64,000 nucleotides of DNA, taken from the NCBI GenBank assembly GCA_021847835.1, contig JAJZPR010000008.1:48663-112662 (forward strand). The letters are read 5' to 3'. This document shows positions 1 to 64,000 of this stretch, in pieces (position 1 is the first letter of the stretch; the number at the start of each line of letters is the position of its first letter). Both the position numbers and the translations under genes were made by a program. Under the pieces are notes generated by a model. The model did no database searches, had not been told where the DNA came from, and saw only the letters and a list, made by a program, of their open reading frames with translations. Source of the DNA: Pseudomonadota bacterium. GTDB taxonomy: Bacteria > Pseudomonadota > Gammaproteobacteria > Burkholderiales > Thiobacillaceae.

Positions 1-616
1 ATTCGTCGCTGGCGATGACGAAGCCGTGCCGGTCGGACAGGTCGAATATCGTTTTCCAGTCATCGAGAGACATGACCTTGCCGGTGGGGTTGCCGGGCGA
101 ACACACGTACACCAGCTGCACCATTTCCCACAAATCCTCGGGCACGGTCTCCCAGGCCATGCGGTAGCCATTCTCGGCTGTGGTGTTGAGGTAATAGGGT
201 GTGGCGCCCGCCAGCAGGGCGGCGCCTTCGTAGATCTGATAGAAGGGATTGGGCGAAACCACGCGCTTCTTGTGGCGCGCGGGATCGACCACGGCCTGGG
301 CAAAGGCGAACAGGGCCTCGCGGCTGCCGTTGACCGGTAACACTTCCGTGGCAGGATCGAGTTCGACGCCATAACGCCTCGCGCACCAAGCGGCAATGGC
401 CTGCCGTAAGTTATCCGAACCCTGGGTAAGCGGATAGTTCGATAACCCAGCCATGTTTGCCGTCAAAGCCTGTTTGATAAACTCCGGCGTGGCATGCTTG
501 GGCTCACCGATCGACAGGTTGACGGGCGCGAGTCCGGAGTTGGGGGAAACCCCGGCAAACAATTCCCGCAGCTTCTGGAACGGATAGGAATGAAGTTGGT
601 CAAGCCTGGAATTCAT
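1..616 (-). CDS. dapC: PLP-dependent aminotransferase, N-succinyldiaminopimelate aminotransferase-like (C-terminus outside window)
   Basis: Own reading of minus strand from ATG at 616: MNSRLDQLHSYPFQKLRELFAGVSPNSGLAPVNLSIGEPKHATPEFIKQAL...SPNPFYQIYEGAALLAGATPYYLN...VYVCSPGNPTGKVM; class I aminotransferase motifs. Not in the ORF track because it is open at the window edge. Confidence 0.85.
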   Translation of the reverse strand, partial: MNSRLDQLHSYPFQKLRELFAGVSPNSGLAPVNLSIGEPKHATPEFIKQALTANMAGLSNYPLTQGSDNLRQAIAAWCARRYGVELDPATEVLPVNGSREALFAFAQAVVDPARHKKRVVSPNPFYQIYEGAALLAGATPYYLNTTAENGYRMAWETVPEDLWEMVQLVYVCSPGNPTGKVMSLDDWKTIFDLSDRHGFVIASDE

Positions 617-661
617 CCGATATAACGGGCAGCTGCCTAAAAATACGGAATTTTACACCTT

Positions 662-1555
662 ATGACTTCGCGTTTACTGCCCGTGCTGGGCCTGCTGTTC
701 GGCGCCACCATGTGGGGACTGATCTGGTATCCCTACCGGCTCCTGCAGGAGAACGGCGTGGGCGGCGTGGCTTCTTCGCTGGCTTCCTATGCCATCCCAC
801 TGGCGCTGGCGCTGCCGTTTTTCTGGCGGCATCTTGGCTCGGCGCGCGCGCATCTGGGCTGGCTGGCGCTCCTGGCGCTGGCCGCGGGCTGGACCAACAT
901 GGGCTATGTGCTGGCCGTGATCGGCGGCGAGATCATGCGCGTGGTGCTGCTGTTTTATCTGGCGCCCTTGTGGACGGTGATTTTCGCGCGCTGGCTGCTG
1001 GGTGAAAGGCTTTCCGTGTGGGGCTGGCTCATCATGGCGTTCTCCTTCGCCGGCGCGCTCACCATGCTGTGGCCGGAGGATGGCGGCCTGCCACTGCCGG
1101 CCAATCAGGCCGAATGGATCGCGCTTTCCGCGGGCGCCACTTTCGCGCTGGCCAATGTGGTGACGCGCAAGGTGAGCGAGGCCGACATCTGGGCCAAGTC
1201 GTTGGCCGTCTGGGGCGGGGTGACCGTCATTGCGCTCGCCGCGCTGGCGCTGGAACCAGGCTCGCTTGCATTCGCCGCCAGTGCCGCGGCCCCGGTCTGG
1301 CTGTTGCTGCTGGGCGTGGGCCTGGCCATTGGTCTGATGACCCTGGCCGTGCAGTACGGTCTTTCCCACACTCCGGCCAATCAGGCCATTGTCATTTTCC
1401 TGTTCGAACTGGTCGTGGCTGCGGTGGCTTCCTGGTATCTGACGGACGAGGCCCTGACCCTGCGTGAATGGCTAGGCGGCGCCATGATCGTTGCCGGCAG
1501 CCTGTTTTCCGGTCACATCGAGAAAAGGCATGAAAGTCCACAGCCTGCTGCATAG
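662..1555 (+). CDS. EamA/DMT family transporter
   Basis: 297 aa, ~10 hydrophobic segments, DMT-like start MTSRLLPVLGLLFGATMWGLIWYPYRLL. Confidence 0.85.
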   Translation: MTSRLLPVLGLLFGATMWGLIWYPYRLLQENGVGGVASSLASYAIPLALALPFFWRHLGSARAHLGWLALLALAAGWTNMGYVLAVIGGEIMRVVLLFYLAPLWTVIFARWLLGERLSVWGWLIMAFSFAGALTMLWPEDGGLPLPANQAEWIALSAGATFALANVVTRKVSEADIWAKSLAVWGGVTVIALAALALEPGSLAFAASAAAPVWLLLLGVGLAIGLMTLAVQYGLSHTPANQAIVIFLFELVVAAVASWYLTDEALTLREWLGGAMIVAGSLFSGHIEKRHESPQPAA

Positions 1556-1922
1556 CTCCCTGCTGGTCGAAGACCTGGCGCGCGCACGCGCCTTCTACGA
1601 AGGCATCCTCGGCCTTGCGCCCAGCATCGCCCGCCCAGGCATGAGTTACGATGGCGTGTGGTATGAACTGGGGCCGCAGCAGATCCATCTGCTGTGTCTG
1701 CCCAATCCCGAGAAAGGCCTGGAGCGTCCGCCACACGGCGGGCGTGACCGCCATGTGGCGCTGGGCGTGGACTCGATCGAGGAACTGGCCAGCCGTCTGG
1801 ATGCGGCCGGCATTCCCTACACCCGCAGCCGGTCGGGCAGGGCGGCACTGTTTTGCCGGGATCCGGACATGAATGCGCTGGAGTTTGTCGAAGCGGTCGC
1901 CGGCGATCGGTCGGCAGGCTGA
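1530..1922 (+). CDS. VOC/glyoxalase-family protein
   Basis: MKVHSLLHSSLLVEDLARARAFYEGILGL...FCRDPDMNALEFVE typical VOC fold motifs; overlaps the end of the EamA gene. Confidence 0.85.
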   Translation: MKVHSLLHSSLLVEDLARARAFYEGILGLAPSIARPGMSYDGVWYELGPQQIHLLCLPNPEKGLERPPHGGRDRHVALGVDSIEELASRLDAAGIPYTRSRSGRAALFCRDPDMNALEFVEAVAGDRSAG

Positions 1923-1956
1923 ATTGCGAAAGTGCCCCTTGCGGCGCGCGTGGGAA

Positions 1957-2331
1957 TCAGGACGGCATCATGCCCGCATTGCGAACGATGACTTGCACGC
2001 CCGTGTCCGTGTTGTTCAGGCGATTGAAAAACACCTCGCCGGAGAAAACGCCTCCGTCACGGCGTCTGGCCAGGAAAGGAATGGCGCAATGGCACAGGTA
2101 TTTGAGGCGCGGGTTGATTTCGTTGCCGATGATCAGGGCAACCCCTTCCAACTTGGGCAGCAGCAGCGATACATGGCAACCCAGCAGTTCGGTATGCCGG
2201 TAGCCGAAAAGCATTTCGCATGCCAGACTGCATGTCTTGATATAGCCCTCATCATCCAGCGCTATCGTCGCCAGGCCGGAATGCCTGCCCATCCGTGAAG
2301 AAGCGGAGGAAAGATCTGAGAGCTCGTTCAT
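1957..2331 (-). CDS. small single-PAS-domain protein
   Basis: GLATIALDDEGYIKTCSLACEMLFGYRHTELLGCHVSLLLP...ARRRDGGVFSGEVFFNRL; PAS pattern. Confidence 0.7.
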   Translation of the reverse strand: MNELSDLSSASSRMGRHSGLATIALDDEGYIKTCSLACEMLFGYRHTELLGCHVSLLLPKLEGVALIIGNEINPRLKYLCHCAIPFLARRRDGGVFSGEVFFNRLNNTDTGVQVIVRNAGMMPS

Positions 2332-2498
2332 ACCCTTTGTCCGGTATTGCCGGAAACGGCAATAGCCAGATCAATTTAGTACCTGATTTCAGCCAATGCA
2401 AGGAATTGCACCAGATAAACGTGTAGTTTTTATGACGGGTATGCACTGGCAGTGCGCATCCTGTCCGGGCGCTTGCCTGGCTGCATGAACCGCCTATC

Positions 2499-2933
2499 AT
2501 GAAAGTGTGGCATGAAGAACGGGAAAGGCAGGACATGACGCAGCCTAGGCGAGAAGAAGTGGACAAAATCATCCGCAAGTTGCGTGAGCGGCAGAAATCC
2601 TTGCTGGAGGAGGTGCGCGGCGAACTCGACCAGCGCGACAACCAGCAATTGATCGAACTTATGGGGCGCGAACCCGGCGACAGCGGGGACGTTTCGCTGG
2701 CGGACGCGCTTGCGGACATGAACATCCTGAGGGCGGACCGCCAGATTCATGAACTGCGCGACATCGACGCCGCCTTTGCCCGCATGAAGGCGGAGAATTT
2801 CGGCATCTGCACGGACTGCGGCGACGAAATCCCGGTCGGGCGCCTGCTGGTTTACCCCACAGCCAAGCGCTGCATGGCCTGCCAGCAAAGGCACGAACAG
2901 CTGTTTGCCCAGGAGGGGCGGCCCAAGCTCTGA
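2499..2933 (+). CDS. TraR/DksA-type C4 zinc-finger protein
   Basis: FGICTDCGDEIPVGRLLVYPTAKRCMACQQRHE zinc finger after coiled-coil; start may be the internal ATG at MTQPRREEVDK. Confidence 0.88.
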   Translation: MKVWHEERERQDMTQPRREEVDKIIRKLRERQKSLLEEVRGELDQRDNQQLIELMGREPGDSGDVSLADALADMNILRADRQIHELRDIDAAFARMKAENFGICTDCGDEIPVGRLLVYPTAKRCMACQQRHEQLFAQEGRPKL

Positions 2934-2986
2934 CGCTTTCGGTTCTTTCAGGAACACCGTTTGACAAATGGACTAAAGGAGCCATC

Positions 2987-3532
2987 ATGCAAGTTCCCCT
3001 GCAAATCACCTTCCATGACGTTGCCCACTCCGAGGCGCTGGAAACGCATATCCGCGAAAAGACCCGCAAACTGGAACAATTCTATTCGGGATTGATCGGC
3101 TGCAAGGTGGTGGTCGACCAGCCCGGCCTGCACCAGCACAAGGGCAAGCCCTTCAATATCCGCATCGACCTCACGGTGCCCGGCGGCGAGATCGTGGTCG
3201 ACCGCCAGAAGGACGAGGATGTGTATGTGGCGCTGCGCGATGCCTTCGACGCCGCGCGCAGAAAACTCGAAGACTACGGCCGCCGCCAGCGTCTCGAAAT
3301 CAAGGCGCACGAACCGGTGCTGTCCGGGCGGGTTGCCCGCCTGGTGCCTGAGGAGCGCTACGGTTTCATCACCGGCATCGATGGACGCGAGTTTTACTTC
3401 TCGGCCATGAACCTGGCGAACGGGAATTACGACGACCTGGATGAAGGCGATGAAGTGCGCTTCCTCGAAGACGCAGGCAAGGACGGGCTGCAGGCAAGAC
3501 GCATCACGCTGCGCAAGCATGAGGAAGCCTAG
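2987..3532 (+). CDS. HPF/RaiA-like ribosome-associated domain fused to a C-terminal cold-shock-like domain
   Basis: N-term MQVPLQITFHDVAHSEALETHIREKTRKLEQFY (HPF-like); C-term LSGRVARLVPEERYGFITGIDGREFYFSAMNL...GDEVRF (CSD-like). Confidence 0.8.
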   Translation: MQVPLQITFHDVAHSEALETHIREKTRKLEQFYSGLIGCKVVVDQPGLHQHKGKPFNIRIDLTVPGGEIVVDRQKDEDVYVALRDAFDAARRKLEDYGRRQRLEIKAHEPVLSGRVARLVPEERYGFITGIDGREFYFSAMNLANGNYDDLDEGDEVRFLEDAGKDGLQARRITLRKHEEA

Positions 3533-3562
3533 CGGCCAGGCATCGGCAATTGCCGCTTCGTT

Positions 3563-3898
3563 TCAGGTTTTCTGCCTGGCGACCAGGTTGCGAACCAGCA
3601 CCAGGTGGCGGCAGGTTCCGTGCAAACAATTTTTGCGCAGCGCAACCATGACCGGAATGGTGTTGCCATCCGCGTGCCGCGCCTCCATGGGCATTTCGTA
3701 AAACTGGCCTTCATGGTTCAGCAAAGCGGGAAGAATCCTGCTGACGGGTTTGCCCAGCATGGCGATCTCGGGATAGCCGAACAGACCGTAAGCCGCGTCG
3801 CCGTATGTGCAGACGCGATAATCGGAATCCAGCGTCATGGCCGTGTACGGGATATGGGCGCGGCGGTTTTTGCCCCCGGAAATGATTTGATTTGACAC
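3563..3898 (-). CDS. small PAS-domain protein (GTG start proposed)
   Basis: VSNQIISGGKNRRAHIPYTAMTLDSDYRVCTYGDAAYGLFGYPEIAMLGKPVSRILP...HADGNTIPVMVALRK; GAGGGGAG just upstream of GTG. Confidence 0.6.
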   Translation of the reverse strand: MSNQIISGGKNRRAHIPYTAMTLDSDYRVCTYGDAAYGLFGYPEIAMLGKPVSRILPALLNHEGQFYEMPMEARHADGNTIPVMVALRKNCLHGTCRHLVLVRNLVARQKT

Positions 3899-4029
3899 AC
3901 TCCCCTCCTCGATGGATTTTGTAGGTGTTTTTGTAGGTATTTGAGTTTGCGGTGGAACAGGCAGCCAAGTAGATATGTACCAGGCGCGCTTGTCAATATT
4001 GCTTGAATAGGGTAATGCAAAACCGTGGC

Positions 4030-5265
4030 TTACCCGGACATGAACTCGGCACCGAAACGGGCCAGCCGGGCTGTGCCGCAGGCGGCATCCGCATGCCTTG
4101 CCGCTTCCACGGACACGTTCAATGCGCGCTGACGGATCCTGCGCCACGCCGCGTTTTGCGCGCCGCCGCCTGCCGTCACGACCCGTTTCAAGGGCGTGGC
4201 GCCCAGTTCCGCCAGCTTGCGATAGCCCAGCGCCTCGATGCGGGCCATGCCTTCGAGCAGGCCGTGCAGGAACTCGATGTCGCTTTGCGGGCGTGGCGCC
4301 ATGCGCGGCATCAGCCCGGGGTCGTTTACCGGAAAGCGCTCGCCGGGGCGGGGCAGGGGGTAGTAGTCCAGCCCGCTGGGCTGGGCGGGGTCGATTTGGG
4401 CCGACAGCCGCTCAAGATCCGCATCGCTGAAAAACTGCTTCAATACGCCGCCGCCGCTGTTGCTGGCGCCGCCTGCCAGCCACAGGCTGCCGTAGCGGTG
4501 CGAATACACGCCGCTGGCCGGGTCTTCCACCCGCGTCTTCGACAAAAGTTTCAGCACCAGCGTGGTACCGAGCGAAGTCACGGCGTCACCCGGTTCGGTC
4601 AGCCCGGCCGCCATGAAGGCGGCGATGCTGTCCGTGGTGCCGGCGCGCACGCGGCAGGCGGGGTTGAGGCCGAAGCGCCTTGCCAGTTCCGGGGTCGGCG
4701 GGCCAATGATTTCGCCCGGCGTCAGCACCTTCTGCTGCCAGTGCGCACCAGGCAAGCGGCTTGCCCAGTCCGGCCACGCCAGCCTTTCCACGTCGAAGCC
4801 GGATTTCAGCGCGTTGTGGTAATCGGTGAGGCCGCCCTGGCCGATGAAAAGCGCCGCCAGCCAGTCGGACTGGTGGAAGCAGAAGGCGGCGTCCGGATAA
4901 TGTTTGGCCAGCCATAGCCGCTTGGCCAGGCCCGAAGTCGGGCCGTATCGAGGATGGGCGATGGTTCCGGCCTCATCGGCGGCACGCGCATCGTTGTAGA
5001 GCAGGGCGGGGCCGAGGGGCTCGAACCTGGCATCGGCCGCGAGCAGCGTGCCCGAGGTGCCGTCAATGGCCAGCGCGGATAATCCGGCGCGGATTTCGGC
5101 GGGCAGCCCGGCGAGGAGGTCGAATAGCGCCTCGCGCCAGTTTTGCGGGCTGGCCGCATCGGCGTAGGCGAGGCGGGATTCGAATACGATTTCTTCGGCC
5201 TCGTCGAGCACACAGGCGCGCGCGCCCGAGGTGCCGAAATCGAGGCCAAGAAAGTATTCAGCCAC
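4030..5265 (-). CDS. FGGY-family carbohydrate kinase
   Basis: [23 protein letters not shown]...[11 protein letters not shown]...[20 protein letters not shown]. Confidence 0.88.
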
Positions 5266-5677
5266 GCGTGTTGGACTGGGACTCGAACTGGCTCAATTCC
5301 ACGTGCGGCGCGGGCTTCCAGCCTTTCTTGCGGTGCTCGGCCACGACGTTGGTGAAAATGCCGCCGCGAACAAAGAACTTGGCGGTCAGCCGCATGAAGC
5401 GGGGCTTGGTCGTTTTCACCAAGTCGTCGAGGATGCGGTTGGTGACGTCCTCGTGGAAGTGGCCTTCGTTGCGGAAGCCCCAGATGTAGAGCTTGAGGCT
5501 TTTCAGCTCGACACAGGTCTTGTCCGGGATGTAGTCGAGATACAGCGTGGCGAAATCCGGCTGCCCGGTCTTGGGGCAAAGACACGTAAACTCAGGGATT
5601 TCCATGTGAATATGAAAATCCCGCTCAGGTTTGGGGTTGGCAAAGGTTTCGAGGGTTTTTGAAGGCTGGGACGGCAT
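5258..5677 (-). CDS. queF: NADPH-dependent 7-cyano-7-deazaguanine reductase QueF
   Basis: [55 protein letters not shown]; start taken at [12 protein letters not shown]. Confidence 0.93.
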
Positions 5678-5761
5678 GGTCGGGCTCGGGTAGAATTCAA
5701 GGAGCCGGCTACGAGGAGGCCGGCCGGTTGTCGCCAATTATATAAGCAACGGGTAATCATC

Positions 5762-8700
5762 TTGCGTCTCACATCCATCAAGCTCGCCGGCTTCAAGTCC
5801 TTCGTCGATCCCACCACCATCCCTATTCCTGCGCAGCTGACGGGTGTCGTCGGTCCCAACGGCTGCGGCAAATCCAACGTCATCGACGCCGTGCGTTGGG
5901 TATTGGGCGAATCCTCGGCCAAGCATCTGCGCGGCGAGTCCATGCAGGACGTGATCTTCAACGGTTCCTCGGCGAGGAAACCGGTGTCGCGCGCCTCGGT
6001 CGAGCTGATTTTCGACAACAGCCAGGGCAAGGCCTCGGGCCAGTGGTCGCAATATGGCGAGATTTCGGTCAAGCGCGTGCTGACCCGCAATGGCGATTCC
6101 AGCTACTACATCAACAACCTGAACGTGCGCCGCCGCGACGTGGCCGACCTGTTCATGGGCACGGGCCTGGGCGCGCGCGCCTACGCCATCATCGAGCAGG
6201 GCATGATCTCGCGCGTGATCGAGGCCAAGCCCGAGGAACTGCGCGCCTACCTCGAGGAAGCCGCCGGCATCTCCAAGTACAAGGAACGGCGCAAGGAAAC
6301 CGAGGCGCGGCTGAAGGACGCGCGCGCCAACCTCAACCGCGTCGAGGACATCCGCCAGGAACTCGACAAGCAGATCGAAAAGCTCACCGGACAGGCCGAA
6401 ATCGCCAGGCAATACAAGGCCTTGCAGGAACAGTTGACGGCATCACAGCACATGCTGTGGTACGCGAAAAAACGCGATGCCCAGGCCGCGCGCGGGCGAC
6501 TCGCGCGCGATCTCGGCGAAGCCGGCAACCGCCTGGAAGCGGAAATCGCGCGCCTGCGCGAAATCGAAGCCCAGCTCGAAACCACGCGCAACGAGCATTA
6601 TGCCGCGCAGGATGGCTTCAACGTGCTGCAGGGCGAGTATTACGCCGCGCAGTCCGAGGTCTCGCGCATCGAGCAGGCCTTGAGCCACCTGCGCACCACG
6701 CGCGAGCGCCTGGCGCGCCAGCAGGGTGAACTGGAAACCCGCAACCAGTCGCTGAACGAGCGCATCGCCGCTGCCAGCGCCGAAAAAGAGAGCCAGACCC
6801 ACAAGCTCGCCAACCTGGCCGATCTGCTGGCCCAGGCCGAAGCGCGGCTCGCTGCCGCCTCCAATCAGCACCTGCCGGAAAAGGAAGAAGCGCTTCGCCA
6901 GGCGCAGCAGGCCGTGGGCGAAGCCCAGCGCGAACTGTCCAATGCCGAGCAGAATCGCCAGGTGGACGAGACTCATCTCGCCCATGCCAGGAAGACGATC
7001 CAGCAACTGGAAGAGCGCAAGGAACGCCTGGACAGGGAGCTGGCCCAGCTGCCGCGCCCGGATGCCGCCGCGCTCTCGGCCAAGGAAGCCGAACTGTCCG
7101 AACTCGCGGAAACCCTGAACGAGGCAAAGTTCCGGCTCGAAGAGCACGAGGCCGAACTGCCTGCGCTGGACCAGGCGCGCAGCCATGCCGCGCACGAGCT
7201 GGACGAGGCGCGCCGCGAATATCACCGCTTTGAGGCTGAACTTTCCGCGCTCGCGAAGCTGCAGGAAAGCCTCAAGGCCGACGAAAAGCTCGGGCAGTGG
7301 CTTTCTCAACAAAATCTCGGCGATGCCGTTCGCATCTGGCAACGCCTGGATGTCGAGCCCGGCTGGGAAGCCGCCGTCGAAGCCGTGCTGCGCGAGCGCC
7401 TGCAGGCGCTGGAAACCGGCGCACAGAATAGCTGGTTTGCCGAGGCGCCGCCTGCGCGCATGACCGTGTTCGACGCGGCAGGCGAGGGCAGTGCTGCCAC
7501 CCCCGGCAGCCTGCTCGCCAGGTTGCGCGCCAAGTCCGGCAGCCTACCCGGCGCCGTCGACGACTGGCTTGCCGGCGTGCTGACCGCGGACAGTGTGGAA
7601 GAGGCCCGCCGCCGTCAAAACGAATTGCAGGCCGGGCAGTGCCTGGTGACGCCGCAGGGCCACGTGTTCACCCGCCACAGCGTGACTTTCCACGGCCCGC
7701 ACACGGCGGTGGAAAGCGTGCTTGCCAGGAGCCGCGACATCGAGAATCTGGGCCGGCAACTGGAAGAACAAAAAACGCGCGTGAACGAACTTGAAGGGGC
7801 GCTTCAGGCCGCGCAGTCAGCCTATGTGGCCGCCCAGCAGGCGGCGCAGCAGTTGCGCCAGCAGGCCAGCCAGGCGCAAGGCCGGCACCAGTCCATTCAG
7901 ATGGAAGTCGTTCGCTTCCAGCAGGCGGTCGAACGCGTGACCCAGCGCCGCACGCAAATTGAAGGCGATTTGGCCGACATCGAGAACAGCCTGGTCGAAG
8001 AGCGCGCCGAGGCCGTCGCCACCGAAGAACGCCTGCACAGCCACCGCACGGAGATCGACTTTGCCCGCGAGCGCGTGTACGAAGCGCGCCAGGCGCGCGA
8101 CATCGCCGACCGCGCCGTGCACGAGGCGCGCGAGATGCAGCGCGAGGCCGAGCGCAGTCTGCAGGAAACCCGCTTCATCGAGACCACTGCCAGCAACAAA
8201 ATCGACGAATTGACTGCGTTGCTCGCTTCGCTCGAAGAAGAAAAGGCACAGTCGGCGCAGTCGCTGGCCTCGCTGCAACAGGAAATGTTCGGCCTGGACG
8301 AAGCCCCGCTGGAAACCGGCCTGCAGAATGCCCTGGCCGCGCGCGTGGCGCGCGAGGAGTCACTGGCTTCCGCGCGCAACGCCCTCGAAGAGATCACCAA
8401 CCGCCTGCGCAACGAGGACGAGTCGCGCATTCAGTGCGAGCAGGGCCTGAATCCGCTGCGCGAGCGCATGGAACAGCTGCGCCTGAAGGACCAGGAACTG
8501 CTGCTCACCGAAACCCAGTTCGAGGAAAACCTGAACCAGGCCCAGGCAGACCAGGAAGCGCTTAAAGTAAAACATGAGCAGACCAGCCCCAAGGCCGGTC
8601 CTTTGCAGAGCGAAATCAATCGCTTGAACAGCGACATTGCCGCACTGGGTGCGGTCAACCTGGCTGCGCTGGATGAGTTGACCGAAGCGCAGGAACGCGG

Positions 8701-9265
8701 CGCCTATCTCGCCAACCAGCACGCCGACCTGATCGAGGCCACCAACACCCTGGAAGCCGCGATCAGGAAAATCGACCAGGAAACGCGCGAGCTGCTGAAG
8801 GCCACTTTCGACACCGTGAACGCCAACCTCGGCGAGCTGTTCCCGCAGTTCTTCGGCGGCGGCCGCGCCGAGCTGGTGCTGACCGGCGAGGAACTTCTGG
8901 ACGCCGGGGTGCAGATCATCGCCCAGCCGCCGGGCAAGAAGAATTCCAGCATCCACCTGCTCTCAGGCGGCGAGAAGGCGCTGACCGCGCTGTCGCTGGT
9001 GTTCGCGCTGTTCAAGCTCAATCCCGCGCCGTTCTGCCTGCTGGACGAGGTGGACGCGCCGCTCGACGACGCCAACACCGTGCGCTACTCGGAAATGGTC
9101 AAGCGCATGTCGGCCGAAACGCAATTCCTGTTCATCACCCACAACCGCATCACCATGGAAATGGCCCAACACCTGGCCGGCGTGACCATGAACGAGCCCG
9201 GCGTGTCGCGCATCGTGGCGGTGGATGTGCAGGAGGCCCTGCGCTTCCAGGAAGCGGCGGCCTGA
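5762..9265 (+). CDS. smc: chromosome segregation protein SMC (TTG start)
   Basis: Walker A GPNGCGKSNVIDAVRWVLGE, long coiled coils, LSGGEKALTALSLVFA signature, LLDEVDAPLDDAN Walker B. Confidence 0.97.
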   Translation: MRLTSIKLAGFKSFVDPTTIPIPAQLTGVVGPNGCGKSNVIDAVRWVLGESSAKHLRGESMQDVIFNGSSARKPVSRASVELIFDNSQGKASGQWSQYGEISVKRVLTRNGDSSYYINNLNVRRRDVADLFMGTGLGARAYAIIEQGMISRVIEAKPEELRAYLEEAAGISKYKERRKETEARLKDARANLNRVEDIRQELDKQIEKLTGQAEIARQYKALQEQLTASQHMLWYAKKRDAQAARGRLARDLGEAGNRLEAEIARLREIEAQLETTRNEHYAAQDGFNVLQGEYYAAQSEVSRIEQALSHLRTTRERLARQQGELETRNQSLNERIAAASAEKESQTHKLANLADLLAQAEARLAAASNQHLPEKEEALRQAQQAVGEAQRELSNAEQNRQVDETHLAHARKTIQQLEERKERLDRELAQLPRPDAAALSAKEAELSELAETLNEAKFRLEEHEAELPALDQARSHAAHELDEARREYHRFEAELSALAKLQESLKADEKLGQWLSQQNLGDAVRIWQRLDVEPGWEAAVEAVLRERLQALETGAQNSWFAEAPPARMTVFDAAGEGSAATPGSLLARLRAKSGSLPGAVDDWLAGVLTADSVEEARRRQNELQAGQCLVTPQGHVFTRHSVTFHGPHTAVESVLARSRDIENLGRQLEEQKTRVNELEGALQAAQSAYVAAQQAAQQLRQQASQAQGRHQSIQMEVVRFQQAVERVTQRRTQIEGDLADIENSLVEERAEAVATEERLHSHRTEIDFARERVYEARQARDIADRAVHEAREMQREAERSLQETRFIETTASNKIDELTALLASLEEEKAQSAQSLASLQQEMFGLDEAPLETGLQNALAARVAREESLASARNALEEITNRLRNEDESRIQCEQGLNPLRERMEQLRLKDQELLLTETQFEENLNQAQADQEALKVKHEQTSPKAGPLQSEINRLNSDIAALGAVNLAALDELTEAQERGAYLANQHADLIEATNTLEAAIRKIDQETRELLKATFDTVNANLGELFPQFFGGGRAELVLTGEELLDAGVQIIAQPPGKKNSSIHLLSGGEKALTALSLVFALFKLNPAPFCLLDEVDAPLDDANTVRYSEMVKRMSAETQFLFITHNRITMEMAQHLAGVTMNEPGVSRIVAVDVQEALRFQEAAA

Positions 9266-9318
9266 CCGGGGCGAGCCGGCTCAATCTGATTGTGGCCATC
9301 GATCCGGGCAGCCGACCC

Positions 9319-9358
9319 GGCACGGCCTCGCTACTGCGAGCCCTGGCCAGGCCGTGCC
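9319..9358. repeat. 10-bp perfect inverted repeat (GGCACGGCCT...AGGCCGTGCC) between convergent smc and small secreted protein gene
   Basis: Direct reading; inner CTCG/CGAG stem; no long U tract. Confidence 0.6.
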
Positions 9359-9379
9359 ATTGACCGAATCCCGCAAGCC

Positions 9380-9670
9380 TCAGACGTCGTTCAATATCGA
9401 ACCGTAGGTGTCGCCGTCACCTCTTTCGGGCTCATGGCTGTCGCCGGGCGTATGGGGCACATGGCTCTCGCCTGCTGCGAGATCGAGCAGGATCGAGCCG
9501 TAGAGGTCGCCGCCGCTCCTTTCCGGACCGTGGCGATCGCCATCGGCATGCGGGAAGTGATCGGCATGCACGTTGGTGATGCTCAGTTCCATGTCCGTGC
9601 CGTCCAGATCGTGCGCCAGCACAGGGGCGGCCAGAAGGGTCAGGGCAGTGAATGCAATCAAGGTTTTCAT
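9380..9670 (-). CDS. small secreted hypothetical protein with internal tandem repeat
   Basis: Signal peptide MKTLIAFTALTLLAAPVLA; repeats DGDRHGPERSGGDLYGSILLD and PGDSHEPERGDGDTYGSILND. Confidence 0.7.
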   Translation of the reverse strand: MKTLIAFTALTLLAAPVLAHDLDGTDMELSITNVHADHFPHADGDRHGPERSGGDLYGSILLDLAAGESHVPHTPGDSHEPERGDGDTYGSILNDV

Positions 9671-9828
9671 CCTGGGTTCCTTTCATCGGAAAATTCACGA
9701 AAACAACGGATGAACCCTGTCGCGCGATGCGCTTTCATATGGCTGGTACGCGGACCGTTTCGAGTTCATCTGGCCGCAGTATGGAAAGCGCAAGGCAGCG
9801 CCAGCCTGACGCTCGGATGACATTTTTG

Positions 9829-10332
9829 TTAAAGAGGGCAGGGCGAACGCTCGCCATTCTGAGCGCCTAAGTTTTTCAGCGAATCGAGCGCCGCTTTCAC
9901 CGTCTCGCCTACGGCCTTTGCCAGATGAATGATTTCGTCGGAAGAAAACGGTTTTGCACCGGCTTCCAGGCCGAGGAATTTGAGATGCGGCGGCAGTTCG
10001 CCCATGCGGTCGGCCAGCGCCAGGGTTTCGGCGAGGCCGAACCCATGGCTTGAAGTATGGTGCACGATCAGGCTGTCGAGGGCACGGCCTTCCAGGCTGT
10101 GCAGCGTGCCGGGCGCGGCGCCGCTTTTCACGGCATCGACCAGGATGACGGTGTTTGCGCCGCGCATGTGCTCGATGAGGCGAGGGCCGGGGCGGTCGAG
10201 GGCCAGGACTTCGACCTTTTCAGGATCGAACTGTCCCAGCAGCGCATGCGCGGCGAGAAAGCCGAGGTTGTCGGGTTCGGCGGGCGAGCCGATGCAGAGG
10301 ATGCGGACGGGCGGGTGGATGTGGGCGTTCAT
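9829..10332 (-). CDS. NiFe hydrogenase maturation protease
   Basis: RILCIGSPAEPDNLGFLAAHALL...VILVDAVKSG...HHTSSHGFGLAETLALA; overlaps the large-subunit gene. Confidence 0.85.
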   Translation of the reverse strand: MNAHIHPPVRILCIGSPAEPDNLGFLAAHALLGQFDPEKVEVLALDRPGPRLIEHMRGANTVILVDAVKSGAAPGTLHSLEGRALDSLIVHHTSSHGFGLAETLALADRMGELPPHLKFLGLEAGAKPFSSDEIIHLAKAVGETVKAALDSLKNLGAQNGERSPCPL

Positions 10333-11627
10333 GCTTTCTTCCGGATATTGAGTTTCAAAAAATGCGTGGCGCAGGAAATGCAGGGGTCGTAGTTGCGGAT
10401 CACGGTTTCCGCATGATGACGTATTTTGGCCTCCGGCTGGTCGAGGCCGAAACGGTTCAATGAAGTGCGCAGGTCGGCCTCGATGCGCGCCTGGTTCTGG
10501 CTGGTGGGCGGCACGATGCGGGCGCTGATGATGCTGCCGGTTTCATCCAGTTCGTAGCGGTGCCAGAGGATGCCGCGCGGCGCCTCGCTGGCGCCGAAGC
10601 CCACGCCTGAACGCGGCGCGGCTTCGAGATAGGGCGTGTCGGTGGGTGCGTAGGCATCGAGCAGGCGGATGGCCTCGACGAGCGCGGCATGGATTTCCAG
10701 CGCGCGCGCGACGATGCTGTGGAAGATATTGTAGGAAGGAAAGCGCATGCCGCAGGCCTCCAGCAGCTTGCTTGTGGGCGTGGGCAGTTGGTCCAGGTTC
10801 AGGTTGATGCGCGAAAGCGGCCCGACCAGATAGTCTTGCCCGCGATGATGGCAGTGCAGGGCGGTGGAGTGGGGGGCGTGGCTTTCCTGGAATTCGCGGC
10901 CGAATTCGGCGATGTCGATGTCCAGGCCTTTGCTGGAGACGATGCGGCCCTGGGTGATGGGATATTCGCCGGCATGGCCCAGGGATACGCACTCGAAATC
11001 CTGCGCTTCGTCGGGCAGGGGCAGCGTCGCCGTCCACAGCGCCAGCGCTTCCGCCTCCGGCAGCAGCGCTTCGAGTTCTTCGCGCAACTTCGCGGCCGCG
11101 TTCATTGCAGGCGCGTGCCAGAAGCCGCCCACGCGCACACCCACCGGATGCACCGAGCGTCCGCCGAGGAAACGGATGATGGCGTTGCCGGCTTCCTGCA
11201 ATCTCAGGCCGCGGCGCACGATGTCCGGATGCTTGCCGGCCATGTCGATGGCGTTGGCGAAACCGAGGAAGTCGGGTGCGGCCAGCAGGTGGATGTGCAG
11301 GCTGTGCGATTCGATCCACTCGCCGCAATAGAACAGCCGGCGCATGGCGCGAATCCACGGCGTGGGTTCGATACCGAGGACGGATTCCAGCGCCTGCACC
11401 GCGCTCATCTGGTAGGCCACCGGGCAGATGCCGCAGATGCGCGCGACCATGTCCGGCACTTCCAGGTAGCCGCGGCCTTCGAGGAATTTCTCGAACAGGC
11501 GCGGCGGTTCGAAGATGCGCAGCCTCAATTCGCTGATGGCGCCGTTCTCGATGCCGAGGTCGAGCGCGCCTTCGCCTTCGACGCGGGTCAGCACCGGGAT
11601 GTTGAGGTTGACGGTGCGATCAGTCAT
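10329..11627 (-). CDS. NiFe hydrogenase large (alpha) subunit, group 3b type
   Basis: RICGICPVAYQMSAVQALE and C-terminal DPCISCATH + FLKLNIRKKA processed tail; start MTDRTVNLNIPVLTRVEGEG. Confidence 0.93.
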   Translation of the reverse strand: MTDRTVNLNIPVLTRVEGEGALDLGIENGAISELRLRIFEPPRLFEKFLEGRGYLEVPDMVARICGICPVAYQMSAVQALESVLGIEPTPWIRAMRRLFYCGEWIESHSLHIHLLAAPDFLGFANAIDMAGKHPDIVRRGLRLQEAGNAIIRFLGGRSVHPVGVRVGGFWHAPAMNAAAKLREELEALLPEAEALALWTATLPLPDEAQDFECVSLGHAGEYPITQGRIVSSKGLDIDIAEFGREFQESHAPHSTALHCHHRGQDYLVGPLSRINLNLDQLPTPTSKLLEACGMRFPSYNIFHSIVARALEIHAALVEAIRLLDAYAPTDTPYLEAAPRSGVGFGASEAPRGILWHRYELDETGSIISARIVPPTSQNQARIEADLRTSLNRFGLDQPEAKIRHHAETVIRNYDPCISCATHFLKLNIRKKA

Positions 11628-12423
11628 TTTGTTCTTCGTAGCGGCGGCCGATGTCCGCGAAGGGCTGGGCCGTGGAGGTGGTGAACAGGAAGCGGCGCGC
11701 GATGTCGCGCTTGGCCAGTCCGGCCTGCTCGAAGTGTTTCGCCATGGACGCGGCATTGGGCAGTTCGGCCGGGCCGAAGCAGCCGTAGCAGGCGCGGCCC
11801 GTGCCGGGACAGAGCGCGCCGCAGCCGGTGCGCGTGACCGGCCCCATGCAGGGCGCGTTCTGCGTCACCAGCACGCAGGCATGTCCGCGCCGCTTGCATT
11901 CCACGCACACCGGTTCGTCGGGATTCGCCGGCGCGGTGCCGTTCAGGAGGCTGGCAGTGGCGGCGAGCACCTGTTCGCTGGTGACCGGGCAGCCCCACAA
12001 CTCCAAATCCACCTTGACGTGCGCGGAAATCGGGCGCGACTCGGGCAGGCTATCGATGTACTGCGGACTGGCGTAGAGGTCGGCTACCCAGCTCGCGGAT
12101 TCCCCGATGCCGTTCCTCAGTGCCTGCAGGCCGCCGGCGGTGGCGCAGGCGCCGATGGTGACGAGGTATTTCGCCGACTCGCGCACGGCGCGGATGCGCT
12201 CGACGTCATGCGCGGTGGAGATGCTGCCTTCGACGAAGGCGATGTCGGCTTGGGCGAGCGGGTCGTTCCAGCCAGCCTCGGCGAAATGCACGATGTCCGC
12301 GCGTTGCGCAAGCGTGAGCAGGGCCTCGCCGGCATTGAGAAAGGCGAGCTGGCAGCCGTCGCAGGAGGCGAACTTGTGCACGGCGATGCGCGGGCGCCCC
12401 GTGCTCATGTTCCGGGCGGTCAC
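11620..12423 (-). CDS. NiFe hydrogenase small (delta) subunit, group 3b type
   Basis: KFASCDGCQLAFLNAGEALL...VTIGACATAGGLQALRNG...LWGCPVTSEQVL...CMGPVTRTGCGALCPGTGRACYGCFGP. Confidence 0.92.
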   Translation of the reverse strand: MTARNMSTGRPRIAVHKFASCDGCQLAFLNAGEALLTLAQRADIVHFAEAGWNDPLAQADIAFVEGSISTAHDVERIRAVRESAKYLVTIGACATAGGLQALRNGIGESASWVADLYASPQYIDSLPESRPISAHVKVDLELWGCPVTSEQVLAATASLLNGTAPANPDEPVCVECKRRGHACVLVTQNAPCMGPVTRTGCGALCPGTGRACYGCFGPAELPNAASMAKHFEQAGLAKRDIARRFLFTTSTAQPFADIGRRYEEQND

Positions 12424-13253
12424 AGGCCGCCCCTTTCCAGCAGGGATTTCACCTCAGGCCAGGCGAACACCGGGCCGTCCTTGCACAGGAATTTGCCGCC
12501 TAGCTGGCAGTGACCGCACAGGCCGAGCGCGCACTGCATGTTGCGCTCGAGGCTCACGTGGATGTCCGCTTCCGGCAGGCCGCGCGCGGTCAGCGCCTTG
12601 GCCGCGGCCACCATCATGCCTTCGGGCCCGCAGATCATGGTCACGGCGTTGGCGGGGTCGAAGCGGGCCTCGCCCACCAGATCGACGGGCGTGCCCACGT
12701 GCCAGGGCCACAGCGCCTCGGTGGCATTGGCGGCGATCAGCACCTGGGTGTCGGGCGCCTGCGCCCAGCGTTCGTAAGAGGCGCGCCAGATAAGGTCGTG
12801 GCTGTGCTTGACGCCCTGCAGGATGACGAGACGGCGGAAGCGCTCGCGCCGCTTCAGCACGTAGTGGATTACCGCCATCACCGGCGCGCAGCCCAGGCCG
12901 CCGGTGACGATGATGACGTCCCTGTCTTCGGCCTTGGCGAGCGGCCAGCCGCGCCCGTAGGGGCCGCGCAGGCCGACTTCGTCGCCGCATTTCAGTTGGG
13001 CCAGCCCCTTGGTGACGCGTCCGGCCGCGCGGATGGTATGGGCGAAATCGTCGCGCTCCTCGGGGTCGGAGGAAAGCGAGATCGGCACTTCGCCCGCGCC
13101 GGGCAGATAGACCATATTGAACTGTCCGGGCGCAAAGCGGTAGCGTTCATGCATCGTCGGATCGTCGAAGCGCAGGCGCAGGGTGAAGATGTCCTCGGAT
13201 TCCTGGACGCGTTCAACGATGCGGGCTAGGTGGGGCGCGTGCGGGGAGCTCAT
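12420..13253 (-). CDS. FAD/NAD(P)-binding hydrogenase gamma subunit
   Basis: RYRFAPGQFNMVYLPGAGEVPISLSSDP; VTGGLGCAPVMAVIHY; C-term CALGLCGHCQLGGKFLCKDGPVF (2Fe-2S type cysteines). Confidence 0.9.
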   Translation of the reverse strand: MSSPHAPHLARIVERVQESEDIFTLRLRFDDPTMHERYRFAPGQFNMVYLPGAGEVPISLSSDPEERDDFAHTIRAAGRVTKGLAQLKCGDEVGLRGPYGRGWPLAKAEDRDVIIVTGGLGCAPVMAVIHYVLKRRERFRRLVILQGVKHSHDLIWRASYERWAQAPDTQVLIAANATEALWPWHVGTPVDLVGEARFDPANAVTMICGPEGMMVAAAKALTARGLPEADIHVSLERNMQCALGLCGHCQLGGKFLCKDGPVFAWPEVKSLLERGGL

Positions 13254-13262
13254 GAAAGGGTC

Positions 13263-13378
13263 AGCCACAAAGGACACAGAGAAAACCAGACTCAAGTGAC
13301 AAGACACAAGAGGCAAGGAAAAGCATGAGGCTTGCGTCTTGCAACTCGCCCCTTTGATTCTCTGTCTCCTCTGTGGCT
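13263..13378. repeat. nested imperfect inverted-repeat element inside the hydrogenase operon
   Basis: Outer arms AGCCACAAAGGACACAGAG (13263-13281) and CTCTGTCTCCTCTGTGGCT (13360-13378), 17/19 complementary; inner arms around CAAGTGACAAGACACAAG / CTTGCGTCTTGCAACTCG. Confidence 0.7.
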
Positions 13379-13397
13379 CGAAGTATGTTTTTTGGCT

Positions 13398-14489
13398 TCA
13401 TTTGAGCAGCGCCGCCGCCTCTTCGGTGATGTCGATGCCGACCGGACACCAGGCGATGCAGCGCCCGCAGCCCACGCAGCCGGAGCGGCCGAACTGGTCG
13501 TGCCAGGTAGCGAGCTTGTGCGTGAGCCACTGGCGGTAGCGCTGGCGGATTTCCGGGCGCAGTTGTTTGCCGTGGATGTGGCCGTGGCGCTCGCCGAAGC
13601 AGGAATCCCATTCGCGGCTGTGCAGGCTGCCATTGCCGTCGAGGCGGGGTTCTTCGGTTTCCGCATGGCAAAAGCAGGTGGGGCAGACCATGGTGCAGTT
13701 GCCGCAGGCCAGGCAGCGCTCGGCCACTTCCTGCCAGCGCGGATGGTCGAGCCGCGCCATCAGGGCATCGCGCAGCTTGCGGCCGGGGATGGCCCGGGTT
13801 TGCCCGGATGCGGCATGGCGGATGCCGGCATTTGCCGCATCGATTTGCACGGCCAGGGCTTCCGGCAGCGCCAGGGCATCGAGTATTTGCGCGCCGGAGG
13901 GGCTTCCATCCCGGATGACGAAGCCGTCTTCGATCTCGGTCATTGCAAGGTCGAAATCCGCTTTCGCTTCCGGCCCGTCGCCGGTGGAAGCGCAGAAGCA
14001 GGTGCTGGCGGGGTGGGTACAGTTCACCGCGATGAGCAGCATGCCCTCACGGCGGGCACCGTAGTGCGGGTCGGGATAAGGGCCGTGCAGAAAATGACGG
14101 TCCTGGATGGAAAGGGCGGCAAGATCGCAGGCTCTGACGCCGATGACGGCCTGCGGGCGCCGTGGGGTTTCCACGACTTCCACGGCAAACCCGCCTTCCC
14201 CGCGGCTGATGCGCCACAAGGCTTCCCTGGGCGCGAACAAAAGAGGCTTGAGCGCCTGCGGACCATTGGCCCAGGCGAAACATTGCGCAAGCTCCCCCTT
14301 GACGATCCTGCTGGACCCCGCCTCCTGAATGAGGCTCACCCCCCAGGGGAGATCGCCGGCATTCTGCGTTTCCGCATAGACGATGCTGCCATTCCTGAGC
14401 TGCGGGGCAACGACGGAATAGCCGTGCCCGGACAGGACGTCGAACAGGCGCTGCAGCGAGGCGTGGGGAAGAAAACGGGGGGGCGGCAT
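13398..14489 (-). CDS. 4Fe-4S dicluster hydrogenase beta subunit
   Basis: [16 protein letters not shown] and [17 protein letters not shown] ferredoxin motifs; [19 protein letters not shown]. Confidence 0.9.
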
Positions 14490-14749
14490 GATTCAGTTCA
14501 CTATAGCAGGGCAGTTGTGACAGAAAATTTACCCGCCTCGACAGGCCTGCAAGGGCAAGGGGAAATGCCTGCGCAATGCGGGTTTTTCCTGAGCCCCATT
14601 CACGGTAAAATAGAGATTTTGGCAATTCCTGCAGCCCCGTTTTCGGCAGTCCCGGCCGGGAGTGGGCAAAGCGGCCGGTTCACTGGATGACTGGAGCGGG
14701 GGAAGCCCCTAAGCGAAGTCACGATTTTTAATTTCTTAGAGAGTGTCTC

Positions 14750-16054
14750 ATGTCCCAACTGGAAGTTCTCGGATCCCTCGAACGGCGCGTTGAACTCGCC
14801 GTCCCCATGGCAGCGGTGGAAGCCGAGGTGCAAAACCGTCTCAAGCGCCTGGCGAAGAGCGTCAAGGCGCCCGGGTTCCGGCCCGGCAAAGTGCCGATGA
14901 GCCATGTCAGCAAAATGCATGGCGCTGGCGTCAGGCAGGAAGTGCTGGGCGAATCCCTGCAAAAGAGCTTCTACGAGGCGATCGACACGCAGCAGCTGAA
15001 GGTGGCCGGCATGCCGCGCTTCGAGCCCAAGGAAGGCCCGGAGGACGGTTCGGAAATCCGCTTTTCCGCGACTTTCGAGGTTTATCCCGCAGTCAAGCTG
15101 GGCGATCTCGCGGCCGCATCCCTGAAGCGTCCGGTGGTGACGGTCGAGGAGGGCAATGTCGACGACACCCTGGAAATTTTGCGCCGCCAGCGCCGCAGCT
15201 TCACCAAGGTCGAGCGCGCCAGCCAGAAGGACGACCTGGCCAGGTTCGACTTCAAGGGCACCCTGGACGGACAGCCCTTCGAGGGCGGCGAGGCCCTGGA
15301 TTTCTCGACTGTCATCGGCGAAGGGCGCATGCTCAAGGATTTCGAGGACAACCTGGCGGGACTGGCCGCCGGCGAGTCGCGCGGCTTCGACATGAGCTTT
15401 CCCGCGGACTATGCCGCTGCCCATCTGGCAGGCAAGGCCGTGCATTTCGAGGTGACCATGAAGGAAGTCTCGGAACCCGGGTTGCCCGAGATCGATGCGG
15501 AATTCGCAAAATCCCTGGGGATCGCGGACGGCGACATCGCCAAGCTGCGGGCGGAAGTCAGGTCCAACCTGGAACGCGAGGTCAAGCGCCGCGTCCAGGC
15601 CAGGGTCAAGGAAGCCGCCATGGAAACGCTGCTGGCCAACGCCGAACTGGAGCTTCCCAAATCACTGGTTGACATGGAAATCGATCGCCTGCGCAGGCAG
15701 ATGCTCGACCAGCTCCAGGCGAGCGGCAGGCAGATTAAGGAAGACATGATTTCTGCCGATATATTCAGGGAACAGGCCGAGCGCCGCGTGCGCCTGGGCC
15801 TGATCATCGCCGAGATCGTGCAGAACAACGACCTGGCCGCAAAGCCCGAGCAGTTGCGCGCGCTGATCGACGAGCATGCGCAGGGCTACGAGGATCCGCA
15901 GGAAGTGGTGCAGTGGTACTACCAGGATCCGCGGCGCTTGCAGGAACTCGAGGCGCTGGCGCTGGAGGACAATGTGGTAGCATGGGTTGTCAGCCAGGTT
16001 CAGGCCACTGACGAAGCGGTGAAATTTGACGATTTGATGGGACGCGCCGCATGA
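14750..16054 (+). CDS. tig: trigger factor
   Basis: [16 protein letters not shown]; gene order tig-clpP-clpX. Confidence 0.96.
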
Positions 16055-16692
16055 CGGCCAAGATGATTATGAGCAATTACATCGAGCCTCAGGGCCTGGG
16101 GCTCATCCCCATGGTCATCGAGCAGAGCGGCCGCGGCGAGCGGGCGTACGACATCTATTCGCGCCTGTTGAAAGAGCGCGTGGTGTTCCTGGTGGGACCG
16201 GTGAACGACGCCACAGCCAACCTCATCGTGGCCCAGCTGCTGTTCCTGGAGTCGGAAAACCCCGACAAGGACATCTATTTCTATATCAACTCGCCGGGCG
16301 GATCGGTTTCCGCCGGCCTGGCGATCTACGACACCATGCAGTTCATCAAGCCGGAGGTGTCGACCCTGTGCATCGGCCAGGCCGCGAGCATGGGTGCGTT
16401 TCTTTTGACCGCGGGCGCCAAGGGCAAGCGTTACTGCCTGCCCAATTCGCGCGTGATGATCCACCAGCCGCTGGGCGGTTTCCAGGGCCAGGCGTCCGAT
16501 ATCGAGATCCACGCCAAGGAAATCCTGTATCTGAAGGACCGGCTCAACGGCATGCTGGCGAAGCACACCGGCCAGCCGATCGAGACGATCGAGCGCGATA
16601 CTGACCGCGACAATTTCATGAGCGCCGAGGAGGCCGTGAACTATGGCCTGATCGACAAGGTTTTGGAAAACCGCGAGCAGGCGGCAGCTTAA
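16051..16692 (+). CDS. clpP: ATP-dependent Clp protease proteolytic subunit
   Basis: [47 protein letters not shown]. Confidence 0.98.
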
Positions 16693-16702
16693 GGGAGAGA
16701 AC

Positions 16703-17968
16703 GTGATGTCGGACAAAGGCGGAAGCGACAAGCTGCTGTATTGCTCTTTCTGCGGCAAGAGCCAGCACGAGGTGCGCAAGCTGATTGCGGGCCCCTCGGT
16801 CTTCATCTGCGACGAATGTGTCGAGCTTTGCAACGACATCATCCGCGAGGAAATCCAGCAGAACCAGGTGGTCAAGGGCTCCGACGACCTGCCGAGCCCG
16901 CACGAGATCCGCGACATCCTCGACCAGTACGTGATCGGCCAGGGCCAGGCCAAGAAGGCGCTGTCGGTGGCGGTGTACAACCACTACAAGCGCCTGCGCT
17001 CCAGCCAGGGCAAGCAGGACGACGTCGAACTGGCCAAGAGCAACATCCTGCTGATCGGCCCGACCGGCTCGGGCAAGACCCTGCTGGCGCAAACCCTGGC
17101 GCGCCTTCTGAACGTGCCTTTCGTCATCGCCGACGCCACCACGCTGACCGAGGCCGGCTACGTGGGCGAGGACGTCGAGAACATCATCCAGAAGCTCTTG
17201 CAGAAGTGCGATTACGACGTGGACAAGGCCAAGCACGGCATCGTCTACATCGACGAGATCGACAAGATCTCGCGCAAGGCCGACAACCCCTCGATCACCC
17301 GCGACGTGTCGGGCGAGGGCGTGCAGCAGGCGCTGCTCAAGCTGATCGAAGGCACCACCGCCTCGGTGCCCCCGCAGGGCGGACGCAAGCATCCCAACCA
17401 GGAGTTCGTCCAGGTCGACACCACCAACATCCTGTTCATCTGCGGCGGCGCCTTCGGCGGCCTGGAAAAGGTCATCCGCAACCGCTCGGAGAAGGGCGGC
17501 ATCGGCTTCGGCGCCAAGGTCAAGAGCGTGGACGAGAAAAGGCGCGACATGGAACTGCTGCATACGGTCGAGCCGGAAGATCTCATCAAATATGGCCTGA
17601 TCCCGGAATTTGTCGGACGTTTGCCGGTGGTTGCCGTGCTGGACGAATTGGACGAGGCGGCGCTGATGCAGATCCTGACCGAGCCCAAGAATGCGCTGAG
17701 CAAGCAGTTTGCCAAGCTGTTCAAGATGGAAGGCGTGGAACTGGAATTCCGCGAAGGCGCGCTCAAGGCCATCGCCAAGAAGGCGCTGGATCGCCGTACC
17801 GGCGCACGCGGCCTGCGTTCCATCATTGAGCATTCCCTGCTGGACCTGATGTTCGACCTGCCCTCGATGCAGAACGTGACCAAGGTCGTGGTGGACGAGC
17901 AGATGATCAATGGCGAGGGACCGCCACTGCTTATCTATTCGGACCAGTCGGCGGCGGCTGGTTCGTAG
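16703..17968 (+). CDS. clpX: ATP-dependent Clp protease ATPase subunit ClpX
   Basis: [47 protein letters not shown]. Confidence 0.98.
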
Positions 17969-18092
17969 CGGGTGGGTGGGGGCGTCAGGGAATATTTCTC
18001 TTTCGCCCCTTGATGTTTCTGGCATCGCCCGCAGTTCAATACTTGGATTTCCGCGTGCGGAGACGCGGATACAACTTCGATAAGGTGTCATC

Positions 18093-20495
<2,403 letters not shown>

Positions 20496-20524
20496 TTTGC
20501 CGTCGCGCCGGCGATAGGTCAACA

Positions 20525-20553
20525 AAAAATCCCGCCGTTCGGCGGGATTTTTT
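20525..20553 (+). terminator. intrinsic terminator after lon
   Basis: AAAATCCCGCCGTTCGGCGGGATTTTTTT. Confidence 0.9.
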
Positions 20554-20594
20554 TGTGGGCCTGGTCAGATTTTGTGCATCGGCCCGAAAACCGC

Positions 20595-20624
20595 TTGACA
20601 CAAGGCTTTGCGGAAAGCTATAAA
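20595..20624 (+). promoter_or_regulatory. sigma70-like promoter of the HU gene
   Basis: TTGACA (20595-20600), 18 nt, TATAAA (20619-20624). Confidence 0.6.
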
Positions 20625-20673
20625 TCCGTCACAGGGTTTTTCCTGTGGCTTGCGTTACGAAAGGGGACGACAC

Positions 20674-20946
20674 GTGAACAAATCCGAATTGATCGATGCC
20701 ATTGCCGATTCTGCGGACATTTCCAAGGCTGCCGCCGGCCGCGCTCTGGATGCCGCAATCGAAACAGTGAAAAAGGCGCTGAAGAAAAACGACATGGTGA
20801 CCCTCGTGGGCTTCGGCACTTTCTACGTGGGCAAGCGCGCAGCCCGCACCGGCCGCAATCCGCGCACCGGCGACTCCATCAAGATCAAGGCCGCGAAGGT
20901 CCCCAAGTTTCGCGCAGGCAAGGGCCTGAAAGACGCGATCAACTGA
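20674..20946 (+). CDS. hupB: HU family DNA-binding protein (GTG start)
   Basis: [27 protein letters not shown]...[21 protein letters not shown]. Confidence 0.95.
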
Positions 20947-20954
20947 AAGTTTGC

Positions 20955-21030
20955 GGGTGCTTAGCTCAGCTGGTAGAGCGTCGCCCTTACAAGGCGAATG
21001 TCGGCGGTTCGAACCCGTCAGCACCCACCA
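20955..21030 (+). tRNA. tRNA-Val(TAC), CCA encoded
   Basis: Cloverleaf GGGTGCTTAGCTCAGCTGGTAGAGC...CCTTACAAG...GGTTCGAACCCG...AGCACCCACCA. Confidence 0.95.
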
Positions 21031-21061
21031 GTTCGGCGCCTGACCGCGCGCAGCGTGAACG

Positions 21062-21088
21062 GAAAGCCCGCATCTGGCGGGCTTTTTG
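21062..21088 (+). terminator. intrinsic terminator after tRNA-Val
   Basis: AAAGCCCGCATCTGGCGGGCTTTTTG. Confidence 0.75.
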
Positions 21089-21247
21089 TTTTGCCGGTTC
21101 GCATTCTTCGACCGCGGCCGCGCCGCTCCTGGGTTGCTGCGCGAAGCAGACGATGCGATTTTTTGTGCGAGACCCATCCACTTTTTTTGTGTCGTGTGTA
21201 TAATTGCGGCCTGCGCTTGAGGGGGATCCCGCGAGTGCAGGGATTAC

Positions 21248-21324
21248 GGAGCGGTAGTTCAGTTGGTTAGAATACCGGCCTGTCACGCCGGGGGTCGCGG
21301 GTTCGAGTCCCGTCCGCTCCGCCA
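21248..21324 (+). tRNA. tRNA-Asp(GTC), CCA encoded
   Basis: GGAGCGGTAGTTCAGTTGGTTAGAATACC GGCCTGTCACGCC...GGTTCGAGTCC...CCGCTCCGCCA. Confidence 0.95.
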
Positions 21325-21442
21325 ACACGAAACAAAGCGAACGCAGGTTCGCTTTTTTCTTTTCCGGTCCGGCAAAGCCATACACATCGCCGCCGATTCA
21401 GGCGACAATTCGCTTTTATCGTTGCACTAGGGGCATCTATCC

Positions 21443-23338
21443 ATGCTGGAAGCCATACGCAGTCGAGCCCAGGGTTGGCTGGCCAAGCTCATCCTGGCCC
21501 TCATCACCATTCCCTTTGCCCTGTGGGGCGTCGATTCCTATTTCAGTTCCGGCGGGCGCAACGAAGTGGTCGCCGAAGTGGGCGATGCCAATATCACCCG
21601 GCAGGCCTATACCGACGCGCTGAGGGAGCAGGCCGATCGCATGCGCCAGGCCTTGGGGCCGGCTTTCGATCCGGCCATCGTCGAATCCGCCGAATTCCGC
21701 CAGCAGGTGTTGCAGGCGATGATGGAAGAAGAGGCCATGCTGCAGGAGGCCGAGGCTGTCGGTCTTGAGGTCCAGGATGCGCAGATTGCCGCGATCCTGC
21801 ATCAATTGCCGCCGTTCCAGGAAGATGGCAAGTTCTCGCCCGAGCGCTACAAGCGCGTGCTGGCGCAGCGCGGCTACACGCCGGCCTATTTCGAGCACCA
21901 GTTGCGGCGCGACATCACTCTGGAAATCCTGCGCCAGCCGATTCTGGCCGGTTCTCTGCTGCCTGCGGTTTCCGCCGAACTGGTTGCGAAAATCGCCGGC
22001 CAGCGCCGCGAGGTTTCCTGGCACGAAATCGGGCCGGATGCCGTCGCGGGACAGTTGAATGTCACCGACAAGGATATCCAAGCTTATTATGATGCGCACA
22101 AGGCCGACTATGTCGTGCCCGAGGCCGTGCGCGTCGAATATGCCGTGCTGTCGCTGGACGAACTGGCCAAGGCCATCAAACCCAGCGAGAAGGAAGTGCA
22201 GGACTATTACGCTGCCAATGCCGCCAAGCTCGGCCCGCCGGAAGAGCGCAGCGCCAGCCACATCCTGATCGCCGCGCCACAAGGGGAGGCGGCGGCCCGC
22301 AAGCAGGCCAGAGCCAAGGCGGAGGCACTGTACGCCGAGGTGCAAAAAGCGCCCAAGACCTTTGCCGATGTCGCCAGGCGCGAATCGCAGGACGAGGGCT
22401 CCGCCGCCGAGGGCGGCAGCCTGGGCAGCTTCGGCCGCGGCGTGATGGTCGAGCCTTTCGAGGATGCCGTGTTTGCCATGAAGCCCGGTGAAATGCGCCT
22501 GGTGGAAACCGAGTTCGGTTTCCACATCATCCGGCTGGAGGGCATCAAGTCCAGCACGCCATCGATGGCTTCGGTGCGCGGACGGATTGAAGAGGAAATC
22601 CGCCGGCAGCAGGCGCAAAAGCAGTTTGCCGAGGCGGCGGAAAGTTTCAGCAATCTCGTCTATGAGCAGAGCGCCAGCCTGAAACCCGCCGCCGACGCGC
22701 TGAAGCTGACGGTGAAGACCACGGACTGGATGTCGCGCCAGGGCTTGCCGGCCGAACCCTTCAATTCCGCCAAGCTGCTGGAGGCGGTGTTTTCCGCCGA
22801 TGCCATCAAGAGCCGGCAGAACATCGAGCCCCTGGAAACCGGCCGCAACACCCTGGTCGCGGTGCGCGTGGTGGATCACCGGCCCGCAAGGCAGAAGCCG
22901 CTCGCCGACGTTGCTGCCTCCGTACGCGAGAAATTGCTGGCTGAACAAACCGCCAGCCTGATCGTTAAGCTGGGGCAATCCCGGATCGAGGAATTGCGCC
23001 AGGGCAGGGAGCCTGCGGGATTCGCCTGGTCGGCGTTCAAGGTGATCGGGCACCAGCAGCCGGAAGATTTCGATTCGCAGACCGTGCGGGCGATCATGCG
23101 CGCGGATGCCGCGAAGTTGCCTGCCTACGTGGGCGCTGCCATGCCCGACGGCGGCTATCGCGTCGTGCGGATCACGCGCGTCATCGAAGATGCCGCCGAT
23201 CCCGCGCTGCGCGCCGCCGTGGAAAACGGCCTGCGCCAGGCCTATGCACGTGCGGACGCCATGGCCCAGTTGGATCTGGCCAAGGCCGGGCACAAGTTCG
23301 AAATCAAGCCCGGCGCGCTGGAGAAGCAGGAGCAGTAA
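21443..23338 (+). CDS. ppiD: PpiD/SurA-type membrane-anchored peptidyl-prolyl isomerase
   Basis: MLEAIRSRAQGWLAKLILALITIPFALWGVDSYF anchor; rotamase domain ERSASHILIAAP...GFHIIRLEGI. Confidence 0.9.
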   Translation: MLEAIRSRAQGWLAKLILALITIPFALWGVDSYFSSGGRNEVVAEVGDANITRQAYTDALREQADRMRQALGPAFDPAIVESAEFRQQVLQAMMEEEAMLQEAEAVGLEVQDAQIAAILHQLPPFQEDGKFSPERYKRVLAQRGYTPAYFEHQLRRDITLEILRQPILAGSLLPAVSAELVAKIAGQRREVSWHEIGPDAVAGQLNVTDKDIQAYYDAHKADYVVPEAVRVEYAVLSLDELAKAIKPSEKEVQDYYAANAAKLGPPEERSASHILIAAPQGEAAARKQARAKAEALYAEVQKAPKTFADVARRESQDEGSAAEGGSLGSFGRGVMVEPFEDAVFAMKPGEMRLVETEFGFHIIRLEGIKSSTPSMASVRGRIEEEIRRQQAQKQFAEAAESFSNLVYEQSASLKPAADALKLTVKTTDWMSRQGLPAEPFNSAKLLEAVFSADAIKSRQNIEPLETGRNTLVAVRVVDHRPARQKPLADVAASVREKLLAEQTASLIVKLGQSRIEELRQGREPAGFAWSAFKVIGHQQPEDFDSQTVRAIMRADAAKLPAYVGAAMPDGGYRVVRITRVIEDAADPALRAAVENGLRQAYARADAMAQLDLAKAGHKFEIKPGALEKQEQ

Positions 23339-23354
23339 TCGCCGCCTTGTCCAG

Positions 23355-23394
23355 CCCAACAAAAAACGCGCCGCAGGGCGCGTTTTTTGTTGGG
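23355..23394. terminator. bidirectional intrinsic terminator between convergent ppiD and fabI
   Basis: CCCAACAAAAAACGCGCCGCAGGGCGCGTTTTTTGTTGGG. Confidence 0.92.
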
Positions 23395-23419
23395 CGCATC
23401 CCGCATCAACGGGCCTTGC

Positions 23420-24202
23420 TCACTGCTCCGCCCCGGCCGTGGTGTTGAAGCCGGCGTCCACGTAGGTGATCTCGCCGGTGATGCCGGAAGCCAGGTCGGA
23501 CAGCAGGAAAGCCGCGGCGTTGCCCACTTCCTCGATGGTGACGTTGCGCCTCAGCGGCGCGTTCTTGGCGACGATGTCGAGCTTGTCGTTGAAATTGGCG
23601 ATGCCGCTCGCGGCCAGGGTCCTGATCGGGCCGGCGGAAACGGCGTTGACGCGGATGCCGCGCGGGCCCAGGCTTTGCGCCATGTAATAGACGCCCGACT
23701 CCAGGCTGGCCTTGGCCAGGCCCATGATGTTGTAGTTGGGCACGGAGCGGACGGCGCCAAGATAGGACAGCGTCAGCAGCGCCGCCTTCCTGCCTTCCAT
23801 CATGGGCAGCGCGGCCTTGGCCAGCGCGGCGAAGCTGTACGAACTGATGTCGTGGGCGATGCGGAAGTTTTCCCGTGTCACCGATTCGAGGTAATCGCCG
23901 GCCAGTGCCTGCTTGGGGGCAAAGGCGATGGAATGCACCAGGCCATCGAGGCCATCCCATTTTTTCGCCAGTTCGGAAAAGACTTCCGCGATCTGCTCGT
24001 CGCTTGCGACATCGCAGGGCAGGGCGATGTCGGAGCCGAATTCCCTGGCGAATTCGACCACGCGTTCCCTGGCACGGTCGCCCTGGTAGGTAAAGGCAAG
24101 TTCGGCGCCCTCGCGCCTGCAGGCGCTGGCGATGCCGTAGGCGATGGAGCGGTTGCTGATCAATCCGGTGACGAGAATTTTTTTGCCGGCGAGAAAGCCC
24201 AT
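23420..24202 (-). CDS. fabI: enoyl-ACP reductase (NADH) FabI
   Basis: [52 protein letters not shown]. Confidence 0.95.
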
Positions 24203-24279
24203 GTCTTGTCCTTGCAAATGGTAACGATAGCCGGAATTATACGATGGCATCGGCGGAAGCCTTGGTACACTATCCGCCC

Positions 24280-26412
24280 ATGCGCCACTGGATGCTTTTC
24301 TTCCTGCTGCTGCCAACCCTGCTTTCGGGTTGCGGCGAAATCTGGAACGATCCCTATCCCGGGGAGGAGGCCGGCCGCAATACGCTGTATACCGTCTTTT
24401 CCGAGCGCCCCAAGCATCTGGACCCGGCGCGCTCCTACAGTAGCAACGAGGTCGAGTTCACCGGCCAGATCTACGAGCCGCCGCTGCAGTACCATTTCCT
24501 CAAGCGCCCTTATGCACTGGAGCCGCTCACCACCACTGCCATGCCGGTGGTGCGCCACTGGGACAAGGCGGGTCGCGAGCTGCCGGCCGGCAGCTCGCCC
24601 GAGGCCATCGCCCGCACCACCTACGACATCAGCATACGGCCCGGCATCCACTACCAGCCGCATCCCGCCTTCGCGCGCCTGCCGGACGGCAGGCCACGCT
24701 ATCTGGGGCTCACCGCGCAGGATCTCGAAGGCATCGATACCCTGGGGGATTTTGAACACAGCGGCAGCCGCGAGCTCACCGCCGAGGACTACGTGTACGA
24801 GATCAAGCGCCTGGCGAGCCCGCGGCTCAACTCGCCCATCTTCGGCCTGATGAGCGAATACATCGAAGGGCTGGATGAGCTGAACAAGCGCCTGGCGCGG
24901 GCCGCCAGGGACCTTCCTGCCGACGCCTGGTTCGACCTGCGGCCCCACGACTTTCCCGGCGCGCGGGTGACCGGCAAGTACAGTTTCCGCATCACCCTGA
25001 AAACGCATTATCCGCAATTCATCTACTGGCTGGCGATGCCGTTTTTCGCACCCATCCCCTGGGAAGCGGAGCGCTTCTACGCCCAGCCCGGCATGGCCGA
25101 GCGCAACCTCAATCTCGACTGGTTCCCGGTCGGCACCGGTCCCTTCATGCTGAGCGAGAATGATCCCAACCGGCGCATGGTGCTGTCACGCAATCCCCAT
25201 TTCCATGGCGAGGCTTATCCCGCGCAAGGAGAGGCGGGCGATGCGGAAAAAGGCCTGCTGGCGGACGCCGGCAAACCCTTGCCGCTGATCGAGCGCGCCG
25301 TGTTCACCCTGGAGAAGGAGGACATTCCGGAGTGGAACAAATTCCTGCAGGGCTACTACGACAGTTCCGGCATCAGCTCGGACAACTTCGACCAGGCCGT
25401 GCAGTTTTCGCCCGAAGGGGAGGCCGACCTCACGCCGGAGATGAAAGCCAAGGGCATCCGGCTGGTGACGGCGGTCACCACTTCCAACCGCTACATGGGC
25501 TTCAACATGCGCGATCCGCTGATCGGCCATCCCGGCGGCGAGGCGGCGCGCAAGCTCAGGCAGGCCATTTCCATCGCGGTGGACTACGAGGAATTCATTT
25601 CCATCTTCCTCAACGGCCGCGGCATCGCCGCGCATGGGCCGCTGCCGCCGGGCATTTTCGGCCACAGGGACGATTTCAACCCGGTGGTGTATGCCGCGCC
25701 CGGCAAGCGTCGCAGCATGGAGGAAGCCAGGAAATTGCTGGCTGAAGCGGGCTACCCCAACGGCCGCAATGCCAAGACGGGCGAGCCGCTGGTGCTGTAT
25801 TTCGACACCGCCGCCACCGGGCCGGATGCGAAATCGCGGCTGGACTGGCTGATCAAGCAGTTCCGCAGGCTCGACATCCAGCTGGTCATCCGCGCCACCG
25901 ACTACAACCGCTTTCAGGACAAGATGCTGCGCGGCAATGCGCAGATCTTCGAATGGGGCTGGAATGCCGACTATCCCGATCCGGAGAATTTCCTGTTCCT
26001 GCTCTACGGCCCCAACGCCAAGGCCGGCAAGAACGGGGAGAACGCCGCCAACTACGCCAACCCGGAATTCGACCGCCTGTTCGCGCGGATGAAGGGCATG
26101 GCCAACGGGCCCGAGCGGCAGCAGGTGATCGACCGCATGACGGCGATCCTGCGCGAGGACGCGCCCTGGCTGTTCGGCTTCTTTCCCAAGGGCTACAGCC
26201 TGCAGCACGCCTGGGTCGGCAACGTGAAGCCCAATCTCATGGCCAACAACACCCTCAAGTACCGGCGCATCGATGCGGGCTTGAGAGAGCGGAGCAGGGC
26301 GGAATGGAACCGTCCGGTGCTGTGGCCTTTCGCTGCAGGGGGGCTGGCCTTGCTTGCCTTGATCTGGCCGGCCTGGCGCCAATACCGCCGCCATGAGGAG
26401 GGCCGCGCATGA
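24280..26412 (+). CDS. extracellular solute-binding protein, peptide ABC transporter (lipoprotein)
   Basis: Lipobox [17 protein letters not shown]_bac_5-like region; first gene of ABC operon. Confidence 0.9.
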
Positions 26413-27386
26413 TCCGCTACATCCTGCGCCGCCTGCTATACGCCTTTCCGATTTTGATCGGCGTGAACCTGATCACCTTCTTCCTGTTCTTCGTGGTCAA
26501 CACGCCCGACAACATGGCGCGCATTCACCTCGGCGTGAAGCACGTCACGCCCGAGGCCATCGCGCAGTGGAAGGCGGAGCATGGCTATGACAAGCCGCTG
26601 TTCCTCAACCGCGAGCAGGCGGGGCTCAAGGCCGTGACCGACACGCTTTTCGTGGACCGTTCGCTGAAATTGTTCGCCTTCGACTTCGGCAAGGCGGACG
26701 ACGGCCGCGACATTGCGCGCGACATCAAGACCCGCATGTGGCCGTCGCTGGCGATCGCGCTGCCGGTGTTCGTCATCGGCCTCATGGTCAACGTCACCGC
26801 CGCGCTGCTGCTGATTTTCTACCGCGGCACCCGGCTCGAATATGCCGGCGTCGTCGGGCTGATTGCATTGATGTCGATCTCGGGCCTGTTCTACATCATC
26901 GCCGGACAGTACTTCATCGCCAAGCTGTGGCAGTGGCTGCCGATTTCCGGCTACGGCGCCGGCATCGATGCCGTCAAGTTCATCCTGCTGCCGGTGCTGG
27001 TATCGGTGGCGGCCGGCATCGGCAGCGGGGCGCGCTGGTACCGCACCATCTTTCTGGAGGAAATCGGCAAGGACTACGTGCGCACCGCGCGCGCCAAGGG
27101 CCTGTCCGAACTGCGCGTGCTGTTCCGCCACGTGCTCAAGAACGGCATGATCCCCATCCTCACCGGCGCAGTGGTGGTGCTGCCGCTCCTATTCACCGGC
27201 AGCCTGGTGACCGAGTCCTTCTTCGGCATTCCGGGGCTGGGCAGCTACACCATCGACGCCATTCGCGCGCAGGATTTCGCCATCGTGCAGTCCATGGTGT
27301 TCCTCGGCTCGGCGCTCTACATCGTCGGCCTGCTGCTGACCGACCTTTCCTACACCCTGGTCGATCCGAGGGTGCGGCTGTCATGA
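26409..27386 (+). CDS. peptide ABC transporter permease (YejB/DppB-like)
   Basis: [55 protein letters not shown] loop. Confidence 0.92.
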   Translation: MIRYILRRLLYAFPILIGVNLITFFLFFVVNTPDNMARIHLGVKHVTPEAIAQWKAEHGYDKPLFLNREQAGLKAVTDTLFVDRSLKLFAFDFGKADDGRDIARDIKTRMWPSLAIALPVFVIGLMVNVTAALLLIFYRGTRLEYAGVVGLIALMSISGLFYIIAGQYFIAKLWQWLPISGYGAGIDAVKFILLPVLVSVAAGIGSGARWYRTIFLEEIGKDYVRTARAKGLSELRVLFRHVLKNGMIPILTGAVVVLPLLFTGSLVTESFFGIPGLGSYTIDAIRAQDFAIVQSMVFLGSALYIVGLLLTDLSYTLVDPRVRLS

Positions 27387-28792
27387 GCTTCCAGCCGGTG
27401 ATCCTGTGGACCGATGCCCTGGTCTGGCTGCTGGTGCTGGCCATTGCCGGCTTTGCCTGGCACATTGCGCGCACGCCGGCATTGCGCGCATCCTGGCACA
27501 ATGTCCTGATGCGGCCCATGGGCGTGTCATCCCTGGTGGTGCTTGCCGCCTTCGTGCTGGTTGGCCTCGCCGACAGCCTGCATTACCGCGAAAGGCTGGC
27601 CGGCGGCCAGCTGGACGTGGAAGTGAAAAGCGTGCTCGACCGTGTGCTGGCGCCGTTGACCGCGCAGACCGAACGCACCTATTCGGCGCCCCTGGCCACG
27701 CATTCGCAGTCACGGGAAACCATCGAAAAACCCGACGGCAGTACGGTGCGCGAAACGCCGCGCCTGCAATTCGGCGGCGCGCATCTGGCTGATCCGGATC
27801 GTGATTGGCCGGGCGATGTGCTGGCGCGCATCACGGCCGGCCTGGGACTGGGCCTGCTGGCCGGCATGCTGTTCGCCGCCTTGCTGGTCGCGATGCTGGC
27901 CAGGGTCTGGCGTTGCGGCTTCGCCTCCGCGCTGGCCCGGCTGTGGCGCCCGCGGCAGAACGATCCTGCCTGGCGCAGCCTCATCGTCACGCTCGCGCTG
28001 CTGTTGCTCGTGACTGGTGCCGCCGCCAGCCTGGCCGGCGGCTATCATGTGCTGGGCACCGACAAGGTGGGGCAGGACGTGCTCTACCAGTCCCTGAAGA
28101 GCATCCGCACCGGACTCGTGATCGGCACGCTGACCACGCTGGTGACCTTGCCGGTCGCCATCGGCCTGGGACTGCTGGCCGGCTACTTCCGCGGCTGGCT
28201 CGATGACCTCATCCAGTATGTGTACACCACGCTCAATTCCATTCCCTGGGTGCTGCTGGTGGCGGCTGCCGTGCTCATCGTGCAGGTGTTCATCGAGCAG
28301 AACGAGGCGAGCTTTTCCTCGGTGGCCGAGCGCGCCGACGTGCGCCTGCTCGCCTTGTGCGTGATCATCGGCCTCACCGGCTGGACCGGTCTCGCGCGCC
28401 TGTTGCGCGCCGAGACGCTCAAGCTCAGGGAGCTGGATTACGTGACGGCGGCGCGTGCCTTCGGCGTTTCCGGCCCGCGCATCCTGCTCCGGCACATCCT
28501 GCCCAATGTGCAGCATCTGATTTTGATCAGCGTGGTGATGGATTTCTCCGGCCTGGTGCTGGCCGAGGCCATCCTGTCCTATGTCGGCGTCGGCGTCGAT
28601 CCGGTGATGAACAGCTGGGGCAACATGATCAACGCGGCGCGCCTGGAACTGGCGCGCGAGCCGGTGGTGTGGTGGCCGCTTTTGGCGGCATTCGGCTTCA
28701 TGTTCGCGCTGGTGCTGGCGGCCAATCTGTTCGCCGACGTGGTGCGCGACGCATTCGATCCACGCATGGCCGCAAGAGGAAACAGGCCATGA
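27383..28792 (+). CDS. peptide ABC transporter permease (YejE/DppC-like)
   Basis: LGTDKVGQDVLYQSLKSIRTGLVIG; LDYVTAARAFGVSGPRILLRHILPN; start MSFQPVILWTDAL. Confidence 0.9.
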   Translation: MSFQPVILWTDALVWLLVLAIAGFAWHIARTPALRASWHNVLMRPMGVSSLVVLAAFVLVGLADSLHYRERLAGGQLDVEVKSVLDRVLAPLTAQTERTYSAPLATHSQSRETIEKPDGSTVRETPRLQFGGAHLADPDRDWPGDVLARITAGLGLGLLAGMLFAALLVAMLARVWRCGFASALARLWRPRQNDPAWRSLIVTLALLLLVTGAAASLAGGYHVLGTDKVGQDVLYQSLKSIRTGLVIGTLTTLVTLPVAIGLGLLAGYFRGWLDDLIQYVYTTLNSIPWVLLVAAAVLIVQVFIEQNEASFSSVAERADVRLLALCVIIGLTGWTGLARLLRAETLKLRELDYVTAARAFGVSGPRILLRHILPNVQHLILISVVMDFSGLVLAEAILSYVGVGVDPVMNSWGNMINAARLELAREPVVWWPLLAAFGFMFALVLAANLFADVVRDAFDPRMAARGNRP

Positions 28793-30570
28793 GCCTGCTG
28801 CAAGTGGAAAATCTCGGCGTGCGCATCGGCGACGTGGCGCCGGTGGATGGCGTGAGTTTCGCCATCGATGCCGGCGAAACCTTTGCGCTGCTGGGCGAAT
28901 CCGGCTCAGGCAAGTCCATGACCGCGCTTGCCCTCATGCGCCTGTTGCCGGCGGGCGGCCGCATCGTCGATGGACAGGTCAGCTTCGATGGCCAAGCGCT
29001 GAGTGAGCTGCCCGAGTCGCAGATGCGAACCTTGCGCGGGCGCGGCATGGCCATGATCTTCCAGGAGCCGCAGACTTCGCTCAATCCGGTCATGACCGTC
29101 GGCGACCAGATCGCCGAGGCGCTGCCGGCCGGCCTGTCGCGCAGCGAACAGGAGCGGGAGATCGTCAGGCTGCTGGAGGAAGTCGGCATACCCGACCCCG
29201 CCCTGCGCATGCACAGCTATCCGTTTGAATTGTCGGGAGGGCAGAAGCAGCGCGTGATGATCGCCCAGGCCCTGGCCGGGAAACCCAAATTGCTGATCGC
29301 CGACGAGCCCACCACCGCGCTCGATGTCACCCTGCAGGCGCAGATCCTGCAGCTCATCAAGCGGCTGGCGCGCGAACGCGGCATGGGTTTGCTGCTGATC
29401 ACGCACGATCTGGGCGTTGCCCGCCACATGGCCGACCGCGTCGGCATCATGTACGCCGGGCAACTGGTGGAAAGCCTGCCGGTCGAGCGGGAAACCGGAC
29501 TGGAACGCGCGTTTCATCCCTACACGCGCAAGCTGATGGCGGCGGTGCCCAGCCTGCAACGCGCGGGGGAAAGGCTTGCCGCCATTCCCGGCCGCGTGCC
29601 GCCGCTGAACCAGCCCTTTGCCGGCTGCCGCTTTGCCGACCGCTGCGCCCAGGCCTTCGAGCCCTGCGCCGGCACCGCGCCGGGCTGGAGCACACTGGGC
29701 GAAGGCCATGCCGTGCGCTGCCATCTCGCGCCGCAGCCGCAGGCCGCGCGCAGGGCCGAGGCGGCGCAGGCGCTGAAAATCCCTGTGCCGTCGCGCACGC
29801 CGGTGCTGACCGTGCGCGACCTGGCGGTGAGCTTTACCCAGCGCACCGGCCAGCTGTTCGGCAAACAGCGCATCCATGCCGTCGACGGCATCAGCTTCGA
29901 ATTGAATGCCGGCGAAACCCTGGCCCTGGTGGGCGAATCGGGTTGCGGCAAGACCACCGCCGCCAAGGCCATCCTGGGACTGACCGCGGTCAGCGGCGGC
30001 GAAGTGGTGCTGGACGGGCAGAACGTCACCGGGCTGTCCGAGCGCCGCTTCAAGCCTTACCGGCGGCTGGCGCAGATCGTTTTCCAGGATCCCTACAGCT
30101 CGCTCAACCCGCGCATGCGGGTGGGCGACATTCTGCAGGAAGGCATGGCAGCACTGGGCGTGGGCGAGCCATCCAGCCGCAGCCGGGACATCGCCACCCT
30201 GCTGGAAAAGGTCGGGCTCGACCCCGATGCGGTCGCACGTTATCCGCACGAATTCTCCGGCGGCCAGCGTCAGCGCATCGCCATCGCACGGGCGCTGGCA
30301 GTAAAGCCCAAGCTCCTGATTTGCGACGAGCCGACCTCGGCGCTGGATGTTTCGGTGCAGGCGCAGATCCTCAACCTGTTGGCCGACTTGCAGCGCGAGG
30401 AGGGACTGGCCATGCTGTTCATCACCCACAACCTCGCGGCCGTGGGCTATCTTGCGCACCGCGTGGCGGTAATGAAGGGGGGCAGGATCGTGGAGCTCGG
30501 CGCCACGCACGACATTCTTTCCCGTCCGCAGCAGGCCTATACGCAGGGCTTGCTGGCATCGGTGCTGTAG
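28789..30570 (+). CDS. ABC transporter ATP-binding protein, two fused ATPase domains (YejF-like)
   Basis: Two Walker A ([28 protein letters not shown]) and two [16 protein letters not shown] signatures. Confidence 0.95.
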
Positions 30571-30580
30571 TGACCAGGGT

Positions 30581-30668
30581 AGGAGTTAGGAGCCAGGATT
30601 CAGGGAAGATGCTTCGCGCCCCAATTCAAATGCAGCCCAGGCCGCACCAGCCCCTAGCCCCTAACTCC
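30581..30668. repeat. imperfect inverted-repeat element between convergent yejF-like and mltD genes
   Basis: AGGAGTTAGGAGCCAGGATTCAGGG ... CCCCTAGCCCCTAACTCCT; right arm contains the mltD stop codon. Confidence 0.65.
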
Positions 30669-32157
30669 TTTTGATGGTGAGCTGCTCGCCTGCCTGCACG
30701 TTGTTGTTGTCCAGCTTGTTCCAGGCCTTGAGTTCCGGGACGGAAACCTTGAAACGGCTGGCAATCGAATAAAGCGTGTCGCCGCGGCGGACGGTGTAGC
30801 GGGTGGCGGCCATGGCGGCGGCGCTTTCTCCCGCAGCGGCGGGCTCGACAGCCAAGCGCTGGCCGGTCCTCAGTCTTGCCGATTTCAGCCTGTTGTAGCG
30901 CCTGAGGTCGCCAATGCTCATGCGATACTGCCTAGCCAGTTGCCCAAGCGTATCGCCCTTGCGCACGACATGATATTTCGCCGGGGCGGCAGCCATTTTC
31001 CCGGCATCCGCCTCTGCTTCCCGCCAGGTGGCAGCCGGCAGCTCGCCGCCCGCTTCGGCATTGCCGACAGGCGCGAGAATGACCTGATCCTTGACGAGCC
31101 GGCCCTTGCGCAGATGCAGCTGATTGTGCTCGGCAAGGCGTGCCGGCGTGGTGCCGAACTGCGCGGCGATTTCGGCCACGGTCATGCCTTTTCTGGCGGT
31201 CACGGGATGCCAGCTGTCCCATTCGCCTTTCTCCAGATTGGTCTGGAAGGCTTCGGCGTGGTCGACCGGCACCAGCACGGAAACCTCGCTGCCGGACTTG
31301 ATGAGCTTGCGCGGAAAAGCGGGATTGAGCGAGAGGAATTCTTCGGCCGTGAGCCCGGCCAGCTTTGCGGCCGAGTGCACGTCGATGGCGCCGGCATTGA
31401 TCGAGACCCGGGTGAAGTAGGGCGCGTCGGGAATGTCGTTCAGTTCGACCCCGAAGCTTTCCGGATTGAGCACCAGTTGCCTGATCGCCATCAGCTTGGG
31501 CACGTAATGGCGGGTTTCCGGCGGCAGCGGCAGGCTCAGGTAGTCGGTGGGCTTGCCCTGCGCGGCGTTTTTCCGGATGGCGCGCGACACGCAGCCCTCA
31601 CCGCAGTTGTAGGCTGCCAGGGCCAGTTCCCAGGAGCCGAAATCCAAGAACAGTTTTTGCAGATAGTCCAGGGCGGCCTGGGTGGCGGCTGTCACGTCGC
31701 GGCGGCCGTCGTACCAGATGTCCTGTTTCAGTCCGTAATGCCTGCCGGTGGAGGGGATGAACTGCCAGATGCCCGCCGCATGCGAACGCGAGTAGGCCTG
31801 CGGATTGAAGGCGCTTTCCACCATGGGCAGCAACGCGATCTCCATCGGCATGTCGCGTTTCTGCACTTCCTCGACAATATGGAACAGGTATCGGCGCGAG
31901 CGGTCCAGCATGCGCGCGACGTAGTCCGGGCGCTTGCTGTACCAGTCGACGTGCGCCTGGATCAGGGGGGAGTCGAGTTCCGCGAGTCCAAGCCCGGCGC
32001 GGATGCGGTTCCAAAGATTGTCGGACTGCTCCGGAAAGGGGGCAGAGGAGGAATGCTGGCTGTCGCCGTACGCCAGCCGCATCTCCTGTTCGCCATGAGC
32101 CAGCGGCGAGAGCAGACCGACAGACAGGGCGGCAGAGACAATCAGTCGCAGGCGCAA
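30661..32157 (-). CDS. mltD: lytic transglycosylase with LysM repeats, MltD-like
   Basis: SLT motifs ALLPMVESAFNPQAYSRSHAAGIWQFIPSTGRHYGL; C-terminal LysM YTVRRGDTLYSIASRFKVSVPELKAWN. Confidence 0.93.
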   Translation of the reverse strand: MRLRLIVSAALSVGLLSPLAHGEQEMRLAYGDSQHSSSAPFPEQSDNLWNRIRAGLGLAELDSPLIQAHVDWYSKRPDYVARMLDRSRRYLFHIVEEVQKRDMPMEIALLPMVESAFNPQAYSRSHAAGIWQFIPSTGRHYGLKQDIWYDGRRDVTAATQAALDYLQKLFLDFGSWELALAAYNCGEGCVSRAIRKNAAQGKPTDYLSLPLPPETRHYVPKLMAIRQLVLNPESFGVELNDIPDAPYFTRVSINAGAIDVHSAAKLAGLTAEEFLSLNPAFPRKLIKSGSEVSVLVPVDHAEAFQTNLEKGEWDSWHPVTARKGMTVAEIAAQFGTTPARLAEHNQLHLRKGRLVKDQVILAPVGNAEAGGELPAATWREAEADAGKMAAAPAKYHVVRKGDTLGQLARQYRMSIGDLRRYNRLKSARLRTGQRLAVEPAAAGESAAAMAATRYTVRRGDTLYSIASRFKVSVPELKAWNKLDNNNVQAGEQLTIKRS

Positions 32158-32243
32158 GGCTATTCCCTCACAGATAATTCGCAGGCCAAATCCTATGCCC
32201 GATCAACTGGCGAGGTCAACCTTGGCCTGTTGACGCTAAAAGC

Positions 32244-33008
32244 TCAAAAGGCATCCTTGGCTTGGCGCAGCGCGGCAAACACTTCAACGGCATTCGCGGG
32301 CCGCCGCTTGAGTCCGGCTTCTGCGGCAACAATGAGGGCGGGCTCGCGGCAGCGCAGGAAGGGGTTGGTCGCCTTTTCCAGCGCCAGCGTCGACGGCAGT
32401 GTGGGCAGGCCTGCCGCACGTCGCGCCTGTTCGCGCTTTTCACGTTCCAGCAAAGCCGCGTTTTCGCCATCCACCGTTCTGGCGAAGCGTATATTACTTA
32501 TGGTGTATTCATGCGCGCAGAAAATTTCCGTATCGTCAGGCAGTTGTGCAAGTTTGCTCAGGCTCTCTGACATCATGGCGGGCGTGCCCTCGAACAGTCG
32601 GCCGCAGCCGCAGGCAAACAGGGTGTCGCCGCAGAACAGACGGCTGCCGTCGTAATAGGCGACATGCCCCAGGGTATGCCCGGGCGTGCCGATGACGCGG
32701 ACCTGCAGGCCGAACCGCGCAAGCGCGATCACGTCGCCATCGGCGACCGCATCGGTGATGCCGGGGATGCTTTCCTGCCGCGGCCCGTAGATGCGCGGAT
32801 GGCAGCGGGCGGCAAGGGCGGCGAGGCCGCCGACATGGTCGCCATGGTGATGGGTGACGAGAATGGCGAAGAGTTCGAGGCCGTGCCTTTCGAGAAATTC
32901 GATGCATGGCTCGGCGACGCCGGGGTCGACCAGCACGGCATCGCGCGCATCGTGCAGCGCCCAGATATAATTGTCGTCAAAGGCAGGGAGTGGGGTGACA
33001 GTCAGCAT
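32244..33008 (-). CDS. gloB: hydroxyacylglutathione hydrolase
   Basis: VTHHHGDHVGG metallo-beta-lactamase motif; FCGDTLFACGCGRLFEGT. Confidence 0.94.
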   Translation of the reverse strand: MLTVTPLPAFDDNYIWALHDARDAVLVDPGVAEPCIEFLERHGLELFAILVTHHHGDHVGGLAALAARCHPRIYGPRQESIPGITDAVADGDVIALARFGLQVRVIGTPGHTLGHVAYYDGSRLFCGDTLFACGCGRLFEGTPAMMSESLSKLAQLPDDTEIFCAHEYTISNIRFARTVDGENAALLEREKREQARRAAGLPTLPSTLALEKATNPFLRCREPALIVAAEAGLKRRPANAVEVFAALRQAKDAF

Positions 33009-33023
33009 GGAGGTGCGGCAGGC

Positions 33024-33773
33024 ATGAAAGCTTCGATAATCAGTCCGGAATGGTTTGCAAGCCCGCTCGGCGCCTATCTGCTCGAACGCGAGCAGGCATA
33101 TTATGACCGCGTCGTGGCCGACATATTCGGTTTTTATGCGGTGCAGATCGGGCTGACCCAGTTCGATTTTCTGCGCAACAGCCGCATCCCCGGCAGGATA
33201 CGCTGCGGCCAGGGCGCACCGGCGCAGATTCTGGCGGAACCCATGTTCCTGCCCTTCGAGAGCCAGTCCGTCGATCTGCTGCTCATGCCGCACGTGCTGG
33301 AATACACCGACCACCCTCATCAGGTGCTGCGCGAGGCGGAAAGGGTGCTGCGGCCAGAGGGACGCCTGCTGCTTTCCGGCTTCAACCCGCGCAGCCTGTG
33401 GGGCCTGGCCCGCCTGCTCAAGGGGCAGGAAAGGGGCTTCCCCTGGAACGGGCATTTTCTCAACATGCCGCGCGTCAAGGACTGGCTGGCGCTGCTCGGC
33501 TTCGAACTGGCGGGCGGCAACATGTGCTGCTACCGTCCGCCCGTCAACAGGGAAGCCTGGCTCAGGCGCTTCCGTTTCATGGAGCCTGCCGGCGATCGCT
33601 GGTGGGCCATGGGCGGCGGCGTGTATTTCCTGCAGGCCATCAAGCGCGTGCACGGCATGCGCGTGCTGACCCCTGCGTGGAAAGCCACGGCCGCGGCCAA
33701 CGCCTCGCCTTCGCTTGCCGCACGCAACGTCCACAGCCTGGCCCAATACCGGATGCGACGTGGAAAACGTTGA
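33024..33773 (+). CDS. class I SAM-dependent methyltransferase
   Basis: [40 protein letters not shown]; divergent from gloB, upstream of rnhA. Confidence 0.85.
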
Positions 33774-34206
33774 CTGGGTGGACGCCTATACCGACGGCGC
33801 CTGCAAGGGCAACCCGGGCCCGGGCGGATGGGGCGTGCTGCTGGTTTACGGCGCGCATCGCAAGGAATTGCACGGCGGCGCGACGCACACGACCAACAAC
33901 CGCATGGAGCTCCAGGCCGTGATCGAGGCGCTGAAAAGCCTCAAGCGCCCGAGCCATATCCGTATCCACACCGATTCGCAGTATGTGCACAAGGGCATCA
34001 GCGAATGGCTGGCGGGCTGGAAGCGCAAGGGCTGGAAAACCGCGGACGGCAAGCCGGTGAAGAATCAGGACCTGTGGCAGGAACTGGAGGCCTTGTCCTC
34101 AAGGCACAAGGTCAAATGGATATGGGTAAAAGGCCATGCGGGGCATCCGGGCAACGAATCCGCAGATAGGCTGGCGAATCTGGGCGTGGCGGGGATAACG
34201 GGATAA
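33760..34206 (+). CDS. rnhA: ribonuclease HI (GTG start proposed)
   Basis: [56 protein letters not shown]. Confidence 0.95.
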
Positions 34207-34211
34207 GAACA

Positions 34212-34916
34212 ATGCGACAAATCATTCTGGACACCGAAACCACCGGCCTCGATCCCCGACAGGGACACCGGGTCATCGAAATCGCCGCCGTGGAGATGCA
34301 GAACCGCCGCCTGACCGGCAACCATTTCCATCGCTACCTCAACCCCGACCGCGACATCGAGGAAGGCGCCCTGCAGGTGCACGGCATCACCCGCGAATTC
34401 CTGCAGGACAAGCCGAGGTTTGCCGACATTGCGGCGGAATTCATCGACTTCGTGCAGGGCGCGGAACTGATCATTCACAACGCGCCGTTCGACACGGCCT
34501 TCCTGAACGCCGAACTGGCCCTGCACGGCATGGGCAACCTGCAGGCCCATACCGGCGAGGTCATCGATACCCTGCTGATGGCGCGGAATCTGCATCCGGG
34601 CCAGCGCAACAGCCTGGACGCCCTGTGCAAGCGTTACGGCGTGGACAATTCCACGCGCACCCTGCACGGCGCGCTGCTGGACTGCGAACTGCTCGCCCAG
34701 GTCTATCTCTCCATGACGCGCGGCCAGGAAACCCTCGTCATGGAGACGCCGGGACCGGCTGGCGCCCTGGCAAGGCCTGACCGGAACAGGCAAAGGCGCC
34801 GTCCGCTTGACGCGACAATTACCGAGCAGGACATGGCTGCACACATTGAACTGCTGAAGCAGATCGACAAGGAAAGCGGCGGCGGCTGTCTCTGGATGCA
34901 AGAACAAGCAGGTTGA
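34212..34916 (+). CDS. dnaQ: DNA polymerase III epsilon subunit
   Basis: QIILDTETTGLDPRQGHRVIEIAAVE exonuclease motif; HNAPFDTAFLNAEL. Confidence 0.95.
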   Translation: MRQIILDTETTGLDPRQGHRVIEIAAVEMQNRRLTGNHFHRYLNPDRDIEEGALQVHGITREFLQDKPRFADIAAEFIDFVQGAELIIHNAPFDTAFLNAELALHGMGNLQAHTGEVIDTLLMARNLHPGQRNSLDALCKRYGVDNSTRTLHGALLDCELLAQVYLSMTRGQETLVMETPGPAGALARPDRNRQRRRPLDATITEQDMAAHIELLKQIDKESGGGCLWMQEQAG

Positions 34917-34917
34917 A

Positions 34918-35862
34918 TTGCAGATCAAACACGTGGTTTCCCGTCTGGGCCGGCGATTCCGCCGCCGGCTTCATGCAGGCATGTTCATGCTGGCATTTTG
35001 CGGCATGGCCGCCCATGCCGGCATGGCAACCCTCGTGCTTTCCGATGGCTCCGCCCCCTATCATGAGGCCGCCGATGCCATCGAGGCTGCGTTGGGTCCT
35101 CAGCACACGGTCACCAGAATGCTGGCGGACAAGATGTCGGCCAGCGCTTCGGCCTTGTCGCGCGCCAATTTGCTGGTGGCCATAGGCGTCAAGGCTGCGG
35201 ACCTGGTTGCCGGGCAGGGCGGCAGCACCCCCGTGCTTGCCGTGCTGGTCACCGAGGACTGGTATCGCAGTCAGGGAAAGGCAAAGCTTTCCGCAGGCGG
35301 GCGCAGCGTCGGCGTGGTGGTACTGGAACAGCCGTTTTCGCGCCAGATGGATCTGGTCAGAAAAGCCTTTCCCCAGCTGAGCCGCATCGGCGTGGTGCTC
35401 GGGCGCAAAAATGCCGGGATGCTGGAGCCCCTGCAGGCGGCGGCCTCGAAAGAGGGCATGACCCTGGTGGGTGCAGTGTCCGAATCGGAATCGACTCTGG
35501 TGGCGACCCTGGAGCAGGTGCTGAGGGAAGCCGATCTGCTGCTTGCCGTGCCGGATGCCGAGGTGCTCAACCGCAGCACCGTGCAAAGCGTGCTCATGAC
35601 CACCTACCGCTACCGCGACCCCATGGTCGGCTATTCGAAGGCATTGTCCCGCGCGGGGGCGCTGGTTTCGCTGTATTCGACCCCGGTGCAGATCGGCCGG
35701 CAGGCTGGGGAAGTCGCAGCCAGGGTGATGAGCGGCGCGCGGCTGCCGGAATTGCAATGGCCGCAATATTTCTCGGTTTCCGTGAACCGTCATGTGGCGC
35801 GCTCCCTGGGCAGCGATGTGCCGAGCGAGAGTGCCCTGCTGGCCGGACTGGGGGGGCAATGA
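34918..35862 (+). CDS. ABC-type periplasmic substrate-binding-like protein
   Basis: N-terminal signal-like segment; VLGRKNAGMLEPLQAAASKEGMTLVGAVSESESTLVATLEQVLREADLLLAVPD; YSKALSRAGALVSLYSTPVQIG. Confidence 0.65.
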   Translation: MQIKHVVSRLGRRFRRRLHAGMFMLAFCGMAAHAGMATLVLSDGSAPYHEAADAIEAALGPQHTVTRMLADKMSASASALSRANLLVAIGVKAADLVAGQGGSTPVLAVLVTEDWYRSQGKAKLSAGGRSVGVVVLEQPFSRQMDLVRKAFPQLSRIGVVLGRKNAGMLEPLQAAASKEGMTLVGAVSESESTLVATLEQVLREADLLLAVPDAEVLNRSTVQSVLMTTYRYRDPMVGYSKALSRAGALVSLYSTPVQIGRQAGEVAARVMSGARLPELQWPQYFSVSVNRHVARSLGSDVPSESALLAGLGGQ

Positions 35863-38021
35863 TCAAGCCCGGCATCCGCGCCCGCGTGTTCTGGCTGTCG
35901 ATCGTGCCGGCAACGGTGATCAGTTCGGCCCTGATGGTCTATCTGACCTTTGCCAAGATACATGAGCTGGAAGATTTGCTCGTCGAGCGTGGCGCGGCCA
36001 CCGTCCGCCATCTGGCGCCTGCGGTCGAGTATGGGGTGATTTCCGGCAATCCCGAGATTCTTGCGCCCCTGCTCGAATCCGCGGCACGGGAGCCCGAGGT
36101 GATGGGCGTGGCGATTTTCGACGGCAACGGCAGGATGCTGACCCGGTCCGGCCCGGCCGCATGGGGAGCACTGCCAAACGAAGCCGTCCGGGAGTCAGGC
36201 GTCGGCCGTGTGAACGCGTCCGACCACTTTCTGTTCTTTGCGCCCATCATCCGAACCGAAATCGCCTCCGACGACTTTAGCCAGGCCGCTGCGGGTGATA
36301 TTAGCCAAGTTGCCATTGCCGATTTTCAGGCGCTGGACGAGGCGCCGAAAATGCACCAAAAGGCGGGCTGGGTGAGCCTGAAACTGTCCAAGGAAAACCT
36401 GTTCGGGAGCCAGCGCAAGATCATCTGGCAAAGCTCGGCCATTCTCGCCATCGGCCTGGCTTTCAGCGCCTTGCTGGGCTGGCGCCTGGGGCGCAGGATC
36501 ACCCAGCCCATCCTGTCGCTGGCCCGTTCGGTGAAGCGCATCGGCGAAGGCCATCTGACCGAGCGCGTCGCGGCGACCGATGCCAGCGACGAGTTCGGCA
36601 TCCTGCAAAGAGGTGTCAACCACATGGCCGGCAGCCTGCAGGCCGCGCACGAGCAGATGCAGGAACGCATCGACCAGGCGACTGCCCGCCTCGTATATCA
36701 GGCCAATCACGACGCGCTGACCGGCCTGGTCAACCGCAACGAGTTCGAGCACAGGTTGAGCCAGGCCATTGCCGGTGCCCGCCAGCATGGCCGCACGCAT
36801 GCCCTGTGCTACATGGACCTCGACCAGTTCAAGATCATCAACGATACCAGCGGCCACGCCGCGGGCGACGAGCTGCTGCGCCAGATCGCCCTGATGCTGA
36901 AAGACCTGCTGCGCGAACGCGACACCCTGGCCCGCCTGGGCGGCGACGAATTCGCCCTGCTGCTGGAAAATTGCGATCCCGGCGATGCCCTGCAGGTCGC
37001 CGAGGCCTGCCGCAACACGGTGCGGCAGTTCCGCTTCAAGTGGGAAAACCGCTTGTTCAACATCGGCGTCAGCATCGGCCTGGTCATGATAGAGAAGGAC
37101 TCCGGATCCATGGCCGACCTGCTGTCCGCCGCCGACGCGGCATGCTATGTAGCCAAGGACAGGGGACGCAATCAGGTGCATGTCTACCAGCATGCCGATA
37201 GCGATCTGGTCCGCCATCGCGGCGAGATGCAATGGGTGACTCGCCTGCACAAGGCCATGGCGGAGAACCGGCTCAGGCTTTACTGGCAGGAGATCCGGCC
37301 TGCGGCCGAGCATTGGCACGCCGTTTGCCACGCCGAAGTCCTCATGCGCATGCTGGATGAGGACGGCAAGCTCATTCTGCCCATGGCCTTCATTCCGGCA
37401 GCGGAAAGATATGCCTTGATGCCCATGCTGGACCGCTGGACGATCGAGAGCGTCATCGATCTCTGCGGCCATTCGGTTGCCGAACGGGTTCTTGCAGCGC
37501 GGAGGCACTGCATATTCGGAATCAACCTGTCGGGCGTTTCCCTGAAGAACCAGGAATTCCGAAGCTGGCTGCATGCCAGGCTGCATGAAAACCCCGGCCT
37601 CGGGGAGATGCTGTGTTTCGAGATCACCGAAACGGCCGCGATCGGCGACCTGGTGGCCATCAACGCCTTCATCGCCGAACTCAAGACCTTTGGCTGCCGT
37701 TTCGCGCTGGATGATTTCGGCAGTGGCCTGTCGTCTTTCGGCTACCTCAAGAACCTGAATGTCGACTACCTCAAGATCGACGGGGTGTTCGTGCAGAACA
37801 TGACCAGGGGCTCGCTCGATTTCTCGATGGTGGAGGCGATCCATCGCATCGGGCACCAGGTCGGTCTCAAGACCGTTGCAGAATTCGTCGAAACGCAGGA
37901 AGTCCTGGATTGCCTGCGCGAGATTGGCGTCGAGTATGTGCAGGGCGACTACCTGCACAAGCCCGAGCCGGTCGATACGCTGATCGTCAGGCTGTGCGAG
38001 TCTGGCTTGCCGTCACCGTAA
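35859..38021 (+). CDS. membrane sensor with HAMP-GGDEF-EAL domains
   Basis: Two TM segments, HAMP-like RRITQPILSLARSVKRIGEGHLTERV, LGGDEFALL, HAEVLMR, FEITETAAI, FALDDFGSGLSSFGYLKNLNVDYLKIDG. Confidence 0.93.
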   Translation: MIKPGIRARVFWLSIVPATVISSALMVYLTFAKIHELEDLLVERGAATVRHLAPAVEYGVISGNPEILAPLLESAAREPEVMGVAIFDGNGRMLTRSGPAAWGALPNEAVRESGVGRVNASDHFLFFAPIIRTEIASDDFSQAAAGDISQVAIADFQALDEAPKMHQKAGWVSLKLSKENLFGSQRKIIWQSSAILAIGLAFSALLGWRLGRRITQPILSLARSVKRIGEGHLTERVAATDASDEFGILQRGVNHMAGSLQAAHEQMQERIDQATARLVYQANHDALTGLVNRNEFEHRLSQAIAGARQHGRTHALCYMDLDQFKIINDTSGHAAGDELLRQIALMLKDLLRERDTLARLGGDEFALLLENCDPGDALQVAEACRNTVRQFRFKWENRLFNIGVSIGLVMIEKDSGSMADLLSAADAACYVAKDRGRNQVHVYQHADSDLVRHRGEMQWVTRLHKAMAENRLRLYWQEIRPAAEHWHAVCHAEVLMRMLDEDGKLILPMAFIPAAERYALMPMLDRWTIESVIDLCGHSVAERVLAARRHCIFGINLSGVSLKNQEFRSWLHARLHENPGLGEMLCFEITETAAIGDLVAINAFIAELKTFGCRFALDDFGSGLSSFGYLKNLNVDYLKIDGVFVQNMTRGSLDFSMVEAIHRIGHQVGLKTVAEFVETQEVLDCLREIGVEYVQGDYLHKPEPVDTLIVRLCESGLPSP

Positions 38022-38214
38022 AGCCTGCCCCGGCCACGGCCTGGGCCAGTTTTTCCGGATCGGTGCGCGCGGCGTCGTAGCTGACTACCGCCTGGGAGGG
38101 TACCAGGGTCACGGCGGCTTGTTGAACGCCGGGAACGGCTTGCAGGACGCGGGTCACGCTGTTCACGCAGCCGCCGCAGGTCATGCCGGTTATCGTCAGT
38201 ATTGCTTCGGTCAT
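37987..38214 (-). CDS. heavy-metal-associated (HMA) domain protein, CopZ-like
   Basis: ILTITGMTCGGCVNSVTRVLQAVPGVQQA. Confidence 0.9.
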   Translation of the reverse strand: MTEAILTITGMTCGGCVNSVTRVLQAVPGVQQAAVTLVPSQAVVSYDAARTDPEKLAQAVAGAGFTVTASQTRTA

Positions 38215-38265
38215 CAGGCGCTCCATCATGTTACTGAAACAGAACGCCTAGTGTAGTGCCTTTTG

Positions 38266-38577
38266 TTACTTGCGTGGGCGCTTGCGCACGGCTTCCTTGG
38301 CTGTATCGATCAGGCGGTCGGCAACCAGCACGCTGTCGACCTCGAAAGTGCCGCTGTCGATGGCGCGCTTGATCGCGGCCACCTTGGCTGCATCGGAAAT
38401 GTCGAGCTTGGCGAGTTCGGCCTCGAGTTCGCGCAACTGGGTGGTGGAAGGGGCGAGCTGGAGATTGTCCACATCGCCACGTGCGGCAGGCTTGTCAAGC
38501 TTGCGCACACTGGCGCCCTGCGTGCTGGACACTTTCTTGTCGCCATTGACAGCGTGAGGGCGCTTGGTAATTTTCAT
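38266..38577 (-). CDS. flgM: negative regulator of flagellin synthesis FlgM
   Basis: MKITKRPHAVNGDKK...VSDAAKVAAIKRAIDSGTFEVDSVLVADRLID-type C-terminus (FlgM anti-sigma28 pattern). Confidence 0.8.
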   Translation of the reverse strand: MKITKRPHAVNGDKKVSSTQGASVRKLDKPAARGDVDNLQLAPSTTQLRELEAELAKLDISDAAKVAAIKRAIDSGTFEVDSVLVADRLIDTAKEAVRKRPRK

Positions 38578-38715
38578 GGTGCCGATCCGTAAAGCCCGAT
38601 TTCCGTTTCTACATAATCAAGCTTTACGGCCCTGGCGGGAAAACCTTTAATCCCTTCTGCCTTGAAAACTGGTTGCGAATCAAGGCGCTAACAGCCACAT
38701 CCTGAGGCGGTCTCC

Positions 38716-39951
38716 TCAAAGCAGGTGCGAGGCCATGCCGTCGGCCAGCTTGGGCTCGAACCAGGTGGACTTGGGCGGCATCACCTCGTTGGCGTCGGCG
38801 ACCGCCATCAGATCCTGCATGCGGGTGGGATATAGGGAGAGCGCCAAGGCCATTCCCCCGCTGTTCACGCGCTTTTCCAGTTCCGCAAGGCCGCGGATGC
38901 CGCCCACGAAGTCGATGCGCTTGTCGCGGCGCGGGTCGCTGATGCCGAGGATGGGTGCGATGAGGTTGTTCTGCAGCAGGCTCACGTCCAGGCGGCCGAC
39001 CGGGTCGTTCGGAATGAGGCCGGGCCTGATTGTCAGGCGATACCACTTGCCGCCCAGATACAGTCCGAACTGGCCGGGCTGGGCAGGTTTGAGCGCTATA
39101 GAAGTGGTTTCAATTTCAAAGGCTTGTTCGGCTTTCTTGAGAAAGTCTTCAATAGTCAGGCCGTTGAGGTCGGTGATCACGCGGTTGTAGTCCAGGATGC
39201 GCATTTCGTGCGCCGGAAAGATCACCGACAGGAAATGATTGTAGGCTTCCTCGCCGGTGTGGGCGGGGTTGGCTGCCTTGCGCGCCGCGCAAATCCTGGA
39301 GGCCGAGGCCGAACGGTGGTGGCCGTCGGCGATGTAGAGGGCGTGCATGGCGTCGAACAGCCGGGTGATGGCGGCGATGTCGCCGGCATCGCGCATGACC
39401 CACAGGGTGTGGCGCACGCCGTCGTCGGCCACGGCATCGGCGTCCGGTGTGCCCTGTGCGGTTTTGGCGAGGATGGCATCAACTTCGGGCTGGTCGGGAT
39501 AGGCCAGCAGCACCGGGCCGGTCTGGGCATTGGTGGCATCGATCTGGCGCACGCGGTCGTCTTCCTTGTCCGGGCGCGTGAACTCGTGCTTGCGGATGCG
39601 GTTGGTGTCGTAGTCCGCCACGCTGGCGGCGGCGACGATCCCTGTTTGAATATGCTCGCCCATCTGGATGCGATAGACGTAGTAGTAGGCGGCCTCGTCC
39701 TGTTTCAAGACGCCGGCGGCGATCATGGCCTTGAGGTTCTCGGCCGCTTTCGCGTACACCTCGGGGGCATAAGGGTCGGTACCTTCCGGCAGGTCGATTT
39801 CCGGCTTGGAGATGTGCAGGAAGCTGAACGGCTTGCCCTGGGCGCGCACGCGCGCCTCGGCAGTGGAAAGCACGTCATAGGGCGGGGCCACGACTTCGGC
39901 GGCACGGCCGGGAGCGGGACGCAGGGCGGGGAAGGGGCGGATCAGACTCAT
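38716..39951 (-). CDS. DUF1015 family protein
   Basis: FPALRPAPGRAAEVVAPPYDVLSTAEARVRA; LYIADGHHRSASASRI. Confidence 0.9.
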   Translation of the reverse strand: MSLIRPFPALRPAPGRAAEVVAPPYDVLSTAEARVRAQGKPFSFLHISKPEIDLPEGTDPYAPEVYAKAAENLKAMIAAGVLKQDEAAYYYVYRIQMGEHIQTGIVAAASVADYDTNRIRKHEFTRPDKEDDRVRQIDATNAQTGPVLLAYPDQPEVDAILAKTAQGTPDADAVADDGVRHTLWVMRDAGDIAAITRLFDAMHALYIADGHHRSASASRICAARKAANPAHTGEEAYNHFLSVIFPAHEMRILDYNRVITDLNGLTIEDFLKKAEQAFEIETTSIALKPAQPGQFGLYLGGKWYRLTIRPGLIPNDPVGRLDVSLLQNNLIAPILGISDPRRDKRIDFVGGIRGLAELEKRVNSGGMALALSLYPTRMQDLMAVADANEVMPPKSTWFEPKLADGMASHLL

Positions 39952-39966
39952 TTGGGGTTCTTTAAT

Positions 39967-42900
39967 CTACGGGGCTTTCAATTCTTCCAGCAGCGCCTGG
40001 GCAGCCGCGGTCTTGGCGTCCAGGTCGGGCAAGGGTTTTTGCAGCTTCAGGCGATCCGGCCCGGCCAGTTTCAGCCCGGCGCGGCTTTGCACCAAAAGCA
40101 GGATTTTAACCGGATCGATGGGCGGGTTCTTCATGAATTGCAGGGTGAGCCCGTCCGGCGTGGCATCCAGCCGGGTAACGCCCAGCGGTTTCGCCAGCAA
40201 TCTGAGCCTGTGTCCCGCCAGCAGCACCCTGGCCGGTTCGGGCAGCATGCCGAAGCGGTCGATGAGTTCCTCGGAGAGCTCGGTGATGTCGTCCGCGCTC
40301 TTGCAGTTGGCGAGGCGCTTGTAGATCACCAGGCGCTCGTGCACGTCGGCGCAATAGTCTTCCGGCAAGAGCGCTGGCTGGTGCAGGTTGATTTCCGACA
40401 CCGCGCCCAGCGGCTCGGCCAGATCCGGCTCGCGCCCGGCCTTCATGCTGGCGACGGCCGCGCCCAGCATGTCGTTGTAGAGCGAGAAGCCGACTTCCAG
40501 CATGTCGCCGCTCTGCTTCTCGCCCAGCACTTCGCCGGCGCCGCGGATTTCCAGGTCGTGCATGGCGAGGTAGAAGCCGGCGCCCAGGTCTTCCATGGCC
40601 TGGATGGCTTCGAGGCGTTTTTTCGCCAGTGCGGACAGTGTCTCTTCTTCCTCGACCAGCAGATAGGCGAAAGCCTGGTGGTGCGAGCGCCCGACGCGGC
40701 CGCGCAACTGGTGCAACTGCGCCAGGCCGAATTTGTCCGCGCGGTTGATGAGGATGGTGTTGGCGGTGGGGATGTCGATGCCGGTTTCGATGATGGTGGT
40801 GCACAACAGCAGGTCGAAGCGCTGCTGGGTGAAGTCGCGCATCACGTGCTCGAGATCGCGTTCCGGCATCTGGCCGTGGCCGATGCGGATGCGCGCTTCC
40901 GGCAGCAGTTTTTCCAGCCTTTCCTGCATGACCGGGATGGTGTCCACCTCGTTGTGCAGGAAGAACACCTGGCCGCCGCGGCGCAGCTCGCGCAGCACGG
41001 CCTCGCGGATGAGGCCGCCGGAATAGGGGCGCACGAAGGTCTTCACCGCCAGACGCTTTTGCGGCGCGGTGGCGATGACCGAGAAATCGCGGATGCCTTC
41101 CAGCGACATGGCCAGCGTGCGCGGGATGGGCGTGGCGGTCAGGGTCAGCACGTCTACTTCCGCGCGCAGCTGCTTCAATCTTTCTTTTTGCCGCACGCCG
41201 AAGCGGTGCTCCTCGTCGATGATGATGAGGCCGAGGTTCTTGAACACCACGTCTTTCTGGATCAGCCGATGCGTGCCGATGATGATGTCGATGCGCCCCT
41301 CGGCCAGTTCCTGCAGGGCGAGCGCCTGTTCCTTGGCGGTGCGGAAGCGGGAGAGCTCGGCGATCTTCACCGGCCAGGGCGAGAAACGGTCGGCGAAGTT
41401 CTGGAAGTGCTGCTCGACCAGGAGGGTGGTCGGCGCGAGCAGCGCCACCTGCTTGCCGCCCGCCACCGCGGCGAAGGCGGCCCTGAGCGCGACCTCGGTC
41501 TTGCCGAAGCCCACATCGCCGCAGACCAGGCGGTCCATGGGCTTGCCGCTTTGCATGTCGGCGAGGGTCGCGCGGATCGCCTCGGCCTGGTCCGGGGTTT
41601 CCTCGAAGCCGAAGGAATCGGCGAAGGCTTGGTAGTCGTGCTCGGAAAACTTGAAGGCGTGGCCCTCGCGCGCGGCGCGGCGGGCATAGAGGTCCAGCAG
41701 TTCCGCCGCGGTGTCGCGCGCGGCCTGCATGGCGCGGCGGCGCGCCTTTTCCCATTGCTCGGTGCCCAGGCGATGCAGCGGCGCTTCGTCGGCACTGGCG
41801 CCGCTGTAGCGGCTGATGACTTCCAGTTGCGACACCGGCACGTAGAGCTTGTCGCCGTTGGCATATTCCAGCAGCAGGAACTCGGTCGGGCCTTCGCCCA
41901 GATCCATGGTGACGAGGCCCTGGTAGCGGCCCACGCCGTGCTGGATGTGCACCACGGGATCGCCGATCTTGAGCTCGGAAAGGTCGCGGATGAGGCTGTC
42001 GACCGGCGTGCTTTTGCCGCGTTTCTCGCGCTTGTGCCTGGGGGGAAGGGCGTAGAGTTCGGTTTCGGTGATGACCGCAAGCTGTTGTTCGGGATGGATA
42101 AAACCGGAAGCAAGCGGTGCGACCCCGAGTTGAAGCGGTTTCGAACTGTCGAGGAAGGCCTGCCAGTTTTCCGTGCGCTCGGGATGGAGGCCATGCTCCT
42201 TCAAGTACTCGGCCAGCGTCTCCTGGCGGCCCTGGCTGGGCGCCAGCACCAGCACCTTGCCGGCAAAACTTTTGAGGAAAGCGTCGAGCTTGGCCACCGG
42301 ATGCGGCAGGCGACGATCCACCACCACGTCCGGCACGGCTTCGGCCACTGCCGTCTCGCCCTTGCCGAGGTCGAGGCGGGCGAATTCGTTGGCGCATTGG
42401 AAGAACTGCTCGGTGTTGAGGAACAGGCGCTCGGGCGGCAAGAGCGGACGATCCTTGTCGCCGCTCAATAGCCGGTAGCGCGATTGCGTGTCCTGCCAGA
42501 ACTCATGGCTGGCGGCCGGCGCGTCGCCGTGCAAAGTGAGCACGACGTCCTTGGGCAGGTAGTCGAACAGCGTCGCGCTCTCTTCGAAGAACAAGGGCAG
42601 CGCATATTCGATGCCTGCCGGCGCCAGGCCGTTGCTCACGTCCTTGTAGAGCTTGGAGCGAGAGGGGTCGCCCTCGAAAGTTTCGCGGAACTGCTGGCGA
42701 AAGAGCTTGATGCCGTTTTCATCGAGCGGAAACTCACGCGCCGGCAACAGCCGCACGTCTTTCACCGGATACACGCTGCGCTGGGTGTCGACGTCGAAGG
42801 CGCGCAGGGTCTCGATCTCGTTGTCGAAGAGGTCGATGCGGTAGGGCAGCACACTGCCCATGGGGAAGAGGTCGATCAACCCGCCGCGGATGGAAAACTC

Positions 42901-43383
42901 GCCCGGCGCGTAGACCTGATTCACATGGGTGTAGCCGCCCTGGCGCATCTGCTCGCGGAAGGCGGCCTCGTCGAATTTCTCGCCCTGCTTGAGGAAGAAG
43001 GTGTGCGCCAGCAGGAAGGCGGGCGGGGCGAGGCGATAGAGCGCCGTGGACAGCGGCGCCAGCACGATCTGGAACTGTGCCCTGGCCAATTGATACAGCG
43101 TGGCCAGGCGTTCCGACACCAGGTCCGGGTGCGGCGAGAAGGCGTCGTAAGGCAGGGTCTCCCAGTCCGGGAACAGGCAGACATTCAGTTCCGGCGCGAA
43201 CCAGCGGATCTCTTCCATGAGCCGCTGCGCATCCCAGGCATTGGCCGTGAACACCGCCAGCCTCTTGCCGGTGCGCGCGGCTTCGGCCAGGAACCATGCA
43301 TCGCTGGAGCCGGCAAGCGAAGGCGCATGCACCCGCTGGCCGGGCTTGGGGTTGAGGGGAGGAAAACTCATGAGGGCGACCAA
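39967..43383 (-). CDS. mfd: transcription-repair coupling factor
   Basis: RLVCGDVGFGKTEVALRAAFAA, IIIDEEHRFGVRQKE, UvrB-like N-terminal, CarD-like DPVVHIQHGVGRYQGL. Confidence 0.97.
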   Translation of the reverse strand: MVALMSFPPLNPKPGQRVHAPSLAGSSDAWFLAEAARTGKRLAVFTANAWDAQRLMEEIRWFAPELNVCLFPDWETLPYDAFSPHPDLVSERLATLYQLARAQFQIVLAPLSTALYRLAPPAFLLAHTFFLKQGEKFDEAAFREQMRQGGYTHVNQVYAPGEFSIRGGLIDLFPMGSVLPYRIDLFDNEIETLRAFDVDTQRSVYPVKDVRLLPAREFPLDENGIKLFRQQFRETFEGDPSRSKLYKDVSNGLAPAGIEYALPLFFEESATLFDYLPKDVVLTLHGDAPAASHEFWQDTQSRYRLLSGDKDRPLLPPERLFLNTEQFFQCANEFARLDLGKGETAVAEAVPDVVVDRRLPHPVAKLDAFLKSFAGKVLVLAPSQGRQETLAEYLKEHGLHPERTENWQAFLDSSKPLQLGVAPLASGFIHPEQQLAVITETELYALPPRHKREKRGKSTPVDSLIRDLSELKIGDPVVHIQHGVGRYQGLVTMDLGEGPTEFLLLEYANGDKLYVPVSQLEVISRYSGASADEAPLHRLGTEQWEKARRRAMQAARDTAAELLDLYARRAAREGHAFKFSEHDYQAFADSFGFEETPDQAEAIRATLADMQSGKPMDRLVCGDVGFGKTEVALRAAFAAVAGGKQVALLAPTTLLVEQHFQNFADRFSPWPVKIAELSRFRTAKEQALALQELAEGRIDIIIGTHRLIQKDVVFKNLGLIIIDEEHRFGVRQKERLKQLRAEVDVLTLTATPIPRTLAMSLEGIRDFSVIATAPQKRLAVKTFVRPYSGGLIREAVLRELRRGGQVFFLHNEVDTIPVMQERLEKLLPEARIRIGHGQMPERDLEHVMRDFTQQRFDLLLCTTIIETGIDIPTANTILINRADKFGLAQLHQLRGRVGRSHHQAFAYLLVEEEETLSALAKKRLEAIQAMEDLGAGFYLAMHDLEIRGAGEVLGEKQSGDMLEVGFSLYNDMLGAAVASMKAGREPDLAEPLGAVSEINLHQPALLPEDYCADVHERLVIYKRLANCKSADDITELSEELIDRFGMLPEPARVLLAGHRLRLLAKPLGVTRLDATPDGLTLQFMKNPPIDPVKILLLVQSRAGLKLAGPDRLKLQKPLPDLDAKTAAAQALLEELKAP

Positions 43384-43444
43384 ACTGCGAAGGCGGAATT
43401 ATACCGGGAGCGGCCCTGATCCAGCCTGATGCAAAACCGGAGGA

Positions 43445-44962
43445 TTACGCAAAGCTGTCGCTGTTAAGGCTTACCCTCAACTCTCCTTCGTCCAGCGGTT
43501 CTTCCGAGTTTATTTGATGTTGCAGCACCGCAAGATCGGCTTCGGAGGCATCCCTGCCTTCGCGTGCGCGCTGCGTGATGCGCGCTTTCAGAATCTCGAC
43601 CGGCACCGGAAAATCGAGGATGCGGAATTCGATGTTCCGGGCCTTCGCCACTGCGCGCAGCAGGTCGCGCTGCCAGCGCGCGAGGAAGGTGGCGTCGACG
43701 ACCACCGGCCAGCCGGCATCGAGCAGGCTGCCGGCAAGTTCGGCAAGACGGGCGTAGGTCTGCCGAGTGGCGTCGGCGACATAGAGATTTTCCCCGATGC
43801 CGGAATGCGTCCTGGCCAGCGCATCCAGCCCTGCCATGCGCTTGCGCTCGATGTCGGACCGTATCCTGATCGCCCCGGGCTTCTGCATGAGCTTGCGGGT
43901 GGCCGTGCTCTTGCCCGAACCGGACAGGCCGTGGGTGATGTTCAGGCTGATGCGCATGGGTTCGGTGAGCCGCAAGGCCAGGTCGAGCAGCGCGCGCACT
44001 TCACTCAGCGCCGCCTCGCGCTCGGCGCCTTGCAACTGGCCGCAGCGGATGGCCGCTACCTTGGCGCGCACCATGGCGCGGTAGACCGCGTAGTAGCGCA
44101 GCAGCGCCAGCCCCGCGTAATCGCCGGTCTCGTCCAGCCACAGGTTGAGGAACAGCCAGGCCCACTCCTCATGGCCGCGTTGCAGGAGGTCCATGTAACA
44201 GAAGGCAATCTCCGACTGGACATCGATCCAGCGCAGCTCGGGATTGAACTCGATGCAGTCGAATACCAGCAGTTCGCCGTCCACCCAGGCCAGATTGCCC
44301 AGGTGCAGGTCGCCGTGGCATTCGCGCACGAAACCATTTTGCTTCCGCGCCGCCATCAAGGGCGCGAGGCGGGCGTGCTCGCGCTCGCTCCAGCGATGCA
44401 GGGTGTCGAGCAACGCGCGGTCGCCGGGGCTTTCAAGGTAGGGGGCTATCTGGACAAAGTTCTGCGCCACCGGTTTCCACAGCAGTTCCGCGCTGCCCCA
44501 GGGGCCGTTTGCGGGCGCGACGGCGCAATTTTCCAGATGAAAGCGGGCGAGGGTGGCGGCGATACGCTCGATGTGCTGTTCGCGCAAACCGCCTTCGGCT
44601 TCGAGCCGGTCGAGCGTGGCCTCGGCCGGAAACTGCCGCATCCGCACTGCGTATTCGAACGCCTCGCCGCTGCCCTTCACGCGCGGCGCCTCCGGCGTGC
44701 CGGTGATGGGGACCACGTCGAGGTAAACCTCAGGCGCCAGCCGTCGGTTGAGCCTTACTTCTTCCTGGCAGGCATACAGTCGCTTGTCCAGCGTGCTGAA
44801 ATCGAGAAAGCCCAGGTCCAGCGGTTTCTTGATCTTGTAGGCGTAGTCGCCGGTGAGCAGTATCCAGGAGATGTGCGTCTCGATCACCCGCGCCCGTTCG
44901 GCCGCGTGGCCGTAGCAGGCCGGATCGCGCAGTTTGCTAATCAGTTCGGGCAAATCGCTCAT
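43445..44962 (-). CDS. aminoglycoside-phosphotransferase-like domain fused to AAA/kinase domain
   Basis: N-term ECHGDLHLGNLAWVDGELLVFDCIEFN; C-term ITHGLSGSGKSTATRKLMQ. Confidence 0.88.
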   Translation of the reverse strand: MSDLPELISKLRDPACYGHAAERARVIETHISWILLTGDYAYKIKKPLDLGFLDFSTLDKRLYACQEEVRLNRRLAPEVYLDVVPITGTPEAPRVKGSGEAFEYAVRMRQFPAEATLDRLEAEGGLREQHIERIAATLARFHLENCAVAPANGPWGSAELLWKPVAQNFVQIAPYLESPGDRALLDTLHRWSEREHARLAPLMAARKQNGFVRECHGDLHLGNLAWVDGELLVFDCIEFNPELRWIDVQSEIAFCYMDLLQRGHEEWAWLFLNLWLDETGDYAGLALLRYYAVYRAMVRAKVAAIRCGQLQGAEREAALSEVRALLDLALRLTEPMRISLNITHGLSGSGKSTATRKLMQKPGAIRIRSDIERKRMAGLDALARTHSGIGENLYVADATRQTYARLAELAGSLLDAGWPVVVDATFLARWQRDLLRAVAKARNIEFRILDFPVPVEILKARITQRAREGRDASEADLAVLQHQINSEEPLDEGELRVSLNSDSFA

Positions 44963-44995
44963 GGATTCGCCATTGTATCCGCGGAAAAACCGCTC

Positions 44996-45406
44996 CTAGG
45001 AAAACCACCTCAAAAAAGCCGCGCCCGTCAGGGCCAGCCCAGCCAGCGCGGCCTGGGCCTGGAATGCCCGGGCCACCCATCCCCAGCCCCAGTCTCTGCC
45101 GCGTGCGAGCTGCCAGGCGGCAAGGAGGAATCCGGCCGCCGCCGCACACAGCTTGAGGACAAGGGCGCCGAGGGCGACGATGCTCAGGTCCGGCGCTTCG
45201 CCGTAGTAATAGAAGCTGGTTGCGCCGAACAGGATGCCGCTCAGGATTTGTGCGCCCCAGGCGCCCAGAATGATCCAGGCGAAAGGGCGGGCATATTCCT
45301 GCCGGGGCACCGGCCACAGCCAGAACACCGTGCCGCCGACGAGGATGGCGGCACCGAAGTTGTGCACAACCTGGGTCAGCGCATAGGCGAGGTTTTCCGG
45401 CAGCAC
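44996..45406 (-). CDS. small integral membrane protein (CopD-like)
   Basis: Four hydrophobic segments; MLPENLAYALTQVVHNFGAAILVGGTVFWLWPV. Confidence 0.5.
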   Translation of the reverse strand: MLPENLAYALTQVVHNFGAAILVGGTVFWLWPVPRQEYARPFAWIILGAWGAQILSGILFGATSFYYYGEAPDLSIVALGALVLKLCAAAAGFLLAAWQLARGRDWGWGWVARAFQAQAALAGLALTGAAFLRWFS

Positions 45407-45407
45407 A

Positions 45408-45752
45408 CTAGTTCACCGTCACGTTCACGCACTGTCCGACGCCGATGGGCACGTGAGCCTTGTTCACCACCTTCACGCAGATGTTGTGCTTGCCGCTTGC
45501 CAGGCTTTCCAGCAGGTAGCTGCCCTTGAGCTTGCGCAGGATGCCGACTTCCTTGTCATCCACGTAGACATGCACGTGATCGCCGCGCGGCCCGGGCGCC
45601 ACGTCGTAAACCAGACGGTTTTCGCCCATCGCGTCGAGGGTGGCGCCATTGGCGGGCGATGTGATTTTCACGCTGCCTTCGGCCAGGGCGGCCTGGGAGA
45701 AGACAGAGAGGGCGCCAATTGCGGCAACGGAAAGGAAATGTCTGCTGTTCAT
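45408..45752 (-). CDS. small periplasmic protein, Ig-like
   Basis: Signal peptide ...SVFSQAALAEGSVKITSPANGATL...GDHVHVYVDD...LESLASGKHNICVKVVNKAHVPIGVGQCVNVTVN. Confidence 0.65.
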   Translation of the reverse strand: MNSRHFLSVAAIGALSVFSQAALAEGSVKITSPANGATLDAMGENRLVYDVAPGPRGDHVHVYVDDKEVGILRKLKGSYLLESLASGKHNICVKVVNKAHVPIGVGQCVNVTVN

Positions 45753-45917
45753 GGTAAGGCTCCTTCAATCAGTTTTGAGCGATCGTTTCAACCGGGCGTA
45801 ATGCCGGTTTGGCCAGTATAGAGTTGCCCGGGGGAAAATGGTTCTCGGAAGTCCCCCGGCCTTGCCGGGCCCGCTGAAAATCCATGCGGCCTTGCGGGGT
45901 TTGCTAGAATCCCGCCC

Positions 45918-46604
45918 ATGCCACGATTCGTCGCTCTGATTCCCGCCGCCGGTTCCGGCTCCCGCATGGGAAACGAAATGCCCAAGCAGTATCTTCCGCT
46001 TTGCGGACGCCCCCTGATCGAGCACGCCGTGCGTGCGCTGGCGGCGCATCCGCGCATGGACAGGGTATATGTGGTGCTGTCGCCCGAGGATGCCTGCTGG
46101 GAAGGGCAGGGCATCCGGCACGAAAAACTGTCGGTGTTGCGTTGCGGCGGGGTAACGCGCGCGGAGTCGGTGAGCAACGGCCTGAAGGCCATTGCCAATG
46201 AAGTCGCCGCCGACGACTGGATGCTGGTGCACGATGCGGCGCGGCCCTGCCTGCGGCCCGAACATGTGGACCGCATGCTGGCGGAGCTTGCCGAGGACGA
46301 GGTGGGCGGCATTTTGGCGGTGCCGGTGGCGGATACCCTGAAGCGTGCCGAGGCCGGCCAGCGCATCGCGGAGACGGTGCCGCGCGAGGGGCTGTGGCAG
46401 GCGCAGACGCCGCAGATGTTCCGCCACGGTCTGCTGCTGAAGGCGCTGGAAGCCGCAGGCGGCGCGGTAACGGACGAGGCTTCGGCCATCGAGCGCCTGG
46501 GGCTCAAGCCCAGGCTGGTCGAGGGCGATCTCCGCAATCTGAAAGTGACTTACCCGCGCGACCTGGAACTGGCCGCGCTGATCCTGGAACATTGGGGCGC
46601 ATAA
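45918..46604 (+). CDS. ispD: 2-C-methyl-D-erythritol 4-phosphate cytidylyltransferase
   Basis: [32 protein letters not shown]. Confidence 0.96.
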
Positions 46605-46609
46605 CGACA

Positions 46610-47089
46610 ATGGATATAAGAATAGGGCAGGGCTTCGACGTCCACGCCTTTGCCGAGCATCGCAGGCTCGTCATCGGCGGCGTGGAAATTCCTTACGCCA
46701 AGGGTCTGCTCGGCCATTCCGACGCCGACGTGCTGCTGCACGCGATCTGCGATGCGCTGCTGGGCGCTGTCGCGCTCGGCGACATCGGCAGGCATTTCCC
46801 CGACACCGACGCCAGGTTCAAGAACATCGATTCGCGCGAACTGCTGCGCGACGTGATGGCAAGAATCCGCTCCCTGGGCTGGCAGGTAGGCAATGTCGAC
46901 GCCACCATCATCGCGCAGGCGCCGAAGATGGCGCCGCACATCCCGGCCATGGCGGCGAACATCGCCGCAGACCTTGGCATTGATCAGGGCCGGGTCAACG
47001 TGAAGGCAACCACCACGGAAAAGCTCGGCTTCACCGGCCGCGGCGAGGGTATTGCTGCACAAGCCGTCTGCCTGCTGACCCGGGCATGA
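46610..47089 (+). CDS. ispF: 2-C-methyl-D-erythritol 2,4-cyclodiphosphate synthase
   Basis: [14 protein letters not shown]...[36 protein letters not shown]. Confidence 0.97.
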
Positions 47090-47616
47090 GCCAGCCCACC
47101 CATCAGCGCATGTTCTTCGCCTTGTGGCCAAGCGAGGAAGTCCGCCGCGCCCTGTGGCAGGCGAGCGGCAAGCTGCACCAGGTATGGAGCGGCCGCCGCA
47201 CCAAGCCGGACACCCTGCACATGACCCTGGTGTTCCTGGGCGACGTCGAACTGGCGCGGCTGGACGAACTGCGCAAAGTGGCCGCGAGCATGGACACGCG
47301 CCGCTTCGGCCTGAACCTGAATCATGCCTCCTGCTGGCGCCACAACAAGGTGGGGTTCCTGAGCCCGCAGGAAAGCCCCCCCGAATTGCTGCGGCTGGTT
47401 TACGGGCTGGAAGACAACCTGGAAGCGGCAGGTTTTGCTTTTGACGAGCGCTCTTACAAGCCGCACCTCACCCTGCTTCGCAACACGCGCTGCACCACGC
47501 AGGTGCCGTTGGCGCCGATACAGTGGGATATCGAGGAGTTCGTGCTCGCGGGTTCGTCGCTGACGGACCACGGCCCCAGCTATCAGCTGCTGGGGCGCTG
47601 GCCGTTGAAAGCCTGA
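47086..47616 (+). CDS. thpR: RNA 2',3'-cyclic phosphodiesterase (2'-5' RNA ligase family)
   Basis: [11 protein letters not shown] and KPHLTLLRN (two HxTx motifs). Confidence 0.9.
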
Positions 47617-47620
47617 AGAT

Positions 47621-48061
47621 TTAGAGACAGACGCAGGAGGCCAGGTGCCGGGCCAGTTCCTTGTCGCTGGCACGGGTATAGTCCTTTTCCAGTTTGCCGG
47701 AAACAAGGCCTTTCACTGCATCGTTCAGGCGCCCGTTAAGCTGCCCCAGAAAAGCGGGCGGCGCCACCAGCACCAGTCGGGCGAAGCGATTGCCGACGCG
47801 GCCGGCATCGAGTTCGCGCGCCAGCTCCAGCGCGAAAACTTCGGCCTCATGTTCCTTTGGCATGGTGGCCGGCACGAAGGCGCCATGCCCATTGCCGGCG
47901 CCGGGGTTGTGGCCGGGCCGGTCGGAAACAAGATCGAGATTTTTTTCCCGGCTTTGCGGGTGTTCGAATTCCTTGACGATTTCGAGTCCCTTGTTGGGGC
48001 CCGTGTTCTTGAAGAGTTTTCCAGATGATGCATTGCTGACCAGAATCCAGGTGGTGCTCAT
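47621..48061 (-). CDS. host attachment family protein
   Basis: TTWILVSNASSGKLFKN...FARLVLVAPPAFLGQLNGRL. Confidence 0.8.
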   Translation of the reverse strand: MSTTWILVSNASSGKLFKNTGPNKGLEIVKEFEHPQSREKNLDLVSDRPGHNPGAGNGHGAFVPATMPKEHEAEVFALELARELDAGRVGNRFARLVLVAPPAFLGQLNGRLNDAVKGLVSGKLEKDYTRASDKELARHLASCVCL

Positions 48062-48120
48062 TCATGCTCCTTCACGTCAGGTTGGAATAAAAACGGCTAC
48101 TCCAGTTTCAGGCTAGCAGT

Positions 48121-49173
48121 TCAGGCGATTTTTTCCAGAATGGCATCGGCAAGGCGATCGAAGTCGCCTGGGCTGGTGCCGGACAGGGTGAATTCGAAGT
48201 TGTCCGCGCGTTCGCCGTAGTTTTTGCCCAGGGATTTCCGGTAGGCGGGGTCGTAGTGGTTTTCCAGCATGTCCTGCACGAATTCGGCCCAGCGCCGCTG
48301 CCGGATGAGTTCGTTCCAGCGTTCGACCGTTTCATGGCCGCGCAGCGGCGAGAGCAGCGAAATCTGTTCCAGCAGGGTTTCAGGGGAGGAAAGAAAATGG
48401 GCGTATTCCTCCAGCAGCAGCTTTATGCGGTGCTCCATGGCAACTTCGAGCCAGATGCTTCGGCCGGAGCGGATGGCTGCAAGCAGGGCATCGGGCACGC
48501 GCAGCCTGCCGATTTTCCTGCTTTCGGACTCGACGAACACGGGCCTGGCCGGATCGAACTGCTTCAACTGCCACCAGATCGAGCTTTCCAGCCATTTCTG
48601 GCCCGGTTGCGGCTGATTGGGCAGGTCGCCCAGCAGCGAACCGCGGTGCGCGGCCAGGGCTTCGAGGTCCAGCACCTGCGCCCCCTTGGCCTGGAGCGCT
48701 TGCAGCAGCCGGCTCTTGCCGCAGCCGGTGGGGCCGCAGATGACGCGAAAGCCGAGTCGCGCGGGCAGGGTGTCGAGCTCGGCCACCACGGTGCGCCGGT
48801 AGTTCTTGTAGCCGCCGTCCAGCTGGCCGGCCTTGAAGCCGATCTTTTGCAGCACATGCGCCATCGCGCCGCTGCGGTTGCCGCCGCGCCAGCAATAGAT
48901 CAGCGGCTTGTAGCCGACCGGCTTGGCAGCGAAGTACCGCTCCAGGTGGTCGGCGATGTGGCGCGAGACCAGGGCGGCGCCGGCCTTCTTGGCTTCGAAG
49001 GCGGACACCTGCTTGTGCAGGGTGCCGACCCGCGCCCGTTCTTCGTCATCCAGCACCGGAAGGTTGATGGCGCCGGGGATGTGGTCTTCGGCGTATTCGC
49101 TGGGCGTGCGCGCGTCGATAATTTCCGTGTATTCGGACAATTGTGCTACGGTTGCGACGCCTGTGTTTTTCAC
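48121..49173 (-). CDS. mnmH: tRNA 2-selenouridine synthase (GTG start proposed)
   Basis: Rhodanese domain YCWRGGNRSGAMAHVL; P-loop CGPTGCGKSRLL. Confidence 0.93.
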   Translation of the reverse strand: MKNTGVATVAQLSEYTEIIDARTPSEYAEDHIPGAINLPVLDDEERARVGTLHKQVSAFEAKKAGAALVSRHIADHLERYFAAKPVGYKPLIYCWRGGNRSGAMAHVLQKIGFKAGQLDGGYKNYRRTVVAELDTLPARLGFRVICGPTGCGKSRLLQALQAKGAQVLDLEALAAHRGSLLGDLPNQPQPGQKWLESSIWWQLKQFDPARPVFVESESRKIGRLRVPDALLAAIRSGRSIWLEVAMEHRIKLLLEEYAHFLSSPETLLEQISLLSPLRGHETVERWNELIRQRRWAEFVQDMLENHYDPAYRKSLGKNYGERADNFEFTLSGTSPGDFDRLADAILEKIA

Positions 49174-49188
49174 GACAATTAGTGACTT

Positions 49189-50226
49189 ATGAGTATTCGA
49201 CTGACCGAATTGTCCCATGGCGGCGGTTGCGGCTGCAAAATCGCGCCGGGCGTGCTGCGGGAAATACTTGCCCAATCTCCCGCCGCGACAGGGTTTGCCG
49301 ATCTGCTGGTGGGAACGGAATCGAGCGACGATGCAGCGGTCTACCGATTGAACGACAGCCAGGCCATCGTCGCCACCACGGACTTCTTCATGCCCATCGT
49401 CGACGATGCGTTCGACTTCGGGCGCATTGCGGCCACCAATGCCTTGTCGGATATCTACGCCATGGGCGGCAAGCCGCTGTTTGCCCTGGCGATCGTCGGC
49501 ATGCCGGTGAACAAGCTGCCGACCGAGGTCATTCGCCAGATACTTGCCGGCGGCGAGTCGGTCTGCAAGACCGCCGGCATCCCCATCGCCGGCGGGCATT
49601 CCATCGATGCGCCGGAGCCCATCTATGGCCTGGTCGGCATCGGCGTGGTGCATCCGGACAAGATCAAGCGCAATGACCGCGCCCAGCCAGGCGATGCACT
49701 CGTCCTGGCCAAGCCGCTGGGCATCGGCGTGTTCGCCGACGCCATGAAGAAAGGCAAGCTTGGTGCAGAAGGCTATGCCCAGATGCTGTCTTCCACCACC
49801 CAGCTCAACACGCCGGGCATCCTGCTGGCCGAACTGCCGGAGGTGCATGCACTGACCGACGTCACCGGCTTCGGCCTGCTGGGGCATCTGCTGGAGATCA
49901 CCCGCGGCGCCGGCCTGGGGGCCGACATCCGTTTTGCCGATCTGCCGGTGCATCCACTGGCGTTGGAACTCGCCCAGGCCGGTTTTGCGCCTGGCGCCTC
50001 GGAGCGCAACTGGGCTAGCTACGGGCACGAGGTGCGCCTGCCGGAAGGCATGGCCGAATGGCAGCGCAAGCTCTTGTGCGATCCGCAGACCAGTGGCGGC
50101 CTGCTGGTTGCGTGTGAAAGGGAAGCGGTGCCTGCCGTGCTCGCGGAAATGAGCCGGGAGGGATTCGCACAGGCCCGGGTAATCGGGCGGCTGGAGCGGG
50201 GAAGCGGAGTGAAAGTGTCGCTCTGA
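49189..50226 (+). CDS. selD: selenide, water dikinase (Cys-type active site)
   Basis: LSHGGGCGCKIAPGVL; DDAAVYRL; LVLAKPLGIGV; TDVTGFGLLGHLLE. Confidence 0.95.
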   Translation: MSIRLTELSHGGGCGCKIAPGVLREILAQSPAATGFADLLVGTESSDDAAVYRLNDSQAIVATTDFFMPIVDDAFDFGRIAATNALSDIYAMGGKPLFALAIVGMPVNKLPTEVIRQILAGGESVCKTAGIPIAGGHSIDAPEPIYGLVGIGVVHPDKIKRNDRAQPGDALVLAKPLGIGVFADAMKKGKLGAEGYAQMLSSTTQLNTPGILLAELPEVHALTDVTGFGLLGHLLEITRGAGLGADIRFADLPVHPLALELAQAGFAPGASERNWASYGHEVRLPEGMAEWQRKLLCDPQTSGGLLVACEREAVPAVLAEMSREGFAQARVIGRLERGSGVKVSL

Positions 50227-50251
50227 CCGCAACCCGGGGGCGGCCGGATGC

Positions 50252-50280
50252 GACAAAGCCCCGGGAGGCGGGGCTTTGTC
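50252..50280. terminator. stem-loop after selD
   Basis: GACAAAGCCCCGGGAGGCGGGGCTTTGTC. Confidence 0.75.
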
Positions 50281-50289
50281 ATGTCGAAT

Positions 50290-50508
50290 TCAACTTGCTG
50301 GCGACTTTGCGTTTGCCTCGGCATTCGCCCGGCGATCGCCCTTGCGGCGATCCATGGTGATTCCAGGCGGCAAGCCCGCATTGGGATTGACCCGCCGGTC
50401 TCTCAGGCGACGCTCCAGCGGTATGAATTCAACCTCGTAAGAGGGAAGATCATCACCGGGCATGATTTTGTCCCTTTCAGCCTTGCGGCTGGCTATAGCA
50501 TATAACAA
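50290..50508 (-). CDS. small hypothetical protein
   Basis: MPGDDLPSYEVEFIPLERRLRDRRVNPNAGLPPGITMDRRKGDRR; charged, coding-like; start uncertain. Confidence 0.45.
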   Translation of the reverse strand: MLYAIASRKAERDKIMPGDDLPSYEVEFIPLERRLRDRRVNPNAGLPPGITMDRRKGDRRANAEANAKSPAS

Positions 50509-50665
50509 TTATAGGCTGGCGGCCCATCCGGGCAACAATAATCAAGCATTCTTTTCAAAAAAAGACGAATGGCAGATATTGTGTTGCAAGCCGAACACAT
50601 TTTCCAGCTGTTGGGGTTTGGGCCTGCCAGAGCCCCCTTGTCCGCTTGCGCTTTGGAGTGGATGG

Positions 50666-51112
50666 TTATTTTCCTTCACGTAGCAGGCGCTGTTTCTCGC
50701 GCTGCCATTCGCGCTCTTTTTCGGCTGCGCGCTTGTCATGCTGTTTCTTGCCCTTGGCGAGCCCGATTTCGAGCTTGATGCGGCCCTTGGAATAGTGCAG
50801 GTCGAGAGGCACGAGGGTATAGCCGGCGCGTTCGACCTTGCCGATCAGCTTGCTGATTTCGGCCGTGTGCAGCAGGAGCTTGCGCGTGCGCGTGGGGTCG
50901 GGGTGGACATGGGTGGAGGCGGTGGGCAGGGGGCTGATGTGGCAGCCGATGAGGAACACCTCGCCCTTTTTTACCACCACGTAGGATTCCTTCAGATTGG
51001 CCCGTCCGGCGCGGATGGCCTTGACTTCCCAGCCTTCCAGCACCAGCCCGGCCTCGTGCCTTTCCTCGATGAAATAGTCGTGGAAGGCTTTTTTGTTCTC
51101 GGCAATGCTCAT
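50666..51112 (-). CDS. smpB: SsrA-binding protein
   Basis: [45 protein letters not shown]. Confidence 0.96.
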
Positions 51113-51164
51113 GGCCGGCAAGGTTTCCGTAAAATGGCGATTTTACTTTGTTTCCGTCACAGGC

Positions 51165-51602
51165 ATGGCCCAGGTCAATAAAAGCGTGCTGGTCGAGCAT
51201 CCGGCCGGCGCGATGTTCATGCTGGTCGACCGGGTAGAGGACTATCCGGCCTTCCTGCCCTGGTGCGGCGGCACGGAGGTGAAATGGCGCGACGAGCAGA
51301 TCACGGTCGCCACCATCCACATCGACTACATGGGCGTGAAACAAAGCTTTACCACCGAAAACAGCAAGCAGGCGCCGAACGAGATGAACCTCAACCTTCA
51401 GGACGGGCCGTTTTCCCATCTGCAGGGCCACTGGCGCTTTTTCGCCCTGAGCGAAACCGCCTGCAAGATCGAGTTCGCCCTCAGTTACACTTTTTCCAGC
51501 CGTGTGCTGGAAACGCTGCTCACCCCCGTGTTCCACCACATCGCCAACACCTTCGTGGATGCCTTCGTGAGCCGGGCCGACAAGGTGCTGGTCGCAACAT
51601 GA
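51165..51602 (+). CDS. ratA: RatA/Coq10-like START-domain protein
   Basis: KSVLVEHPAGAMFMLVDRVEDYPAFLPWCGG; TPVFHHIANTFVDAFVSRA. Confidence 0.92.
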   Translation: MAQVNKSVLVEHPAGAMFMLVDRVEDYPAFLPWCGGTEVKWRDEQITVATIHIDYMGVKQSFTTENSKQAPNEMNLNLQDGPFSHLQGHWRFFALSETACKIEFALSYTFSSRVLETLLTPVFHHIANTFVDAFVSRADKVLVAT

Positions 51603-51931
51603 ACGGGGCGCGCATGATCCGCGTCGAAGTGTCCTATGCGCTGCCCCACGTGCAGGCGCTGGTTCCGCTGACCGTGCCGGAGGGCACCACGCTGGAACAA
51701 GCGGTGAAACTGTCCGGCATACTCGAAAAGTTTCCCGAGATCGATCTGCCGAATGCCAAGGTAGGCATCTGGAACAAGGTTTCCGAATTGTCTGCCGTGC
51801 TGCGGGACAAGGATCGCGCGGAAATCTATCGCCCGTTGATCGCTGATCCCAAGGAAGTGCGGCGCAAGCGCGCGGAGGAGGGCAAAGCCATGAAAAAGGG
51901 CGGCGGCGATCTGGCGGATCAGCCGGGCTAG
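51599..51931 (+). CDS. rnfH: RnfH (RatB) family protein
   Basis: IRVEVSYALPHVQALVPLTVPEGTTLEQAV; IYRPLIADPKEVRRKRAE. Confidence 0.9.
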   Translation: MNGARMIRVEVSYALPHVQALVPLTVPEGTTLEQAVKLSGILEKFPEIDLPNAKVGIWNKVSELSAVLRDKDRAEIYRPLIADPKEVRRKRAEEGKAMKKGGGDLADQPG

Positions 51932-51950
51932 GCTTGCGCGGTCAAGACAG

Positions 51951-51976
51951 GAACGGGGGCCCTAAAGCCCCCGTTC
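51951..51976. terminator. stem-loop between convergent rnfH and lipoprotein gene
   Basis: GAACGGGGGCCCTAAAGCCCCCGTTC. Confidence 0.75.
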
Positions 51977-52004
51977 TTTGCCGCTTGAAGTGACGAGAAG
52001 CGGA

Positions 52005-52328
52005 TTACAGGTCCTTGAGTTGCAGGGCCGGGTAGTTGGCCTGCTGCATGCCCAGCTTGGCGTGATCCTGGGCTTTCTGCGCGTTGCTGATGACGGCTGC
52101 GCTGTCACCCTTCTTGGCAGCCTCTTCAGCAGCCTTGAGAGCGCTGTCAGCCGTGGTCCACAGGGCGTTCTTGGCCTTGGCTTCCTTGACCGCGGACTGG
52201 GCGGCAGCCAGGGATTCCTTGGCCTTGTCGGAAATCGCGGGGGCGTCGGACTTGGCGGTCTCTTGCGTGGCGCAGCCGCTCAGGGCCAGCAGGGATGCGG
52301 CAGTCAGGGCGAACAGGACTTTGCGCAT
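52005..52328 (-). CDS. small alanine/lysine-rich lipoprotein
   Basis: Lipobox LLALSGCATQ; helical KAKESLAAAQSAVKEAKAKNALWTTADSALKAAEEAAKKGD. Confidence 0.75.
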   Translation of the reverse strand: MRKVLFALTAASLLALSGCATQETAKSDAPAISDKAKESLAAAQSAVKEAKAKNALWTTADSALKAAEEAAKKGDSAAVISNAQKAQDHAKLGMQQANYPALQLKDL

Positions 52329-52554
52329 TACATCTCTCCTCTCGGTTTATTGGATTGAAAACTATAACGGCTCAAGGCTTGGATTTGTCGTTGCCCTGTC
52401 CGGATGCCCAAAATTAGCCCTTTGCCGCGCCCGCGTCAATCCATTTGACGTTTTTTTGCGGTGGTAGATTACGACCACGCAAGGCGGCAGCAGGATGTAT
52501 TTTGTCGGCGCCCGGCCATCCCGTATAATCCGCTTTTGCCAAGGAAACAAAGCG

Positions 52555-54018
52555 ATGCGCGTTCTACAAAAAGCTCTGACCTTCGACGATGTCCTGCTCG
52601 TTCCCGCCCAGTCAGACATTCTTCCGCGCGATGTCAGCCTCAGGACCCGCCTGACGCGCGCCATCAGCCTGAACATCCCGATCATTTCCGCCGCCATGGA
52701 CACGGTGACCGAGGCGCGCCTGGCCATTACCCTGGCGCAGGAAGGCGGCATCGGCATCGTGCACAAGAACATGAACGCGAAAGCCCAGGCGGCGGAAGTC
52801 GCCAAGGTCAAGCGCTTCGAGTCCGGCGTGGTCAAGGATCCGATGACGATCTCTCCCGACATGGCGGTGCGCGAGGTGATGGAACTGTCGCGCCGGCTCA
52901 AGTTTTCCGGCCTGCCGGTGGTGGATGCGAGCGGCAAGGTGGTGGGCATCGTCACCAACCGCGACCTGCGCTTCGAGACCAATCTCGACCAGCCGATTGC
53001 CAACATCATGACCCCGCGCGAGCGCCTGGTCACGGTGAAGGAGGGCGCCAGCTTGGAAGAGGCCACCGCGCTCTTGCACAAATACCGTCTCGAGCGCGTG
53101 CTGGTGGTGAACGACACCTTCGAACTCAAGGGCCTGGTCACCGTCAAGGATATCCAGAAGGCCACCGAGCACCCGCTGGCCTGCAAGGACGAGCAGGGCC
53201 GCCTGCGGGTGGGCGCCGCCGTCGGCGTGGGCGCCGACAACGACGAGCGCATCGAACTGCTGGCTGCGGCCGGGGTGGACGTCATCGTGGTCGACACCGC
53301 CCACGGCCATTCCAGGGGCGTGCTGAAACGCGTGGAGTGGGTGAAAAAGCGCTTCCCGAACGTACAGGTGATCGGCGGCAACATCGCCACCGCCAAGGCC
53401 GCCACCGCGCTGGTCGAGCATGGCGCGGATGCGGTCAAGGTCGGCATCGGTCCCGGCTCCATCTGCACCACACGCATTGTGGCCGGCGTGGGCGTGCCGC
53501 AGATTTCCGCCGTGGCCAATGTGGCCGATGCGCTGTCCGGCACCGGCATCGGCATCATCGCCGACGGCGGCATCCGCTTCTCTGGCGACATCGCCAAGGC
53601 GTTGGCGGCGGGCGCGCATTGCGTCATGCTGGGCGGCCTCCTGGCCGGCACCGAAGAGGCCCCGGGCGAGGTCGAGCTCTACCAGGGCCGCTCCTACAAG
53701 TCCTACCGCGGCATGGGCAGCCTGGGCGCCATGCAGCAGGGCTCCAAGGACCGCTATTTCCAGGATGCCGAATCCAATGCCGACAAGCTGGTGCCGGAAG
53801 GCATCGAAGGCCGCGTACCCTACAAGGGCAGCGCGCTCAACGTGATCCACCAGCTGATCGGAGGCGTGCGTTCCAGCATGGGCTACCTCGGCTGCAACAG
53901 CATCGACGAGATGCACGAGAAGGCAGAGTTCGTGCAGATCACCGCCGCCGGCATCCGCGAATCGCACGTGCACGACGTACAGATCGTGAAGGAAGCGCCC
54001 AACTATCGTGTTGAATAG
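52555..54018 (+). CDS. guaB: IMP dehydrogenase
   Basis: [18 protein letters not shown] domains; [20 protein letters not shown]. Confidence 0.98.
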
Positions 54019-54027
54019 GGATCGGGA

Positions 54028-54134
54028 TTCAGGGACCAGGGTTCAGGGAAAGTCGCGCTTCGCGCGGCTTTTTCTTTACAGCCTGCTCCCTGTTTTCACC
54101 CCTGATTCCCGCCCCCTGACCCCTGGCCCCTGAA
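54028..54134. repeat. imperfect inverted-repeat element between guaB and guaA
   Basis: TTCAGGGACCAGGGTTCAGGG (54028-54048) vs CCCTGACCCCTGGCCCCTGAA (54114-54134): 19/21 complementary; right arm abuts the guaA ATG. Confidence 0.75.
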
Positions 54135-55697
<1,563 letters not shown>

Positions 55698-55816
55698 GGG
55701 TTGTATAAGTTATTGTTCGTTAATCAGTAAATATGCTCGTTGAGTATATGAGTCACATGCTCAACGAGCTGGCGAGCCTTGAATGTCAACGTGTTTTGGC
55801 TGAGATTGGCTAGTTC

Positions 55817-56023
55817 TCATGTTCGATGGTACTTTTGATGGCGTCGGGAGCGGGGCTCCAAAACCCGGGAAGCGGTCGTTCCACCTTCACAATTCCTGTT
55901 GCGTCTATTCATAGGCCAGTCATCAAGAGGCGCTGGATCGCTTACGTGGATTTCTGGCGGGTCTAGGCGGCCGAGTTCCTCGATGGTCTGGATTTTGCCG
56001 TATGGGATGTCATCCTGCAGCAT
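55817..56023 (-). pseudogene. possible degraded Xre/HipB-like regulator
   Basis: MLQDDIPYGKIQTIEELGRL then, after a frame change, TRQKST*AIQRLLMTGL*IDATGIVKVERPLPGF. Confidence 0.3.
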
Positions 56024-56470
56024 AGGCGCGCCCTCTGAAAATGTACCGTACGGTAAGAACTAACCGCTCGAACGGCTGGTGGCAACGAAAATATACTGTA
56101 CGTGATAAAACGCCGCGATGGTTTTGGTGGCCCCCACATCCCATTTGAGGTGTAGAACACTGCAACAACGCTTTTTCTGGTTGGTGAACGTCCCTATGGC
56201 CTTTCGATTCCCCTAGCGGCAAGACTCTGAAGTCTGGCGGCGCTGACTGAGTAACCTTCACGGAAAATACTGCTATTGGCCGCCGGATATCGGTTCAATC
56301 AACCCATTTGCCGGTGAGCAAAAAGCCTGAATGGAGAGCTTTTTGCGCGTCTGGTGTGAAGCGATCGGGTTTTTAGGATGAGAGCAAAAGTGCGGATATT
56401 TTCACTTGACTATGTCGATTCCATAGGCTTTATTTTATGGCATAGCTAACGACACTCAGGAGCGGTGGCA

Positions 56471-57058
56471 ATGTCCAGGAAGGCTAATTATCGCACGGGT
56501 GAGTCCATCCCGAATGGGGTCTCGCAGGGTATCGGCACACTGCATTTTCACCGGCCTGTCCGCACTTGCAATTTTACCTGCGTGGCCGCGGGGTTTCTGT
56601 TTGCAGGCGGCTGTCTTTTCTCTCCACTCGCCACCGCCGCGACGACGGGAGAGGTGACGATCACCGGTAACGTGCCGATCGCCTGCGACCTGCTGGTACA
56701 GCAGGAAGCGGGCGCCGACAACATTCCCGACATTTCCGCCGGCCATACCAACCGACATGTTGCCACGGTGACTGAAACCTGCAATAGCCCCGACGGTTAT
56801 ACCGTCACCGTGACGGGCTCCAATGCGGGCGATCACACCGGCATGTTCGTCGATATCGTCAGTTCCGATTCGCACCCGTTCACCATTCGCTACAACGGTA
56901 TTTCGGTACCGCCCGGTGGTATCGTTACCGACAGCACCGCACCCGCCTTCGAGGTGAAAAAGAATGTCGATATCACCTATCCGGCGGATGAAACGCTTTC
57001 CGGTAGCGTGGCCAACACCTACGAAGAAACGCTCACGTTCACCATTTCGGCCAGGTAG
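56471..57058 (+). CDS. secreted fimbrial subunit-like protein
   Basis: Signal segment ...FLFAGGCLFSPLATAATTGEVTITGNVPIACDLLV...; two conserved-looking Cys; first gene of chaperone-usher operon. Confidence 0.6.
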   Translation: MSRKANYRTGESIPNGVSQGIGTLHFHRPVRTCNFTCVAAGFLFAGGCLFSPLATAATTGEVTITGNVPIACDLLVQQEAGADNIPDISAGHTNRHVATVTETCNSPDGYTVTVTGSNAGDHTGMFVDIVSSDSHPFTIRYNGISVPPGGIVTDSTAPAFEVKKNVDITYPADETLSGSVANTYEETLTFTISAR

Positions 57059-57067
57059 GGGGTTCCC

Positions 57068-57814
57068 ATGCGAAAACTATTTTTCGTTTTTGTCCTGATG
57101 CTTTCCGTAGTGGTCGTACAGGAAGCCCATGCCTTCCGTTTCTCGCCGTTCCGGGTCAAGTTCGAACCGTCCGGCGCGGGCGCCAACCAGCTTTTCACCG
57201 TCGAAAATAATACGAGCGCGCCGGCGTCGGTCCAGATTCGCATCGTGACGCGCGAAATGGATGTCGACGGCGGCGAGAAGAATACCGACGCCGAGAAGGA
57301 TTTCGCGATTTACCCGGCACAGATGGTGCTCAAGCCGCACGCCAAACGCTCGGTGCGCGTCCAGTGGATGGGCGATCCCGGGCTCAAGGAAGAAAAGGCC
57401 TACCGCATCATCGCCGAGCAATTGCCGGTCAATCTCGACAAGGAGAAACCCAAAACCAGCGCCGTCAAATTTCTTGTCACCTATCGCGGCGCGCTGTTCG
57501 TCACGCCGCCCGGTCTGGCGCACAACGTCACGCTCGACTTCTCCGGCACGACGCAGGACGCGACCGGCAGAAAGATGCTGGAGATCGTGCTGCACAACCG
57601 CGGTACCCAGCATGCCCTGCTGCGTAACCTGAAACTCGACATCAAGGACGACAAGGGCAACAGCGTCAGTCTCGCCGGGGAGAACCAGCTCAAGGGCGTC
57701 ACCGGCGAAGGCATTCTGGCCAAGCACCGGCGGCGATTCCTGATCCCGCGGCCCGAGGGGCTTGCCGGCAAAGTGAAGCAGATCGATTTCACGTTTGACA
57801 AGCAGGCGTTCTAG
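57068..57814 (+). CDS. periplasmic fimbrial chaperone
   Basis: Signal peptide; FRFSPFRVKFEPSGAGANQLFTVENNTSAPASVQIRIVTRE; FAIYPAQMVLKPHAKRSVRVQW. Confidence 0.85.
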   Translation: MRKLFFVFVLMLSVVVVQEAHAFRFSPFRVKFEPSGAGANQLFTVENNTSAPASVQIRIVTREMDVDGGEKNTDAEKDFAIYPAQMVLKPHAKRSVRVQWMGDPGLKEEKAYRIIAEQLPVNLDKEKPKTSAVKFLVTYRGALFVTPPGLAHNVTLDFSGTTQDATGRKMLEIVLHNRGTQHALLRNLKLDIKDDKGNSVSLAGENQLKGVTGEGILAKHRRRFLIPRPEGLAGKVKQIDFTFDKQAF

Positions 57815-60308
57815 ATGGCGGCGCCCGGTGACAACGGCCCGAATCTTTTTTGCCCGGCTCGGCCTGGCGTGCTGGATATTCCCCTGCGCCGGTAGCCTGG
57901 CCGCCGAGTTCCCGCCCAACGAGGCCGTGCCGATTTCGGTACCGCTCTATCTGGAGCAGCGCCAGGTGGGCATGGCGCAGATGCTCATCATGCCGGACGC
58001 GGCGGAAAGCTATGTGCAGGCCGCGCCGGTGTTGGCGCTGCTGAAAGATCGGGTGCCGGAAGAAAAGTTGAAGGCCCTGGAAGCCGTCGTCGCGCAAGGT
58101 TTTATCATCTTGAAAGACGGAGCGAAGGGCGGCATCGAGTTGCGCTTCGATGAAGCGCGGATTGCGCTTGTCGTCGCCATCCCGTCGGAAAGCAAGAAAC
58201 TGCGATCGCTGCGGGCGCGGCGCGATTTCGACGTCGCCAACAGGACCATCACGCCGCCCAGCGCGGTGTCGGCCTATCTCAACATCTTCGGCGCGCAGGA
58301 TTACGTCAACAGAGGCCGGTCGCCACAGGACGAAGGGCGGCAGCCGTTTCGCCTGAGCGCGGACGGCGCGGTGAACCTGAGCGGCTGGGTGCTGGAAACC
58401 AGCGGCGATTATATCGAGAGCGATTCGCGTCCGTGGCAGCGCGGCGACACGCGGCTGGTGCACGACCTGCCGGACGACAGGATCCGCACGGCGCTGGGCG
58501 ACCTCTCGTACCCGGTCGAGGGTTTCCAGAGTTTCCAGCCCATGCTCGGCCTGACGGTGGCGCGCAATTTCGATTTGCAGCCCTACCGTATTTCGGAGCC
58601 GACGGGCCGGACGTCCTTTTTCCTCGTTTCACCTTCGCGCGTGGATATCTACGTCAATGACCGCAAGGTGCAGACCTTGCAGCTCAGCTCCGGTCCCTAT
58701 GACATGACCGATTTCCCGGTCGTTAACGGCAGCAACAACGTCAAACTGGTTATCACCGATGCGACCGGGCGCGTGGAGGTCCGATATTTCGATATCGTCA
58801 GCGACACCAATCTGCTGGCCGCCGGATTGCACAAGTTCGCCTACAATGCCGGTGTCATCTCCACTACCGTGAACCGGGAACGGAAATACGATTCCGACCG
58901 ACCGGTCCTGTCGGTCTTTCACCGTTATGGCGTGAGCGACAGCCTCACGCTGGGCGGCAATCTGCAGGCCGATCGGATGCAACGGATGGCCGGCGTCGAT
59001 GCGACCGTGGGCGGCAAATGGGGCGTCTTGCGTGCCGACCTGGCCGGCAGCCATATCGAGGACGGTGACGACGGTTTCGCGTGGCAGGCGCAGTATCAGA
59101 TCATCTCTCGGGGTAGAACCGGGGAGGACGGCGGGTTCCGGGGAACCCGGAATTTCACGCTGCTGGCCAGCTATCGCAGCGAACATTTCGCGCCGCTCGG
59201 CGTGTTGCAACCAGCCAACGTCTGGTCTCATCAGGTCACCGCGCGTTACAGTCAGCAATGGTCGCCGACGGTCAGTCTCGGTATCGGCGGCGGCTACAAG
59301 GTGGGCCGCGCGGACCAACGCGACGACTGGAATTATTCCCTGTCGTTCAGCAAGCGACTGTCAGCCGGCATCCACCTTAGTGTCAATCTCCAAGAGCGCG
59401 CCACCGAGGGTCATGGCATCTTCGTGAGTCTTGGCTGGACGCCGCGGGACTCGCGCCACTCGGTCCACGGCAGCCATGACAGCTTCAGCAAGACGACGCG
59501 CGCCGACTGGAACTACGCGCAGGAAGGACGCGCGCAAAGCGTGAGCGCCTCGGCCGGCATCGTGCGCGCGCAAGACCGCTATGACGGCAGCGGCCGTGTC
59601 ACCTATTACGGTCAGCGCGGCGAAGTGACGGCCGCTCACGATATCGTCACACCGTTCGGCGATGGCTCGTCGGATGCGACCGAATCCCGCAGTGAGCTGC
59701 GCTTTGCCTCGGCCCTGGTTTATGCCGGCGGGCACGTGGCGCTGTCGCGGCCGGTCAGCAACAGTTTTGCGATCTTCGCGCCCGATGCGTCGATCCGGGA
59801 TTATCCCATCGGGGTCAATCCGCGGGGCCTCCGCAGCGAAGAGCGCACGTACGAAGCTACTACTGATCGTTGGGGTCCGATCGTGCTGCCGAATCTGACA
59901 CCCTATCTCTACCGCACGGTACGGGTCGACGCGAGCCGCCTGCCGCCCGGTTTTGACGCCGGCGAGGGGATATATACGTTTTATCCCACCTACCGCAGCG
60001 GCACGTTCGTGCGCCTCGGAAGCGACGCCAACGTGTTGCTCGACGGCACGTTGCAATACAAGGACCAGACGCCGGTGGCACTACGGGCAGGAAGCATAAG
60101 TCGCGTTGGCGAACCGGACGCCGCTCCTGAAACGTTCTTTACCAACCGCGCCGGCCGCTTCCGCATCGAAAAACTGAAACCGGGTCGCTATGTCATGCAG
60201 CTTTACAGCCTTCCCGGCGTCACGCTTTCGCTGACGATTCCTGAAGACGCGGCGGGGCCGGTGCAGGCGGGAATATTAACGCTCCCCGTCACGGTGGAGG
60301 AACCGTAG
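57795..60308 (+). CDS. outer-membrane fimbrial usher (translation may start at GTG 57828)
   Basis: 837 aa; DYIESDSRPWQRGDTRLVHDLPDDRIRTALGDLSYPVEGFQSFQPMLGLTVARNFDLQPY; PSRVDIYVNDRKVQTLQLSSGPYDMTDFPVVNGSNNVKLVITD. Confidence 0.88.
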   Translation: MTSRRSRWRRPVTTARIFFARLGLACWIFPCAGSLAAEFPPNEAVPISVPLYLEQRQVGMAQMLIMPDAAESYVQAAPVLALLKDRVPEEKLKALEAVVAQGFIILKDGAKGGIELRFDEARIALVVAIPSESKKLRSLRARRDFDVANRTITPPSAVSAYLNIFGAQDYVNRGRSPQDEGRQPFRLSADGAVNLSGWVLETSGDYIESDSRPWQRGDTRLVHDLPDDRIRTALGDLSYPVEGFQSFQPMLGLTVARNFDLQPYRISEPTGRTSFFLVSPSRVDIYVNDRKVQTLQLSSGPYDMTDFPVVNGSNNVKLVITDATGRVEVRYFDIVSDTNLLAAGLHKFAYNAGVISTTVNRERKYDSDRPVLSVFHRYGVSDSLTLGGNLQADRMQRMAGVDATVGGKWGVLRADLAGSHIEDGDDGFAWQAQYQIISRGRTGEDGGFRGTRNFTLLASYRSEHFAPLGVLQPANVWSHQVTARYSQQWSPTVSLGIGGGYKVGRADQRDDWNYSLSFSKRLSAGIHLSVNLQERATEGHGIFVSLGWTPRDSRHSVHGSHDSFSKTTRADWNYAQEGRAQSVSASAGIVRAQDRYDGSGRVTYYGQRGEVTAAHDIVTPFGDGSSDATESRSELRFASALVYAGGHVALSRPVSNSFAIFAPDASIRDYPIGVNPRGLRSEERTYEATTDRWGPIVLPNLTPYLYRTVRVDASRLPPGFDAGEGIYTFYPTYRSGTFVRLGSDANVLLDGTLQYKDQTPVALRAGSISRVGEPDAAPETFFTNRAGRFRIEKLKPGRYVMQLYSLPGVTLSLTIPEDAAGPVQAGILTLPVTVEEP

Positions 60309-60311
60309 CCC

Positions 60312-61280
60312 ATGAAACGCCTGATTGTTTTTCTCGGCCTGTCCTTGCTGCTTCCGCACGAAGCCCATGCGCTCTGCGTCAATCTGGCTTTCGGCGGCGC
60401 GCCGTCGCTCGCGGCCTTCGAAGGCGGCAGCGGCGGCTACGCGGTCTACGATCCGCAGGAATACCTGCAAACCGTGAGCTTCGAGGTGCGCGGCGAGGCG
60501 ACCGGCGCGACCTGCGAGTACTTCGTGACGCTGAGCACCGGACAATCGGGCGATTTCAACCAGCGCAAATTGGCGGAGACGACGAACAGGCTGAACTACA
60601 ACGCCTATACGGACAGCGGCAAGAGCAGCATCTTCAAGGCGCCGCCGACCGCGACGCAAAGCGAAGTCATCGCCGGCAGTTTCCCCGTGGCCGTCGCGTT
60701 GACCCAGACAAATACGCATAAATTTTACTGGACGGTCGATCCGCAGCAGGTGGTCCCGGCCGCCGGCACGCCATATACCGATGGCAATCTGACGCTCAGC
60801 CTCTATAGCGGCCAGTTGCTTCTCAGTCCCAAGCTGGAGGCCAGCAAAACCATCACGTTCCAGGCGCGCGTGGATAGCAGCGTCGATGTTTCGCTGGTCG
60901 AATCCGGCAAGCGCTTCGACATCGGCGAAACGACGCAACTCATCGATTTCGGCACGCTGGAAAGCGGCGAGCAGCGCGGCTTTGACGTGGTGGTGCGCAG
61001 CAACGACGGCTACGTCGTGACGATGCAATCGCAGAACCAACAGTTCCTGGTGCATTCACGCGCACCCGCGATAAGGGATACCGTTTCCTACAGCGTCATC
61101 TTCAACGGCGGCGGCGTCGATCTTTCGACCGGCGCACCCGTGCAGATTATCACGGGCACCGGCACCACGCCCGCGACCGGTATGTCCTTCCCCATCGAAT
61201 TCACCGTCGGCACACTGTCTGGCAATGAAGTTGCCGGATCGTATTCCGATATTATTTATGTTGAAGTCGCCGCGAATTGA
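60312..61280 (+). CDS. two-domain fimbrial subunit / putative tip adhesin
   Basis: Signal peptide LIVFLGLSLLLPHEAHA; C-terminal pilin-like TFQARVDSSVDVSLV...YSDIIYVEVAAN; last gene of operon. Confidence 0.55.
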   Translation: MKRLIVFLGLSLLLPHEAHALCVNLAFGGAPSLAAFEGGSGGYAVYDPQEYLQTVSFEVRGEATGATCEYFVTLSTGQSGDFNQRKLAETTNRLNYNAYTDSGKSSIFKAPPTATQSEVIAGSFPVAVALTQTNTHKFYWTVDPQQVVPAAGTPYTDGNLTLSLYSGQLLLSPKLEASKTITFQARVDSSVDVSLVESGKRFDIGETTQLIDFGTLESGEQRGFDVVVRSNDGYVVTMQSQNQQFLVHSRAPAIRDTVSYSVIFNGGGVDLSTGAPVQIITGTGTTPATGMSFPIEFTVGTLSGNEVAGSYSDIIYVEVAAN

Positions 61281-61452
61281 CTTTTCCGTGCCCATAGTGG
61301 TCGTGATTGAGCATTTGCCACACTGGATTGGGCGGCTGTAGGTTCATGCACTCTCACCCTAGGCACCCAGATCACTTCACGCGACTTCCGGTCGATTGAC
61401 GCTTACCGCCGCTGGTGCGGGAATTGATGGAAGCGGTCAGTCGTTCAGCGCG

Positions 61453-61785
61453 TCAACCGATGGCCAGCTTGACCGGTTTGCCAACGCGGCTGAGCATTTC
61501 CACCAGCGCGTCGATGGTGAACTTGGCCGTTTTCTTGTTCACCACGTCGGACACGCGTGGACGCGAAACCATCAGGATTTCGGCCGCTTCGGCTTGCTTC
61601 AGGTGATGCTCGGCAATCCAGGTGGACAGCTCGTCCATCAACTGCTGCTTCAGCAATTGGGTGTCTTTGATCTGCTTGCGAGAGGCTGCCTGCAAGCGCT
61701 TGGCCTCAGCGGGCGCGAAGCCAAGCTCCAGGAAGAGGTTCGCTCCTGGCTTCGTCACATGGCGGATTTCGGTGTCGATCTTCAT
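61453..61785 (-). CDS. Xre-family antitoxin (HTH)
   Basis: LSTWIAEHHLKQAEAAEILMVSRPRVSDVVNKKTAKFTIDALVEMLSRVGKPV. Confidence 0.88.
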   Translation of the reverse strand: MKIDTEIRHVTKPGANLFLELGFAPAEAKRLQAASRKQIKDTQLLKQQLMDELSTWIAEHHLKQAEAAEILMVSRPRVSDVVNKKTAKFTIDALVEMLSRVGKPVKLAIG

Positions 61786-62129
61786 TTCTGTGCCTTTCTT
61801 GCATTGACCACGGCACGATAGCGCGCCTCGGCAATGCCCTTGTCCTGCTTGCTGGTTGCCTGAGTCTTCTTCTGGAAGCAGTGCAGGACATATACGGCTT
61901 CCTCGAACTTGGCGACGTACATCACCCGATAGATGCCGCTGGCCTCCCGAATGCGGATTTCCCTGGCGCCGGCCCCGACATCATCGAACGGCTTCCAGTC
62001 ATCCGGATCCAAACCAACTTGGACCTTGCCCAACTGGAAACCAGCGGAGCGACGTGGGTCGTCCGGGAATGCCAACAAGTCGTCGTAGGCGGAACCCACC
62101 CAGCGAATCTCTTTTTCGTCGCTCATCAC
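61782..62129 (-). CDS. RelE/HigB-like (phage Gp49-like) toxin
   Basis: IRWVGSAYDDLLAFPDDPRRSAGFQLGKVQVGLDPDDWKPFDDVGAGAREIRIREASGIYRVMYVAKFEEAVYVLHCFQKKTQ; 4-bp overlap with antitoxin gene. Confidence 0.9.
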   Translation of the reverse strand: MMSDEKEIRWVGSAYDDLLAFPDDPRRSAGFQLGKVQVGLDPDDWKPFDDVGAGAREIRIREASGIYRVMYVAKFEEAVYVLHCFQKKTQATSKQDKGIAEARYRAVVNARKAQK

Positions 62130-62136
62130 TTCACTT

Positions 62137-62154
62137 TGTATAAAATTTTATACA
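62137..62154. promoter_or_regulatory. perfect 18-bp palindrome upstream of toxin-antitoxin operon (probable autoregulatory operator)
   Basis: TGTATAAAATTTTATACA. Confidence 0.65.
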
Positions 62155-62236
62155 CATCGAGAGCGGAAGTCAAACGCTTCAAGCGTGGTACGTTATTGGG
62201 CTGGTGCTCCGGCAATCGCATCGTCATCGTATGCTG

Positions 62237-62347
62237 TCACAGCCCAGCGCAGTACCGCGCACCCTTGAGTGCGAATGTACCACCTGCAAAAATAAGTGGG
62301 GTGACTTGGCTTGGCGGACGTGCGGTATCGAGATAGGTCTGGTTCAT
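62237..62347 (-). pseudogene. AbiEii nucleotidyltransferase toxin, N-terminal remnant
   Basis: MNQTYLDTARPPSQVTPLIFAGGTFALKGARYCAGL*; ATGA overlap with upstream abiEi frame. Confidence 0.7.
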
Positions 62348-63059
62348 GGCTTGAGCACCAGCAGCCCGTCGGCCGAGCGGGATACCCAAGCTCGGGCGCT
62401 GCCGGTCGGCAGATGCGCGGCATCCAGCTTGGTGGCCCAGGGCAGGGCGAGTTCGCGCCCGAGCTGCAGGCACAGGCGCACCGTCTTTACGCTGGTGCAG
62501 CGCTGCAGCAAGTCACGCATTACATCGGTACGTAGGCCATAGGCGCTCTCGGCGAGTTCGCGCGCCTCCTGCAGCGGCTGACGCACGCCTACCTCGCTGA
62601 GCACCTCCAAGAGCGCGCGCTCGGGTGTCGAGACCCGAGGCGCGCCGTCGCGCTTCTCGAACGGTCCGGCATGAAGCGGATCGGCTTGCGGTGGTACTCC
62701 ACCGGGAAGCGCTCGGTGAACCAGCCGGGGAGGCGGACGGTTGTCCAGCCGTAGAGATGCAGAATGGACTGTTGCGATAGATACTGCCGCACACCGTACC
62801 AGTCGAGGGCCGACTTGCCGCCGACATGCAGGCCTTCGACGGAGCGCTGCATCAGGATCAGACAGGCATGGAGATCCAGCATATCGTTAGGGCGGCGGTA
62901 CACCCCGCGTGCCAAGCGGGAAAGCCATCCGGCGCGCGCGTAGTGGACGGCCAGGTCCGCGGAGACGCCCAATGCCGCCAAGTCCTTCGACGTCAAGGGG
63001 GTTCCCGGTGCCTACTGCCGGTAGAGGGAATTTAGCTTGGTTCTTTCAGTCGTAGCCAT
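62344..63059 (-). pseudogene. AbiEi-type antitoxin, inactivated by nonsense codon and 1-nt frameshift
   Basis: MATTERTKLNSLYRQ*APGTPLTSKDLAALGVSADLAVHYARAGWLSRLARGVYRRPND...LHVGGKSALDWYGVRQYLSQQSILHLYGWTTVRLPGWFTERFP...[frameshift ~62660]...EKRDGAPRVSTPERALLEVLSEVGVRQPLQEARELAES...LLVLKP. Confidence 0.85.
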
Positions 63060-63066
63060 GCTACGA
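63050..63066. promoter_or_regulatory. palindrome TCGTAGC-CAT-GCTACGA overlapping the abiEi start (putative AbiEi operator 1)
   Basis: Direct reading. Confidence 0.6.
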
Positions 63067-63115
63067 TATTTACCATTATTTTAAACTATTGCCAAGCTTT
63101 GTTTGGATGTGCTTG

Positions 63116-63132
63116 TCGTAGTTGTGCTACGA
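63116..63132. promoter_or_regulatory. palindrome TCGTAGT-TGT-GCTACGA (putative AbiEi operator 2)
   Basis: Direct reading; differs from operator 1 in one arm base and in the spacer. Confidence 0.6.
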
Positions 63133-63368
63133 TAACGCAAAATAATCCAAATTTTCAGGTTGATTGGCTCGCAGCGCTCATTGACGATTGATGAGCTGGA
63201 GTAGCCGCCGCGCAAACCGAGTCCATCTCCCGCGCCAGCAAAAGCTCGTTTTTAGACGGTAAAAGTGACGGTAAATTATGATGATGAGAACAACGAAAGT
63301 TAGTATTTATACGGGTTTCCGGCCATCGGAAACAATCGAATGGGAATGACTCCATCAGCAGGGTAAGG

Positions 63369-63401
63369 GGGCGGATGCCTTGGCATGCCGCCCGTTTTTT
63401 T
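63369..63401 (+). terminator. intrinsic terminator-like stem-loop
   Basis: GGGCGGATGCCTTGGCATGCCGCCCGTTTTTTT. Confidence 0.7.
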
Positions 63402-63416
63402 ATTGCCCCGCACATC

Positions 63417-63444
63417 ATTTAACATAATATACATTATGTGCATA
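63417..63444 (-). other. dif: dif (XerCD) recombination site
   Basis: Minus-strand TATGCACATAATGTATATTATGTTAAAT vs remembered E. coli dif GGTGCGCATAATGTATATTATGTTAAAT: 25/28, with identical central region and XerD half. Confidence 0.85.
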
Positions 63445-63578
63445 TTATCGGGTCATGATAAAGCCCCTAAGGGGCGTCCGCATTGCTCAAGTAGACTCGT
63501 CTGGCCACATCCCTGACCCTACTAGGCCATCATCAGACACAAATTATTTCGACTTGTCAACATTCACGCCTGATCCTC

Positions 63579-64000
63579 TCAAAAATATTTTTTGTAAAAC
63601 TGCCACTGAACCCGTGTGGACACCGCAAAAACTAGCGCTAACGGTGCAATGACCCAGAACGGACTCATTGCAACCGGCAGGCAGAGATATAGCGTGACCC
63701 CGGATGCGAAGAACATCAGCTTCGCGAGGCGCCCAATTTTGTGCAGATCCGCCGATTCGCGTCCTGCGCACGCGCGGCGGATATAACGCTCAGTCAGGCC
63801 GTCTACGCCAGCCAAGACATACAACAGGAAAAACAAAGGGGTCGCAGCCAGTACGAAGCCAATCCTGATCCCGTAGACCTGAATCACGTTCATAGCCAGG
63901 TAGATTTCCCGTGCATTGCGCGCAACGAACTGGCTGAGGTACATCCGGTCAACCTCGTTGACCGGATACCCGGAGAAATAGGCATAGGTGGCTTCATGGA
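63579..64000 (-). CDS. DUF4400/ICE-type integrating conjugative element membrane protein (N-terminus outside window)
   Basis: HEATYAYFSGYPVNEVDRMYLSQFVARNAREIYLAMNVIQVYGIRIGFVLAATPLFFLLYVLAGVDGLTERYIRRACAGRESADLHKIGRLAKLMFFASGVTLYLCLPVAMSPFWVIAPLALVFAV; hydrophobic, resembles ICE TIGR03747-like proteins. Confidence 0.7.
   Translation of the reverse strand, partial: HEATYAYFSGYPVNEVDRMYLSQFVARNAREIYLAMNVIQVYGIRIGFVLAATPLFFLLYVLAGVDGLTERYIRRACAGRESADLHKIGRLAKLMFFASGVTLYLCLPVAMSPFWVIAPLALVFAVSTRVQWQFYKKYF

Follow-up and report, generated by a model that had tools for sequence, protein, structure and literature searches.

Among the described chaperone-usher systems compared here, the Csu operon of Acinetobacter baumannii (csuA/B-A-B-C-D-E, L038) has three pilin genes ahead of its chaperone, usher and tip genes. 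In its chaperone CsuC, the residues Arg89, Tyr196 and Arg174 together anchor the C-terminus of the subunit. Among chaperones, Arg89 has been reported for none but the archaic and alternative types (PMC4654587). A tip subunit typically has two domains, the C-terminal one pilin-like, and is encoded last in its operon, as in CsuE (PMC9452303). For archaic pilins, a twin-hairpin fold has been described (PMC9452303). Plasmids of Acinetobacter (L030, L031), Paraburkholderia (L032) and Enterobacter (L028) carry four-gene SCPU operons. The Synechocystis proteins CccS/CccP/Slr0019, which comprise an SCPU subunit, a PapD chaperone and an usher, have been classed with the chaperone-usher systems (PMC4390875). 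The broad sigma group as published takes in cyanobacterial and alphaproteobacterial ushers.

The window analysed here is a stretch of 64,000 nucleotides from a metagenome-assembled genome (MAG) of the Thiobacillaceae. An ORF check of the window finds four adjacent genes on the + strand, encoding a secreted subunit, a PapD-type chaperone, an usher and a two-domain secreted protein:

56471..57058, + strand: secreted major pilin candidate; ATG start, 195 aa; profile match to the pilins of its own clade
57068..57814, + strand: PapD-type periplasmic chaperone; PF00345 (PapD_N), 5e-11
57795..60308, + strand: outer-membrane usher, start at TTG 57795 or GTG 57828; PF00577, 2e-21
60312..61280, + strand: two-domain secreted subunit, probable tip; 322 aa; PF05229 (SCPU), 6e-8, residues 65-157

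The pilin and chaperone genes are separated by 9 nt and the usher and tip genes by 3 nt. The chaperone and usher genes overlap by 20 nt with the TTG 57795 start and are 13 nt apart with the GTG 57828 start, which gives the more ordinary usher signal peptide. A PapD-type chaperone, a PF00577 usher and a secreted subunit within one operon place the locus in the chaperone-usher pathway. The gene order is repeated in three MAG relatives, a groundwater gammaproteobacterium (L015, usher 83% identical), a Gallionella (L016, 73%) and L017 (59%), whose contig stops within the usher gene. Since the order is conserved at 59-83% identity, the arrangement is not a matter of chance. The frames, order and tight spacing are all as described in an earlier note on this DNA, which had proposed a compact four-gene chaperone-usher operon. 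A Pfam search of the host genome found no second usher and no second SCPU protein. No paper in the literature searched connects chaperone-usher systems with Gallionella.

There is good reason to regard the locus as a minimal chaperone-usher operon with all its genes intact, which probably encodes a thin adhesive fibre, whose machinery forms a deep lineage of its own next to the archaic systems of the Csu type and which was acquired horizontally on a guaA island. The pilin and the tip subunit would be exported by Sec, held in the periplasm by the chaperone and handed to the usher, which would secrete the polymer with the two-domain subunit at its tip. The product is probably a thin adhesive fibre on the cell surface, and the system very likely works like the Csu type in outline.

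The operon could also be an ordinary but divergent archaic (sigma) operon of the Csu type, with assembly as by CsuC and CsuD, although this seems rather unlikely. The subunit-chaperone-usher-tip order is common to both systems, both have an SCPU-type tip domain, and neither usher has a PapC_N match. The plasmid SCPU operons introduced above have an order identical to that of the window, which also favors this alternative; their ushers, however, group with CsuD and carry a cysteine pair, unlike the window usher. The window has one pilin gene whereas Csu has three, and the window pilin is not recognised as SCPU.

The chaperone gives evidence on both sides. In a PDB sequence search its best solved relatives are CsuC (1e-4) and EcpB (3e-3), and the equivalents of CsuC Pro59 and Arg89 are both present, the latter as expected for the archaic type. 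In contrast, the Tyr196 and Arg174 part of the CsuC carboxylate anchor is not conserved. The alignment has indels in this region; as aligned, the window chaperone has a Gly/Asn region with no Tyr near the first site and Leu at the position of Arg174. The Tyr is present in 9 of 9 aligned Csu/SCPU/alpha chaperones. In the sphingomonad and Vibrionaceae members of the clade the chaperone Arg89 is also mostly lost. The anchor of classical chaperones is not found either; the window branch has an Arg8-like residue, but Lys112 is absent. The Vibrio and Photobacterium members (L025, L022) have two different chaperone genes next to each other, ahead of the usher gene.

A set of 58 ushers was gathered for phylogenetic placement, comprising FimD, HtrE, YehB, YbgQ, FaeD, PefC, an Afa-like usher, EcpC, CsuD and the plasmid SCPU ushers, the rest being matches in the relatives and in searches across the order and the phylum. 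The main tree is unrooted and contains 55 of them; EcpC, L004 and L052 were omitted because of their long branches, and an earlier tree that included these three is superseded. The window usher lies in a separate 23-member clade (support 100/100, stem 1.04) that includes Leptolyngbya (on a cyanobacterial plasmid), Azospirillaceae, sphingomonads and Vibrionaceae. A 99/98 split places the classical ushers together with the Csu lineage opposite this clade. The chaperone tree has the same grouping; a 99/98 split sets it apart from the Csu/SCPU chaperones, and EcpB and EcpE join the window clade via a long branch. In an AU test, a topology with the Csu lineage and the window clade as one group was not rejected (p 0.073), and this speaks for the Csu-type alternative. 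Since this value does not quite reject the Csu grouping, the safe statement is that the usher/chaperone lineage is a deep branch of, or sister to, the archaic sigma group. The earlier note could not name a clade, and the window usher does not fall inside a well-described one with matching layout, with the reservation that the AU result is borderline and that some named sigma systems are absent from the set.

The usher itself also differs from CsuD. The C-terminal (CTD2) cysteine pair is present in all non-clade ushers (34 of 34, among them EcpC) and is missing in 22 of the 23 complete clade ushers, L052 being the exception; the mature chain of the window usher contains no cysteine at all. PapC_C is matched by CsuD and the Paraburkholderia usher, but not by the clade ushers tested, including that of the window, or by the Acinetobacter variabilis usher. 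Of 24 clade ushers, 15 contain the motif FT(N/S)(R/K)xGxF, which none of the other ushers has. The features of a classical usher (grouping with FimD, HtrE, YehB and FaeD, a PapC_N match and four cysteines) are not seen. Membership of the alternative (alpha) type is not indicated, as EcpC, the sole alpha usher tested, is on a very long separate branch; the clade usher profile gave no EcpC match at 1e-5. A PDB sequence search with the usher returned nothing. Other families of the order to which the window belongs have a second, unnamed usher lineage (L054, L056, L002, L012, L055, L057-L059); it adjoins the window clade (98/92) and keeps the cysteine pair.

The operon is therefore not filed as Csu-type, because the anchor feature tested is lacking and the placement in the tree is unsettled. 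The archaic/Csu style suggested in the earlier note holds in the broad sense, since the system is non-classical and SCPU-like with a chaperone Arg89, but not in the narrow sense, since its usher and chaperone fall outside the CsuD/CsuC lineage and two of the three carboxylate-anchor residues of CsuC are not conserved. It is conceivable, if doubtful, that the clade is a separate non-classical class beside the archaic and alternative ones, with a cysteine-free usher, a different hold on the subunit C-terminus and horizontal spread across Proteobacteria and Cyanobacteria. Parts of the clade may already be inside 'sigma' in the literature. A cysteine-free usher next to a chaperone that lacks two of the three anchor residues makes the generality of the published archaic mechanism directly testable.

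The nearest named clade members are Leptolyngbya BL0902, Indioceanicola, Niveispirillum, Qipengyuania and Vibrio plasmids, with ushers 27-35% identical to that of the window. Gene order is similar in most of these loci, which have one to three subunit genes and sometimes two chaperones. Leptolyngbya lacks an adjacent tip gene, and the pilin and tip genes are downstream in Indioceanicola. By description, the window system also resembles Synechocystis CccS/CccP/Slr0019 in combining an SCPU subunit, a PapD chaperone and an usher.

The pilin has no match in Pfam or NCBIfam. A profile of the window pilins matches the pilins of its own usher clade (97.6%), which in turn match the SCPU pilins (96.6%); the direct match between window and SCPU pilins is weak, so that the link runs through the pilins of the clade. 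The profile comparison gave no match of the pilin to FimA-type pilins. The mature chain of about 139 aa, from 56639, has one likely disulphide (C16-C48). AlphaFold2 models of the mature pilin and the mature tip protein, each with 3-4 homologues, were unusable (pLDDT 37.5 and 29.2, respectively). For this reason, what is known of the pathway is the basis for presuming an incomplete immunoglobulin fold and donor-strand assembly.

The earlier note had drawn attention to the long N-terminal leader of the pilin, which measures 56-57 aa. The leader is real, because the window and L015 share an AGGAG ribosome-binding site and an ATG ahead of a leader of 53-57 residues, with all indels in-frame. However, two of the three close relatives (L016 and L017) have pilins with ordinary signal peptides, so it does not characterise the system and was rejected as a key feature. 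It is a local extension of the pilin signal peptide. Two shorter starts were considered and rejected; GTG 56582 would leave no basic n-region, and for CTG 56540 the homologous position in L015 is not a start codon.

The tip protein has its SCPU domain in the N-terminal half and a pilin-like C-terminal part that ends GSYSDIIYVEV. A tip gene is in the equivalent position in L015, L016 and the plasmid relatives. A PDB sequence search with the tip protein gave chance matches only. The likely tip role that had been proposed for this two-domain protein is supported. The SCPU-type tip domain, together with the presence of just one pilin gene and the lack of distinct adaptor subunits, would also suit an amorphous or coat-like surface layer exported by the usher, as proposed for spore-coat SCPU proteins, instead of a pilus. 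This is improbable, since the window subunit, encoded last and with a pilin-like second domain, corresponds to the usual tip arrangement seen in CsuE (PMC9452303).

The operon, which is situated between guaA and dif, belongs to an island of 7.65 kb within the guaA 3' end. The features that delimit the island, and the gene pair it carries after the operon, are as follows:

55680..55697, + strand: guaA 3' end, left island junction; core GAATGGGA
61453-62129, - strand: toxin-antitoxin-like pair within the island, HTH_37 antitoxin and Gp49/DUF891 toxin
63332..63349, + strand: displaced copy of the guaA 3' end, right island junction; ACAATCGAATGGGAATGA, followed by the native guaA terminator
63418-63441: single dif-like site for chromosome dimer resolution, 24 nt, one mismatch to the consensus used

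In the same-genus genome G007, the end of guaA and the DNA that follows it align with the right junction at a score of 69, where shuffled sequences reached at most 28. Behind the displaced copy in the window stand dif and the native terminator of guaA; in G007 these come directly after guaA itself. The distance from guaA to dif is about 60 bp in G007 and about 9.4 kb in G006. The turning point of the cumulative GC skew, near 53-55 kb, places the pilus island at the replication terminus. The 3' end of guaA is a known integration site with the core GAGTGGGA already described (PMC9376610). Islands of the GIsul2 type are likewise found in the guaA 3' end at a GARTGGGA core (PMC9376610), but their cargo differs, and no integrase was identified in the window island. 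The DNA after guaA varies among same-genus genomes. With gene names read from the sequence, the region in G003 carries an integrase gene of the phage type together with conjugation genes resembling trb, and that in G006 a helicase/primase-like gene; the guaA island of G006 has a toxin gene 90% identical to that of the window and lacks the pilus. The accessory region assumed in the earlier note is thereby confirmed and pinned to this island. A point against the main reading is that the window is at a contig end of a MAG with a contamination of 7%, although its guaA is 97% identical to that of a same-genus genome.

The distribution of the operon is consistent with mobility. A search of 116 further genomes from the family gave no usher of the window subfamily, the best being 25-29% identical. 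GuaA is usually better conserved than surface proteins. The GuaA of the L015 host is only 69% identical to that of the window, compared with 83% for the usher and 84-89% for the other pilus proteins, with the pilin at 89%. For the L017 host the values are 56% for GuaA and 59-67% for the pilus proteins. Because the L015 GuaA (69%) is less similar than the pilus proteins (83-89%) when it would normally be better conserved, the simplest reading of these identities is that the operon arrived by horizontal transfer on the guaA island. The guaA-dif island would then be one route that moves such operons between distant hosts. It is very improbable that the operon is a functionless island remnant in decay: no integrase gene was identified in the 7.65-kb island, the neighbouring AbiEi-like frame matches mainly the N-terminal domain and the + strand has no sigma-70-like promoter, but the four frames are intact with 83-89% protein identity to L015 and a good ribosome-binding site precedes the pilin gene.

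Some minor observations concern the surroundings of the operon. The tRNA and Rfam searches gave no match near the locus. The AbiEi-like antitoxin frame (62589-62996, - strand) matches the N-terminal domain only and is followed by out-of-frame sequence; it is probably a broken gene. Past dif, a DUF4400 gene (63579-63944, - strand) is truncated by the contig end. Genes of this family are common in integrative conjugative elements, and there may be mobile DNA beyond the contig end. Repeats of the motif GACGGTA, possibly integrase arm sites, are found near the island end (63255-63275) and also after guaA in sister genomes (L064, L067).
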